Assembly: GCA_030765205.1 (NCBI GenBank)
Contig: JAVCDB010000113.1
Span: forward strand, 1 to 51,699
Direction of reading: 5' to 3'
DNA: 51,699 nt
Source: Candidatus Aadella gelida
GTDB taxonomy: Bacteria > Omnitrophota > Gorgyraeia > Tantalellales > Tantalellaceae
In this document: positions 1 through 51,699 of the stretch, one piece after another
How positions within the stretch are numbered: position 1 is the stretch's first letter
Layout: the number at the start of each line of letters is the position of its first letter
The notes under the pieces: model-generated
Database searches by the model: none
The model's input: only the letters and a program-made list of their open reading frames with translations
Told to the model about the DNA's origin: nothing
Made by a program: the position numbers and the translations under genes

Positions 1-263
1 AGGGAATCCTCCGGGTCCAAAAGGCGGTCCGGGAAGAGGCGCGCAGATGGGCAGAGGGAATCCTCCGGGTCCAAAAGGCGGTCCGGGCAAAGGCCCTCGT
101 ATGGGAAAAGGTAATCCTCCAGGTCCAAAAGGTGCCCCAGGTAAAGGCGCTCGCATGGGAAAGGGTAATCCCCCAGGTCCAAAAGGTGGTCCCGGTAAAG
201 GCGCAAAGATGGGAAAAGGTAACCCTCCAGGTCCAAAAGGCGGTCCCGGTAAAGGCGCTAAAG
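1..263 (+). repeat. Tandem 54-bp (18-codon) coding repeat
   Basis: Recurring gggaatcctccgggtccaaaaggcggtccggg-type units in phase with the ORF. Confidence 0.8.
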
Positions 264-298
264 GTGGAGCTAAAAGAGGCGGAGGCCACAGAAAATAA
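2..298 (+). CDS. Collagen-like Gly/Pro/Lys-rich repeat protein, 5' truncated by window edge
   Basis: Frame open from base 2; tandem 18-aa units MGKGNPPGPKGGPGKGAK ending GGAKRGGGHRK. Confidence 0.7.
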   Translation, partial: GNPPGPKGGPGRGAQMGRGNPPGPKGGPGKGPRMGKGNPPGPKGAPGKGARMGKGNPPGPKGGPGKGAKMGKGNPPGPKGGPGKGAKGGAKRGGGHRK

Positions 299-312
299 AG
301 AGATAAGTCCTA

Positions 313-687
313 ATGAGAAGAAAAATACTATTATTCATACTTCTTATGATTTTTGTTGTTAGAGGAAATCCCGGTATTGTCGAGGCCAAAGATGATCCCG
401 GGGATCTTCCTCCCGGCATGGAAGCCATAAAAGTCGGATCCGCAACAATAATCGCGCCAGAAGGCATAGAAGTAAAGAAAATTGCTGATATTGTCCAGCT
501 TGAAAGCTTAGAGCAATATGTCGCACGCAACTTTGTGGACTTCAAATCAAGAATGAGAGATCTAGAAGTAAGAGAAGAAGCCCTTTCAGAAGAGCTCGGC
601 GACCTAAAAAAGCAGATCGAAACAGAAAAGAGAAATATCAACCAGCCAAGTGCCCCGGAAAATCAAGAGAATCTCCAGGAGTTATAG
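313..687 (+). CDS. Small exported protein, N-terminal hydrophobic signal and C-terminal coiled-coil-like segment
   Basis: MRRKILLFILLMIFVV leader; charged heptad-like C-terminus. Confidence 0.6.
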   Translation: MRRKILLFILLMIFVVRGNPGIVEAKDDPGDLPPGMEAIKVGSATIIAPEGIEVKKIADIVQLESLEQYVARNFVDFKSRMRDLEVREEALSEELGDLKKQIETEKRNINQPSAPENQENLQEL

Positions 688-805
688 CCATTATTAGTTA
701 GTATTTATCTTACGATCACCAGTAGCGGGGACTTTCATCCGTCCTTCGGACGTCTGTCGAAACATCACAAAGAGAGTGATGTTTCTTGAAAATCCCTTTA
801 CAAGA

Positions 806-837
806 AAAAGGCATCCACTTGCGTGAATGCCTTTTAA
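806..837 (-). terminator. Terminator hairpin downstream of tRNA-Phe
   Basis: Minus strand AAGGCATTCAC-gcaa-GTGGATGCCTTTTTC. Confidence 0.7.
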
Positions 838-839
838 TA

Positions 840-915
840 TGGTGCCACGGGACAGAATTGAACCGCCGACACAGGGATTTTCAGTCCCCTGCTCTACCGA
901 CTGAGCTACCGTGGC
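840..915 (-). tRNA. tRNA-Phe (GAA), CCA encoded
   Basis: GCCACGG/CCGTGGC acceptor, anticodon loop CTGAAAA, GGTTCAATTC T-loop. Confidence 0.92.
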
Positions 916-1026
916 ACATTACATAATCTTTACATAAAAAGAACAAACGGTGTCGTGGCTTAGCCTATACTAATCTGCAAGCTAACCACGGCCCCTGTAA
1001 GCATAACAGGGGAGCTTAACACGGTG

Positions 1027-1112
1027 TCAGTCCCCTGCTCTTGGATGAGACTGCCTGTCCTCCGTAGCCCAATGATATATAATAGTTTGGCGAAGGAGGA
1101 AGCTACCGTGGC
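1027..1112 (-). pseudogene. Degenerate partial tRNA-Phe interrupted by palindromic element
   Basis: Minus strand GCCACGGTAGCT (1112-1101), then element 1100-1054, then AGAGCAGGGGACTGA (1041-1027) identical to tRNA-Phe body. Confidence 0.75.
1054..1100 (-). repeat. Palindromic AT-core element, copy 1
   Basis: TCCTCCTTCGCCAAACTATTATATATCATTGGGCTACGGAGGACAGG; arms CCTCC..GCC/GGC..GGAGG. Confidence 0.8.
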
Positions 1113-1304
1113 ACGCTGTATATCAATAACTTGATAGAGATTATATCATACGAGTAGATTTAGGCAAGATTATTTTTATAAAAGCATCACAATAAATGGA
1201 ACAAAAAATAAGAACATTCCCCCCTTTTGAGAAATATTACTATTTTTAGTGATAATATTGCAAAAAAGGTGTTTTAGTGTAAACTCTAGTAAAATAAGGA
1301 GATA

Positions 1305-2024
1305 GTGATGAGGGGCTTGGTACTGATCATAGTTGTCTTAACGGCGTTTTCTTCGATCAAGGCGGAGGGCGCGGGCTTTGGAGAGATACAACGCGTCGAA
1401 TTTAATGTTACGCTGGAAGAGGACATAGTGGTTATTGAACAGCAAGGGAAAAGATACGAATATCCTCCGAAAGAGAAAAGTTATGCAGGTATAAAGAAAG
1501 TGGAAAAGGGAGACCTTAATGGAGACGGGGTAGACGAATACATAATTTCTGCTCAGCTCCAAGAAACCGAGATATATTATCCCGACGGTCAAAGAACTGA
1601 ACTCCCCATGACGGTATATGGGACTACGATTGTATGTGAGCAGCATTCTGGGTGGCCTGAACAGCTTTTTGTTGTAGCCCAGTTGTCACCGGGCAAGATC
1701 TGGCCTAGTTTCAAGCTTCTTGATGTGGACGGAGACAAAACGCTTGACCTTATGGCGATAGGCTACACTTACGGACACTGGAAACAGCTCCAGATCGCCA
1801 GCTGGAAAAACGGAAGATATATATATTTATGGAATAAAGGAGGGGGAAGATATACTTCGGAACACACATATAGCGTGAGAGAAGATGGTACCCCTCAAAT
1901 AAAAGTGGGATATCCTATTTCCGATAAAGTTGGGAAGAAACAAGCATATGTTATTGACGACTGGGAAATGTGGGTATTTGATGGAACCGAATTCGTTGAT
2001 GAAGATGTGGAACTAGAGGAATAA
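1305..2024 (+). CDS. Exported FG-GAP/VCBS-like protein with DxNGDG/DVDGD motifs
   Basis: Signal peptide; GDLNGDGVDEY and LLDVDGDKTLD Ca-binding-like motifs. Confidence 0.6.
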   Translation: MMRGLVLIIVVLTAFSSIKAEGAGFGEIQRVEFNVTLEEDIVVIEQQGKRYEYPPKEKSYAGIKKVEKGDLNGDGVDEYIISAQLQETEIYYPDGQRTELPMTVYGTTIVCEQHSGWPEQLFVVAQLSPGKIWPSFKLLDVDGDKTLDLMAIGYTYGHWKQLQIASWKNGRYIYLWNKGGGRYTSEHTYSVREDGTPQIKVGYPISDKVGKKQAYVIDDWEMWVFDGTEFVDEDVELEE

Positions 2025-2141
2025 AAAAGTTTTAGAACAAAAACAGTGAAAGCAAAGAATTGTCAAGAAAGAAACATTCCCAAAAAGAGCAATATTCCTT
2101 GAAAAAACCCGAAAATAAGTATAAAATCTAACACACTGAAA

Positions 2142-2153
2142 GCCCGTGTAGCT
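2142..2153 (+). pseudogene. 5' fragment of a tRNA-Thr copy preceding palindromic element
   Basis: GCCCGTGTAGCT identical to first 12 nt of intact tRNA-Thr at 2264. Confidence 0.65.
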
Positions 2154-2201
2154 TCCTCCTTCGCCAACCTATTTATATATTATCTGGCTACGGCGGACAG
2201 G
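2154..2201 (+). repeat. Palindromic AT-core element, copy 2
   Basis: TCCTCCTTCGCCAACCTATTTATATATTATCTGGCTACGGCGGACAGG. Confidence 0.8.
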
Positions 2202-2263
2202 AAGAGACGGCTCGTTTCATAGTTGGTAAATTAGAACTGTTTTATATCTTGTATCGTTATCGT

Positions 2264-2339
2264 GCCCGTGTAGCTCAGTTGGTAGAGCAAAGCATTCGTA
2301 ATGCTTAGGTCGGAGGTTCGACTCCTCTCGCGGGCTCCA
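2264..2339 (+). tRNA. tRNA-Thr (CGT), CCA encoded
   Basis: GCCCGTG/CGCGGGC acceptor, anticodon loop TTCGTAA. Confidence 0.9.
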
Positions 2340-2567
2340 TTCTGCTTCGCTCTTCTAAAACAAAGCCTCTGGTAGAGCTACGCAGGAACAGGTTCTGGCG
2401 CGAAGTTCTTCAAGAGATTACAGTCTCTGCGAAGCCTTACCATGGTTTCCTTATTGTAAGGCGAAGTAGGACTTTCCCCTAGAATGTTTTCCACAAAAAG
2501 AAGCACGCTAATACACTCTATCTCAGAGCGGCTAGCAGCATCATATCTAAAGTGTAAAAATAACAGA

Positions 2568-2738
2568 TTACTTGGAAAGCAGCTTGAGTATAGGAACCCA
2601 ACACCGTTTATAGAAATTGCAGGAGGGGCAACAAACATTTTCTTGGTTTTTCTCACCACGATGCCACTTGGTCTCACACGTCCAATATGACTGACATTTT
2701 TCGCAGCAGTTAAGTTTTTTTGTTTTCAACTTTTTCAT
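2568..2738 (-). CDS. 56-aa Cys-rich small protein, duplicated CCxxCx5C motif (not in ORF track)
   Basis: MKKLKTKKLNCCEKCQSYWTCETKWHRGEKNQENVCCPSCNFYKRCWVPILKLLSK*; RBS-like gaagga upstream; TATAAT upstream. Confidence 0.75.
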   Translation of the reverse strand: MKKLKTKKLNCCEKCQSYWTCETKWHRGEKNQENVCCPSCNFYKRCWVPILKLLSK

Positions 2739-2788
2739 GTATATCCTTCATTCTGACAAGACTAATAATTTGAGTTTATTATATAATG

Positions 2789-2815
2789 CGAATAAGGTTA
2801 TTTCAACCTTATTCG
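2789..2815. promoter_or_regulatory. Inverted repeat between divergent genes (operator or terminator candidate)
   Basis: CGAATAAGGTT-ATTTC-AACCTTATTCG, perfect 11-bp arms. Confidence 0.5.
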
Positions 2816-2855
2816 ACAAGAAGAAAAGAGGAATAATGCAGAGGGGGCCCAGTAA

Positions 2856-2883
2856 TTGACAAACCTCCTGCAGTATGTATAAT
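2856..2883 (+). promoter_or_regulatory. Sigma70-like promoter of rnf operon
   Basis: TTGACA-16-TATAAT upstream of rnfC. Confidence 0.65.
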
Positions 2884-2921
2884 GTAGTTTCATTATAATA
2901 AAAGTATAATATGGGACAAAT

Positions 2922-4244
2922 ATGAGCATATTGACGTTTCTCGGGGGGATTCATCCCGAGTATCAAAAAGATAGAAGCATAAGTGAGCCTCTTAGGGAGC
3001 CCGGATTTCCCGAAAGCGCGGTTATACCACTATCTCAACATATTGGAGCGCCCAATGAAGCAATCGTCAAAAAGGGCGACATAGTTGAAGAGGGAGAGGT
3101 TATAGGCAGGAGCGAAAGCTTTATTTCGAGCCCCGTACATTCTTCGATTGCGGGGACGGTTCTGGATATAAAGAAGACGTTTCATCCTTCGCTTGGACCC
3201 GCAGAAGCTGTTTTTATCCAGAGAGACAAGACAAAAGAAAAAAAGAAATACAAAGTGCAAGATGTTGATAACTTTACATCAAAAGAACTTATAGAAAAGA
3301 TCCGGGAAGCCGGGATAGTAGGGATGGGCGGGGCGGCTTTTCCTACACATGTAAAACTTAATATCCCTGAAAATAAATCTGTAGAAATTCTGATAATAAA
3401 CGGAGCGGAATGCGAACCATACCTTATTTGTGACCATTCAATAATGCACAGAAAGACCAAGGAAATACTTCAGGGGATAGAGATTGCAATAAAGATACTT
3501 AGCCCCGAAAATGTTTATATAGCTATAGAGGACAACAAAAAAGCAGCGGTGTTTGCTTTTAAAAAAGCCATAAAAAATGCTCCGTACGGATTAATATCCA
3601 AGACAAAAGTCGTCTTGATGGAGACTAAGTATCCGCAAGGAGGAGAAAAGCAGCTGATTAAAGCTATAACCGGGGAAGAGGTCCCTCCCGGAGGGCTTCC
3701 GCTTGACATAGGTTTTCTGGTGCATAATGTTGGAACAATATACGCCATGTATGAAGCGATATATTTTAATAAACCTCTTACGGAAAGAATAATAACCATA
3801 TCGGGAGATTGTCTGCATCGGCCCGGGAATTATATGGTAAGAGTAGGGACTACGCTCCGAGAGATCATAGATCAGTACGGTATAGAGTTATATAAAAAGC
3901 CCGGGAAGATAATTTTTGGGGGACCGATGATGGGGATAGCTCAACCGGGGACGGAAGCGCCGGTGCTAAAAAACACTTCGGGCATACTTTTTCTGTCAGA
4001 AGAAAGCGCCAGAGTATTCAAGGAAGAGCAGTGCATTAGATGCGCAAAATGCGTAGATGTATGTCCCGTAAGGCTTCTTCCTACAGAGATCACCAAGACT
4101 GTAAAGAAGAAGTATTGGGATAAGGCAAAAGAATTAAATATTTCCGATTGCATGGAATGCGGATCCTGCAGCTATGTATGCCCCGCAAGAATACCTCTGG
4201 TGCAGTATATTAAGGAAGGCAAAAACGGAATAGCAGGCAAATAA
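2922..4244 (+). CDS. rnfC: Electron transport complex subunit RnfC
   Basis: GGIHP start, two CxxCxxCxxxCP clusters, rnf gene order. Confidence 0.95.
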   Translation: MSILTFLGGIHPEYQKDRSISEPLREPGFPESAVIPLSQHIGAPNEAIVKKGDIVEEGEVIGRSESFISSPVHSSIAGTVLDIKKTFHPSLGPAEAVFIQRDKTKEKKKYKVQDVDNFTSKELIEKIREAGIVGMGGAAFPTHVKLNIPENKSVEILIINGAECEPYLICDHSIMHRKTKEILQGIEIAIKILSPENVYIAIEDNKKAAVFAFKKAIKNAPYGLISKTKVVLMETKYPQGGEKQLIKAITGEEVPPGGLPLDIGFLVHNVGTIYAMYEAIYFNKPLTERIITISGDCLHRPGNYMVRVGTTLREIIDQYGIELYKKPGKIIFGGPMMGIAQPGTEAPVLKNTSGILFLSEESARVFKEEQCIRCAKCVDVCPVRLLPTEITKTVKKKYWDKAKELNISDCMECGSCSYVCPARIPLVQYIKEGKNGIAGK

Positions 4245-5195
4245 ATGGATACAAAGAAACTAAAAATAACAGTATCGCCACATGTATTTTCCGCGATAGA
4301 CACTAAATACATGATGAAAGGTGTGATCAAAGCATTACTCCCAGCGGTAGCCGCATCTTTATATTTTTTCCGATTGCAGGCCGCAGGAATTATTTTAGCG
4401 TCAGTAGCCGGGACAGTATGCACCGAGCTTGTTCTGCAGCTTGCCAGAAAAAAGCAGGTAAGGATAGGAGATTATAGCGCAGTCGTTTCAGGTCTTTTGC
4501 TGGCGATGGTTTTACCGCCTTCACTCCCTTTATGGATGTGTTTTCTCGGAGGAGTTGTAGCGATAGGTCTTAGCAAAGATATTTTTGGAGGGCTCGGAAG
4601 CAATATCTTTAATCCGGCGCTACTTGCAAGAGCGTTTCTTATGGCGGCTTTCCCGGTAGCTTTGACCACTTGGGTAAATCCTAGAGGGGTAGACGCCGTG
4701 ACAACGGCTACACCATTAGCCTTGTCTAAATTCGAGCATATTATTACTTCATATCCCGCTCTTTTCTTTGGCAGAGTGGGAGGATCTCTCGGCGAGACAT
4801 CAGCCTTGGCGCTTCTGGTAGGATTGGCGTATCTCCTATACAAAAAGATCATCGAATACAGAATACCGGTAGCTTTTATTGGAACAGTAGCCATCTTCGC
4901 GGGAGTAATGAAACTTCTTGATCCCGCAGGCGCTGCTCCGCCGCTTTTTCATGTTCTTGCGGGAGGGTTATTGCTCGGAGCAATATTTATGGCGACTGAC
5001 CCGGTAACGTCACCGGTCACAAAAAAGGGACGTTGGATATTCGGCATAGGGTGCGGGTTAATAGCTATGATAATAAGAGTCTGGGGAGGACTTCCCGAAG
5101 GCGTCATGTATTCGATACTCTTAATGAATGCGGTTACTCCGCTGATCAACAGGGTTACGCGCTCAAAACGGTTCGGAGAAAAAAATGTTAAATAA
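4245..5195 (+). CDS. rnfD: Electron transport complex subunit RnfD
   Basis: Polytopic; NPALLARAFL, ATPLAL and ATDPVTSPVT motifs. Confidence 0.95.
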   Translation: MDTKKLKITVSPHVFSAIDTKYMMKGVIKALLPAVAASLYFFRLQAAGIILASVAGTVCTELVLQLARKKQVRIGDYSAVVSGLLLAMVLPPSLPLWMCFLGGVVAIGLSKDIFGGLGSNIFNPALLARAFLMAAFPVALTTWVNPRGVDAVTTATPLALSKFEHIITSYPALFFGRVGGSLGETSALALLVGLAYLLYKKIIEYRIPVAFIGTVAIFAGVMKLLDPAGAAPPLFHVLAGGLLLGAIFMATDPVTSPVTKKGRWIFGIGCGLIAMIIRVWGGLPEGVMYSILLMNAVTPLINRVTRSKRFGEKNVK

Positions 5196-5736
5196 GATAA
5201 GTAACGCACTTTTTAAAAATAGCGTCCTTAGCATGATAAGCGCACTAGTTATTGTCGGAATGATCTCCGGATATGCGCTGGTGTATGTTTATAAATATGC
5301 AACTCCTAAAATAGAAGAGAACATAGAGAAAGAAACCAAAAAAGCCATAAGCAGCATATTCCCCGGGACGGTAACAATAGAAGACGACAAAGATATGTTT
5401 AAGGCGATAGACGCTAAAGGGGAGGTTTTGGGATATGCTTTTCTTGCTGAAGGGAACGGTTATCAGGGCACGATCAAGCTTATCGCCGGGGCAGACAAGG
5501 AGATGAAAAAGCTCTCTGGATTCGAAGTGCTTGAGTCACAGGAAACCCCGGGGCTAGGCGCGGAGATCGGAAACAAAGCCTTCAAAGAACAGTTTCGAGG
5601 CTTGCCTCTTGGAAAAAACATAGAATACGTTAAGAACCGGAAACCTACAAAAGATAATCAGATAGAAGCTATCACGGGAGCGACGATATCTTCACGGGCA
5701 GTGGTCAACATACTTAACAAAAAGATAAGGAAATAA
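5185..5736 (+). CDS. rnfG: Electron transport complex subunit RnfG
   Basis: ETPGLGAEI and ITGATISS flavinylation-type motif. Confidence 0.93.
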   Translation: MLNKISNALFKNSVLSMISALVIVGMISGYALVYVYKYATPKIEENIEKETKKAISSIFPGTVTIEDDKDMFKAIDAKGEVLGYAFLAEGNGYQGTIKLIAGADKEMKKLSGFEVLESQETPGLGAEIGNKAFKEQFRGLPLGKNIEYVKNRKPTKDNQIEAITGATISSRAVVNILNKKIRK

Positions 5737-5750
5737 ATAAAGCAGGGATT

Positions 5751-5773
5751 AGGTTTTAGGTGATAGGTTTTAG
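5751..5773. repeat. Left inverted repeat of four-helix-bundle cassette
   Basis: AGGTTTTAGGTGATAGGTTTTAG. Confidence 0.8.
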
Positions 5774-5803
5774 ACTGCGAGAAGAAAACACACAGGAGCC
5801 CCA

Positions 5804-6169
5804 ATGGATATTAAATCGTATAAAGACCTAATTGTATGGCAAAAAGGCATAGAGTTAGCATTAATTGTATATAAGATAACAGAAAAATTTCCCAAGATTG
5901 AAACGTATGGATTAACTCAACAAATGAGAAAAGCAGTGGTGTCCGTCCCTTCAAATATTGCAGAGGGTAAAGCTGGGGGGACGCGCAAAGAGTATCGCCA
6001 CTTTCTTTTTATGGCTCTTGGTTCTGGTGCAGAATTGGAAACACAGATAGAAATAGCAAAACAGTTATCATTCGGGAAAGAACTAAATTTTAAAAAAGCA
6101 GAAGGACTATTAGAAGAATGCATGAAAATGCTAAATACATTAATAAAAAACCTAAAACCTATAACCTAA
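5804..6169 (+). CDS. Four helix bundle protein (S23/IVS-encoded, TIGR02436-like)
   Basis: YKDLIVWQKGIELALIVYKITEKFP ... AVVSVPSNIAEG..R ... LGSGAELETQIEIA. Confidence 0.9.
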   Translation: MDIKSYKDLIVWQKGIELALIVYKITEKFPKIETYGLTQQMRKAVVSVPSNIAEGKAGGTRKEYRHFLFMALGSGAELETQIEIAKQLSFGKELNFKKAEGLLEECMKMLNTLIKNLKPIT

Positions 6170-6174
6170 AACCT
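6152..6174. repeat. Right inverted repeat of four-helix-bundle cassette
   Basis: CTAAAACCTATAACCTAAAACCT; complement matches 5751-5773 at 22/23. Confidence 0.8.
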
Positions 6175-6186
6175 GGAACCTAAAGA

Positions 6187-6795
6187 ATGATAAAAGATTT
6201 TGTAAAAGGATTATGGAAAGAAAACCCTGTTTTCGTGCAGGTTTTGGGAATGTGTCCGACACTTGCTGTCACAACTAAAGCTGTGTTTGGACTATCGATG
6301 GGGGTAGCAACGACATTTGTTGTTGTCTCTTCCAGCATCGTGATTTCTCTGATAAGAAAACTGGTTCCCAAGCAGGTAAGAATCCCTATGTTCACTGTGA
6401 TCATAGCCACTTTTGTAACAGTAGCGGATTATATGCTCAAAGCTAATTTTTTCGAAATTAGTAAAGCTCTGGGGCCATACATACCGCTTATAGTTGTCAA
6501 TTGTCTTATATTAGGGAGAGCCGAAGCGTTCGCTTCAAAAAAAGGAGTAGTTAGATCATTTCTTGACGCTTTAGGGATGGGTCTTGGCTTTACCGCTGCG
6601 CTCATTGTTCTTGGATCCGTAAGAGAACTGTTGGGAGCGGGGGAAGTCTTCGGCTACCGGGTGCTGTGGGAAGGGTTTACCGAATGGATAGTTATGATAC
6701 TCCCGGCAGGAGCATTTATAACATTAGGTCTTTTGGTAGGACTTTTTAATGTGATAGATAAAAAGGTAATGAATAAGGAAACCAAGGTAACATGA
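6187..6795 (+). CDS. rnfE: Electron transport complex subunit RnfE
   Basis: ENPVFVQVLGMCPTLAVTT, PLIVVNCLILGRAEAFA. Confidence 0.95.
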   Translation: MIKDFVKGLWKENPVFVQVLGMCPTLAVTTKAVFGLSMGVATTFVVVSSSIVISLIRKLVPKQVRIPMFTVIIATFVTVADYMLKANFFEISKALGPYIPLIVVNCLILGRAEAFASKKGVVRSFLDALGMGLGFTAALIVLGSVRELLGAGEVFGYRVLWEGFTEWIVMILPAGAFITLGLLVGLFNVIDKKVMNKETKVT

Positions 6796-7373
6796 CAGAA
6801 CTTTTAGTGATCTTTATAGCAGCTAGCATAACGAATAATTTCGTGCTCACGTATTTTCTTGGGATATGCCCGTTTATTGGGGTTTCCAACAAGATCGATA
6901 GCGCTGTAGGATTAGGAATGGCAACGACTTTTGTTATGACAATGGCGGCTACGGTCACATGGCTTATATATCATTACATTTTGGTCCCGTATGACCTGGT
7001 GTTCCTGCAATACGTTACTTTTATCATAGTAATAGCTAGCTTTGTTCAGTTTGTAGAGATGTTTATACGCAAGACCTCACCCGCACTTTACAAAACATTA
7101 GGAATCTTTCTGCCGCTTATAACAACAAATTGCGCTATTTTGGGACTTACGCTTTTCATGGTACTAAGAAATTATTCGTTTCCTGAAGCGATCATTTTCG
7201 GGTTAGGAGCAGGAGTAGGATTCACTTTGGCTCTTGTAATAATGGCGGGAATAAGAGAAGAGCTTGATTTTGCTGATATCCCGGAGCCGCTCAAAGGTGC
7301 AGGCATAACCCTTATAATAGCCGGGATGCTGGCACTTGCGTTTATGGGGTTCGGCGGGATAATCAGCGGATAA
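6792..7373 (+). CDS. rnfA: Electron transport complex subunit RnfA
   Basis: NNFVLTYFLGICPFIGVS, TTNCAILG. Confidence 0.95.
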   Translation: MTELLVIFIAASITNNFVLTYFLGICPFIGVSNKIDSAVGLGMATTFVMTMAATVTWLIYHYILVPYDLVFLQYVTFIIVIASFVQFVEMFIRKTSPALYKTLGIFLPLITTNCAILGLTLFMVLRNYSFPEAIIFGLGAGVGFTLALVIMAGIREELDFADIPEPLKGAGITLIIAGMLALAFMGFGGIISG

Positions 7374-7380
7374 GGAAAAT

Positions 7381-8196
7381 ATGGATAATCTTATAACAGC
7401 ATCGGTAGTTAGTATGGCGGGACTTGCCTTGATATTCGCGGTAGTTTTGGCGTTTGCCGATAAAAAATTAAAAGTAGAAGAAGATCCTAAGGTAGAGGAA
7501 ATTAATAATCTTCTTCCGGGAGTGAATTGCGGAGCTTGCGGGTTTATGAGTTGCCATGATTTTGCTGAACACATAGTGAGTGACGATGTTAACCCTGCTA
7601 AATGCCGCGTTGTAGATGATGAAACCCGAGAAAAGCTTTGCGTAATAGCCGGAGCGTCAGACGGCGAAGTCTATCCTAAGATAGCAGCGGTCCATTGCGC
7701 TGCAGAAGCGGATAAGAAGCAGCCCGCGGCTGAATATGAAGGGATAAAAACTTGCAATGCCGCGAGATTAGCTTTTGGAGGCGGGATGCAGTGTCAATAT
7801 GGATGCATGGGGTTTGGCGACTGCACAGAGGTATGTCCTTTTGACGCAATACACATGGTTAACAGGCTTCCGCAGGTTGATATAAAAAAATGTACAGGCT
7901 GCGGCAAATGCGCTGAAGCCTGCCCCCGAAAAGTTATTGAGATGATTGAGAAAAAAACACATAAAATGTTTTATGTCGCTTGCTCCAGTCAGGACGGAGC
8001 TCTTAGGGTACGAAAAATCTGCGGAGTAGGATGCATAACATGCGGCATATGCGAAAGGCTTTCTCCTGAAAAATTCTTTAAAATAGAAAAAAATCTATCC
8101 CGGCGGGATGCCGCAAAGCAAGACCTAGAAGACAAGCAAGAGGAGATAGAAAAAATTGCCGGAAAATGTCCGACTAAGGTAATCAAAAACATCTAA
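7381..8196 (+). CDS. rnfB: Electron transport complex subunit RnfB
   Basis: LLPGVNCGACGFMSC Fe-S motif plus ferredoxin clusters. Confidence 0.95.
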   Translation: MDNLITASVVSMAGLALIFAVVLAFADKKLKVEEDPKVEEINNLLPGVNCGACGFMSCHDFAEHIVSDDVNPAKCRVVDDETREKLCVIAGASDGEVYPKIAAVHCAAEADKKQPAAEYEGIKTCNAARLAFGGGMQCQYGCMGFGDCTEVCPFDAIHMVNRLPQVDIKKCTGCGKCAEACPRKVIEMIEKKTHKMFYVACSSQDGALRVRKICGVGCITCGICERLSPEKFFKIEKNLSRRDAAKQDLEDKQEEIEKIAGKCPTKVIKNI

Positions 8197-8220
8197 CAGG
8201 ATCAAAGCTGGAGAGAACAG

Positions 8221-8826
8221 ATGAACATTGCCGTTTTTGTTTCGGGTAACGGAAGCAATTTGCAAGTAATGATAGACGCTGAGCGTAAGGGAAGCCTTGC
8301 GGATGGCAGGATAGCGCTTGTTGTAAGCAGCCGAGCTGACGCATACGCTCTCCAGAGAGCGGAACAAGCAGGTATTAAAACATTTGTTCTGGAAGACAAA
8401 GACAGCTCTTCAAGAGAAGACTACGATAAAAAGGTTCTGGACCAGCTCAGACAAGAAAAAATAGAAACAGTTGTTCTTGCCGGATTTATGAGAATCCTTT
8501 CGCGTGTGATAATAGAGCCTTACAGCAATAAGATACTTAACGTTCATCCTGCGCTTTTGCCGGAGTTTAAGGGAGCTCATGGAATACGTGACGCTTTTCA
8601 GGCGAGAAGAAAAAAAACAGGAGTTACAATACATTTTGTGACAGAAGAACTTGATGAGGGACCTATCATCATGCAGAAAGAGGTTCTGATAGATGAAAAA
8701 GATACGCTGGAAAGCCTTGAAGAAAAAATACATGAAGTAGAGCACGAAATATATCCCGAAGCCGTAAGACTGTTTGCCGAAGGAAAAATATTTGTTAAAA
8801 ATGGTGCAGTAATAATAAAAGAGTAA
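8221..8826 (+). CDS. purN: Phosphoribosylglycinamide formyltransferase
   Basis: VSGNGSNLQ, ILNVHPALLPEFKG, GVTIHFVTEELDEGPII. Confidence 0.95.
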   Translation: MNIAVFVSGNGSNLQVMIDAERKGSLADGRIALVVSSRADAYALQRAEQAGIKTFVLEDKDSSSREDYDKKVLDQLRQEKIETVVLAGFMRILSRVIIEPYSNKILNVHPALLPEFKGAHGIRDAFQARRKKTGVTIHFVTEELDEGPIIMQKEVLIDEKDTLESLEEKIHEVEHEIYPEAVRLFAEGKIFVKNGAVIIKE

Positions 8827-10385
<1,559 letters not shown>

Positions 10386-10391
10386 ACTATC

Positions 10392-10892
10392 ATGATGAAA
10401 ATATTCGACGAAAAATTAAAAGGACATAAAGTGCAATTCATGTTCCAGGCGCTTTTAGGCGGACTGGCTGTAGGCACTGCGCTTTGTTTTTTTGATGTTG
10501 TAAAAAATCCTATGATAGTCGCTTCTTTCGGATCAAGCACGTTTGTTGCGTTCACTATGCCGCATCGGGAACTTTCCCGGACAAGGTTTCTAATAGGCGG
10601 TTACATTGTCGGGATAACGTCGGGCGTCTTGATGCATAACATAACGCTTATTCCGATAGATAGTTACATGTTAGAAAAAGCCGTATATATTCTTTCCGGA
10701 GGAGGAGCGGCGGCTCTTGCGATATTTTTAATGGGCCTTATCAATGCTGAGCATGCTGCGGGTACGAGTATAGCTATAGGGTTTGCGCTTAATACATGGA
10801 CATATCAAACAATAATTTTGGTCTTATTGGGAATAACGGTGATAGCTCTTTTGAAAAAATCGCTCAAACGATTTATGATCGATCTTATTTGA
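10392..10892 (+). CDS. HPP-family-like integral membrane protein
   Basis: FGSSTFVAFTMPHRELSRTR, several TM helices. Confidence 0.65.
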   Translation: MMKIFDEKLKGHKVQFMFQALLGGLAVGTALCFFDVVKNPMIVASFGSSTFVAFTMPHRELSRTRFLIGGYIVGITSGVLMHNITLIPIDSYMLEKAVYILSGGGAAALAIFLMGLINAEHAAGTSIAIGFALNTWTYQTIILVLLGITVIALLKKSLKRFMIDLI

Positions 10893-10908
10893 ACTACAGA
10901 TTTTTGTC

Positions 10909-10937
10909 TTGCAGTAAGAGTGCATATTTGCTATAAT
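10909..10937 (+). promoter_or_regulatory. Promoter of tRNA-fMet
   Basis: TTGCAG-17-TATAAT. Confidence 0.6.
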
Positions 10938-10964
10938 CCCTTGCTTATAAGGGATTTAATTCAA

Positions 10965-11039
10965 CGCGGGGTGGAGCAGAGGTAGCTCGTGAGGCTCATA
11001 ACCTCAAGATCGAGGGTTCGAGTCCCTCCCCCGCAACCA
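10965..11039 (+). tRNA. Initiator tRNA-Met (CAT), CCA encoded
   Basis: CGCGGGG...CCCCGCAACCA with C1-A72 mismatch; anticodon CAT. Confidence 0.92.
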
Positions 11040-11091
11040 TATTAAAAAAAAGGCATTCATTAACGTGAATGCCTTTTTTTTAATATGGTTA
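11035..11091 (+). terminator. Long terminator-like inverted repeat overlapping tRNA-fMet CCA end
   Basis: AACCATATTAAAAAAAAGGCATTCA-TTAACG-TGAATGCCTTTTTTTTTAATATGGTT. Confidence 0.75.
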
Positions 11092-11465
11092 ATCCTCTTG
11101 CTGTGCAAGATGATTAACACTCCTCGGTTTCCCTCCAATCCAATCCTCAGCATTTTCCTTGCTCTTGCGCGCTTGGTATTATTTGGCTTCGAAAGTACAA
11201 CCTTGGACAACCTTAACATCTTGCAGCGCTCGATGTTATTTGGCTCTGAATGGACAACCTTAACATTTTTGTACCGTTTGCGAATTCGTGAGGGCAAGTG
11301 CCCATTTTTTTGTGTTTAAAGGTGCCCCTAGAGTTTTTTGGGAGGGCTTATGTTATGTGTAGCTCCTCAAAATCTAGCCTCCGCTTAAGTAAGGCCCCAC
11401 TTATTAGGGGAATAGAAAGATTGTTGGAAAAGGAGGGGTGTATTGCAATGATATTTTTATTAAAA

Positions 11466-11494
11466 TTGACAGAGGGGTATCATATATGTTATAA
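11466..11494 (+). promoter_or_regulatory. Sigma70-like promoter upstream of purB
   Basis: TTGACA-17-TTATAA. Confidence 0.55.
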
Positions 11495-11584
11495 AAATCA
11501 TTCCAATAGTATATAATATATTCCGTATTAAGTGTGTTTCATTAGAACCTGTGCGTCTTGGTCATTATAAAAAAGAGGTGAATT

Positions 11585-12880
11585 ATGATAGAACGGTATA
11601 CACGTCCCGGGATGAAAAAGATATGGACAGATGAAAATCGGTTCCAGAAAATGATGGAAGTTGAGATCTTAGCATGTGAAGCTTTTGCCGAGCAGGGGCT
11701 TATGCCAAAAGATGCGGTTAAGATGATCAGGAAGAAAGCTAAAATTGATGTAAATCGGATAAAAGAGATCGAGGAGAAAACGCATCATGATGTAGTGGCC
11801 TTTATAAAAAACCTTTCAGAAAATATGGGGGATGAGGCTAAATACCTGCATTTTGGGTTAACATCAAGCGATATTTTGGATACCGCTCTTTCAGTGCAGA
11901 TGGCCGAAGCGATGGATATACTTATCGCAGAAACAAAAAAGCTAGCAGCGGCACTACGGGAGAAGGCTATTAAATACAAAAAGAGCCCTATGATAGGACG
12001 TTCGCATGGAGTGCATGCTGAACCTCTATCGTTTGGCCTAAAAATGGCGCTTTTTTATAAAGAAGTTGAAAGAGGTATTGCTAGACTCGAGAAAGCAAAA
12101 GATACGATATCTGCCGGCAAGATATCTGGATCTGTAGGGACTTTCGCGAATGTGGATCCTTTTGTTGAAGAATATGTATGTAAAAAGTTGGGATTAAAAA
12201 GCGCTATTATTTCTAGCCAGGTTCTTCAGCGCGACCGGCATGCAGAGTATCTGAATGCAATTGCTCTAGTAGGAGCAACGCTTGAAAAGATAGCAGTTGA
12301 AGTGAGAGGGCTTCAGAAAACCGAGATAGGTGAAGTGCAAGAGTTTTTCGCTTCGGGACAAACCGGATCGTCAAGTATGCCGCATAAAAAGAACCCGATA
12401 ATATGCGAAAGAGTAACAGGTTTAGCTCGAGTTCTTCGCGGGAATGCGCATGCCGCGATAGAGAATGTAGCGCTTTGGCATGAACGAGATATTTCTCATT
12501 CTTCAGTGGAAAGGATAATAGTTCCGGATTCCACGATACTTTTGGACTATATGCTGGACAAGATGGTAAAGCTCGTGACAAAGCTGGTTGTCAATGAGGA
12601 AAAAATGTTAGAGAACATTAGTGCGACCAAAGGAATGATATATTCGCAGCATTTAATGCTGGAGCTTATTAGAAAAGGCGCCTCACGTATGGAAGCTTAT
12701 GACACAGTCCAGACAATAGCTTTGAATGTGTATGATCAAGGTGGCGACTTTGAGGGACATGCGGCAAGGAATAGTGAAGTAAAAGCGCTTCTTAGCGAAA
12801 AAGAGATAGGAGAGTGTTTTAGTTTAGAGTATCACCTTAGGCATATAGACAAGATCTTTAAAATGGCCGGAGTGGAATAG
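11585..12880 (+). CDS. purB: Adenylosuccinate lyase
   Basis: GSSSMPHKKNPI signature, TSSDILDTA. Confidence 0.96.
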   Translation: MIERYTRPGMKKIWTDENRFQKMMEVEILACEAFAEQGLMPKDAVKMIRKKAKIDVNRIKEIEEKTHHDVVAFIKNLSENMGDEAKYLHFGLTSSDILDTALSVQMAEAMDILIAETKKLAAALREKAIKYKKSPMIGRSHGVHAEPLSFGLKMALFYKEVERGIARLEKAKDTISAGKISGSVGTFANVDPFVEEYVCKKLGLKSAIISSQVLQRDRHAEYLNAIALVGATLEKIAVEVRGLQKTEIGEVQEFFASGQTGSSSMPHKKNPIICERVTGLARVLRGNAHAAIENVALWHERDISHSSVERIIVPDSTILLDYMLDKMVKLVTKLVVNEEKMLENISATKGMIYSQHLMLELIRKGASRMEAYDTVQTIALNVYDQGGDFEGHAARNSEVKALLSEKEIGECFSLEYHLRHIDKIFKMAGVE

Positions 12881-12945
12881 AATGACCGATGCGGAAATAA
12901 TAGAATATCGGGAAAACGGACTTTTGAACCTTTAAACTTTTTAAA

Positions 12946-12994
12946 CTGTTCACTGTTCACAAGTCACGGGTCACTAGCCACTAGTCACGAACTA
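12946..12994. repeat. 7-nt periodic intergenic repeat
   Basis: CTGTTCA CTGTTCA CAAGTCA CGGGTCA CTAGCCA CTAGTCA CGAACTA. Confidence 0.8.
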
Positions 12995-13007
12995 AATAAG
13001 GAAACTC

Positions 13008-14006
13008 ATGAAGATCACGTATAAAAAGTCTGGGGTTAATATTGAGAAGGCCAATAAACTGATCAGTAGTGCTAAAGGTCTTATTAATACGACCAGAGTG
13101 AAAGGAAGCATGGATTCTGTCGGTGGATTTGGCGGATTCTTTGATCCGAAAGCCGGATACGGGAAAGATCCTCTTTTAGTGGCCTCTACGGATGGGGTGG
13201 GAACAAAATTAAAGATTGCTCAAGCCCTCGGCAAGCATGACACTATTGGGATAGATCTTGTGGCTATGTGCGTTAATGATCTTTTATGTTCAGGAGCTAA
13301 ACCGCTGTTCTTTTTGGATTATTTTGCTTGCGGGAAATTGCAGGATAAGATATGGGCCCAAGTCATTAAAGGCATAGTCAAAGGATGCCGCGCGGCGGGA
13401 TGCGCGCTTTTAGGAGGAGAAACGGCTGAGATGCCCGGGATGTACCCGAAAGGGGAATACGATCTAGCGGGATTCAGCGTCGGTGCGGTTGACAGAAAAA
13501 AAGCGATAGACGGAAAGAAAATAAAGCAAGGCGACCTCATCCTGGGACTGGCATCAAACGGGCTCCATTCTAACGGTTATTCCTTGATCAGAAAACTATT
13601 CTCAAAAAAAGAAATTAAGGACAACGGAAGTGCTCTGCTGAAGCCAACTGCCATATACGTACAGTCATTCTTTGAGATCAACAAAATAACCGAAATAAAA
13701 GGAGCAGCGCATATTACGGGAGGCGGGTTTCAGGATAACATTCCAAGGATGATGCCCCGGGGAATAAAAGCAATTATCAAGAAAGGGTCATGGACTATTC
13801 CTAAAATATTTAGGACCATAGAGAAGAAAAAAGCTATGACCCAAGAAGAACTATATAGAACGTTTAACATGGGTATTGGTATGGCAATTGTAATTTCTCC
13901 GGGAAAAGAAAAAAAGATTATTACGCGTCTTGCGAAAAAAACGGGACTGAAGTGTTGTGTCATTGGTAGGGCCGAAAAAGGGAAGAGGGGAGTTGACCTT
14001 AAGTAA
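13008..14006 (+). CDS. purM: Phosphoribosylformylglycinamidine cyclo-ligase
   Basis: STDGVGTKLKIA, LLGGETAEMPGMY, HITGGGFQDNIPRM. Confidence 0.96.
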   Translation: MKITYKKSGVNIEKANKLISSAKGLINTTRVKGSMDSVGGFGGFFDPKAGYGKDPLLVASTDGVGTKLKIAQALGKHDTIGIDLVAMCVNDLLCSGAKPLFFLDYFACGKLQDKIWAQVIKGIVKGCRAAGCALLGGETAEMPGMYPKGEYDLAGFSVGAVDRKKAIDGKKIKQGDLILGLASNGLHSNGYSLIRKLFSKKEIKDNGSALLKPTAIYVQSFFEINKITEIKGAAHITGGGFQDNIPRMMPRGIKAIIKKGSWTIPKIFRTIEKKKAMTQEELYRTFNMGIGMAIVISPGKEKKIITRLAKKTGLKCCVIGRAEKGKRGVDLK

Positions 14007-14037
14007 GGCCTTTAAAAAAAACAGCAAAGGAAACAGA

Positions 14038-15315
14038 ATGAACGTACTAGTTATTGGGTCTGGTGGTAGAGAACATGTGATATGCTGGAAACTTAAGCAA
14101 AGCGAGAAAGTCGATAAACTTTATTGTGCGCCGGGAAACGGAGGAACTGCGAGCTGTGCGGAGAACGTTGACGTTAATACCGACGAACATAAAGACATTA
14201 TAAAATTTTGCAAAGATAAAAACGTTGAGTTTGTTGTTGTTGGTCCGGAAGCGCCTCTAGCTATAGGGATAACCGATAATCTTGAAAAAGAAGATATCGC
14301 GGTTTTTGGTCCTTCTTATGCCGCTGCCAGAATGGAATCCAGTAAAATTTTCTCAAAAGAGATCATGGGGAAATATAATATACCGACTGCGGGGTTCCGT
14401 ATTTTTGATAATTTTAAAATGGCAGAAGAATATCTTAAGGGCGCGGAGATGCCGGTAGTTGTTAAGGCATACGGATTAGCAGCAGGTAAAGGGGTTATCA
14501 TAGCAAAAGACGCTGAAACTGCGATTGCAAGCGCAAGGGATATGTTGCAGGATAAAAAATTTGGCAGAGCGGGCGAAAAAATAATAATTGAAGAGTTTTT
14601 GGAAGGCGAAGAAGTTTCTATACTTGTTGTGACCGACGGAGACGCTATCCGTCCGCTAGCGACCAGCCAAGACCATAAACGAGTGGGTGATGGTGACTCG
14701 GGTCCTAATACGGGAGGGATGGGCGCATATTCTCCGGCACCGGTCATAGGAGAAGAACTTTTCGAAGAGATAGAGCACGCTATAATAAAACCGACATTAG
14801 AGGGACTGAAGAAAGAAGGCATAATATACAAAGGTATTCTTTATGCGGGCCTGATGATAACCGAAGACGGGATCAAGGTGCTTGAATATAATGTACGTTT
14901 TGGTGATCCTGAAACACAAGTAATACTTCCCAGACTCAAGACAGATCTTGCTGAGATATTTCTTGCTACGGCCAAAGGTAAGCTTTCCGAGGTAGACCTG
15001 GAATGGGACGGGAGAGAATGCGTGTGTGTCGTTCTCGCCGCAGAAGGGTATCCCGGAGAATATAGAAAAGGTGAACGTATAAGCGGAATAGAAGAAGCGG
15101 AGAAGGAAGGGGCACTAGTCTTCCATGCCGGGACAGAAAAGAGGAGTGACGGCATATATTCTTCAGGAGGCAGAGTATTAAACGTTGTTTGTCTTGGAGA
15201 CGGCATAAATGATGCCGTAGAAAAAACATATAAAGCAGCAAGCAAGATAAGCTTCACCGGGATGCATTACCGTAAAGACATAGCATACAGAGCTATGGCG
15301 AGAGTTAAGGGATAG
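14038..15315 (+). CDS. purD: Phosphoribosylamine-glycine ligase
   Basis: MNVLVIGSGGREH start; DHKRVGDGDSGPNTGGMGAYSP; RFGDPETQ. Confidence 0.96.
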   Translation: MNVLVIGSGGREHVICWKLKQSEKVDKLYCAPGNGGTASCAENVDVNTDEHKDIIKFCKDKNVEFVVVGPEAPLAIGITDNLEKEDIAVFGPSYAAARMESSKIFSKEIMGKYNIPTAGFRIFDNFKMAEEYLKGAEMPVVVKAYGLAAGKGVIIAKDAETAIASARDMLQDKKFGRAGEKIIIEEFLEGEEVSILVVTDGDAIRPLATSQDHKRVGDGDSGPNTGGMGAYSPAPVIGEELFEEIEHAIIKPTLEGLKKEGIIYKGILYAGLMITEDGIKVLEYNVRFGDPETQVILPRLKTDLAEIFLATAKGKLSEVDLEWDGRECVCVVLAAEGYPGEYRKGERISGIEEAEKEGALVFHAGTEKRSDGIYSSGGRVLNVVCLGDGINDAVEKTYKAASKISFTGMHYRKDIAYRAMARVKG

Positions 15316-15373
15316 AGGGTAGAAACTAGAGGCTAGAAGTCAGAAGGAAGAAAGACGAAGGACGAGGGATTAG
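15311..15373. repeat. 7-nt periodic intergenic repeat
   Basis: GATAGAG GGTAGAA ACTAGAG GCTAGAA GTCAGAA GGAAGAA AGACGAA GGACGAG GGATTAG. Confidence 0.8.
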
Positions 15374-15453
15374 GACCGATACTCAAGTATTTTTCGAGAA
15401 CCACATGCTATACGATATACGACATTAACCCGACGAAACTGCAAGGAGACGAT

Positions 15454-15948
15454 ATGAAGAAAAAACCTATAGTAAGCATAATAATGGGCAGTGATTCTGA
15501 TATGCCGGTAATGAGTCAGGCGGGAGACACTCTAAAAAAGTTCGGGGTACCTTACGAGGTAAAAATACTTTCTGCGCACAGGAGTCCTGATAAAACTGCT
15601 TCATTTGCAAAGTCTGCCAGGGGAAAAGGTATAAAAGTTATTATTGCCGGAGCGGGCGGCGCGGCACATCTTGCCGGGGTCGTTGCCGCGCATACTACTC
15701 TTCCTGTTATAGGTGTTCCTATGGAAACAAAGCTTGATGGATTAGATTCTCTTCTTTCAACAGTGCAAATGCCTTCAGGAATACCTGTTGCAACAGTAGC
15801 TGTCGGTAAAGCAGGATCTATCAATGCAGCTATTCTCGCCGTTGAGATATTAGGTGTAGGATCGGCTGCTCTGGTAAAGAAACTAGAAGAACATAAAAGC
15901 GAGCTAGTCCGAAAGGTAGACGCTAAAAACCGAAAAATAAAGAACTGA
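15454..15948 (+). CDS. purE: 5-(carboxyamino)imidazole ribonucleotide mutase
   Basis: [37 protein letters not shown]. Confidence 0.96.
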
Positions 15949-15953
15949 CTATA

Positions 15954-16406
15954 ATGAAAAAAATCCTTTTTGTTTGCACAGGTAATAGTTGCCGAAGTAT
16001 TATGGCGGAAGCATATTTAAAAAAACTTGTCAGCATTGATAACGCGGATATAGAGGTAAAGTCTGCCGGAACTTTAGGAATAGAAGGGACATTGCCTCCA
16101 ATAGAGGTTTTTCGGGTGCTCGAAGACGAGGGGATAGATGCCGCAGATTACTCTTCAACTCCTCTTACTTCGGCATCTATAGAATGGGCGGATCTTATTT
16201 TAGTAATGGAGCCCAGACACAGAGACACAGTACTTACGGTAGCGCCGGAGACTTCTGAAAAGATAAAGTTTTTAGGAGAATTTGATAAAGAAAGGGATGA
16301 CTTTATTATTGCCGACCCCGTTGGAATGTCTCTAGACTTTTACAGAGAATCTTTCGAGTCTATAAAAAGACCTATCAAGGAGCTGATAACATGGTTAAAA
16401 AAATAG
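15954..16406 (+). CDS. Low-molecular-weight protein (Tyr/Arg) phosphatase
   Basis: FVCTGNSCRSIMAE P-loop; D-P near C-terminus. Confidence 0.9.
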   Translation: MKKILFVCTGNSCRSIMAEAYLKKLVSIDNADIEVKSAGTLGIEGTLPPIEVFRVLEDEGIDAADYSSTPLTSASIEWADLILVMEPRHRDTVLTVAPETSEKIKFLGEFDKERDDFIIADPVGMSLDFYRESFESIKRPIKELITWLKK

Positions 16407-16861
16407 CCATTGGAGCGGATCATGGCGGGTTTAAATTAAAAGAAAACATAAAAAAAACCCTAGAGAAAGCTGGCTACTCCGTAATTGATTCCGGGACGCA
16501 TTCTGATGCGCCCTGCGATTATCCTTTGATAGGATATGATGCAGCTAAAAAGGTGTCGGACAAAAAAGCCGCTGAAGGGATCGTAATCTGTAAAAGCGGG
16601 ATAGGAATGAGTATAATCGCCAACAAGCTGCCCGGAGTAAGGGCGGGGCTATGTCTTACAATTGGGGATGCTGTCAGCGCCAGGCAACATAACGACGCTA
16701 ATATTCTGGTTCTTTCGGCAAGCAGGACTTCCGGGAAAAAGGGCATAGAGATTACGAAAAAATGGCTAAGCACAAAAGCCTTGAAGGGGCGACACGCGAG
16801 GCGCATAAGGCAAATGATAGATATAGAGAAAAAGGTTTTCAAGAAGAGGAGAACTAAATGA
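16391..16861 (+). CDS. rpiB: Ribose-5-phosphate isomerase B
   Basis: [25 protein letters not shown]. Confidence 0.95.
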
Positions 16862-18120
16862 GATATGTAAAAAATACAGACCCCGAGATATTTAACGCTA
16901 TTTTAAACGAGACTAAACGGCAAAAAGACGGAATAGAACTTATCGCCAGCGAAAATTTCGCGAGCCGCGCAGTAATGGATGCGGTTTCGTCTTCTATGAC
17001 CAATAAATATGCTGAAGGATATCCTCATGCTAGATATTACGGAGGATGCGAATTTGTTGATCAAGCAGAAGAGATGGCTATAGAACGCGCAAAAAAACTG
17101 TTCGACGCAGAACATGTTAACGTTCAGCCTCATTCCGGATCACAGGCCAATATGGCTATATATTTTTCTATGCTTGAAATAGGGGATACGGTTATGGCGC
17201 TTGACCTCTCCTGCGGGGGGCACTTAACACATGGGCATTCAAAAAACTTTTCCGGGAAATATTTTAACATGGTGTTCTATGGAGTTAACAAAAAGACCGG
17301 AAGGATGGATTTTGACGAGATAAGAAAAAAAGCGCGTGAACATAAACCGAAAATGATAATAACTGGAGCGTCAGCATATCCGAGAACTATTGATTTTAAA
17401 GCGTTTCGTGAAATATGCGATGAAGTCGGCGCGATATTTATGGTAGACATCGCTCATATTGCCGGTTTAATAACGGCAGGAGAACATCCTTCTCCTGTAC
17501 CCGTAGCAGAATTTGTCACAACAACCACGCACAAGACTTTAAGAGGACCTCGCGGCGGGATGATAATGTGCAGGAACGAATTCGCTAAAAAGATAAATTC
17601 GGAGATCTTTCCCGGGATACAGGGGGGACCGTTAATGCATGTCATAGCAGGCAAGGCTGTCGCGTTCAAAGAAGCCCTGCAGCCCGCTTTCAAAGAATAC
17701 CAAAAAAGCATAGTGAAGAACGCCAAAGTTTTCGGTGAGAGCCTTTTAAAGAAGGGGTTTACATTGGTTTCAGGAGGAACAGACAATCATTTATTGCTTG
17801 TGGATCTTTCAAATAAAAATGTAACCGGAAAAGAAGCTGAAACAGCTTTAGATAAAGCAGGAATAACGGTGAATAAAAACCTCATTCCATTTGACGAAAA
17901 GAGCCCGTTTGTAACTAGCGGAATAAGATTAGGCACGCCGGCTGTGACTACTAGGGGAATGAAAGAAAAAGATATGGGAAAAGTGGCTGCTTTTATAGAT
18001 AAAGCAATTCTTTCAAAGGATGATGACGAGGTGCTCGGGGAGATCAAAGGAGAGGTCAAAGAAATGCTTAAAGACTTTCCTTTGTATAACGACTGGGTCG
18101 ATGAGATGGAGAAACTATAA
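16858..18120 (+). CDS. glyA: Serine hydroxymethyltransferase
   Basis: [27 protein letters not shown]. Confidence 0.97.
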
Positions 18121-18134
18121 GGATTAAGGATAAA

Positions 18135-18614
18135 ATGATGGAAGAAAAAACAAAAGAAGAGAAAAAGATAAACCGTCCGAGTTGGGACGAATATTTTTTA
18201 AATATTGCCGACTTGGTAGCGACACGATCAACCTGCTTACGCAGAAAAGTCGGGGCGGTAGTGGTGAAAAACAAACAGATATTAGCCACAGGATACAACG
18301 GGGCTCCTACCGGGACAACGCATTGCGATATGAGTGGATGCATGCGCGAGAAACTGGGGGTTCCGTCAGGAGAGAGACATGAGCTATGCCGCGCCCTGCA
18401 CGCTGAACAGAACGCGTTTCTTCAGGCATCAAGACATGGAGTAAGCCTTAACGATGCCACTCTATATATAACTACACAACCCTGCAGCATATGTGCTAAA
18501 ATGATAATCAACACGGGGATAAAGAAAGTAATAATCAAAGGTGCTTACCCGGACGACTTTGCGTTAGAATTTCTTAAAGAAGCCGGAATAGAATTGGTGG
18601 TGGCAAAAAAATGA
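18135..18614 (+). CDS. Deoxycytidylate deaminase (ComEB-like)
   Basis: HAEQNAF and [14 protein letters not shown] zinc motifs. Confidence 0.93.
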
Positions 18615-19060
18615 GATGTCCTTATTGCGACAATACAGAAGACAAAGTCATAGACTCACGCATGAGCGGTGAAGGGCTTAGCACTAGACGAAGAAGAGAA
18701 TGTCTTAAATGCGAAAAAAGGTTCACCACTTATGAATATGTTGAAAAAGCTCCTCTAATGGTAGTAAAAAGAGACGGAACCCGAAAACGGTTTGATAGAG
18801 AAAAGATACAAACAGGAGTAATTAAAGCTTGTGAAAAACGCCCCGTTAGTATGGATGCGATAGAAAAAATGGTAGATGAGATAGAAAAAGAAGTGCAGAA
18901 AAAAGCTGAGACTGAAATTAAGTCTACCGTAATTGGCAATATGGTAATGGAAAGGCTCTATAATTTGGACGAGGTCGCTTACGTAAGATTTGCTTCGGTG
19001 TACCGCAGGTTTAAAGATGTTTCGCACTTCATGAAAGAACTCAAAAAATTCCTCGAATAA
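18611..19060 (+). CDS. nrdR: Transcriptional repressor NrdR
   Basis: [17 protein letters not shown]...[12 protein letters not shown]. Confidence 0.96.
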
Positions 19061-19202
19061 TAGATAGTGGATAGTGTTAATAGACTATTGACTATTGTCT
19101 TTTATCTACAGTCAAACTACTGTCCTATTTGCACATCGGTCATTCTATAGTCAATTGTCTAAGTTCTTTTTCTACCCTCTAACCTCTATCTTCTATCTTC
19201 TA
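19060..19202. repeat. Composite 7-nt periodic element with inverted arms and GACCGATG motif
   Basis: aatagactattgactattgtc ... tgcacatcggtcattctatagtcaattgtct ... ctctatcttctatcttct. Confidence 0.7.
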
Positions 19203-20666
19203 CTAAAGTTCCCCTAGATTTTTTTCAAGGGTAGCCTTTGCGTTATTTTTCTGAAACCATGCTTCCATTTGTTTGAGCTGTTTGCGGGAAATAAGGTTGG
19301 CGCGCAAGGACTCCTTATTCTTTTCAAAGTTTTCCTTTGAGGCAGGGACAACTTCTTCTATTCGTGTGATCACAAAACCGTCTTTCACTTTGATCGGAGG
19401 AACAATGGTGCCTGCCGAACCTTTGCTGGTCTTGAGCACTAGTTCTTTAGCGGGACCTATGTTGGCTATATATGAACCGGTAGAAATAGAATCCGTCTTT
19501 TCAATAGTGCGGCCTAAAGAAGATGCCGCATCCTCTAGAGATAGGGACTCAGCAATGATCGCATTACTCAGCTCGGCGGCTTTAGTCTCGGCAAGAACAA
19601 AACGGGTTTCTTCGGTCAAAGTCGCCTCGATCTCTTCTTTAACATCAGCGAAAGGTTTTATCGCAGAAGGCAGATCTTTTGTTTTTCTAATAACATAAAC
19701 TGTACCTTTGTTTCCGGACTCGGGCACAACAGGTGCGGCAACGTCACCAACAGCTATTATTGAGAAAGCCGCGTCCCTAAAAGCTTTTAAGAAAGTTATC
19801 CCGGGAACAATCTCTTTATAGGAAAAAGGAGAAGTTGTTTTGTAAACGGCTCCGTTTTTTTGGGTTAAAGCTTCAAATTGATCAGGATCCTTGCGCAATC
19901 TATCATATAAGGGTTTCATCTTCTGCGCTATTTCTGACTTTTCTGAAGAATTCTCATAGGAGAACTCCATGTAGTCCACTTCTATTTTAAAATTGGTATA
20001 GAACTCGCTTTCATGATTAGCATAATATTTTTTCGCTTCACCGGAAGACGCAGGTAAAGTATCAATAAAAAGATCTTTATCTATCAAAAGATATGAAAGA
20101 GTAACTTTATCGTTCTTTTCTTTATACTCCTCAAAAACATCTTCATCCGAAATATCAATATCTTTAAGAAGCCTGTAACGAAAATCCGCTACCTGTATAT
20201 TTTCTTTAACAAGATTCTCAAAAGTGCGAGGCTCCATAGAAAGATTATTGCGAAGAATATAATCGTATACGCGTTTATCGAACACTCCATTTCTCCGAAA
20301 AAGAGGATGTTGTGAGATGAAAAGCAAAAGGTCTTTATCTGATGTTTTTATTTTGTCTCTTCTTGCGGCATCAAGCAAGATAAGGCGTTCCCATGCCATA
20401 TTATTGATCAGGGAACGGTTCTGGAGTATACGGTTAAGAGCCTGAAAGTCGCCGTAATAAGAAAAAACAAGTTGGGCGTGTATGCCCTGCACACTTTCCG
20501 CGAGGTCTCGGGCAGAGATCGTGCGGCCGCTTATTTTGCCTACAGAAGGGGGCCCTTCCCCAAGATTACCTACGCCCCACAGGACAAACGCGGGGACTAT
20601 GAGGATCAAAAGGCCGAGCAACACTTTTTTAGCCACTTTTTTGCTTCTAAGTATATTTAGTACCAT
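19203..20666 (-). CDS. SurA/PpiD-like membrane-anchored peptidyl-prolyl isomerase
   Basis: N-terminal TM, SurA_N-like helices, parvulin-like middle. Confidence 0.75.
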   Translation of the reverse strand: MVLNILRSKKVAKKVLLGLLILIVPAFVLWGVGNLGEGPPSVGKISGRTISARDLAESVQGIHAQLVFSYYGDFQALNRILQNRSLINNMAWERLILLDAARRDKIKTSDKDLLLFISQHPLFRRNGVFDKRVYDYILRNNLSMEPRTFENLVKENIQVADFRYRLLKDIDISDEDVFEEYKEKNDKVTLSYLLIDKDLFIDTLPASSGEAKKYYANHESEFYTNFKIEVDYMEFSYENSSEKSEIAQKMKPLYDRLRKDPDQFEALTQKNGAVYKTTSPFSYKEIVPGITFLKAFRDAAFSIIAVGDVAAPVVPESGNKGTVYVIRKTKDLPSAIKPFADVKEEIEATLTEETRFVLAETKAAELSNAIIAESLSLEDAASSLGRTIEKTDSISTGSYIANIGPAKELVLKTSKGSAGTIVPPIKVKDGFVITRIEEVVPASKENFEKNKESLRANLISRKQLKQMEAWFQKNNAKATLEKNLGEL

Positions 20667-20842
20667 TTGAGAATCTTCTCCTTTGAAGTTGTTAACCCGT
20701 TTACATCACTTTTATATTATAGAGTTTTTTCCGTGAACGTCAACTTCTTATGATTTTGTATAGATGCTTCCCGCATTTTTATCTGGAGAAAAAGCTGTAA
20801 AGGCGTATAATATTAAAATAAAACAGCGAAAGGGAACTTATT

Positions 20843-21397
20843 ATGGATATTCGAAACGCGCTTGCCGCATATGGCAAAGAAATGCATGCAAATAAATTGG
20901 TTATAGCCTCAGGCGGAAACATCAGCGCTAAAGATAATGGAAGGATCTTTATCAAGAAAAAGGGCGCTGATATGTCTAAAGGTGAGACTGGAGACTATCT
21001 GGAAATTATGACCGCAGACGGAGAGAGCTTTGATAGAGACGTTTTTAGCTCTGAAACGCCGATGCATTTAGCATGTTACGAGGCGCGGGAAGACGTAGGA
21101 GCGGTCATACACGCACATTCTCCGTTCATGGTAGCAGTTTCGACAAAAACTGACAAAATAGAGAATATCTCGTATGAGGCCGACTGTATAATAGGGCGGA
21201 GCATCCCGGTTATAGATTATGTGAGCCCCGGGTCGGAAGAACTGGGGGATGAAGTGGCTAAAAAGGTAAAGGGTGGTGCTAATGCTGTTCTGATGAAGAG
21301 GCATGGGGCGTTATCTGTGGGAAGGGATTTGGAAGAAGCATATCTCAGGATAATGGCACTGGAGAGGGTATGTATTGCGTATCTTATGGGCCTGTAA
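20843..21397 (+). CDS. Class II aldolase/adducin family protein
   Basis: SGGNISAK, VIHAHSPFMVA, LMKRHGALSVG. Confidence 0.9.
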   Translation: MDIRNALAAYGKEMHANKLVIASGGNISAKDNGRIFIKKKGADMSKGETGDYLEIMTADGESFDRDVFSSETPMHLACYEAREDVGAVIHAHSPFMVAVSTKTDKIENISYEADCIIGRSIPVIDYVSPGSEELGDEVAKKVKGGANAVLMKRHGALSVGRDLEEAYLRIMALERVCIAYLMGL

Positions 21398-21538
21398 GAG
21401 GCGCTGGACAGGTCGTGCTTGACTATATATTATAATTGATATACAATTTACACGAAATTTCACAATAACGGGTTAGATGTTCAGCCCCGCTAGCGGGGAG
21501 GAGTGTCTTTAATTTACCCTAATAAAAACGAGGATAAA

Positions 21539-22417
21539 ATGAAAAATAATAAACTTAAGCTAGGAATACCTAAGGGAAGTCTACAGGAATCTACTATAAG
21601 GCTTTTCGATAAAGCAGGGTACAAAATAAAAGAGTCGGGAAGATCATATTTCCCGGATATCGATGACGAAGATATTGAGGTTATTATGTTCAGGGCACAG
21701 GAAATGTCCAGATATGTGGAAGACGGAATAATAGACTGCGGGATCACCGGGAACGATTGGATCGAAGAGAACAGGTCCAGCGTGGACAGGATGGCGGAAT
21801 TAGTCTATGCCAAAAGAAGCATGAAGCCCGTAAAGTGGGTATTGGCAGTTCCTGAAGAATCAAAAATCACCTCAGCGAAACAGCTTAAAGGAAAAAAGAT
21901 AGCTACGGAGCTAGTCCGGGTAACTAAAAGTTATCTGAAGAAAAAAGGTGTCAAAGCAGAAGTCGAGTTCAGTTGGGGAGCTACCGAAGTTAAGCCCAAG
22001 ATCGGGATAGACGCTATAGTAGAAATAACGGAAACCGGCAGCAGTCTTAGGGCTAACGGCCTTAAGATCATTGACACCGTGTGCGAATCAACTACGCAAT
22101 TCATCATGAATAAAGTCGCCCGTCAGGATGCTTGGAAAAAAGAAAAAGCCGAACAGATCGTTTTGCTTTTAAAAGGCGCCATTTTGGCGGAAGGTAAAGT
22201 CGGCCTAAAAATGAACGCAAGAAACAAGGACGTTAAGAAAATAATTTCTATACTGCCGGCAATGAAAACGCCGACCGTGTCCAGACTGTTTGATGAAAAT
22301 TGGGTGGATATTGAAACTGTTATTGACGAGGATGATGTAAAAAGACTCATCCCTGCGCTAAGAAAAGCGGGTGCTCAAGGCTTTATAGAATATCCGCTCA
22401 ATAAAGTAATACATTAG
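21539..22417 (+). CDS. hisG: ATP phosphoribosyltransferase
   Basis: [55 protein letters not shown]. Confidence 0.93.
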
Positions 22418-22498
22418 GTTCCAGGTTTTAGGTGTCAGGTGTTAGGGGGCAAGGGTCTCCAAAAAACAATCTAAAACCTGAAACCTAGAACCCAGAAT
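22417..22498. repeat. Inverted pair of AACCTRA-type 7-nt repeats
   Basis: aggttccaggttttaggtgtcaggtgttag ... ctaaaacctgaaacctagaaccc. Confidence 0.75.
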
Positions 22499-22518
22499 TA
22501 AGGAGGTGGGAATCGGAT

Positions 22519-22614
22519 ATGCCCTGCGGGAAAAAAAGAAAGATCAAAAAAGTAAAACGCCACAAGCGTAAAAAAAGGATGAGAAGGGACAGACACAAGA
22601 AGAGGAAGGTATAA
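22519..22614 (+). CDS. 31-aa basic protein, AURKAIP1/COX24 (mS38-like) type
   Basis: MPCGKKRKIKKVKRHKRKKRMRRDRHKKRKV*; RBS aggaggtggg; below ORF-track cutoff. Confidence 0.75.
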   Translation: MPCGKKRKIKKVKRHKRKKRMRRDRHKKRKV

Positions 22615-22616
22615 TA

Positions 22617-24140
22617 TTGAATCGTCTTAGTTCTTTTGTTCTTGTTATCTTGAGTTTTTTTTATATTTTTTCCCATTCCGGGATTTCTGAACCGATTCTT
22701 CATGCGAATGAGATCAATGGGGTAATAGATAAAAATAGATTGTCGGATCCTGACATCAGAACAGTGTCGGATACACTGGCTCGCTATACGATGGGCGCTG
22801 TTTACGACAATTTCGGCATGACCGCAGAAGCTGTCGCCGAATATAAGGAAGCTTTGCGGGAGGGTAAAGGGGTCACCGAAATATACCTTAAGCTCGGTGC
22901 GGATCTTATGCTCATGAACAGGCTCGATGAAGCCGCGGAAGAATTAAATAAAGCTGCCGAGATCGATCCTGAAAACACAAGAGTTCATCTTCTTTTAGCG
23001 GTTATACATACGGCAAAAGGTGAATTTGGAAAGGCCGCGACTCAACACGAAGAAGCTTTAAAATACGAACCAGGTAACCTAGATACTTTAACGTTTTTAT
23101 CCGAACTTTTTATTGCGCAAAGAAAATTCGATAAAGCTGCCGAAGTATACGAGAAAATGCTTAGGATAAGAGATAATGACGCTTTTCTCTATTTTAATCT
23201 AGGCATAATTTACAGCAAGCTGGAACTTCTGGATAAAGCCGAAGAGAAACTTAAAAAAGCCATAGAAGTGGATGAAGAGTATATTGCGGCACAAATGGTC
23301 TTGGGTTTTATCTACGAAGAAGACGGCAAAAACGACAAGGCGATAGAAAGATATAGAAAAGTCACGGAACTCGACCCTGCAAACAAAGACGCATATATAC
23401 GGTTAGTGCAGATATACAACGGGATGAAACAGTTCGAGAGAGCCGAAACGGAGAATGATAAACTGTTCGAGATAGACCCGGATTCGGTAGAACCTTATCT
23501 GAACCGTTTTAGTACACACCTATATCAAAAGAAATATCGTGAAGCTGAACAAGCTGTCGAGGAAGCGCTTGCGAAGGGACTGAAAAGTGCATCCTTGCAT
23601 GCAAGTCTTGGTTACCTGTATAGCACAGAAGGCGATTATAGCAAAGCTTGTGCGGAATATGAGAAAGCCGTCCTGATAGATGGTGATAACGATATATATA
23701 AGCTTTATTTGGCCACGGCATTGGATCAGGCTGGTCGGAAAGAAGAAGTAATAAAGGTTTTAGAAGAAATAACTGCGGGAGATGAAGGTCTTCCCGAAGC
23801 TTATAACTATTTGGGTTACCTGTACGCCGAGTCAGACCGGGATCTTGATAAAGCGGTAGCGCTTATAGAGAAAGCGTTAAAATTAGATCCGAACAATGGA
23901 GCATATCTCGATAGTCTGGGATGGGCATATTATAAACAGGGCAATATGGATGGGGCCCTGGTCGAAATGAAAAAAGCCGCCAAGAATCTGCCAAACGATC
24001 CCGTAGTGGCGGAACATTTGGGCGATATATATAACGCTTCCGGGAAAACGCTTGAAGCAGTAAAAGAGTGGAAGAAGGCTCTTAAAGGCGATCCAAAAAA
24101 TGAACCCCTGCGGATAAAAATAGAAAAAAACAAAAAATAA
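22617..24140 (+). CDS. Exported TPR-repeat protein
   Basis: Signal-like N-terminus (TTG start), many TPR units. Confidence 0.85.
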   Translation: MNRLSSFVLVILSFFYIFSHSGISEPILHANEINGVIDKNRLSDPDIRTVSDTLARYTMGAVYDNFGMTAEAVAEYKEALREGKGVTEIYLKLGADLMLMNRLDEAAEELNKAAEIDPENTRVHLLLAVIHTAKGEFGKAATQHEEALKYEPGNLDTLTFLSELFIAQRKFDKAAEVYEKMLRIRDNDAFLYFNLGIIYSKLELLDKAEEKLKKAIEVDEEYIAAQMVLGFIYEEDGKNDKAIERYRKVTELDPANKDAYIRLVQIYNGMKQFERAETENDKLFEIDPDSVEPYLNRFSTHLYQKKYREAEQAVEEALAKGLKSASLHASLGYLYSTEGDYSKACAEYEKAVLIDGDNDIYKLYLATALDQAGRKEEVIKVLEEITAGDEGLPEAYNYLGYLYAESDRDLDKAVALIEKALKLDPNNGAYLDSLGWAYYKQGNMDGALVEMKKAAKNLPNDPVVAEHLGDIYNASGKTLEAVKEWKKALKGDPKNEPLRIKIEKNKK

Positions 24141-24164
24141 ACTACACAACAAAGAAAGAGATCA

Positions 24165-25001
24165 ATGAAAAAAATAACCGACACTAAAGAGCTTGAAAGA
24201 AAAGCAGTTGCGATCAGAAAAGATATTCTTACAATGCTCGAGAAAGCCGGAAGCGGTCATACCGGAGGATCTTTGTCGATAGTAGAGATCTTGTTGGATC
24301 TATACCACCGCAGGATGAATATTGATGTAAAGAAACATGACTGGAAAGGGCGAGACAAATTTATTCTTTCCAAAGGACATGGGTGTCCTGCTTTGTACGC
24401 AGTCTTGTCGGATATGGGGTTTTTCCCTAGAGAGGAACTCTGGACTCTTCGTCAGATAGAAAGCCGGCTTCAGGGGCATCCTCAACTCGGGCTTCCCGGG
24501 CTTGAGATCTCCAGCGGATCACTCGGTCAGGGTCTTTCTGTGGCTAACGGGATGGCTATTGCGGATAGGATGGATGGAGTAAACGCTAAAACATATTGTC
24601 TTATGGGTGACGGGGAAACTAATGAAGGACAGGTCTGGGAAGCGGCGATGACAGCGGCGCATTACAAACTTGATAATGTATGCGGGATCATTGATTATAA
24701 TAAATTGCAGATTGATGGTTTTTGCTGCGAAGTTATGGATCTTGGATCGTACAAAAAGAAATGGGAAAGTTTCGGATGGTATACCGTGGAAACCGACGGG
24801 CATGATTTTGAAGAACTCAACAAAAATTTCAATGAAGTTCTTCAGATAAAAGGTAAACCGCAGCTCATTGTTGCTCACACGATAAAAGGAAAAGGGGTAT
24901 CTTTTATCGAGAACAAAGCTGAATGGCACGGGGTTGCTCCAAAAAAAGACGAGTTAGAAAGAGCGCTGCTAGAACTAGAGGAAGCGGAAAAGAAGATATA
25001 G
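24165..25001 (+). CDS. Transketolase, N-terminal subunit
   Basis: AGSGHTGGSLSIVEIL, GDGETNEGQVWEA. Confidence 0.93.
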   Translation: MKKITDTKELERKAVAIRKDILTMLEKAGSGHTGGSLSIVEILLDLYHRRMNIDVKKHDWKGRDKFILSKGHGCPALYAVLSDMGFFPREELWTLRQIESRLQGHPQLGLPGLEISSGSLGQGLSVANGMAIADRMDGVNAKTYCLMGDGETNEGQVWEAAMTAAHYKLDNVCGIIDYNKLQIDGFCCEVMDLGSYKKKWESFGWYTVETDGHDFEELNKNFNEVLQIKGKPQLIVAHTIKGKGVSFIENKAEWHGVAPKKDELERALLELEEAEKKI

Positions 25002-25074
25002 AGTGGATAGAGGACAGATTGCTTCGCTGCCTGCCTGCCGGTAGGCAGGCGCAGTAGGGCGAATGATGGATAGA

Positions 25075-25108
25075 AGCAGTAGCTGGGGTTTAAACCCCAG
25101 CTACTGCT
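25075..25108. repeat. GTTTAAAC-centred palindrome, copy 1 (perfect, 34 bp)
   Basis: AGCAGTAGCTGGGGTTTAAACCCCAGCTACTGCT. Confidence 0.9.
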
Positions 25109-25147
25109 GTGAACTGCAAGCTACTAACTTACTAAGGAGATATTGTT

Positions 25148-26779
25148 ATGATGGTACGTAGAAGAGTGCAAATGTTTTTTCGGCAACACAAGGTAAAGAT
25201 AATTTTGGCGGTAGTAGTGATAGTATTGATCGTTTTGTCTGTTATAGGACTGATGTCACTTGAATCGTTTTACCGCAAGATGACTATAGCAACAATGCCT
25301 GTTCAATTTATAATGGCAGGGATACACGCGGGGATATTCGTGTTTATGTATCTGACGTTTATGAAAGGCGGATTCGCGAAACTTGATAAAGCTCCCATTA
25401 AAGGAAAAGATGTTTCTATCACTTGGGACGATGTAATAGGAATGCATGACGCTAAGCAGGAAGCCGGGGAAGTAGTCCAGCTTGTCAAAGATAGGGCGAA
25501 TGTCAAAAAAATGGGAGGAAGCGTGGTTAAGGGGCTTCTCATGTTAGGACCTCCGGGATGCGGAAAAACATATATGGCGAAAGCCATCGCTACGGAAGCC
25601 GATATGCCGTTTATATCGATGTCGGGCAGCGAATTTGTAGAAGTTTTTGTAGGTGTCGGAGCTTCACGCGTACGTAAACTTTTTAAAAAAGCAAGAGACC
25701 TCGCCTTTGGATATGGGGGATGCATACTCTTCATTGACGAGCTTGATGCTATAGGTAGATCCAGGGCCTTTAGTTTTATGGGAGGCCAGGAAACAAACAG
25801 TACCCTTAATCAGCTTCTGGCCGAAATGGACGGATTAAAGGGAACTGAAGACAATATCGTGGTCATAGGAGCTACTAACGCAAACGAACAGCATATGGAT
25901 CAGGCTCTTTTAAGGCCCGGCCGGTTCGACAGAAAAATAATGGTTACCAACCCCTCACAGGACGATCGGGAGGAGCTGTTCAAGTTCTATCTAAAAAAAG
26001 TAAAAGCTGAAGAATCTCTTGACTTGGGACGCCTCGCAAGGCGTGCCGTAGGGAAAAGCCCGGCTGACATAGCGAACATTGTAAAAGAAGCAACTCTTAT
26101 AGCTACCAGGCACAAGAAGGCCGCTATAGGCCTCAAAGAGATCAGCGAAGCCTTCGAGAGGGTAGACTTAGGGATCAAATATAAACTTACAGTAACGCCA
26201 AGAGAAAAAGAAATGACCGCTTATCATGAGTCGGGACACTTAATAGTGAACTATCTGAAAGCGCCTTCAAAGACAGTTTTTAAAGCAAGTATTCTGCCTA
26301 GAAGAGGAACTCTGGGAGTTGTTTGGGCCCCCGAAAGAGAAGAACTCCATTCCAGGAGCAAAGAACAATTGCTTGAACTTATAATGGTAAGCATGGGAGG
26401 ATATTGCGCCGAAAAAGAAACATTTAATACGACTAGTAGCGGTGTTACTAGTGACTTTGCTAAAGCTATGGAAATAGCTCATAACATGGTATGGAAAATG
26501 GGTATGGGTAAAAGCGATTATGTAGGAGATTATACCGTTATCCCAAAAGAAGAAATAGCGGAAGAGATCAAGCTCACGCTTAACAATGATACAAACGACG
26601 TTTTGCAGGGATGTCTTGCAGAAGTTTCAAAAGTGCTTAGCGAGAACAAAAATATGCTAGACAAATTTGCTAAAGAACTTCTGGAACGAGAAGAGCTCGA
26701 ATATGATGAGATCATAGCTATATTTGAAGCCTTTGGAATAAAAGAGAACCGAGAAGGATATGACGAAAAAAACGTTTGA
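25148..26779 (+). CDS. FtsH-like AAA+ membrane metalloprotease
   Basis: TMs, GPPGCGKT, ATNANEQHMDQALLRPGRFDR, YHESGH zinc motif. Confidence 0.88.
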   Translation: MMVRRRVQMFFRQHKVKIILAVVVIVLIVLSVIGLMSLESFYRKMTIATMPVQFIMAGIHAGIFVFMYLTFMKGGFAKLDKAPIKGKDVSITWDDVIGMHDAKQEAGEVVQLVKDRANVKKMGGSVVKGLLMLGPPGCGKTYMAKAIATEADMPFISMSGSEFVEVFVGVGASRVRKLFKKARDLAFGYGGCILFIDELDAIGRSRAFSFMGGQETNSTLNQLLAEMDGLKGTEDNIVVIGATNANEQHMDQALLRPGRFDRKIMVTNPSQDDREELFKFYLKKVKAEESLDLGRLARRAVGKSPADIANIVKEATLIATRHKKAAIGLKEISEAFERVDLGIKYKLTVTPREKEMTAYHESGHLIVNYLKAPSKTVFKASILPRRGTLGVVWAPEREELHSRSKEQLLELIMVSMGGYCAEKETFNTTSSGVTSDFAKAMEIAHNMVWKMGMGKSDYVGDYTVIPKEEIAEEIKLTLNNDTNDVLQGCLAEVSKVLSENKNMLDKFAKELLEREELEYDEIIAIFEAFGIKENREGYDEKNV

Positions 26780-27791
26780 TATAGTTAAAAGCAAAGGTTT
26801 TCTTTTTATAGCGAGCGTAGTCTGCTGCGCGCTTGTCTCTTCATGTACTCCCAGCTATCCCAAAGAAACCCTTGCCGAAGCAGTCAAGGACGTATGTAAA
26901 GATGAGTACAGTATGGAGGTTGACGTTACGGTTAGGGGGACTACCATGGGACTTTATTATCCTATGGAAAGCCTACTTGATGCGGGAATGGGGATAAGCG
27001 AGGGAGCGTGGGACAAGATTAGTAATCTTTTACTGGTAGCTTCCCGCATAGTTCTTTCAACGGATGCTGATATAAAATTTTATTGCGTAGTAACTCAAGA
27101 CGTAAAGCTTCCGGAACTTCAAGTCGTTATTATTAAATATGTTGAGGATGTTAAGCGCAGCATGGTAAGGAATATCTCAAGAAGCGAATCCTTCAAGCGG
27201 ACGCTCTTCAGCATAAATCTTACTCCGCAGGCAGAAAAAGAAAGGTCCGTTGAAAAAGCGTTCAATAGGCTGGGAGTGGATGACGAAATAAGACAAAAAG
27301 TATTAGACGAATTTTTCAGAAGCCCGCCGACAAAGCTTAGCGACGTAGGCTACTGGAAAGGAGAATTTTATCTTAAAGATATAACCTTAGCGGAATTTCT
27401 TGCAGAACAGATGGCTAACCGTATAAAAACAGACTTTAGAAGTGATAAAGACCTTTCTAAAAAATTCAAGTTCATTAATGCGGAAAGTATATATCTTCCC
27501 GAAAATGATAAAGGCTCGTTTTTTGTAACATACAAAATAGCTGATCAGGAAACTGACGAAACGCAAGGAGATCTCTTAAGAGATAAGATGAAAGAGATAA
27601 TCCGCATAGGAAACGAGGTTACTTACGGATACAAATTTAATGATTTTGATTTTCTTATTCTCGAAGATCAACTAGAAAACACTAGGTTCACGGTTTCAGA
27701 AGACGATCTTTATAATTTTCATCAGGAGAAACCTTTAATGGAAGACATAGTCAAGGTGATAGGCGGACAGGTCAGCAATACAGCATTATAA
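26760..27791 (+). CDS. Predicted lipoprotein of unknown function
   Basis: Signal with VSSC lipobox-like; overlaps end of protease gene. Confidence 0.6.
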   Translation: MTKKTFDIVKSKGFLFIASVVCCALVSSCTPSYPKETLAEAVKDVCKDEYSMEVDVTVRGTTMGLYYPMESLLDAGMGISEGAWDKISNLLLVASRIVLSTDADIKFYCVVTQDVKLPELQVVIIKYVEDVKRSMVRNISRSESFKRTLFSINLTPQAEKERSVEKAFNRLGVDDEIRQKVLDEFFRSPPTKLSDVGYWKGEFYLKDITLAEFLAEQMANRIKTDFRSDKDLSKKFKFINAESIYLPENDKGSFFVTYKIADQETDETQGDLLRDKMKEIIRIGNEVTYGYKFNDFDFLILEDQLENTRFTVSEDDLYNFHQEKPLMEDIVKVIGGQVSNTAL

Positions 27792-27840
27792 TGGATACAG
27801 GCGGCGAAAGCGCACAACAACAAGTTAAGGAGAAAAAGTA

Positions 27841-28806
27841 ATGGCAGAAGGGGCAGTGAAAAAAGAGGCAACACGGGACGGGTTTGGAAAAGCTTTATTG
27901 GATCTTGGAGGACAGAATAAAGATGTAGTTGCGCTTTCAGCTGATCTTACAGAATCGGTCAGAGCTCATTGGTTCAAAGAAAAATATCCCGAGAGATTCG
28001 TAAGTCACGGTGTTGCTGAGCAAGATATGATCTCAACGGCCGCAGGACTTGCGCTTTCGGGTAAGATCCCGTTCGCCTGCACTTTCGGAGTATTCGCTAC
28101 CGGCAGAGCCTGGGATCAGATAAGAATATCCGTAGCATACATGAATCTCAATGTTAATATAGCCGGCTCTCACGGAGGAATATCTGTCGGTGAGGACGGC
28201 GCTACCCATCAGGCTCTTGAAGAAATAGCGCTTATGAGAGTTATACCCAACATGACGGTAGTCGTCCCGTCGGATTCGGAAGAAGCGTATGCGGCCACTA
28301 AACATGCGGCGGGCATTCCCGGTCCTGTATACCTGAGACTAGGAAGGGCTAAAGTTCCGACATTGAGTGATAGTTCTGATTTTGAGATAGGCAAGGCCAA
28401 GGTTCTGACAGAGGGAGACGATATTAGCATAATAGCATGCGGTCATCTTGTCGCAAAAGCTATGGAAGCCGCATATCAGCTGAAAAGCAAGAATATACAA
28501 GCACGCGTTATCAATCTTCATACACCTAAACCTATAGACAGGGAAGCTATCATAAAAGCCGCAAGAGAGACCGGCGCGCTTCTTACAGTTGAAGAACATA
28601 CTATATACGGAGGAATGGGAAGCGCCGTAGCTGAAGTTGTCTCGGAAGAATGTCCTGTACCAATAAAGATGATGGGTATAAGAGATGTGTTCGGAAGAAG
28701 CGGAAGCCCGGACGAACTTTTTAAACATTTCGGCCTGAACGAAGAACACATTATTGAAGAAGCCGTAAAGCTGGTAGAAAGAAAAGGGAAAAAAAGCAGG
28801 TGTTAG
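27841..28806 (+). CDS. Transketolase, C-terminal subunit
   Basis: ALSADLTESVRA, GVAEQDMISTAAGLA, HGGISVGEDGATHQALEEIALMR. Confidence 0.93.
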   Translation: MAEGAVKKEATRDGFGKALLDLGGQNKDVVALSADLTESVRAHWFKEKYPERFVSHGVAEQDMISTAAGLALSGKIPFACTFGVFATGRAWDQIRISVAYMNLNVNIAGSHGGISVGEDGATHQALEEIALMRVIPNMTVVVPSDSEEAYAATKHAAGIPGPVYLRLGRAKVPTLSDSSDFEIGKAKVLTEGDDISIIACGHLVAKAMEAAYQLKSKNIQARVINLHTPKPIDREAIIKAARETGALLTVEEHTIYGGMGSAVAEVVSEECPVPIKMMGIRDVFGRSGSPDELFKHFGLNEEHIIEEAVKLVERKGKKSRC

Positions 28807-28902
28807 GTTTTAGGTGTTAGGGATTAGAGTAGAAAAGAGCTCTACAAAAACCTAGAACCCAACCCCTAAAACCTAACACCTAGAACCTAAAACCTAACAA
28901 CA
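28804..28902. repeat. Inverted pair of AACCTAA-type 7-nt repeats
   Basis: gttaggttttaggtgttaggg ... cccctaaaacctaacacctagaacctaaaacctaac. Confidence 0.8.
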
Positions 28903-29765
28903 TGATTACTATTAACGCTTCTGCCAAATTGAATCTCTGTCTCAAGGTAATATCAAAACGTACTGATGGATACCATAATATAGAGACTCTCTTCGAAAGG
29001 ATAGATCTGTCTGATACTATCACAGTCGGATTTGGAGACGAAGTAGATAAGGTCCAGTGTGACAATCCGGAGATCCCTCTTGGTGGAGACAGACTTGTGG
29101 GAAGATGCATAAAGAAATTCCGTGAAAGAGCCGGGTGCAAGGCGCCCTTTGACATTAGTATCGTCAAAAGGATACCTGTTTCGGCAGGTTTGGGCGGAGG
29201 ATCAAGCGATGCTGCTGCAGTTCTGAAAGGTCTCAATGAACTAACGGGTCAACTCCTTCAAACAGAAGAACTTATAGAAATTGGGAGAGAACTGGGCGCC
29301 GATATTCCGTTCTTTATTACGGGCCATAGTTTTGCATTCGGAACAGGTAGGGGAGATGAGATAGAAAAAGCTGAAGCGCACATGGAAATAGCCCACATAT
29401 TAATCAATCCACCTTTTGGAACATGCACAGAAGACATATATAGGGGAGTATCTGCTTTCAGCTTGACAAACACAAAAGGCATTGATAAAATGTTCAACGT
29501 TTTTTTAAAGGAAAATGACATAAACGCTATAGCGGAAAATATTTATAACGATTTACAGCCTATAGCATTACAGGAAAATCCGTCCCTGCAGAAAGCTTTT
29601 GATGAGATCAAGGCGTCAGGAGCTAAAGGGGTGCTTTTATCCGGAAGCGGACCTACTGTATTTGGTATTTTTGATAAAAAAACAGTAAAGAGCGCTAAAA
29701 AACGATTAGAAACAATCTTTCCACAGGAACAAGGGTGGGGAGTGTATGAAACGTATACATGTTAG
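28902..29765 (+). CDS. ispE: 4-diphosphocytidyl-2-C-methyl-D-erythritol kinase
   Basis: ASAKLNLCLKVISKRTDGYHNI, PVSAGLGGGSSDAAA. Confidence 0.95.
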   Translation: MITINASAKLNLCLKVISKRTDGYHNIETLFERIDLSDTITVGFGDEVDKVQCDNPEIPLGGDRLVGRCIKKFRERAGCKAPFDISIVKRIPVSAGLGGGSSDAAAVLKGLNELTGQLLQTEELIEIGRELGADIPFFITGHSFAFGTGRGDEIEKAEAHMEIAHILINPPFGTCTEDIYRGVSAFSLTNTKGIDKMFNVFLKENDINAIAENIYNDLQPIALQENPSLQKAFDEIKASGAKGVLLSGSGPTVFGIFDKKTVKSAKKRLETIFPQEQGWGVYETYTC

Positions 29766-30170
29766 GGTAGAGGGTTCAGGGTATAGAGTATAGCGTATAG
29801 GGTATATAGGGTAGAAACTAGAGATTAGAAGGCAGAGGGTAGAAAATAGACCATTGACTATTGACCATAGACTATAGAATGACCGATGCGAGAAGAATAG
29901 AATATCGGAGAAACAGACTTTTTAACTTTTGAACCTTTAAACTTTTTAAACTGTTCACCTTGGACCGATGTGTATATGCGCGTTTTTGTGTCATTCCGAC
30001 CGAACGCCTGCCTGCCGGCAGGCAGGAAGAGAGTGGAGGAATCTTTATAAGACTTGCAAGATCCTTCGACTCGTTCGTTACACTCACTCGCTCGGGATGA
30101 CAATTTTTAGACTTTTGACTTTAGACTGTTCACGAGCCACGGGTCACGAGTCACTGGCAACTAATGACTG
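29764..30170. repeat. Long composite intergenic repeat block (7-nt periodic plus nested palindrome)
   Basis: gggtagagggttcagggtatagag..., accattgactattgacc..., gaccgatgcg..., CCTGCCTGCCGGCAGGCAGG, ttttagacttttgactttagactgttcacgagccacgggtcacgagtcac. Confidence 0.75.
30007..30026. repeat. Perfect 20-bp GC palindrome
   Basis: CCTGCCTGCCGGCAGGCAGG. Confidence 0.9.
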
Positions 30171-30227
30171 AAAAGATAAAGGTTGAGAGCTTAAGGAGCG
30201 GAAGCTAACCAACAAAGGAGTAAAACC

Positions 30228-30872
30228 ATGAAGATTACGGAGGTCAGGATTTTTTCTACTGAAAGCAGAGACGGGAAACTCAAAGCTTTCGCCACTATGA
30301 CATTCGATGATTGGTTTGTTGTGAGGAACGTCAAAGTGATACAGGGAAATAACGGTCTTTTCGTGGCAATGCCCTCACGTAAAGCTGTAACCGCTTGTTC
30401 GAAATGTCAGTACAAGAATGTCGTGGGAAGCAAATATTGTAATCAATGCGGCGCGCCTGTGCGCGCTCAACCGACTCATCATGAAGATTCTAAAGATAGT
30501 CATGGAGGCGGACATATGGATATAGCGCATCCCATAACACAAGAATGCCGTATCTATATTCAAGAAATGATCCTCGATGCCTATAATAAGGAAGCAAAAC
30601 AGGAAAAACCGGCCGTTAAACCCGAAGAAAAAGTTGCGGAAAAGGCTCCGGTAGAAGAAAAAAAGGAAGAAGCGCAACCTGAAGAGGCCAAAGAGGAAGA
30701 GCAGCAGCCTAAGGTTGAAGAACCTAAAGAAGAGCCAAAAGAAGAACCGCAACCTAAGGTAGAAGAGCCCGAGGTTAAAAAAGAAGAGCGGCAGCCTGAA
30801 GAGAAACAGCCCAAAGAAGAAAAAAAAGAAGATCTAATCCCCGGCAATGACGGGTCTGATATAGCACTATAG
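30228..30872 (+). CDS. spoVG: SpoVG-family protein with inserted zinc ribbon and acidic Glu-rich tail
   Basis: TEVRIFSTESRDGKLKAFATMTFDDWFVVRNVKVIQGNNGLFVAMPSRK...DIAHPITQECR split by CSKC..CNQC. Confidence 0.85.
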   Translation: MKITEVRIFSTESRDGKLKAFATMTFDDWFVVRNVKVIQGNNGLFVAMPSRKAVTACSKCQYKNVVGSKYCNQCGAPVRAQPTHHEDSKDSHGGGHMDIAHPITQECRIYIQEMILDAYNKEAKQEKPAVKPEEKVAEKAPVEEKKEEAQPEEAKEEEQQPKVEEPKEEPKEEPQPKVEEPEVKKEERQPEEKQPKEEKKEDLIPGNDGSDIAL

Positions 30873-30898
30873 ATAAAGCGATATATTTTGATAGATGT

Positions 30899-30972
30899 TG
30901 GCGGGTAGTGTAATGGTAGCACCGCAGCTTTTGGAGCTGCTTGTCAAGGTTCGAACCCTTGCCCGCCAGCCA
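30899..30972 (+). tRNA. tRNA-Gln (TTG), CCA encoded
   Basis: TGGCGGG/CCCGCCA acceptor, anticodon loop TTTTGGA. Confidence 0.92.
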
Positions 30973-31275
30973 AAAGATAGGCAAGGGTTCGAAGAGAGAC
31001 ACTGAACCTTTAATCAAGGGAGCTTGCGAGCAGGAGAGCAAGCGACTAACAAATGAAGTGGCGACTGGCCGACCGGAATCTCCGAAGTTTTGTGACGATA
31101 CGAACGTTAGTGAGGATCCAAAACAAAGCTGATCCGGAGATGAAGGCGCCGAGCTCTTGCCCGCAGTTGTAGTAACGGTCAAAAAGACAGAGACAAGAAA
31201 CGAGCAGGAGCATTATAGGACGAGCTGCCTTGCCCGCTAGTGAAGAAGAAGAGATTCATGGGAACGATTAGATTA

Positions 31276-31301
31276 GTAGCTGGGGTTTAAACCCCAGCTA
31301 C
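31276..31301. repeat. GTTTAAAC-centred palindrome, copy 2 (perfect, 26 bp)
   Basis: GTAGCTGGGGTTTAAACCCCAGCTAC. Confidence 0.9.
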
Positions 31302-31305
31302 AATT

Positions 31306-32580
31306 ATGGATATAAACGGTCAATATATTATGGACAAAACAGCAGCAATAATACTAGCAGCAGGCGCGGGAACGAGAATGAAGACCGACACTCCCAAAGT
31401 GTTGCATAAAGTGGGATCGGAAACCATACTCGGGAAAGTTATATCTAACTTAAAAAAAACTGAGATACATGATATTATAGTTGTGGTGGGATACAAGGCC
31501 GAGCAGGTCAAGGAACATTTCAAAAATGAAGTACGGTTTGCCGTTCAAGAACAGTTGCTCGGTTCGGGAGATGCTGTAAAAGAAGCTATTAAACAGCTTC
31601 ACAACAAGACAAAAACCGTAGTGATATGCTGCGGAGACGCTCCGCTGATAAACAGCAGGATCTTTGATAGCTTGATTAAAAAACATTTTACGGGTAACGC
31701 GGATTGCACTCTTCTGACATGCCATGCGGATGATACATCGAGTTATGGTAGAATACTCAGAGACAAAACGGGGAGTATAGAGAAAATAGTTGAAGAAAAA
31801 GACCTTAGTGCCGGAGAGAAGGATATAAAAGAGATAAATGCCGGGACATATTGTTTTTCCAGAACGAGCCTTGAAAAGTATATAGATAAAATAGAGAAGA
31901 ACCCAGTAAAGAAAGAATATTATCTAACAGATATCGTAGAAATACTTCGCCGGGACAACAAGAAAATAAACAGTATTGAATGTGTCTACCGGGAAGTTAT
32001 TGGTATCAATTCAAGAAAGGACATAACGCTTGTGAATAAGATAATAAAAAAATCTACGCTCGAGAAATTGATGAACAGCGGAGTTACGATAATAGACCCC
32101 GAAACTACATGCATAGATGAGGCCGCAGAAATTGCACAAGACACAACGATTTATCCCAACACGGTTATAGAGAACGACGTTATCGTAGGAGAGAGGTGCA
32201 GCATAGGACCTTTTGCCAGATTAAGGCCGGGAACCAAAATATCAGATGAAGTTGAAATAGGTAACTTTGTGGAAATATGCAGGACAGAAATCGGCGACAG
32301 AACAAGGATAAAGCATCATACATATTTAGGCGATGCGACCGTAGGGAGTGACGTAAATATAGGTGCGGGTACAATAACGGCTAATTATGACGGGAATAGC
32401 AAGAATCGAACGGTTATAGAAGACGGAGCATTTATCGGAGTTGGAGCAATTCTTATAGCTCCGGTTAAGGTTGGGAAAATGGCGAAGATAGGGGCCGGGA
32501 GCGTAGTAACAAAGAGTAAAGACGTGCCGGCAGGTGAAACTGTTGTAGGCGTTCCGGCAAAACCGCTTAAGAAACAATAA
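31306..32580 (+). CDS. glmU: Bifunctional UDP-GlcNAc pyrophosphorylase/GlcN-1-P acetyltransferase (start may be 31330)
   Basis: IILAAGAGTRMKTDTPKVLHKV, left-handed beta-helix C-terminus. Confidence 0.95.
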   Translation: MDINGQYIMDKTAAIILAAGAGTRMKTDTPKVLHKVGSETILGKVISNLKKTEIHDIIVVVGYKAEQVKEHFKNEVRFAVQEQLLGSGDAVKEAIKQLHNKTKTVVICCGDAPLINSRIFDSLIKKHFTGNADCTLLTCHADDTSSYGRILRDKTGSIEKIVEEKDLSAGEKDIKEINAGTYCFSRTSLEKYIDKIEKNPVKKEYYLTDIVEILRRDNKKINSIECVYREVIGINSRKDITLVNKIIKKSTLEKLMNSGVTIIDPETTCIDEAAEIAQDTTIYPNTVIENDVIVGERCSIGPFARLRPGTKISDEVEIGNFVEICRTEIGDRTRIKHHTYLGDATVGSDVNIGAGTITANYDGNSKNRTVIEDGAFIGVGAILIAPVKVGKMAKIGAGSVVTKSKDVPAGETVVGVPAKPLKKQ

Positions 32581-32631
32581 AGAGCTCGCATATAAAGATA
32601 AACGAAACAACAAACTCTAAAAGGGGAACAT

Positions 32632-33567
32632 ATGGATAAATTAACTATTTTCTCGGGTAATGCTCATCCTGAACTCGCACAAAAAATATGCAAGAGTTTG
32701 AATGTTTCAATAGGAGACAGCTTTGTTGACCGTTTTTGTGACGGAGAAACGCGGGTAAAAATAAATCAGAACATTCGCGGGAAAGATGTTTTTGTGGTGC
32801 AGCCTACATGCTCACCCGCAAATGAGAATCTAATGGAACTTTTGATAATGATGGATGCTTTAAAAAGATCTTCCGCTCGAAGAATAACAGCGGTGCTGCC
32901 GTATTTTGGTTATGCCAGGCAAGACAGGAAAGATCAGCCCAGAGTACCTATAACAGCAAAACTTGCGGCAAATCTTATTTCCAGAGCAGGCGCAGACAGG
33001 ATAATAACTATAGATCTCCATGCCGGACAGATACAGGGCTTTTTTGATATACCGCTGGATCATCTATATGCCGTACGTATTTTTGCGGAATATTTTAAAA
33101 AGAAAAAGATCGATAATATTGCGATAGTATCTCCCGATGTTGGAGGGATAAAGATGGCCAGGGCATATGCAAAACGTTTAGGCGCGGATCTTGCCATAGT
33201 TGATAAAAGGCGCCTAAGCGATACAAAAGCGGAAGTCATGCACATAATGGGTGACGTCAAAGGAAAGAACGTTATACTTGTTGACGATATTATAGCTACT
33301 GCGGGAAGCATTACCGAAGCGGCGGCAGCATTAAAAAAGAACGGCGCGCAAGATGTTTATGCGGCCATAACCCATGCGGTTCTGCAAGGTCCGGCAATGG
33401 AAAGGCTTAAGGGGTCCGAGATCAAGGAACTTATAGTTACGGACACCATCCCGCTTGACGAAGAAAAGAAAGAAGCTAATATCGTTCAGTTATCCGTTGC
33501 CGATCTTTTAGGAGAGGCTATAAGAAGAATACATAACGAAGAATCTGTAAGCGCGTTGTTTGAATAG
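32632..33567 (+). CDS. prs: Ribose-phosphate pyrophosphokinase
   Basis: YFGYARQDRK, DLHAGQIQGFFDIP, VDDIIATAGSI. Confidence 0.96.
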   Translation: MDKLTIFSGNAHPELAQKICKSLNVSIGDSFVDRFCDGETRVKINQNIRGKDVFVVQPTCSPANENLMELLIMMDALKRSSARRITAVLPYFGYARQDRKDQPRVPITAKLAANLISRAGADRIITIDLHAGQIQGFFDIPLDHLYAVRIFAEYFKKKKIDNIAIVSPDVGGIKMARAYAKRLGADLAIVDKRRLSDTKAEVMHIMGDVKGKNVILVDDIIATAGSITEAAAALKKNGAQDVYAAITHAVLQGPAMERLKGSEIKELIVTDTIPLDEEKKEANIVQLSVADLLGEAIRRIHNEESVSALFE

Positions 33568-33628
33568 AAAAAAGTGAACCGTGATTTGTCTCGGCGAATT
33601 ACGAATTACGAACAAAGGAGTGAGCTTA

Positions 33629-34327
33629 ATGGAAAAGGTAATGTTAGATGCAGAACAAAGAGAAGTTTTTAAAAAAGGCGGGTGTAAACATCTCAGGGAA
33701 GAAGGGAAGATCCCCGGAGTGGTATATAAAGCCGGGAAAAAGGGAACGAGTATACATATTGATGCCAAAGCGCTCGGGCAGGCTCTACATACAGAAGCCG
33801 GAGAGAACGCTATTATCACTTTGAATATTTCAGCCGGAGAGAAACCCTCTAAAAAAACGGTCATCGTACAGGAGATACAGAGAAACCCTCTTAGCGAGAA
33901 ATATGTACACGTGGATTTCCATGAAATTTCTCTTACGGAGAAACTAAAAGTCAGCGTTCCTGTAAATGTTAAAGGTGAAGCCGTTGGGGTTACTGAAGAA
34001 AAGGGCGTGTTAACACAGGTTCTGTGGGAACTCGAAGTTGAATGTCTTCCAACAGCTATACCCGAACATCTTGACGTCAGGGTTGAGGAGCTTCGTATAG
34101 GCGACGCGATACACATTGAAGAAATGGAAGCACCCGAAGGAGTAACCTTTCTTGAAGAGCCCGAAACAGTTGTAGTTTCTGTAAGTCCTCCGGCAGCTGA
34201 AGAGGAAGAGGCGGTAGTGGAAGAGGAAGGCGCGGAAGAAGGCGAAGAACCCGAACTGATCAAGAAAGGTAAGAAAGAAGAGGAAGAAGGCGAAGAACCC
34301 GAGAAAGAGGCTGCTCCAGAGGCTTAA
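33629..34327 (+). CDS. rplY: Ribosomal protein bL25 (CTC form), acidic tail
   Basis: LREEGKIPGVVYKAGKKG, HVDFHEISLTEKLKVSVPV; start corrected from 33581. Confidence 0.9.
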   Translation: MEKVMLDAEQREVFKKGGCKHLREEGKIPGVVYKAGKKGTSIHIDAKALGQALHTEAGENAIITLNISAGEKPSKKTVIVQEIQRNPLSEKYVHVDFHEISLTEKLKVSVPVNVKGEAVGVTEEKGVLTQVLWELEVECLPTAIPEHLDVRVEELRIGDAIHIEEMEAPEGVTFLEEPETVVVSVSPPAAEEEEAVVEEEGAEEGEEPELIKKGKKEEEEGEEPEKEAAPEA

Positions 34328-34343
34328 GCAAACCGGTGACTAG

Positions 34344-34916
34344 ATGAAAATAATAACGGGTCTGGGGAATCCCGGACTACGATACAGGAACACGAGGCAT
34401 AACGTAGGGTTCGCAGTGATATCTATTCTTGCCAAGAAGTATCGTATAAGTCTCAAGAAAAAAGGTTTTGGAGGGTTATACGGTATCGGCGGGATAAGAG
34501 GGGAAGAAACCATCCTTTTCCAGCCCATGACGTATATGAATAGATCCGGTGAAGCTTTGAAGTCGATCACCGCGCCAAAACTTGAGGATAAAAAAGATCT
34601 ACTGGTTATCAGCGATGATATTAACTTGTCGTTAGGCAGCTTAAGGATTAGAGCAAACGGATCATCCGGCGGACATAATGGGCTAAAATCCATTATTGAG
34701 CATATGGGGGACGATTTCGCAAGATTAAGGGTGGGGGTAGCTTCGGGACCGTTGCCACCAGAAACATCTTCATATGTTCTGTCGCGATTTTCAAGACGAG
34801 AAAAGGGTATAATGAGCGATGCAATCGAACGATCTGCCGAATGTGCAGAAAAATGGCTTACAAAAGGCATAGAAGAAGCAATGAGGCTGTATAATAACAG
34901 TAATAATGACTATTAA
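34344..34916 (+). CDS. pth: Peptidyl-tRNA hydrolase
   Basis: GLGNPGLRYRNTRHNVGF, PMTYMNRSG, SGGHNGLKSI. Confidence 0.96.
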   Translation: MKIITGLGNPGLRYRNTRHNVGFAVISILAKKYRISLKKKGFGGLYGIGGIRGEETILFQPMTYMNRSGEALKSITAPKLEDKKDLLVISDDINLSLGSLRIRANGSSGGHNGLKSIIEHMGDDFARLRVGVASGPLPPETSSYVLSRFSRREKGIMSDAIERSAECAEKWLTKGIEEAMRLYNNSNNDY

Positions 34917-35031
34917 GGGCCCCAAACTATTGCCCCAAACTATTGTCTTGCGCAAGTATATAATGTGTGTTATCATTTAAAACAGATTTTAGGACAATTA
35001 AAGTAACTCTAAAGAAGAACGGTGGTTAAAT

Positions 35032-35319
35032 ATGGAAAAGGTAAGATCATATGAGGGATTGTTTATAATAGTCCCTGAAAAGCTGGACAATCTTGACGAA
35101 GTAAAGGCGAATATAAAGGATATTATAAGCGATAATTCCGGAAATATCGTTAAAGAGACCGATATAGGCAAAAAAACTTTAGCATATCCAATCAAGAAAA
35201 AAGAAGAGGGGATATACTATGAAATACATTTTTCGGCCAAACCGGCGTCGGTAGCTAAAATGTCGCGTTTATTCCGCATAAATAACGATTTATTAAGGGC
35301 GCTGATAGACAAATCATAA
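35032..35319 (+). CDS. rpsF: Ribosomal protein bS6
   Basis: RSYEGLFIIVPE; rpsF-ssb-rpsR-rplI order. Confidence 0.93.
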   Translation: MEKVRSYEGLFIIVPEKLDNLDEVKANIKDIISDNSGNIVKETDIGKKTLAYPIKKKEEGIYYEIHFSAKPASVAKMSRLFRINNDLLRALIDKS

Positions 35320-35327
35320 ATCGTGAG

Positions 35328-35418
35328 TAGTGAACAGTGAACAGTGATTAGTAAAAGACAAGCAGTTAACGGTAAAGAGAAGAACTGTTCACAGCTTACT
35401 GATTACGGTTCACTAACA
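35328..35418. repeat. Inverted pair of GTGAACA-type 7-nt repeats
   Basis: gtgagtagtgaacagtgaacagtgattag ... ctgttcacagcttactgattacggttcac. Confidence 0.75.
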
Positions 35419-35442
35419 TAATAGCTATAAACAGGGGGAAAT

Positions 35443-35895
35443 ATGGCTGCCAGTCTAAACAAAGTTTTTTTAATGGGTAACCTGACTAGAGATCCCGAAC
35501 TTAGGTACGTACCTTCAGGGACAGCTGTTGCTAATTTTTCTATTGCGGTTAATCGCAATTATAAAGATAGCGCCGGAGAAAAAAAAGAAGACGTATCTTT
35601 CATCCGTGTGGTTGTATGGGGGAAGATGGCGGAAATATGCGGGGAATATCTAGCTAAAGGAAGACCAGTACTCGTTGAAGGCAGATTAAAGTCGCGCAAT
35701 TGGGAAGCGCAAGACGGACAAAAACGCAGCGCATTAGATGTTGTCGCTACAACCGTTCAGTTCCTGGGGTCGCGTTCCGGTTCTTCTCAAGCGCCGAGTC
35801 AAGGGCCGAGTGAGAATAAAAATAGTGACGACCTTGGAAAAGTAGGTTCGATAGATGTGGAAGAGGATATGAGCGGGAGTGAAATACCGTTCTAG
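35443..35895 (+). CDS. ssb: Single-stranded DNA-binding protein
   Basis: NKVFLMGNLTRDPELRY, C-terminal acidic EIPF tip. Confidence 0.95.
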   Translation: MAASLNKVFLMGNLTRDPELRYVPSGTAVANFSIAVNRNYKDSAGEKKEDVSFIRVVVWGKMAEICGEYLAKGRPVLVEGRLKSRNWEAQDGQKRSALDVVATTVQFLGSRSGSSQAPSQGPSENKNSDDLGKVGSIDVEEDMSGSEIPF

Positions 35896-35965
35896 TAAGC
35901 AAGAATAAGGCATGAAAGAAAAAAGATTTAAAAAAAAGACGGAAAATTGAGGAGAAAAAGGAAAA

Positions 35966-36250
35966 ATGGCAAAGAAGAAAGAACCAAAAACCGCCCGCAG
36001 AGTATTTAAGAAAAAACCATGCAGGTTGTGTCGAGATAAAACAACAGAAGTTGATTATAAAAATGCAGATATGTTGAAATCATTCGTTTCAGATAGAGGA
36101 AGGATAATCAGCCCCAGGATAACCGGTAATTGCGCTAAACATCAGAGAATGGTAGCGGGGGGGATAAAAAAAGCGAGACTAGCGGCCCTTCTTCCATTCG
36201 TGAAGATAAAAGAAGGTTTGGCCAGAAGAAAACCCAGGAGGACAACATGA
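35966..36250 (+). CDS. rpsR: Ribosomal protein bS18
   Basis: DYKNADMLKSFVSDRGRIISPRITGNCAKHQR. Confidence 0.95.
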   Translation: MAKKKEPKTARRVFKKKPCRLCRDKTTEVDYKNADMLKSFVSDRGRIISPRITGNCAKHQRMVAGGIKKARLAALLPFVKIKEGLARRKPRRTT

Positions 36251-36690
36251 AGGTAATCGTCCTCAAAGATACAGATAAACTGGGTGAGATAGGTGGTGAG
36301 CTGCAAGTAAAGGACGGATACGCGAGAAACTATCTTATCCCTAACGGGATAGCTGTTGAGTCTACCAAGAGCGCGTTACGCCTTCTCGAAGCAAAGAGAA
36401 GAGAAAAAGCGGCCAGAGAGAAAAAGTTTCAGGAAGAATGCGAGAAACTTGCCGAACAGATAGCGTCTACATCCTGCACAATAACGATGGAAGCCGGAGA
36501 GGAAGACAAGCTTTTCGGAACGGTTACTTCGGAAAAAATAGCGGAAGTATTGAAAGTTGAAGGGATTGAAATAGATAAGAAGAAAATAGTGTTAGAGGAA
36601 CCCATAAAGACTCTAGGAGTATACAATATAGACATACACTTACACCCTGAAGTTAAGGCCCGGGCAAGGATCTGGGTTGTTAAAAAATGA
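36247..36690 (+). CDS. rplI: Ribosomal protein bL9
   Basis: KVIVLKDTDKLGEIGGELQVKDGYARNYLIPNGIA. Confidence 0.96.
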   Translation: MKVIVLKDTDKLGEIGGELQVKDGYARNYLIPNGIAVESTKSALRLLEAKRREKAAREKKFQEECEKLAEQIASTSCTITMEAGEEDKLFGTVTSEKIAEVLKVEGIEIDKKKIVLEEPIKTLGVYNIDIHLHPEVKARARIWVVKK

Positions 36691-38042
36691 TTCCAAAAAC
36701 CCTCATTGAAAAAGTACCCCCTCAAAATAACGAGGCCGAAGCCGCGGTCTTGGGCGCTATGCTACTTGATAGAGAGGCCATTGCCCAGGCTATAGAGCAT
36801 CTTGAAGATACAGCATTCTATTCCGAGACGAACAAAAGTATTTTTAGAGCCATAGTAAAACTATACGACAGCAACGAAGCCGTAGATATTGTTACTCTAG
36901 TCGAAGAACTTAAAAAAAACAAAGAACTTGATGATGTAGGCGGACCGGCATATATTACCGATCTTGCCAACAGTATACCTACTGCAGCCAATATAGAACA
37001 CTACGCTAAAATAGTAAGAGAAAAATACCTGCTTAGACGTCTTATCAACACAGCCACACAAATAGTTTCTGAAAGTTTTGAACCTTCAAGCGAAATAGAA
37101 AGCCTTCTGGATAGGGCAGAAAGTCTCATTTTTGATATAACAGCCACGCAAAAACGGAAAATGCAGGTCTCTGCGATGAAAGATATCGTCAAAGAGAGCA
37201 TAGAGACCATAGACAGGCTGTATCAGAGAAAAGAGAACATAACCGGCATTCCTACGGGATTCCATGATCTTGATACGAAATTAGCGGGTTTACAGAACTC
37301 TGATCTTATAGTTCTCGCGGGAAGACCTTCAATGGGTAAAAGTGCATTAGCGATATCGATGCTGGAATACGCGGGCGTTGTCGAAAAATTACCCTGCGCA
37401 TATTTTAGCCTCGAAATGTCAAAAGATCAGCTTGCGCAGAGAATGTTATGTTCAATAGCAGGTGTGAATGCGCATAAGGTAAGGACAGGATTTTTCTCGC
37501 AAACAGATTGGCCTAAACTCGTAACAGCGGCCGGAAAACTATCTGAGTCACCTATATTTATAGATGATACTCCCGGGATATCCGCTTTAGAACTCAGAGC
37601 AAAAGCCAGAAGGCTTAAGGGACGTCATGATATCCAGCTTATTATCATAGATTACCTTCAGCTCATGCAGGGCGCATCAAGACTTGAGAATCGGCAGCAG
37701 GAAATATCCGATATCTCAAGATCAATGAAAGCTCTGGGCAGAGAACTAAACGTACCGATAATTGCTATAAGTCAGCTTTCACGCGCCGTCGAACAGAGAC
37801 AGGATAAAAGGCCGATGCTTTCCGATCTTAGGGAATCAGGTGCCATAGAACAGGATGCGGACGTTGTTATGCTTATACTGCGGGAAGAATATTATAACCC
37901 TACTGAAGAAAATAAGGGAGTAGCCGAGATAATTATAGCGAAACAAAGACATGGTCCGGTCGGGACAGTAAAACTTACATTTTTGCCGGAATATACTAAA
38001 TTCACTAATTTGGCCAGAACAGAAGAGGAAGAAGGTTTCTGA
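36687..38042 (+). CDS. dnaB: Replicative DNA helicase
   Basis: PPQNNEAEAAVLGAMLLD, LAGRPSMGKSALA, DLRESGAIEQDADVV. Confidence 0.96.
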   Translation: MIPKTLIEKVPPQNNEAEAAVLGAMLLDREAIAQAIEHLEDTAFYSETNKSIFRAIVKLYDSNEAVDIVTLVEELKKNKELDDVGGPAYITDLANSIPTAANIEHYAKIVREKYLLRRLINTATQIVSESFEPSSEIESLLDRAESLIFDITATQKRKMQVSAMKDIVKESIETIDRLYQRKENITGIPTGFHDLDTKLAGLQNSDLIVLAGRPSMGKSALAISMLEYAGVVEKLPCAYFSLEMSKDQLAQRMLCSIAGVNAHKVRTGFFSQTDWPKLVTAAGKLSESPIFIDDTPGISALELRAKARRLKGRHDIQLIIIDYLQLMQGASRLENRQQEISDISRSMKALGRELNVPIIAISQLSRAVEQRQDKRPMLSDLRESGAIEQDADVVMLILREEYYNPTEENKGVAEIIIAKQRHGPVGTVKLTFLPEYTKFTNLARTEEEEGF

Positions 38043-40354
38043 TGAAAAGAAAAAAAATGTTATGCATGATCGTAATAATTATGGTATCTGTTTTTTGTTC
38101 TGTTTCGGTATTTGCGCAATCTTCAGGTACCCAGCAAAAGAAAATAAGTGCCATAAAGATCACCGGAAACAGTGCCGTAAGCACGGCTACTGTGCTTAGT
38201 AGACTAAAACTGAAACCCGGAGACCCTTTCGAAGAAAGCGCGCTTAACAAAGAACTAAAAAGACTTTACTCGACCGGATACTTCAGTGATGTTTTCGTTG
38301 AGACCAAAGATAATCCGGAAGGCGTAGTCATAATGTTTACCGTTCTCGAAAAACCTATAATCAAAGATGTTGAGTTCAGGGGAAATGCAAAACTAAAAGA
38401 TGGACATCTAGAGAAGAAAATATCTATCAAAAAAGGTGATCTTCTAGACTTCAGTACATTGAACCAGGACATGGCGGAAATTAGGAATTATTATGTAGAA
38501 CAGGGATACAAATTCATCAAAGTAGATTATGAAATAGAGGCCGAGAACGATCTTGGAACAGCTGTAGTGGTCTTCGTTATAGATGAAGGCAAAGCGCTTA
38601 GAATAAAGACCATAGATATCGAAGGCAACAAGAACATGTCGGATGATGAACTCAAAAAATATATCGCGACAAAAACCGCGTGGTGGTTCATTAATAAAGG
38701 CGCGTTCGATGATGATGAATTCCAAGCTGACCTAGACAGGATAAAAACTCTTTATATGAGTAAGGGTTTTCTAGATGCGCAAGTAAGCAGCCGGGAAGTC
38801 TTTTCTGAAGATGGAAAAAACATACACCTAACAATAATAGTTGATGAAGGTAAGAAATATCTTGTAGGCACGACCACGATATCAGGCAAGTTATCTTTTC
38901 CCGAACAAGAGATAAGCGCTATCTTGAAGATGAGACAAGGGGATCCATTCGACTATGAGAAGATCAGAGAAAATGTGGATAGCGTAAAAGCATTCTACTA
39001 TGATAGGGGATACATGAATGCCGAAGTTAACCTCGCGCATAAATACGACCCTTCATCGGACATGATGAATCTCACATATAACATAAATTCACACGACGAA
39101 ATATCGGTCGGGAAAATAAACATCATCGGGAACACCAAAACAAAAGACGTTGTTATAAGAAGAGAGTTAAGAGTGTACCCCGGAGAGAAGTATGAGGGCG
39201 ACCAGCTCAAAAAGAGTAAAGAAAGGATATACGACCTCGGATATTTCGAAGACGTATATTTCGAGACCATTCCGACAAGTACGGATAACGTTAAAGACTT
39301 GGATGTTACGGTCAAAGAAACCAAAACCGGGGAATTTTCTTTCGGAGGCGGATACAGTTCGGTAGATTCATTTATAGGTTTTGTGCAGGTAAGGCAGAGA
39401 AACTTTGATATAATGAACTTTCCAACGTTTACCGGAGCCGGTCAAGACTTGATCCTGCGCGGTGAAATGGGAAGCACGAGGACAAATTATCTTTTAAGCT
39501 GGACCGATCCCTGGATAATGGGATATCCATACCTGTTCGGTTTTGACCTGTATAGAGACGAGCATAATAAGTCAGGTACTTCCGGGTACGATTACGATGA
39601 GATCCGTACCGGAGGAGCGCTCAGACTTGGCAAAGACATAACAGACAATCTTAATGCAGGACTCAAGTACAATCTTGAAGAAGTAAAAATATCGGGTCTA
39701 CCGGATGATGCCGCACAAGATCTTCTGGACGAATCAGGATCGAACGTGAGCAGCCGTTTAACGTCATCTATCCAGTATGATACTAGAGACAGCAAGTACT
39801 CTCCTACAAAAGGATGGTTATGCGGGGCGAGTTTAGAAAATGCGGGCGGATTTATCGGCGGAGATAAAGATTTTGTAAAAGGATATATTTACACTACATA
39901 TTACCATAGCATAATAGAGAATATTATCCTCGAACTTAAGGGACGTACCGGTACGTCCACAGCTTACGGCGACACTGATAAGGTACCCATATATGAACGA
40001 TTTTTCGCAGGTGGAGCTACCACTATACGCGGGTATAGCCAGAGAGCTGTAGGCCCAAGAGATACAGCAGGGCATTATCTGGGCGGCGACGGTATGGTGA
40101 TCGGTAATGCTGAAGTATCTTTTCCCGTATACAAAAAACTTATTAAAGGCGCGGTATTCTACGATGTTGGTAATGTAACGGCAAAATACAGCGATATCTT
40201 TACCGATTCTAATTATAAACAAGCTGCGGGTCTAGGCGTACGAGTAAAGACGCCAATAGGTCCCGTAAAACTCGATTATGGATTTCCGCTAACCGATAAT
40301 CATGACGACAAAAAAGAAGGACAGCTCTGGTTTAGTGTAAGCCACGGCTTTTAA
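38042..40354 (+). CDS. bamA: Outer membrane assembly factor BamA
   Basis: Signal, five POTRA-like repeats, barrel with RFFAGGATTIRGY. Confidence 0.95.
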   Translation: MKRKKMLCMIVIIMVSVFCSVSVFAQSSGTQQKKISAIKITGNSAVSTATVLSRLKLKPGDPFEESALNKELKRLYSTGYFSDVFVETKDNPEGVVIMFTVLEKPIIKDVEFRGNAKLKDGHLEKKISIKKGDLLDFSTLNQDMAEIRNYYVEQGYKFIKVDYEIEAENDLGTAVVVFVIDEGKALRIKTIDIEGNKNMSDDELKKYIATKTAWWFINKGAFDDDEFQADLDRIKTLYMSKGFLDAQVSSREVFSEDGKNIHLTIIVDEGKKYLVGTTTISGKLSFPEQEISAILKMRQGDPFDYEKIRENVDSVKAFYYDRGYMNAEVNLAHKYDPSSDMMNLTYNINSHDEISVGKINIIGNTKTKDVVIRRELRVYPGEKYEGDQLKKSKERIYDLGYFEDVYFETIPTSTDNVKDLDVTVKETKTGEFSFGGGYSSVDSFIGFVQVRQRNFDIMNFPTFTGAGQDLILRGEMGSTRTNYLLSWTDPWIMGYPYLFGFDLYRDEHNKSGTSGYDYDEIRTGGALRLGKDITDNLNAGLKYNLEEVKISGLPDDAAQDLLDESGSNVSSRLTSSIQYDTRDSKYSPTKGWLCGASLENAGGFIGGDKDFVKGYIYTTYYHSIIENIILELKGRTGTSTAYGDTDKVPIYERFFAGGATTIRGYSQRAVGPRDTAGHYLGGDGMVIGNAEVSFPVYKKLIKGAVFYDVGNVTAKYSDIFTDSNYKQAAGLGVRVKTPIGPVKLDYGFPLTDNHDDKKEGQLWFSVSHGF

Positions 40355-40399
40355 CGGAACACCAAAGACTGACAAAACAATATAGTTGGGAGGAGCAAT

Positions 40400-40918
40400 A
40401 TGACTAACTTGATAAAAAAGACACTGATCACGGTAATAGTTTCCTTGATGCTGGTAAGCGGTATTGCGTTAACGGGCAATGCGGCGGATGGATCGAAAAT
40501 AGGATATGTAGATTTCAGAAGAGCTTTTTACGAGAACGATAAAGCTAAAGGGAAAGAAGACGAACTCAGAGATTACGAAGAAACTAAAAAAGAAGAACAA
40601 ACCGTTATGATCCAGGAAATAACCCAGATGAGAGACGAGGCAGAACTTCTGTCAGATGCAGAGAAAGCCAAGAAGAGAAAAGAACTTGAAGCGAAAATGG
40701 TCACGCTGCAGGGATTCGAGAACGAAGTAAGAAAAGAACTACAAACCAAGAAAAACGATATATATCGCGAGATAGCGGATGATATACAAAACGTCGTTGA
40801 TGAAGTGGGAAAAAACGGCGGTTACGATTATATTCTGGACTCAAGAAGCGTTATATTCGCCGGTGAAGAGTCTGATGTAACAGATGAAGTTATTAAAAAT
40901 CTGAAAGAAAAGAAATAA
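40400..40918 (+). CDS. OmpH/Skp-family periplasmic chaperone
   Basis: Signal, IGYVDFRRAF, coiled coil, ILDSRSVIFA. Confidence 0.88.
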   Translation: MTNLIKKTLITVIVSLMLVSGIALTGNAADGSKIGYVDFRRAFYENDKAKGKEDELRDYEETKKEEQTVMIQEITQMRDEAELLSDAEKAKKRKELEAKMVTLQGFENEVRKELQTKKNDIYREIADDIQNVVDEVGKNGGYDYILDSRSVIFAGEESDVTDEVIKNLKEKK

Positions 40919-40933
40919 GATAAGAAAAGAACA

Positions 40934-40984
40934 TTAAGGGTCAAGTGGCAAGAGGAAAACAGTTCCCTTGGACTTGACCCTTAA
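40934..40984. repeat. 13-bp inverted repeat hairpin between skp and lpxC
   Basis: TTAAGGGTCAAGT...ACTTGACCCTTAA, 25-nt loop. Confidence 0.8.
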
Positions 40985-41004
40985 CTTCTTATAGGACGAA
41001 TACA

Positions 41005-41856
41005 ATGGCAGAGATCAGGCAAAAGACGATCCGTGACGAGATTTCTTTTTCGGGGAAGGGCCTGCAAACAGGTGCGCAGGTTTCTGTTGTGTGCCGTCCG
41101 GCCGGAGAGGGCTCCGGGATAGTGTTCCTGCGTACAGATACTGAAAACAGCGTTCCGATCCGCGTTAATGACGGCATTTTTTCCGTATCCGAAAAAAGAA
41201 GAAGTACTATTGGTATGGGTCCGCACAGCGTACAGACAATAGAACATTTAATGGCTGCGCTGTGGGCACTCGAGATAGACAATGTGCAGATAGACATTAA
41301 TGGAGCAGAGCTGCCCGCGCTTGACGGTAGCGCGAAAGGTTTTTTAGATATTCTAGGAGCAGCGGGGATCTCCGAACAAAACGCTCCGCGTCACATAGTA
41401 AAGATCACAGAAAAAGAGGAGGTGTCCGACGGGAAAGCCTCAATAACTATCTTGCCAAACGAGTCTTTCAAAGTTTCATATTCTATAGATTATGCTATAA
41501 GTTCCATTCCCAGAGAAACATTCACGATAACTTTAGATAATAATTCTTTTATCAAAGAGATAGCTCCTGCAAGAACATTCTGCCTTAAACAAGAAGCGGA
41601 ACAGCTTTTAAAGGCGGGACTGGGCAAGGGTGCGGATTGCGAAAATACTTTAGTCATGGACGAGACCGGGCCCGTAGGGACCGTATTAAGATTCCCCAAC
41701 GAACCCCTCAGGCATAAGATATTAGACCTGGTAGGGGACATGTATATGCTGGGAAGACCCATTATGGGCGAGATCATAGCAGAAAGATCCGGTCACGCCC
41801 TAAATGCATTAATGGCAGAGAAATTGTTTCAGAAATATGTAAGAAATAGAAGCTAG
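41005..41856 (+). CDS. lpxC: UDP-3-O-acyl-N-acetylglucosamine deacetylase
   Basis: FSGKGLQTG, TIEHLMAALWAL, HKILDLVGDMYMLG, GHALN. Confidence 0.95.
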   Translation: MAEIRQKTIRDEISFSGKGLQTGAQVSVVCRPAGEGSGIVFLRTDTENSVPIRVNDGIFSVSEKRRSTIGMGPHSVQTIEHLMAALWALEIDNVQIDINGAELPALDGSAKGFLDILGAAGISEQNAPRHIVKITEKEEVSDGKASITILPNESFKVSYSIDYAISSIPRETFTITLDNNSFIKEIAPARTFCLKQEAEQLLKAGLGKGADCENTLVMDETGPVGTVLRFPNEPLRHKILDLVGDMYMLGRPIMGEIIAERSGHALNALMAEKLFQKYVRNRS

Positions 41857-41861
41857 CGTAC

Positions 41862-41973
41862 TCGGGGACGTTCCATTTGGGGACACCCTACAAGAGTAAA
41901 AAGAGGTCAATTTACGCACGTTCTGAGGACACCTTTCCCGAGGAGTGTAAACCTATCCCTCAAGATGTCCCCA
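41862..41973. mobile_element. Small GGGGAC-rich inverted-repeat relic (MITE/REP-like)
   Basis: TGGGGACACC near 41878 and GATGTCCCCA at 41964-41973 in inverted orientation, plus CTCGGG...CCCGAG. Confidence 0.45.
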
Positions 41974-42029
41974 GAATATACTTTTATTTTGATGAGCCAC
42001 TTTACTGCGTACTATATACGCTATACCAC

Positions 42030-42063
42030 AGAAGTAGCTGTGGTTTAAACCCCAGCTACTTCT
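42030..42063. repeat. GTTTAAAC-centred palindrome, copy 3 (one mismatch)
   Basis: AGAAGTAGCTGTGGTTTAAACCCCAGCTACTTCT. Confidence 0.9.
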
Positions 42064-42111
42064 AGTCACGAATTACGAGTCACGAGTCACGAAAAATAAG
42101 GAGGAGATGAT

Positions 42112-42558
42112 ATGGGAAAAAAAGAAATGAACATAAAAGAGATAATGTCCAAGATACCGCATAGGTATCCGATGATCTTAGTTGACAGAGTGGTGGATTA
42201 TGAAGAAGAAAAATGGATAAAAGCCATCAAGAATGTAACGATCAACGAGTCATTTTTTCAGGGACATTTCCCGGCGGAACCTATTATGCCGGGCGTATTA
42301 ATACTGGAAGCTTTGGCGCAGACAGGCGGCATATTAGCGCTTATAAATAACGACGATGAGGACAAACTTGCTTTCTTTCTGACGATAAACAATGCTAAAT
42401 TTCGTAAACCCGTTGTCCCGGGAGACCAGCTTCTTCTGCATGTTGAAGTTAAAAAAAGAGTAAGAGGAAATATAATCCAAACACATGCTGAAGCAAGCGT
42501 GGAAGGACAAGTGGTCTGTGAAGGCGACCTTATGTTCAGTTTAGTCGACAAAAAATAA
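42112..42558 (+). CDS. fabZ: 3-hydroxyacyl-ACP dehydratase
   Basis: IPHRYPMILVDRV, FFQGHFPAEPIMPGVLILEALAQ. Confidence 0.96.
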   Translation: MGKKEMNIKEIMSKIPHRYPMILVDRVVDYEEEKWIKAIKNVTINESFFQGHFPAEPIMPGVLILEALAQTGGILALINNDDEDKLAFFLTINNAKFRKPVVPGDQLLLHVEVKKRVRGNIIQTHAEASVEGQVVCEGDLMFSLVDKK

Positions 42559-42568
42559 GAGGTAACCC

Positions 42569-43369
42569 ATGAAAAGAATAGGACTTATCGCGGGGGGAGG
42601 GGAACTTCCCCTAGAATTCATTGATTCCGCTAAAAAAGACGGGAACAAAGTCATAGTATTTGCTCTAAATAAAATGGCTGACAAAAGGGTAGAGCGGCAC
42701 GCGGATAAAGTATATTGGATGGAGATAGGACATTATAAAAAGTTTCTATTTCTACTGCTGAAGGAGCGTATACGCGAGATAGCCCTGATCGGCAAAGTAG
42801 ATAAAAGCATCATATATGAAAAAGGAAAATATGACAAAAAGGGATGGAAGACTATAAAAGACCTCGACAATAAAAAAGATTATTCCATACTTGCTGAAAT
42901 AACGCGTCATCTCGGCCGGTTCGGTATCGCCGTTATAAATCCCGGAAAATACTTATCTCACCTTATCCCGGAAGTAGGCGTTCTTAGCCGAGCCATGCCC
43001 GATAAACGTATAGAGGAAGATATACTGTTCGGGTACGATATGGCAAAAAAACTTGCAGGTATGGATATCGGTCAAACCGTTATTATTAAAGGTAAAAGCG
43101 TGGTTGCTGTAGAGGCTATGGAGGGCACGGATCAGACAATAAAGCGTGCCGGAGAGGTTGCCGGGGCGGGATGCGTTATGGTAAAAGTAAGTCGTCCGGA
43201 CCAGGACATGAGATGGGACGTTCCTACCGTAGGGGTTGAGACCATAAAAAAGATGACAGAACAACGTTTTAGCGCACTTGCAATAGAAAGCGGAAAAATG
43301 TTTATAGTGGATAGACAGGAACTTTTATGGACTGCGGACAACAGTAATATGGTTGTTCAGGCGCTGTGA
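42569..43369 (+). CDS. lpxI: UDP-2,3-diacylglucosamine pyrophosphatase LpxI
   Basis: RIGLIAGGGELPLEF, VVAVEAMEGTDQTIKRAGE. Confidence 0.93.
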   Translation: MKRIGLIAGGGELPLEFIDSAKKDGNKVIVFALNKMADKRVERHADKVYWMEIGHYKKFLFLLLKERIREIALIGKVDKSIIYEKGKYDKKGWKTIKDLDNKKDYSILAEITRHLGRFGIAVINPGKYLSHLIPEVGVLSRAMPDKRIEEDILFGYDMAKKLAGMDIGQTVIIKGKSVVAVEAMEGTDQTIKRAGEVAGAGCVMVKVSRPDQDMRWDVPTVGVETIKKMTEQRFSALAIESGKMFIVDRQELLWTADNSNMVVQAL

Positions 43370-44487
43370 TAGGGCGGCTTAAGAAGTTTAGCAATTTCTT
43401 CAGAGGCTCTACGCGCAGCACCTTTTTCTCCTAAAGAAACACTTACCTTACGAAGCTCATTTTTCACAGAGACAAGTCGATCAGGATCATTTAAAAACTT
43501 ATAAATAGCGTCACATAATTTATCAGGGTCGGCTTCCTGTTGCCAAAATTCCGGTGCAACTTCTTTCCCGGCAATAATGTTTACCAATCCGATAAAAGGA
43601 ATGCGAACAAATAATTTAAAAGCCAAATATGTAATAGGGGATCCCTTGTAGACTATTACCATAGGTACCTCGCATAATGCAGTCTCTAAAGTTGCTGTTC
43701 CGGAAGTGACAATAGCAAACCCGCTTTCTGCAAGGGCAGAAGAAGTATCGTCATGAAAGGAAACAATGTTTAGTGCAGGATGCTGAGTAAGAAACTTATT
43801 GTAAAGAGATTCGTCTACAGCTGAGTTTTGAGCTAATACGAATTTAATATCTTTTATTTTTGAAGATAATTTTTCTGCCGCCTCAAGCATGATTGGCAGA
43901 AGAACTAAAATTTCGTTTTTACGTGAACCAGGAAGAAGAGCTATAGTGTTCTTTTTAGAATCGGACGTTACGTTTTGAGGTTTTATGCTGTCAACTAGAG
44001 GATGTCCTACAAAAGTACAATCTATTCCATGCTTTTTAAGTAACTTTTCTTCAAAATCAAAAAGTACTAGAGTTTTACTAATATAACGTTCAATTAATTT
44101 TATTCTGCTCTTTCCCCAGGCCCATACTTGGGGAATAATATAATATACAACAGGGATATTATTCTTCTTAAGAAATGATGCAAGATGAAGATTGAATCCG
44201 GGATAATCTATCAGTATTGCAAGATCAGGTTTACGGCAGGTAATCTGGTTTTTTAGGACTATATATTGCCTGCGTATCTTAAAAATGCTTCGCAAGGCTT
44301 CCCATAACCCAACTATAGAAAGGTTGCGCACATGTTCTACAAGTTCCACGCCCTCACCGGACATAGCATCGCCGCCTATACCCCATAAATTAATATTTGG
44401 TACGGTTTTTTTGAGGCAAGCTATGAGTTCGCCGGCTCGGATATCTCCGGAAGGTTCGCCGGCAACAATGAGTATGTTTTTTTTCAT
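43357..44487 (-). CDS. lpxB: Lipid-A-disaccharide synthase
   Basis: ILIVAGEPSGDIRAGEL, WGIGGDAMSGEGVE, ALLPGSRKNEI. Confidence 0.95.
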   Translation of the reverse strand: MKKNILIVAGEPSGDIRAGELIACLKKTVPNINLWGIGGDAMSGEGVELVEHVRNLSIVGLWEALRSIFKIRRQYIVLKNQITCRKPDLAILIDYPGFNLHLASFLKKNNIPVVYYIIPQVWAWGKSRIKLIERYISKTLVLFDFEEKLLKKHGIDCTFVGHPLVDSIKPQNVTSDSKKNTIALLPGSRKNEILVLLPIMLEAAEKLSSKIKDIKFVLAQNSAVDESLYNKFLTQHPALNIVSFHDDTSSALAESGFAIVTSGTATLETALCEVPMVIVYKGSPITYLAFKLFVRIPFIGLVNIIAGKEVAPEFWQQEADPDKLCDAIYKFLNDPDRLVSVKNELRKVSVSLGEKGAARRASEEIAKLLKPPYHSA

Positions 44488-44503
44488 GTGCTGATCAGTG
44501 GTC

Positions 44504-44541
44504 TTATTAGTAGTCGGGGTTTAAACCCCGACTACTAATAA
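44504..44541. repeat. GTTTAAAC-centred palindrome, copy 4 (perfect, 38 bp, compensatory arms)
   Basis: TTATTAGTAGTCGGGGTTTAAACCCCGACTACTAATAA. Confidence 0.92.
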
Positions 44542-45491
44542 AATGGTAAGAGTTTTTTATCGTTAGAATTGATCTTGTCGAGTATAGCCAAAGCTACTTC
44601 AAGAGCTTGTCGTCCTTCATGGCCCGAGATAACAGGTCTTTTCTTTTGATGAACACAGTTAACAAAAGCTTTCAGCTCGACTTTTAACGGTTGTCTTTTT
44701 ATAATTTTGATCCTATCTTTATTGAGAGTGTTGTTGGATTTCGTGAACAGAAAAGCTTCCTGATGCATATAGTCGAGCAGTATATAAGAATGCTCCTGGA
44801 ATATTCTTATTTTTCTCGTCTCTTCCGAGGTGACCCTGCTGGCTGTAATATCAGCTATAACGTCGTTTTGAAAGGTCAGGCGGACGTTTGCCATATCCTC
44901 ATGGTCCGATATAGTACTCATCCCGACGGCTTCGATGTTTTTGACTTTTGAATTTACCAGACCCAAAATGATATCTATATCGTGTATCATAAGGTCCAGA
45001 ACGACGCCTACGTCTTTTATGCGTTTCTTTTTTTTGATCGATCCCAGCCTCTGACATTCGATAAAACGGGGTTTATCAAGCAAAGGTTCAATTGCTCGTA
45101 CAGCCGAATTAAAGCGTTCAATATGTCCGACCTGTAAGATAAGCTCATTTCGCTTAGCAATTTCTATAAGCTCATCCGCTTCTTCTAACGTACTTGTCAT
45201 TGGTTTTTCCACAAGAACATGTGAACCCGCTGACAGAAAATCTTTAGCGACAGCATAATGAGAGGTGGTAGGCACGACTATACTGACGGCGTCGGTTTTA
45301 TCCAAAAGATCATGATAGTCAGTATAATAGTCCGTATCGTATTTTTTGGCGATCTCTTTAGCGACCTTTTTGTTAGTATCACATACACCGACAAGAGACA
45401 TATTTGACCTTTTCTTGATCGCGTGATATATCTTTGCGTGCAGAGACCCTAAATGGCCCGCTCCTATAACTCCGACTTTAAGCTTTCCCAT
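44535..45491 (-). CDS. Gfo/Idh/MocA family oxidoreductase
   Basis: KVGVIGAGHLGSLHAKIY, VLVEKPMTSTLEEADELI. Confidence 0.92.
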   Translation of the reverse strand: MGKLKVGVIGAGHLGSLHAKIYHAIKKRSNMSLVGVCDTNKKVAKEIAKKYDTDYYTDYHDLLDKTDAVSIVVPTTSHYAVAKDFLSAGSHVLVEKPMTSTLEEADELIEIAKRNELILQVGHIERFNSAVRAIEPLLDKPRFIECQRLGSIKKKKRIKDVGVVLDLMIHDIDIILGLVNSKVKNIEAVGMSTISDHEDMANVRLTFQNDVIADITASRVTSEETRKIRIFQEHSYILLDYMHQEAFLFTKSNNTLNKDRIKIIKRQPLKVELKAFVNCVHQKKRPVISGHEGRQALEVALAILDKINSNDKKLLPFY

Positions 45492-45549
45492 GAGCTTGAT
45501 TATATCATCACGTACCGTTTAGGGCAAGAGGGGAAATGGGGAAGTGGGG

Positions 45550-45727
45550 AAGAGTAAACAGTGTTAATAGACCATTGACCATGGACAATTGACTATTGTC
45601 CTTTTTAATTCGGGTATCAGAAGAAGTAGCTGGGGTTTAAACCCCAGCTACTTCTATTAGTGCGCATCGGTCCTTCTATAGTCTATGGTCAATAGTCAAT
45701 GGTCTGCTTTCTATCTTCTATCTAGGA
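45550..45727. repeat. Composite intergenic element: 7-nt periodic inverted arms around a GTTTAAAC palindrome
   Basis: atagaccattgaccatggacaattgactattg ... palindrome 45622-45655 ... cggtccttctatagtctatggtcaatagtcaatggtc. Confidence 0.8.
45622..45655. repeat. GTTTAAAC-centred palindrome, copy 5 (perfect, 34 bp)
   Basis: AGAAGTAGCTGGGGTTTAAACCCCAGCTACTTCT. Confidence 0.92.
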
Positions 45728-45785
45728 TTTATAATAGAGCCTATTTCTCGACAATAGCACTCATATATGCTAAAATCTACGGAAT

Positions 45786-47597
45786 ATGAAGACCTATATA
45801 AGATTTATAAAACTAATATTGCCTCATGGCGGGACGTTTTCACTGGCTATTTTGTGTATGATATTGTCCACAGCGTTCAGCGCATCACCCGTAGCGCTTG
45901 TGATCCCGCTGGTAGACATCGTTATAACCGGGAAAAAGATAGTTTTACCGGCAGGGACGGTTGCGCCGGTTTGGCTCGCTTCTTTAATAGCCCGGGTAAA
46001 TGCATTTTCCGCACTTGAGCTTCTAAACATCATGACTATTATGATAGTTGTGGTCTTCATAATGAAAGGCATCTTTGAGTTTTTAAGGATGTACTTTATG
46101 AGCGATGTCAGCGAAAAAGTAATAAGAGATGTTAAAGACCGTATATACCGAAAGCTTCAAGGCCTTTCTATGGAGTTTTATAGCCGTAATCCTACCGGTC
46201 AACTGATGTCCCGAATAACATATGACGCCGCAGTGATAAGAGACGCTATCTCTTCAGGTGTCGCCGACACTTTTTACCAGCCCATACAACTTTTGGTTTA
46301 CACAGCTGTTCTTATAGGTCTTAAGATATACGGTGGGGTTCCCTGGAGCCTTATACTTGTGAGTTTGGTACTGGTTCCCTTGATACTTTATCCGGTAATG
46401 AGGATTGGAAAAAAACTTCGCAAGATCAGCCAAAATTCGCAGGAGAAGATTGGGGACATAAACAATATGCTTCTGGAGACAATAACAGGGATCAAACTCG
46501 TAAAATCGTTTTGTATGGAAAAATATGAATCAGATAATTTTAAAGCGCATAATCAGGCGTTCTATAAACTGTCCATGAAGTCCATAAAACGGATGAAAAT
46601 AGTAAGTCCTATGACGGAAGTTATGGGAGTAGCCTGTGTGGCCGTAATTATGTGGATGACAGGGAAAAGCATAGTAAGCGGGGAGCTTTCAACCGGTATT
46701 TTTACCGCGTTTCTTATAGCTCTTTTTTCGCTTATGAAACCCGTAAAAAAATTAAGTAATGTTTATGGAATTAACCAACAGGCCTTGGCCGCTACTGAAC
46801 GTATATTCAGTCTTATTGACGAACCTATCATAATACAGGACAAACCCGGTGCTGAGGGCATAAGTTCTTTTAATAATGAGATCGCGTTCGATAAGGTGTC
46901 TTTTAAATATGAAGAAGAGATGGTCCTTCAAGATATAGATCTTACTGTTAAAAAAGGCGAGATAGTAGCGCTGGTGGGCCCCTCAGGCGGGGGAAAAAGC
47001 ACGCTGGTTAACCTTATCCCGAGATTTTATGACCCTACGCTAGGCAATATTCGTATAGACGGGGTCGACCTAAAAGACGCTTCAGTATCCTCTATGAGGC
47101 ATCTTATAGGACTAGTTACTCAAGAGACGTTACTTTTTAACGATACCGTTAAAGCGAACATAAGTTATGGACACGGGGACCTGGACGAAGAGCAGCTTGT
47201 TCGGGTGGCTACCGCAGCTAACGCTCACAGGTTTATAAAAGAGTTCCCTGACGGATATAATACTATTATAGGCGAACGAGGCGTGAAAATGTCCGGAGGA
47301 CAGAGGCAAAGGATAGCTATAGCCAGGGCCGTATATAAGAATCCTCCGATACTCATATTTGATGAGGCAACTTCACAGCTTGACACCGAAAGTGAGCAGC
47401 TTGTCCAGGAAGCTATAAACAATCTTATGAAAGGCCGGACAGTTATTATTATCGCACATAGGCTGAGCACAGTCAAACATGCAGATAAGATCCTGGTGAT
47501 GGATAAAGGCCGTATAGTCGAAAGCGGCAGGCATGAGGATCTTTTAAACAGAAGTCCTTTATACACAAAACTTTACGAAATGCAATTTTCGAATTAA
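45786..47597 (+). CDS. ABC transporter ATP-binding/permease, MsbA-like
   Basis: ABC TM domain; GPSGGGKST, MSGGQRQRIAIARA, LIFDEATSQLD. Confidence 0.92.
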   Translation: MKTYIRFIKLILPHGGTFSLAILCMILSTAFSASPVALVIPLVDIVITGKKIVLPAGTVAPVWLASLIARVNAFSALELLNIMTIMIVVVFIMKGIFEFLRMYFMSDVSEKVIRDVKDRIYRKLQGLSMEFYSRNPTGQLMSRITYDAAVIRDAISSGVADTFYQPIQLLVYTAVLIGLKIYGGVPWSLILVSLVLVPLILYPVMRIGKKLRKISQNSQEKIGDINNMLLETITGIKLVKSFCMEKYESDNFKAHNQAFYKLSMKSIKRMKIVSPMTEVMGVACVAVIMWMTGKSIVSGELSTGIFTAFLIALFSLMKPVKKLSNVYGINQQALAATERIFSLIDEPIIIQDKPGAEGISSFNNEIAFDKVSFKYEEEMVLQDIDLTVKKGEIVALVGPSGGGKSTLVNLIPRFYDPTLGNIRIDGVDLKDASVSSMRHLIGLVTQETLLFNDTVKANISYGHGDLDEEQLVRVATAANAHRFIKEFPDGYNTIIGERGVKMSGGQRQRIAIARAVYKNPPILIFDEATSQLDTESEQLVQEAINNLMKGRTVIIIAHRLSTVKHADKILVMDKGRIVESGRHEDLLNRSPLYTKLYEMQFSN

Positions 47598-47603
47598 AAA
47601 TAC

Positions 47604-47631
47604 TTGCATTTACAGCTATTTTCTATATAAT
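47604..47631 (+). promoter_or_regulatory. Promoter of rpsB-tsf region
   Basis: TTGCAT-16-TATAAT. Confidence 0.6.
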
Positions 47632-47759
47632 AGGCGTTCAGTATTTTAACGGAGAGTTAACATTAAAGTGGCTATCTAGGGCGCAGGATGAGCTTACTAT
47701 GTGGGTAAGTTTTTTAATCTTGCGATATCCCGGGATCGGCTATGAAGAAGGAGAGGAAC

Positions 47760-48638
47760 ATGGGTATAGCGTCAACAGTAATAAAAGCATTATTAGAGAA
47801 TGGGGTACATTTTGGTCACCAGACCAATAAATGGAACCCGAAAATGAAAAAGTATATCTTTGGAGCAAAAAGCGGGATATATATAATCGACCTCAGAAAG
47901 ACAGAAGCTGCGTTAGCTAAAGCAGTAGAAACTATATACGAACTTGCAGCTTCAGGGAAAACCATACTTTTTGCGGGAACTAAAAAACAAGCAAAATGTA
48001 TCATTCGTGAAGAAGCTGAAAGATGCGGGATGTTCTTTATAGATGAAAGATGGCTGGGGGGATGCCTTACCAATTTCACTACTATAAGAAAAAGTGTTGA
48101 TAGACTTAATCTTCTGCAGGAAAAGAAGAAAAGCGAAGCGTATGAAAATTTGGCGAAGAAAGAAAAAGCGCATATTGAACGCGCAGAATACAAATTGCTG
48201 AAGAATCTTGAAGGTATACGCGATATGGAAGTCTTGCCGGATTGCCTGGTAATAGTCGACGCGGAAGCGGAACACATAGCCATAAAAGAAGCCAGAAAGA
48301 TAGGAATACCGGTAATCGCGCTGATCGATACTAACTGTGATCCGGATCTTGTAGATTATCCTATCCCCGGGAATGATGATGCAATAAGGTCGATCAAGTA
48401 TATCGTCTCCTCACTAGCTGATGCTGTTGAAAAAGGCAGGAACGAGTTTATGGGTACGACCGTTAAGAAAGAAAAACCTGAACCCGAAACCCCGGAAACA
48501 GCACCCGAAGAGAAAAAAGAGGAAAAGATTATAGTCGAAGAAATTGTCGAAGTGCCGGAAGAACCTAAGAAAGAGCAGGAAGAAGTACAAGCAAAAGAAG
48601 AGCCTGAAGAATCTATAGAAGGCGACATAAATATATAG
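47760..48638 (+). CDS. rpsB: Ribosomal protein uS2 with acidic C-terminal extension
   Basis: [25 protein letters not shown]; start corrected from 47742. Confidence 0.95.
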
Positions 48639-48706
48639 AGTGGTAGAAGAGGTCAGAGGGTAGAAGGTAGACCATTGACCATTGACTATAGAATGACCGA
48701 TGCGCA
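48637..48706. repeat. 7-nt periodic repeat, ten consecutive units
   Basis: AGAGTGG TAGAAGA GGTCAGA GGGTAGA AGGTAGA CCATTGA CCATTGA CTATAGA ATGACCG ATGCGCA. Confidence 0.85.
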
Positions 48707-48730
48707 AATGAGCTTCTAACCGTCATTGCG

Positions 48731-48779
48731 CGTGTCCGCCGTAGCCAGATAATATATAAATATATCGGCGAAGGAGGGA
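48731..48779 (-). repeat. Palindromic AT-core element, copy 3
   Basis: Minus CCTCCTTCGCCGATATATTTATATATTATCTGGCTACGGCGGACA, near-identical to copy 2. Confidence 0.85.
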
Positions 48780-48825
48780 GTGAAACGAAGCAAATTTAAA
48801 GAAGAAAAAAATAGGAGCTAATATA

Positions 48826-49416
48826 ATGAGCATGATGGACGCAGTAAAAACATTAAGATTCAAAACTTCCGCAGGAATGATGGAATGCAAAACAGCGCTT
48901 AAAGAATCCGGCGGGGACATAGAAAAAGCTATCGAGATACTTAGAAAAAAAGGTATAACAAAAGCCGCTAAGAAAGCGTCGCGAGTAGCGGGGCAGGGCA
49001 CAATAGAGTCTTATTTGCATACCGGAGGCAGAATAGGCGTGCTTCTTGAAGTTAACTGTGAAACAGACTTTGTTGCGAGGAATGATGCGTTTAAGGAGCT
49101 TACTAAAGATCTTGCTATGCAGATAGCCGCGGCTAACCCGTCATATGTTTCAAGGGACGATATCCCGGAAGATGTTATAGCTAAAGAAAAAGAGATATTT
49201 GCAACCCAGATAAAAGATAAGCCGAAAGAAGTTGTTGAAAAAATAGTTGAAGGCAAACTCACAAAATATTTTTCTGAATCATGTCTCCTAGAACAACCGT
49301 TCATAAAAGATCCTGATAAAAAAGTAAGTGATCTTGTCACGCAAGTTATCGCGACTTTAGGCGAGAATATTGTAGTAAAACGTTTTGCCCGATTCGAAGT
49401 AGGCGAACAGTTCTAG
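48826..49416 (+). CDS. tsf: Elongation factor Ts
   Basis: [39 protein letters not shown]. Confidence 0.97.
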
Positions 49417-49466
49417 TTAAAAGTTCGTATTAGACTTTTAAACTTTTTGACCTTTAAACTGTTATT

Positions 49467-50186
49467 ATGGCTAAGAAAAACATAAAAAAGAATAGAGTTG
49501 TTCTCAAAATAAGCGGGGAAGCGCTTATGGGGGACCTGGGATATGGAATAGATCCCAAGGTAAGTAACTCTATAGCCAAACAGATAAAAGAAGTAAAAAA
49601 AACCGGAATAGAAATAGCCATAGTGATAGGAGGCGGTAATATCTTCAGGGGTTTGACCGCCGCAAGTAAAGGCATGGATCGTTCTACTGCCGATTATATG
49701 GGTATGCTGGCTACGATGCTTAATGGGCTAGCGCTTCAGGACGCATTAGAGACAGTGGGCGTACATACGAGGGTACTGACGGCGATCGAGATGCAGGAGC
49801 TTGCTGAACCGTATATCAGGCGTCGTGCGGTAAGACATCTTGAAAAGGGACGCGTTATAATTTTTGTCTGCGGTACGGGCAATCCTTATTTCACAACGGA
49901 TACCGCCGCAGCTTTAAGAGCCGTTGAGATAGGTGCCGAGATGATACTTAAAGCTACTAAAGTTGACGGCGTTTATTCTAAAGATCCGGTAAAGTATAAA
50001 AATGCTAAAAAGTATACAGAGCTTAGTTATATGGAAGTTTTAGAGAAAAAACTCAAAGTAATGGACGCAACCGCTGTAAGTTTATGTATGGACAATGATC
50101 TTCCTATAGTAGTTTTTAGCATGAAGAAAAAAGGTAATATAAAAAAAGCTGTCGATGGGAAAAAAATAGGAACAATAATCAAATGA
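49467..50186 (+). CDS. pyrH: UMP kinase
   Basis: [42 protein letters not shown]. Confidence 0.97.
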
Positions 50187-50223
50187 GCTGATCGGAGAGT
50201 TTTTTAAACTCTCCGATCAGCTC
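50185..50223 (+). terminator. 18-bp-stem hairpin overlapping pyrH stop codon
   Basis: GAGCTGATCGGAGAGTTT-TTT-AAACTCTCCGATCAGCTC. Confidence 0.7.
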
Positions 50224-50396
50224 ATCCTGAGGAGCGAAGCGACGAAGGATCTCAAAAATACAGGGAAAATAGAGAAAAACAGATCAAAGGTTAGAAGAGT
50301 TAGAAAAAGATTGAATTAATAGAGGCGAAGAATAAGTTGAAGTATCTGTATGAAAATTTAGTTAGAGATCCTTCGCTTCGCTCAGGATGATGAGTC
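50222..50396. repeat. Inverted pair of dispersed repeat CATCCTGAGGAGCGAAGCGACGAAGGATCTC
   Basis: Left tcatcctgaggagcgaagcgacgaaggatctc; right gagatccttcgcttcgctcaggatga. Confidence 0.85.
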
Positions 50397-50433
50397 GGAA
50401 AGATCCCGACCCATCAAATAAGGGGTGGTTTCT

Positions 50434-51000
50434 ATGGTTCAGACAGAAACGGGTAGAGTTATTAAAGAGGGCGAACACAAGATGGAAACGGCGGTAGACG
50501 CGTTAAAACATCAGTTCGCTACTATTAGAACGGGTAGAGCCCATCCCAGTCTAATAGAAGGCGTGAAAGTAGATTATTACGGGACAAAAACCCCGATCAA
50601 ACAATTAGCGAGCATATCTACACCCGAACCCAGGCTAATAGCTGTCCAACCATGGGATAAGACTTCAATGGAGATGATAGAAAAAGCCATACTAGCATCT
50701 GATATAGGAATAACCCCGACGAATGACGGGAAAATGATACGCCTTTCAATGCCGCAGCTAACACAGGAAAGGCGAGACGAATTAATAAAAGTGCTTCATA
50801 GAATAGCCGAAGAAACAAAAGTATCTATACGTAATGCACGGCATCATGCAATAGACGAGGCCGGGAAGCTTGAAAAAGATAACAAGATGACAGAAGACGA
50901 TAAGTTTGAAACGAAAGACCGCATGCAAAAAATAACTACTGAGTACACTAAGAAAATAGAAACTATACTCGCAGATAAAGAAAAAGAAATTCGTAGTTAA
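50434..51000 (+). CDS. frr: Ribosome recycling factor
   Basis: TIRTGRAHPSLIEGVKVDYYG, RIAEETKVSIRNARHHA. Confidence 0.96.
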   Translation: MVQTETGRVIKEGEHKMETAVDALKHQFATIRTGRAHPSLIEGVKVDYYGTKTPIKQLASISTPEPRLIAVQPWDKTSMEMIEKAILASDIGITPTNDGKMIRLSMPQLTQERRDELIKVLHRIAEETKVSIRNARHHAIDEAGKLEKDNKMTEDDKFETKDRMQKITTEYTKKIETILADKEKEIRS

Positions 51001-51005
51001 ATAGC

Positions 51006-51081
51006 GGGCCGCTAGCTCATCCGGTAGAGCAACGCCCTTTTAAGGCGTGGGTGCTTGGTTCGAGTCCAAGGCGGCTCACCA
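51006..51081 (+). tRNA. tRNA-Lys (TTT), CCA encoded
   Basis: GGGCCGC/GCGGCTC acceptor, anticodon loop CTTTTAA. Confidence 0.92.
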
Positions 51082-51090
51082 CTTATAAAA

Positions 51091-51124
51091 GCCTCGCAGC
51101 AGTAAAATGTTGCGAGGCTTTTTG
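51091..51124 (+). terminator. Rho-independent terminator after tRNA-Lys
   Basis: GCCTCGCAgcagtaaaatgtTGCGAGGC-TTTTT. Confidence 0.85.
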
Positions 51125-51184
51125 TTTCTACACATATCGCACATACCCCCACGTCCTAAAGACTTACGTCACTATCACGCCCAC

Positions 51185-51225
51185 CCGTCATTGCGAGAAG
51201 GCCCGAAGGGCCGACGAAGCAATCC
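51185..51225. repeat. Dispersed repeat CGTCATTGCGAG..GAAGCAATCCC
   Basis: ccgtcattgcgagaaggcccgaagggccgacgaagcaatccc. Confidence 0.8.
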
Positions 51226-51542
51226 CATATGACAACTCACCTATCTCTTTATCTCTAAAAGGCCCCATATTTAACGTCCGCCATTTAATGCGACCATCAC
51301 GGCCTCATGGAAAATTTTACAGGATAAACTCTCCAAACTATCATTGAATTCAAGGGCATTAAATGGAATCGGCGATATAATGGAAGGGATCTATCTCACT
51401 TTATCTCTAAATTAAGGAGGTCTTAGGCTAAAGAAAGACTCTATTGAAGAGTATCAGAGGATTTTTTTAGAACAATACGTCCAAGATTTGTCAGTAGAGA
51501 TAAATTTCGAATCCCGGAACCTCCACCATTTAAAATAAGCAT

Positions 51543-51577
51543 GAAGGCGATTCCAGTCACGGGATCGCCTTTTTTTT
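51543..51577 (+). terminator. Terminator-like hairpin and T-tract at group II intron insertion point
   Basis: AAGGCGATTCC-agtcac-GGGATCGCC-TTTTTTTT. Confidence 0.7.
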
Positions 51578-51578
51578 G

Positions 51579-51699
51579 GTGCGCCCAGCATGGGCGCTTA
51601 CTTGTCGGTGAAAGTCCGATATGGGGGTTGATAGTGCCAACCGTTAGCTTAAGACAAGGGTGTCCATCGTGAGGTGGAATCTGAAGGAAGTCGGCGGCA
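51579..51699 (+). mobile_element. Group II intron 5' end (domain I), truncated by window edge
   Basis: GTGCGCCCAGCATGGGCGC, GGTGAAAGTCCGA, CCAACCGTTAGC, AAGGGTGTCC, GGTGGAATCTGAAGGAAGTCGGCGGCA. Confidence 0.9.

Follow-up and report, generated by a model that had tools for sequence, protein, structure and literature searches.

We found that intact tRNA genes are preceded, at many isoacceptors, by a copy of their own nucleotides (nt) 1-12, a hairpin, often a few further tRNA nt, and a spacer. The tRNA-Phe locus of the window (the whole 51,699-nt stretch of Candidatus Aadella gelida DNA that was analysed) is one case of this arrangement, which recurs across several uncultured bacterial lineages. 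The arrangement is real and apparently undescribed: searches of the open-access literature found no description of a tRNA-start copy joined to a hairpin. We favour the reading, to which we assign a probability of about one half, that tRNA genes acquire REP-like hairpins by insertion near nt 12, that this is coupled to a duplication of the gene start which leaves an intact gene downstream, and that the copy is then maintained.

Copies of tRNA starts in the window genome

Upstream of the intact tRNA-Phe gene on the minus strand lies a broken tRNA-Phe copy (Table 1). It opens with GTGCCACGGTAGCT (1114-1101), in which tRNA nt 1-12 occupy 1112-1101. Behind the hairpin, CAGTC (1053-1049) equals tRNA-Phe nt 13-17, the following TCATCCA is unmatched, and AGAGCAGGGGACTGA (1041-1027) matches the tRNA body at 15/15 positions (tRNA nt 21-35). 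The first-pass annotation had described the 12-nt start, the hairpin and the resumed match, with an intact gene downstream, and all of them lie where it had placed them on the minus strand. It had further proposed a duplicated tRNA 5' region as either the site of entry of the element or the material from which it is built. The tRNA sequence behind the hairpin bears this out at tRNA-Phe, and the proposal holds generally, as four other loci (L107, L123, L137 and L237) resume for longer and other isoacceptors carry their own nt 1-12. The description 'degenerate copy' falls short, as nt 1-12 of the copy match exactly and seem to be maintained.

The 12-nt copy and the intact tRNA-Phe are separated by 185 nt. 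The spacer before the gene consists mostly of a second dispersed repeat, not of tRNA sequence; it reads ACCGTGTTA..CAGG..CCGTGGTTAGC..GCTAAGCCACGA, is related to sequences at five other sites of the genome, and is probably a separate insertion into the same broken copy.

The window holds three copies of the hairpin, as had been claimed. Besides the one at tRNA-Phe, a hairpin of the same family follows nt 12 of a tRNA-Thr copy, with the intact tRNA-Thr beginning 110 nt past the end of that copy, and a third lies away from tRNAs. On contig C22, a hairpin stands behind TAAAGTGCGCCTGTAGCT, which is identical to the start of the downstream tRNA-Arg together with its 6-nt upstream flank. There are accordingly three loci in the window genome (Phe, Thr and Arg), each with 12 nt of its own tRNA. 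Because promoter-like boxes stand upstream of both window copies, tRNA-Phe and tRNA-Thr may, judging from the sequence, be transcribed through the copy and the hairpin. An Rfam scan of the window at the gathering score returned no known RNA leader (T-box or other), only tRNAs and the start of one group II intron.

Table 1. Features of the window, with positions numbered from its first nucleotide.
Feature	Position	Strand	Details
Tandem 54-bp repeats	1-270	+
Short ORF with collagen-type repeats	47-298	+	repeats such as MGKGNPPGPKGGPGKG
Intact tRNA-Phe (GAA)	840-915	-	ARAGORN and Rfam
Second dispersed repeat	~953-1025	-	ACCGTG..GCTAAGCCACGA; start 1027/1025; relatives on contigs C68, C26, C39, C22 and C53
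Resumed broken tRNA-Phe copy	1027-1053	-	CAGTC, 7 unmatched nt, AGAGCAGGGGACTGA
REP-like imperfect hairpin, 47 nt	1054-1100	-	TCCTCCTTCGCC..GGCTACGGAGGACAGG; after tRNA nt 12
Copy of tRNA-Phe nt 1-12	1101-1112	-	GCCACGGTAGCT; identity continues upstream for 2 nt (GT, to 1114)
Promoter-like TTGCCT-16-TATAAT	1140-1167	-	upstream of tRNA-Phe copy; consensus by eye only
Promoter-like TTGAAA..TATAAA	2099-2125	+	upstream of tRNA-Thr copy; consensus by eye only
Copy of tRNA-Thr nt 1-12	2142-2153	+	GCCCGTGTAGCT
Hairpin, same family as at tRNA-Phe	2154-2201	+	after tRNA-Thr nt 12
Intact tRNA-Thr (CGT)	2264-2339	+	ARAGORN and Rfam
Near-perfect palindrome, five copies	25072-25108, 31269-31305, 42027-42063, 44503-44539, 45619-45655		AGTAGCTGGGGTTTAAACCCCAGCTACT; a further copy downstream of tRNA-Arg in L010
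Third hairpin copy	48731-48778	-	away from tRNAs
Group II intron start	51663-51699	+	Rfam group-II-D1D4-3; cut by window end

Recurrence across genomes

The tRNA gene's own 5' end is repeated upstream over at least 11 nt in 45 of 221 inspected tRNA genes. Among 185 distinct tRNAs, 44 have such an own-prefix copy, a figure that is not a prevalence, since many of the loci were selected for their hairpins; 38 of the 44 copies stop at nt 12 or 13. The same length was reached in 0/185 cases on the opposite strand and in 21/3580 (~0.6%) with the prefix of another tRNA, and the tRNA-like flanks therefore exceed chance. Within single genomes, exact own-prefix copies of 12-17 nt lie at most 300 nt upstream of 16/46 tRNAs in G036 (Peregrinibacteria; at most 7 nt in the rest), and 12-nt copies lie upstream of 3/41 tRNAs in the window genome (at most 6 nt in the rest); these genomes were not randomly drawn, G036 having been reached via a pattern match. 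In G011, a relative without hairpin matches, 0/18 tRNAs have an own-prefix copy.

GTDB species genomes were scanned with an exact pattern, which matched 30 times. In about 12 of these matches, from Patescibacteria and one Omnitrophica genome, an intact tRNA follows 86-250 nt downstream, and most share its first 12-15 nt. Matches in Devosia, Pseudonocardia and similar genomes, with neither a nearby tRNA nor a direct repeat, were discarded as chance coding matches. The strict GTAGCT form is rare in Patescibacteria (3 of 341 scanned genomes). When the hairpin was searched without the tRNA part in 12 pattern-match genomes, 82 hairpins were obtained, 26 with a tRNA within 400 nt. In 20 of the 82, a flank matches the nearby tRNA over at least 8 nt; the tRNAs include Leu, Glu, Val, Pro and Gly, and most of the cases at these five were beyond the reach of the first exact pattern.

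The fixed feature is the position, nt 12, and not the sequence. The break falls after nt 12 in tRNAs for Leu (GCCGTGGTGGCG), Glu (GGCCCCATCGTC), Gln (TGGGGAGTAGCC) and Tyr (GGGTCGGTACCG), and GTAGCT was rejected as a sequence target, since these and Cys cases break at nt 12 without it. There are also cases at the 3' end, where a tRNA-Pro (L147) and a tRNA-Gly (L133) have 13-14 nt of their own 3' end behind the hairpin.

The hairpin family

The hairpins are ~30-60 nt long and share the core CCTTCGCC..GGCTWCGG, with outer stems that are variable but paired. A covariance-model scan, run with the hairpin alone, revealed many dispersed copies: the window genome has 19 matches and two relatives have 75 and 91, with zero in several other genomes. 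The second outer stem pair is kept in 108/148 cases, versus a mean of 65.5 and a maximum of 81 after shuffling; pairing is maintained through sequence change, and the stems covary. Between loci the hairpin sequence families differ while the pairing is kept, and nearly every tRNA-start copy is followed within ~10 nt by a hairpin, whatever its family. The mean folding z-score is -1.1 after the copy versus -0.1 before it.

It is possible, though on balance doubtful, that copy and hairpin form a functional leader, a cis-acting RNA (or DNA) structure before tRNA genes that is retained because the copy can replace the tRNA's own 5' strand, or form a tRNA-like three-way junction, and would thereby control maturation or expression of the tRNA. 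The covarying stems are consistent with such a role, as are the presence of a hairpin behind nearly every copy regardless of sequence family and the complement of the copy that can be read in some tails (L094, L116, L321 and L322). However, the folding z-score is modest, the same hairpins also occur far from tRNAs, and both the spacers and the copy-to-gene distances (76-254 nt) vary widely.

Hairpins are enriched beside tRNA 5' fragments, contrary to the outcome that the first-pass annotation had named as refuting its claim. An adjacent direct repeat of at least 10 nt accompanies 22/40 hairpins within 300 nt of a tRNA, versus 4/75 elsewhere and 0 in the control; one of these four (L149) is likewise a tRNA copy, and the other 71/75 hairpins away from tRNAs have no such repeat. 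Read in reverse complement, the hairpin has GTAG (or GAAG) facing CGAA across an internal loop rather than at its foot. Y1/RAYT genes are present in 15/16 genomes, and only a few of 30 such loci have a hairpin nearby. A RAYT neighbourhood as the mobiliser is unsupported, as Y1/RAYT genes are not regularly flanked by hairpins.

Hairpins were also observed in other settings. At six loci (L049, L051, L052, L023, L026 and L047) they begin at the CCA end of a tRNA gene, with an outer stem such as CCAGCT/AGCTGG, and often a second, inverted hairpin stands behind. At L011, L016 and L017, the same hairpin, followed by a second one with a conserved TTC/TCA internal loop, lies directly before ribosome-binding sites; the next gene is by eye dnaK at L011 and chorismate-synthase-like at L016. 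A TAAAGGAG-like stretch is found on both sides of the hairpins at L011.

Anatomy of the copies

Behind the hairpin, tRNA sequence of at least 6 nt resumes in 15/45 cases, versus ~4% in the control; resumption covers nt 13-43 in L107, 17 nt (to about nt 37) in L123 and 10 nt in L137. In ~20/45 cases it does not resume. Clean interruption of the tRNA sequence, with no target duplication at the hairpin, is seen at L107 and at L337 (first unit). Identity between copy and gene extends upstream by 0-8 nt in 37/44 cases, and the inserts between the repeats measure ~60-240 nt, with no room for an integrase gene.

Such boundaries might be left by a small transposon that recognises the tRNA D arm and makes a fixed 12-bp target-site duplication, the hairpin and spacer being the whole element and the duplication rebuilding the gene. 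The exact repeats from nt 1 to nt 12 and the short upstream extension agree with this, as do two 104-nt inserts, alike by eye, in tRNA-Arg and tRNA-Thr of one genome (G027), with exact 12-nt repeats, and, elsewhere, a similarly laid out insert of 105 nt. We nevertheless consider a transposon of this kind improbable, given that the tRNA often continues from nt 13 behind the hairpin, that insert lengths cover the range stated above, that hairpins remote from tRNAs mostly have no adjacent repeat, and that no terminal inverted repeats were seen by eye (the ends of L089/L096 are TCCTCC.. and ..GTAGTTGG).

Copy-hairpin units occur in tandem at L149, L160, L348 and L381. The long (38-60 nt) duplications at these loci were rejected as the original event and represent later tandem amplification of the whole unit. 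At L160, neighbouring units have near-identical flanks and different inner hairpin sequences, and the inner stem-loop seems to have been swapped or separately inserted. The duplication does include leader sequence in L237, a near-complete tandem duplication of promoter and tRNA, and probably does so in L323 and L337. The arrangement as a whole might stem from old tandem tRNA duplications, of which the spare copy decayed and by chance gathered unrelated repeats. L237 is of this form, and the broken tRNA-Phe copy in the window holds two different repeats; but the copies share one end point, match nt 1-12 exactly and, with few exceptions, come with a hairpin, and this origin is already disfavoured and very improbable.

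A boxA-like antitermination signal in the spacer (GNTCTTT, ~20 nt before the tRNA) was dismissed, as it is also present upstream of insert-free tRNA-Arg genes and looks like ordinary tRNA leader.

Gain and loss at one orthologous tRNA-Arg

The tRNA-Arg/tRNA-Ala pair was traced in 40 genomes related to G036, and the sequence was read at ~32 of the tRNA-Arg loci. Of these, 11 have a copy differing at no more than 2 positions and 3 have a relic; the others have neither. In G030 and others the copy ends near nt 20 and is joined to a different hairpin, so that gain is recurrent; the differing insertion points and the absences point to repeated gain and loss.

Five tRNA-Arg inserts at nt 12 (the fifth, L176 in genome G035, compared by sequence alone) are only 55-72% alike, and yet every copy matches its own tRNA at 12/12 positions. 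In L323, the same C-to-T change is present at nt 5 of both the copy and the tRNA-Arg. Neutral decay would predict several mismatches, contrary to the observed identity; possible explanations are selection and conversion between the repeats. The identity of these copies within such divergent inserts, and the lineage that changed nt 5 in both places, argue for the functional leader introduced above. On the other side, conversion could keep the copies identical, and a leader of this kind is missing at most tRNAs and at ~20/32 of the orthologous tRNA-Arg genes. It is unlikely, too, that Omnitrophota- and Patescibacteria-type bacteria have a tRNA-gene-specific hairpin system that sets a hairpin and a selected, self-matching 12-nt copy of the tRNA's 5' end before the gene, the copy acting as a strand-exchange leader or decoy regulating its own tRNA.

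A model for the origin of the arrangement

In the preferred reading, insertion with coupled duplication, a hairpin would enter the tRNA gene, usually in the D arm at the junction of nt 12 and 13, for instance through the action of a single-strand transposase. Replication would then stall at the hairpin and the template switch back upstream, which would yield an interrupted copy and an intact gene. Selection for a working tRNA would allow only events that leave an intact tRNA to survive, and the 12-nt copy would later be kept identical, whether through selection or because the two repeats convert each other. We infer this order of events and the coupling of insertion to duplication; the fixed end at nt 12, the tandem amplification and, at some loci, longer copies cleanly broken by a hairpin are direct observations. 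Against this reading, the Y1/RAYT genes are not regularly flanked by hairpins and no enzyme is linked to the process. The ~20/45 cases without resumed tRNA also fit a plain 12-nt target-site duplication, and a mere by-product would not be expected to persist as an exact copy in old inserts.

Integrating elements favour tRNA genes, and those known are mainly large. Here, up to a third of the tRNA genes in a genome have their starts combined with very small hairpins at a single fixed nucleotide. The loci are a natural record of essential RNA genes surviving insertions and are relevant to how fragmented tRNA genes arose. Should the copy be under selection, it would point to tRNA control of a so far unknown kind in bacteria whose genomes are reduced. 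For annotation, tRNA-derived reads from such leaders could pass for tRNA fragments.

Comparison with known systems

DDE-type MITEs make duplications of fixed length; here, 38/44 copies measure 12 or 13 nt, yet the tRNA often resumes behind the hairpin, and the terminal inverted repeats of such elements were not seen by eye. Casposon or Cas1 integration involves a cas1-type integrase and makes 14-15-bp duplications at tRNA genes.

Dada DNA transposons are eukaryotic elements of kilobase size that encode a transposase and insert into tRNA and snRNA genes with 6-7-bp duplications (PMC3706591). They share with the present inserts a fixed insertion place inside small RNA genes and a target duplication, whereas the present inserts are bacterial, ~60-240 nt long and gene-free. 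In tRNA-targeted integrative elements (attL/attR; SSV1 in PMC3293823), a direct repeat of the tRNA end likewise restores the gene. Unlike those elements, the inserts described here have neither integrase nor cargo, and their repeat differs for each tRNA and is hence not a shared attP core.

In Caldiarchaeum subterraneum, a tRNA-Thr is disrupted at one archaeal locus by an insertion of 1.9 kb that carries a putative recombinase gene (PMC3293823). As here, the intact gene is preceded by a direct repeat, a fragment homologous to the 5' end of the tRNA; in contrast, the present inserts are ~60-240 nt long, contain no gene, and occur at many tRNAs in many bacteria. REP/BIME sequences (PMC3733652, PMC2817692) resemble the present hairpins in being short, imperfect, dispersed in many copies and sometimes arranged in inverted pairs, and the hairpin that interrupts a copy, like them, has no duplication of its own. 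Unlike REP/BIME with RAYT (Y1), these hairpins have no proven GTAG/CGTC foot tag and no regular RAYT neighbour, and they are strongly associated with tRNA genes and with copies of tRNA ends.

Follow-up and report, generated by a model that had tools for sequence, protein, structure and literature searches.

Copies of tRNA 5' ends, followed by REP-like hairpins, upstream of intact tRNA genes in Candidatus Aadella gelida and other bacteria

Genes for tRNA are usually considered short, clean and stable. Why, then, does an exact copy of the first 12 nucleotides of a tRNA-Thr gene, followed directly by a dispersed palindrome, lie just upstream of the gene itself? The window analysed here is a stretch of 51,699 nt from Candidatus Aadella gelida (contig JAVCDB010000113.1), an omnitrophote whose genome (1.59 Mb, 113 contigs) is referred to below as the host. 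It begins with in-frame repeats encoding a GNPPGPKG-like, collagen-like protein (1-297) and ends in the start of a group II intron domain (51663-51699; RF02001, 33.4 bits) cut by the window end.

The intact tRNA-Thr(CGU) gene occupies 2264-2339 of the forward strand (ARAGORN and Rfam RF00005, 69.4 bits), and its nt 1-12, GCCCGTGTAGCT, recur at 2142-2153 (+), identical to 2264-2275, at the coordinates given by the initial annotation. Chance alone would place an exact 12-mer in the 400 nt before any one tRNA about 2.4e-5 times (400/4^12). A likely sigma-70 promoter (TTGAAA, 17 nt, TAAAAT), predicted from the sequence at 2099-2127 (+), adjoins the copy. The hairpin starts at 2154, directly 3' of the copied nucleotides and with no gap: it is a dispersed palindromic element, TCCTCCTTCGCC, an AT-rich loop and GGCTACGGCGGACAGG (2154-2201, +), placed at nt 12|13 of the copy. 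The spacer that follows (2202-2263, +) includes TAGTTGGTA (2220-2228), which had been taken for a weak tRNA-like remainder; its exact match to tRNA-Thr is just 8 nt long, and 3' of the hairpin the sequence resembles tRNA-Thr no more than it does unrelated tRNAs (z = -1.2), so that this part of the annotation is dropped here. The tRNA segment forms a direct repeat of 12 identical nt at both ends, and copy and gene are separated by 110 nt (185 nt at the tRNA-Phe described below), with no integrase gene in either interval. The 12-nt fragment is best read as what remains, at the 5' end, of an additional and incomplete tRNA-Thr copy between promoter and intact gene. A related palindrome of the same TTC/TAC type, TTCTGCTTCGC...GCTACGCAGGAACAGG, was read from the sequence directly 3' of the tRNA-Thr CCA (2340-2392, +).

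A second case in the window, on the opposite strand, retains more of the copy. The intact tRNA-Phe(GAA) gene lies at 840-915 (-; ARAGORN and Rfam), an identical copy of its nt 1-12, GCCACGGTAGCT, lies at 1101-1112 (-), and the element at 1054-1100 (-) matches that of tRNA-Thr and, as had been claimed, follows nt 12 in both; both copies run straight into TCCTCCTTCGCC...GGCTACGG[C/A]GGACAGG. The Phe element folds better as single-stranded DNA (z -1.8), and the Thr element alone does so weakly (z 0.5). Beyond the hairpin, at 1027-1053 (-), stand CAGTC (nt 13-17) and AGAGCAGGGGACTGA (nt 21-35, 15/15 identity); judged by its similarity to tRNA-Phe (z = 3.5 versus unrelated tRNAs), this remnant is real and the copy resumes there. 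Past nt 35, the tRNA-Phe leader contains another dispersed repeat of the host genome (CACCGTGTTAAGCTCCCCTGTTATGCTTACAGGGG..., 953-1027, -), reading CACCGTGTTAWGCT...GCTTACAGGGG, with copies on five further contigs.

The initial annotation had proposed that sister loci be compared for empty sites, and the outcome differs between the two tRNAs. At tRNA-Phe, the copy in the relative G010 reads GCCACGGTAGCTCAGTTGGTAGAGCAGGGGACTGA over nt 1-35, with a D-loop that lacks the hairpin and tRNA sequence continuing through nt 13-35, whereas in the host copy the hairpin stands exactly between GCT and CAG with no loss and no duplication at the junction. The G010 copy is thus probably an empty site, pointing to insertion with no target duplication, as far as one tRNA-Phe pair and a putative counterpart can indicate. 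At tRNA-Thr, the fragment itself is absent from the rnfC-adjoining tRNA-Thr of six relatives, which makes the event specific to the host lineage; the upstream flanks of these six are too diverged to show which flank at the host gene is native.

BLAST locates the element at about 19 places in the host, and at 27 and 24 in two relatives; like a REP, it is a short extragenic palindrome in many copies. The third copy in the window (48733-48780, -) is 92% identical to the Thr copy and has no tRNA or GTAG before it. None of the non-tRNA copies in the host has a GTAG foot, their left flanks are unrelated, and GTAG occurs beside the element only where the tRNA itself supplies it. A recombinase, Y1 transposase or reverse transcriptase associated with the element had been suggested as something to look for, and this suggestion was not borne out: neither a recombinase nor a reverse transcriptase was found beside the element, and in a genome-wide transposase search, which covered Y1_Tnp, the element flanks none of the three Y1_Tnp genes of the host, one of which is flanked by a different GTAG palindrome. 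On host contig 37 (L024:1386-1977), a Y1 transposase gene whose matched region is interrupted by one TAG has inverted 35-nt GTAG-type palindromes on both sides and looks like the REPtron of another repeat family.

Palindromes of the TTC/TAC type also lie directly 3' of CCA in several host tRNAs, and post-CCA palindromes accompany many tRNAs (L013, L016, L017 and window 2340-2392; L029, L037, L040 and L041 in relatives). In some of these the CCA pairs with a TGG in the right arm, and the pairing is kept by compensatory changes (GCT/AGC, ACC/GGT and GAC/GTC). Inverted pairs of palindromes occur after some CCA ends and in the units between copy and gene of genomes G385 and G384, and are absent from the two tRNA copies of the window.

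The arrangement recurs well beyond these two genes. A third host case is tRNA-Arg(tcg), where GCGCCTGTAGCT is followed by a hairpin and then by the intact gene, bringing the layout to 3 of 41 host tRNAs (Thr, Phe, Arg). Among 384 genomes of the class, two contain the pattern GTAGCTTCCNCCTTCGCC; besides the host this is Candidatus Omnitrophica bacterium CG07_land_8_20_14_0_80_42_15 (G033), alone in its family, and both extra matches there are tRNA 5' copies. Scanning one genome per species turned up 79 loci, about 18 of which have an intact cognate tRNA 60-200 nt further on, on the same strand; they span Patescibacteria, Kiritimatiellales, two deltaproteobacterial MAGs, a Rhodobacter MAG and others. 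None of the loci has the intact cognate tRNA upstream, and none of eight pattern matches in viral contigs is at a tRNA.

A survey independent of the hairpin, in which tRNAs of six genomes were located with RF00005 and their own first 12 nt were sought within 250 nt at no more than one mismatch, found upstream 5' copies at 3/41 tRNAs in the host, 6/38 in G033, 7/42 in G385, 15/32 in the Peribacteraceae genome G386, 3/38 in G010 and 0/44 in G011, a hairpin-poor relative with no match to the host hairpin. Shuffled pairings give an expectation of 0-0.6 copies per genome. The polarity is strict across the six genomes: 5' copies lie upstream 34 times and downstream once, and 3' copies (last 16 nt) lie downstream 17 times and never upstream. 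A simple origin, in which a hairpin entered one member of a complete tandem tRNA pair, was considered and is ruled out by this 34:1 polarity together with the absence of a full remainder in most cases. The 16-nt copies of tRNA 3' ends lie 87-205 nt past the intact gene and often share its downstream flank (L065, L050, L052, L063 and L082 in the host; L290, L302, L307, L308 and L314 in G386), and that of L308 has a hairpin in its T-loop. At L131, tandem 65-nt units, each comprising a promoter and tRNA-Ile nt 1-37, precede an intact tRNA-Ile with no hairpin; at L099, two consecutive hairpin-bearing 5' copies precede a tRNA-Pro cut by the contig end, apparently through repeated rounds. Literature on 5' tRNA copies or on palindromes at bacterial tRNAs yielded no match to this arrangement.

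What is constant among the copies is a place in the tRNA structure, nt 12|13, where the D-loop opens. When junctions are tabulated by tRNA numbering, as the initial annotation had advised, 23 of 37 copies are joined exactly there, and the others at nt 10, 13-17, 25-29 or 38. The bases 5' of the 12|13 junction are GCT in 18 copies, GCG in 3, GAG in 1 and GCC in 1; because the position is kept across all four, the junction is set by tRNA structure and not by one sequence. A target rule of GTAG or CT was tried and is ruled out, as there are non-tRNA copies without GTAG and junctions at GCG and GAG. The hairpins themselves differ, their first six bases being TCCGCC (13), TCCACC (8), TCCTCC (5), TCCCCC (4) or others, and in longer copies of G386 (L295, L299, L308) hairpins replace the anticodon and T loops too. 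Two tRNA families broken at the same nucleotide had been taken to argue for site-specific targeting or a template-driven mechanism rather than chance. The exclusion of chance and the recurring position are upheld well beyond two cases; site-specificity as it was worded is not, the position being structural and the hairpins varied. Nor is the tRNA simply broken, since the intact cognate always lies 3' of the 5' fragment, and the duplication also needs explaining.

The extent of duplication varies. In 11 of 50 copies the cognate tRNA resumes significantly after the hairpin, and these are hence tRNA copies, not merely short direct repeats; in the other 39, tRNA-Thr included, the tRNA remainder beyond the D-loop is not significant. 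The direct repeat ranges from 12 to more than 50 nt, and the distance from copy to gene from 54 to 240 nt. Duplication seems to reach slightly upstream of the gene: the flanks of copy and gene have a common 3' end averaging 3.3 nt (0.59 nt when shuffled), one flank pair is identical over all 45 nt examined, a longer upstream stretch is repeated at L165 and L296, and the promoter is duplicated in L165, L287 and L296. In the six-genome survey, the median -10 score before copies is 4.67 (4.22 for tRNAs with no copy), a native-like value which suggests that the copy often lies between promoter and gene; before the intact gene it is 3.52, a difference that is not significant in a paired test (p 0.27), and at a far control 2.51. 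The first 12 nt of the copies contain 11 mismatches in 600, having been chosen at no more than 1-2 mismatches, while D-loop bases 3' of the hairpin often differ from the cognate tRNA. Plain debris should decay evenly, and nt 1-12 that are nearly unmutated beside diverged neighbours are evidence against such a reading, an argument weakened because the copies were partly selected for that identity.

The reading preferred here, to which about an even chance is given, is that these are partial tandem duplicates of tRNA ends beside the intact gene, with loops that have been invaded by REP-like hairpins. A short duplication of a tRNA end, beginning a few nt upstream of nt 1 and extending into the gene, would create a spare copy, and REP-like mobile hairpins would then settle in its D-, anticodon- or T-loop positions with no target duplication. 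Selection would retain one intact tRNA, which would explain why the 5'-end partial copies lie upstream of the intact gene. Entry of the hairpins would most likely depend on a single-strand (HUH/Y1-type) transposase or on template switching at tRNA hairpins, and the latter might account for both borders, at nt 1 and at nt 12.

Several known systems resemble parts of this scheme. The palindromic elements of Rickettsia are short palindromes inserted in genes, RNA genes included; they are likened to the present hairpins by description only, and are not known to be tied to duplicated tRNA ends. REP/BIME sequences with TnpA-REP/RAYT share the short dispersed palindromes, the unpaired patch in the stem and sometimes inverted pairs, and insertion with no target duplication would fit. 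TnpA-REP makes single-strand cuts at CT or CA near a GTAG (PMC8266576), and most tRNAs read GTAGCTCA at the junction, so that GTAGCT|CA matches this cutting in many tRNAs but not in the GCG and GAG cases. Here, in contrast to REP/RAYT systems, the 12|13 junction persists with GCG or GAG, hairpin copies outside tRNAs lack the GTAG foot (REPs carry GTAG or CGTC there) and none of the Y1 genes has this hairpin on its flanks; among the Y1 genes of the host and the surroundings of the element, no mobilising enzyme is linked to it. The mitochondrial double-hairpin and repetitive hairpin-forming elements are mobile and fall into families that differ between lineages, some without flanking duplications (PMC2800124), but they belong to organelles, not bacteria, and partial tRNA duplication is not described there.

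The main rival, owing to the constancy of nt 1-12 beside bases that have changed, is a functional RNA leader: transcription would start at the promoter before the copy, and copy and hairpin would control tRNA maturation, the copied nt 1-12 competing for the 3' acceptor strand or guiding processing. The native-like promoter score before the copy, with the lower though not significantly different score before the intact gene, agrees with this, as do two properties of the G385 and G384 units. Copy and gene are a near-constant 114-117 nt apart at seven tRNAs of these two genomes, and the stems of the seven units covary (21 double-change cells, with 0 of 500 shuffles as high and sliding controls far lower), although the percentage of paired cells leans towards the drawn structure because that was drawn by eye on the same alignment. 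Covariation would, however, be equally expected if the hairpins are recognised as single-stranded DNA. A leader also sits poorly with the bare tRNA-Thr locus of six relatives and the absence of copies from all 44 tRNAs of G011, with the wide variation in hairpin sequence and spacer, and with the lack of any Rfam match in the tRNA leader. Moreover, likeness among the units between copy and gene is greatest inside one genome (92% in G384) and does not follow the tRNA from genome to genome, which suits mobile or homogenised cassettes more than leaders passed on by descent. A leader function therefore seems rather unlikely, and slightly more so its broader form, a widespread bacterial class in which a hairpin-capped mimic of nt 1-12 between promoter and tRNA gene would control tRNA folding or maturation by competing for the 3' acceptor strand.

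Less probable still is a small transposon with target-site duplication, a unit of about 100-190 bp inserted between tRNA nt 12 and 13 that duplicated nt 1-12. The 104-nt units of G384, 92% identical at two different tRNAs right up to tRNA nt 1, speak for it, and the G385/G384 unit resembles two inverted hairpins; but the direct repeat is not of fixed length, many copies resume the cognate tRNA after the hairpin, the right ends of the units have nothing in common between genomes, and no terminal inverted repeat was found in the window.

It is well documented that integrated elements commonly leave partial copies of tRNAs behind (PMC9897764), and the downstream 3' copies would fit remnants of ordinary integrative elements, for which the tRNA served an integrase as attachment site and a displaced fragment stayed behind after deletion of the element. 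Those fragments likewise stand beside an intact tRNA, but here they are mostly 5' fragments, upstream, just 54-240 nt from the gene, most with a D-loop hairpin and with no integrase. Such remnants are very improbable as the explanation, as every tRNA would require its own element and up to 15 of 32 tRNAs in a genome have a 5' copy, usually with a hairpin next to it. A chance match or an assembly error, for which nothing speaks but the shortness of the fragment, is negligible given three host tRNAs, dozens of cases in independent assemblies and shuffled controls near zero.

Recurrence at many tRNA genes of little-studied bacteria suggests that a process so far unrecognised copies the ends of tRNAs and fills these copies with mobile hairpins. 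As many as about half of a genome's tRNA genes (15/32) have an upstream copy of their own start, and the affected genomes, small or uncultured, belong to several phyla, with copies that are mostly cut at one structural position and filled with a hairpin. Because the fragments look like tRNA starts, annotators should treat them with caution. The system offers a direct test of target choice by REP-like hairpins, and it represents either a new and very regular shaping of tRNA loci by mobile hairpins and duplications, or a new kind of tRNA leader.
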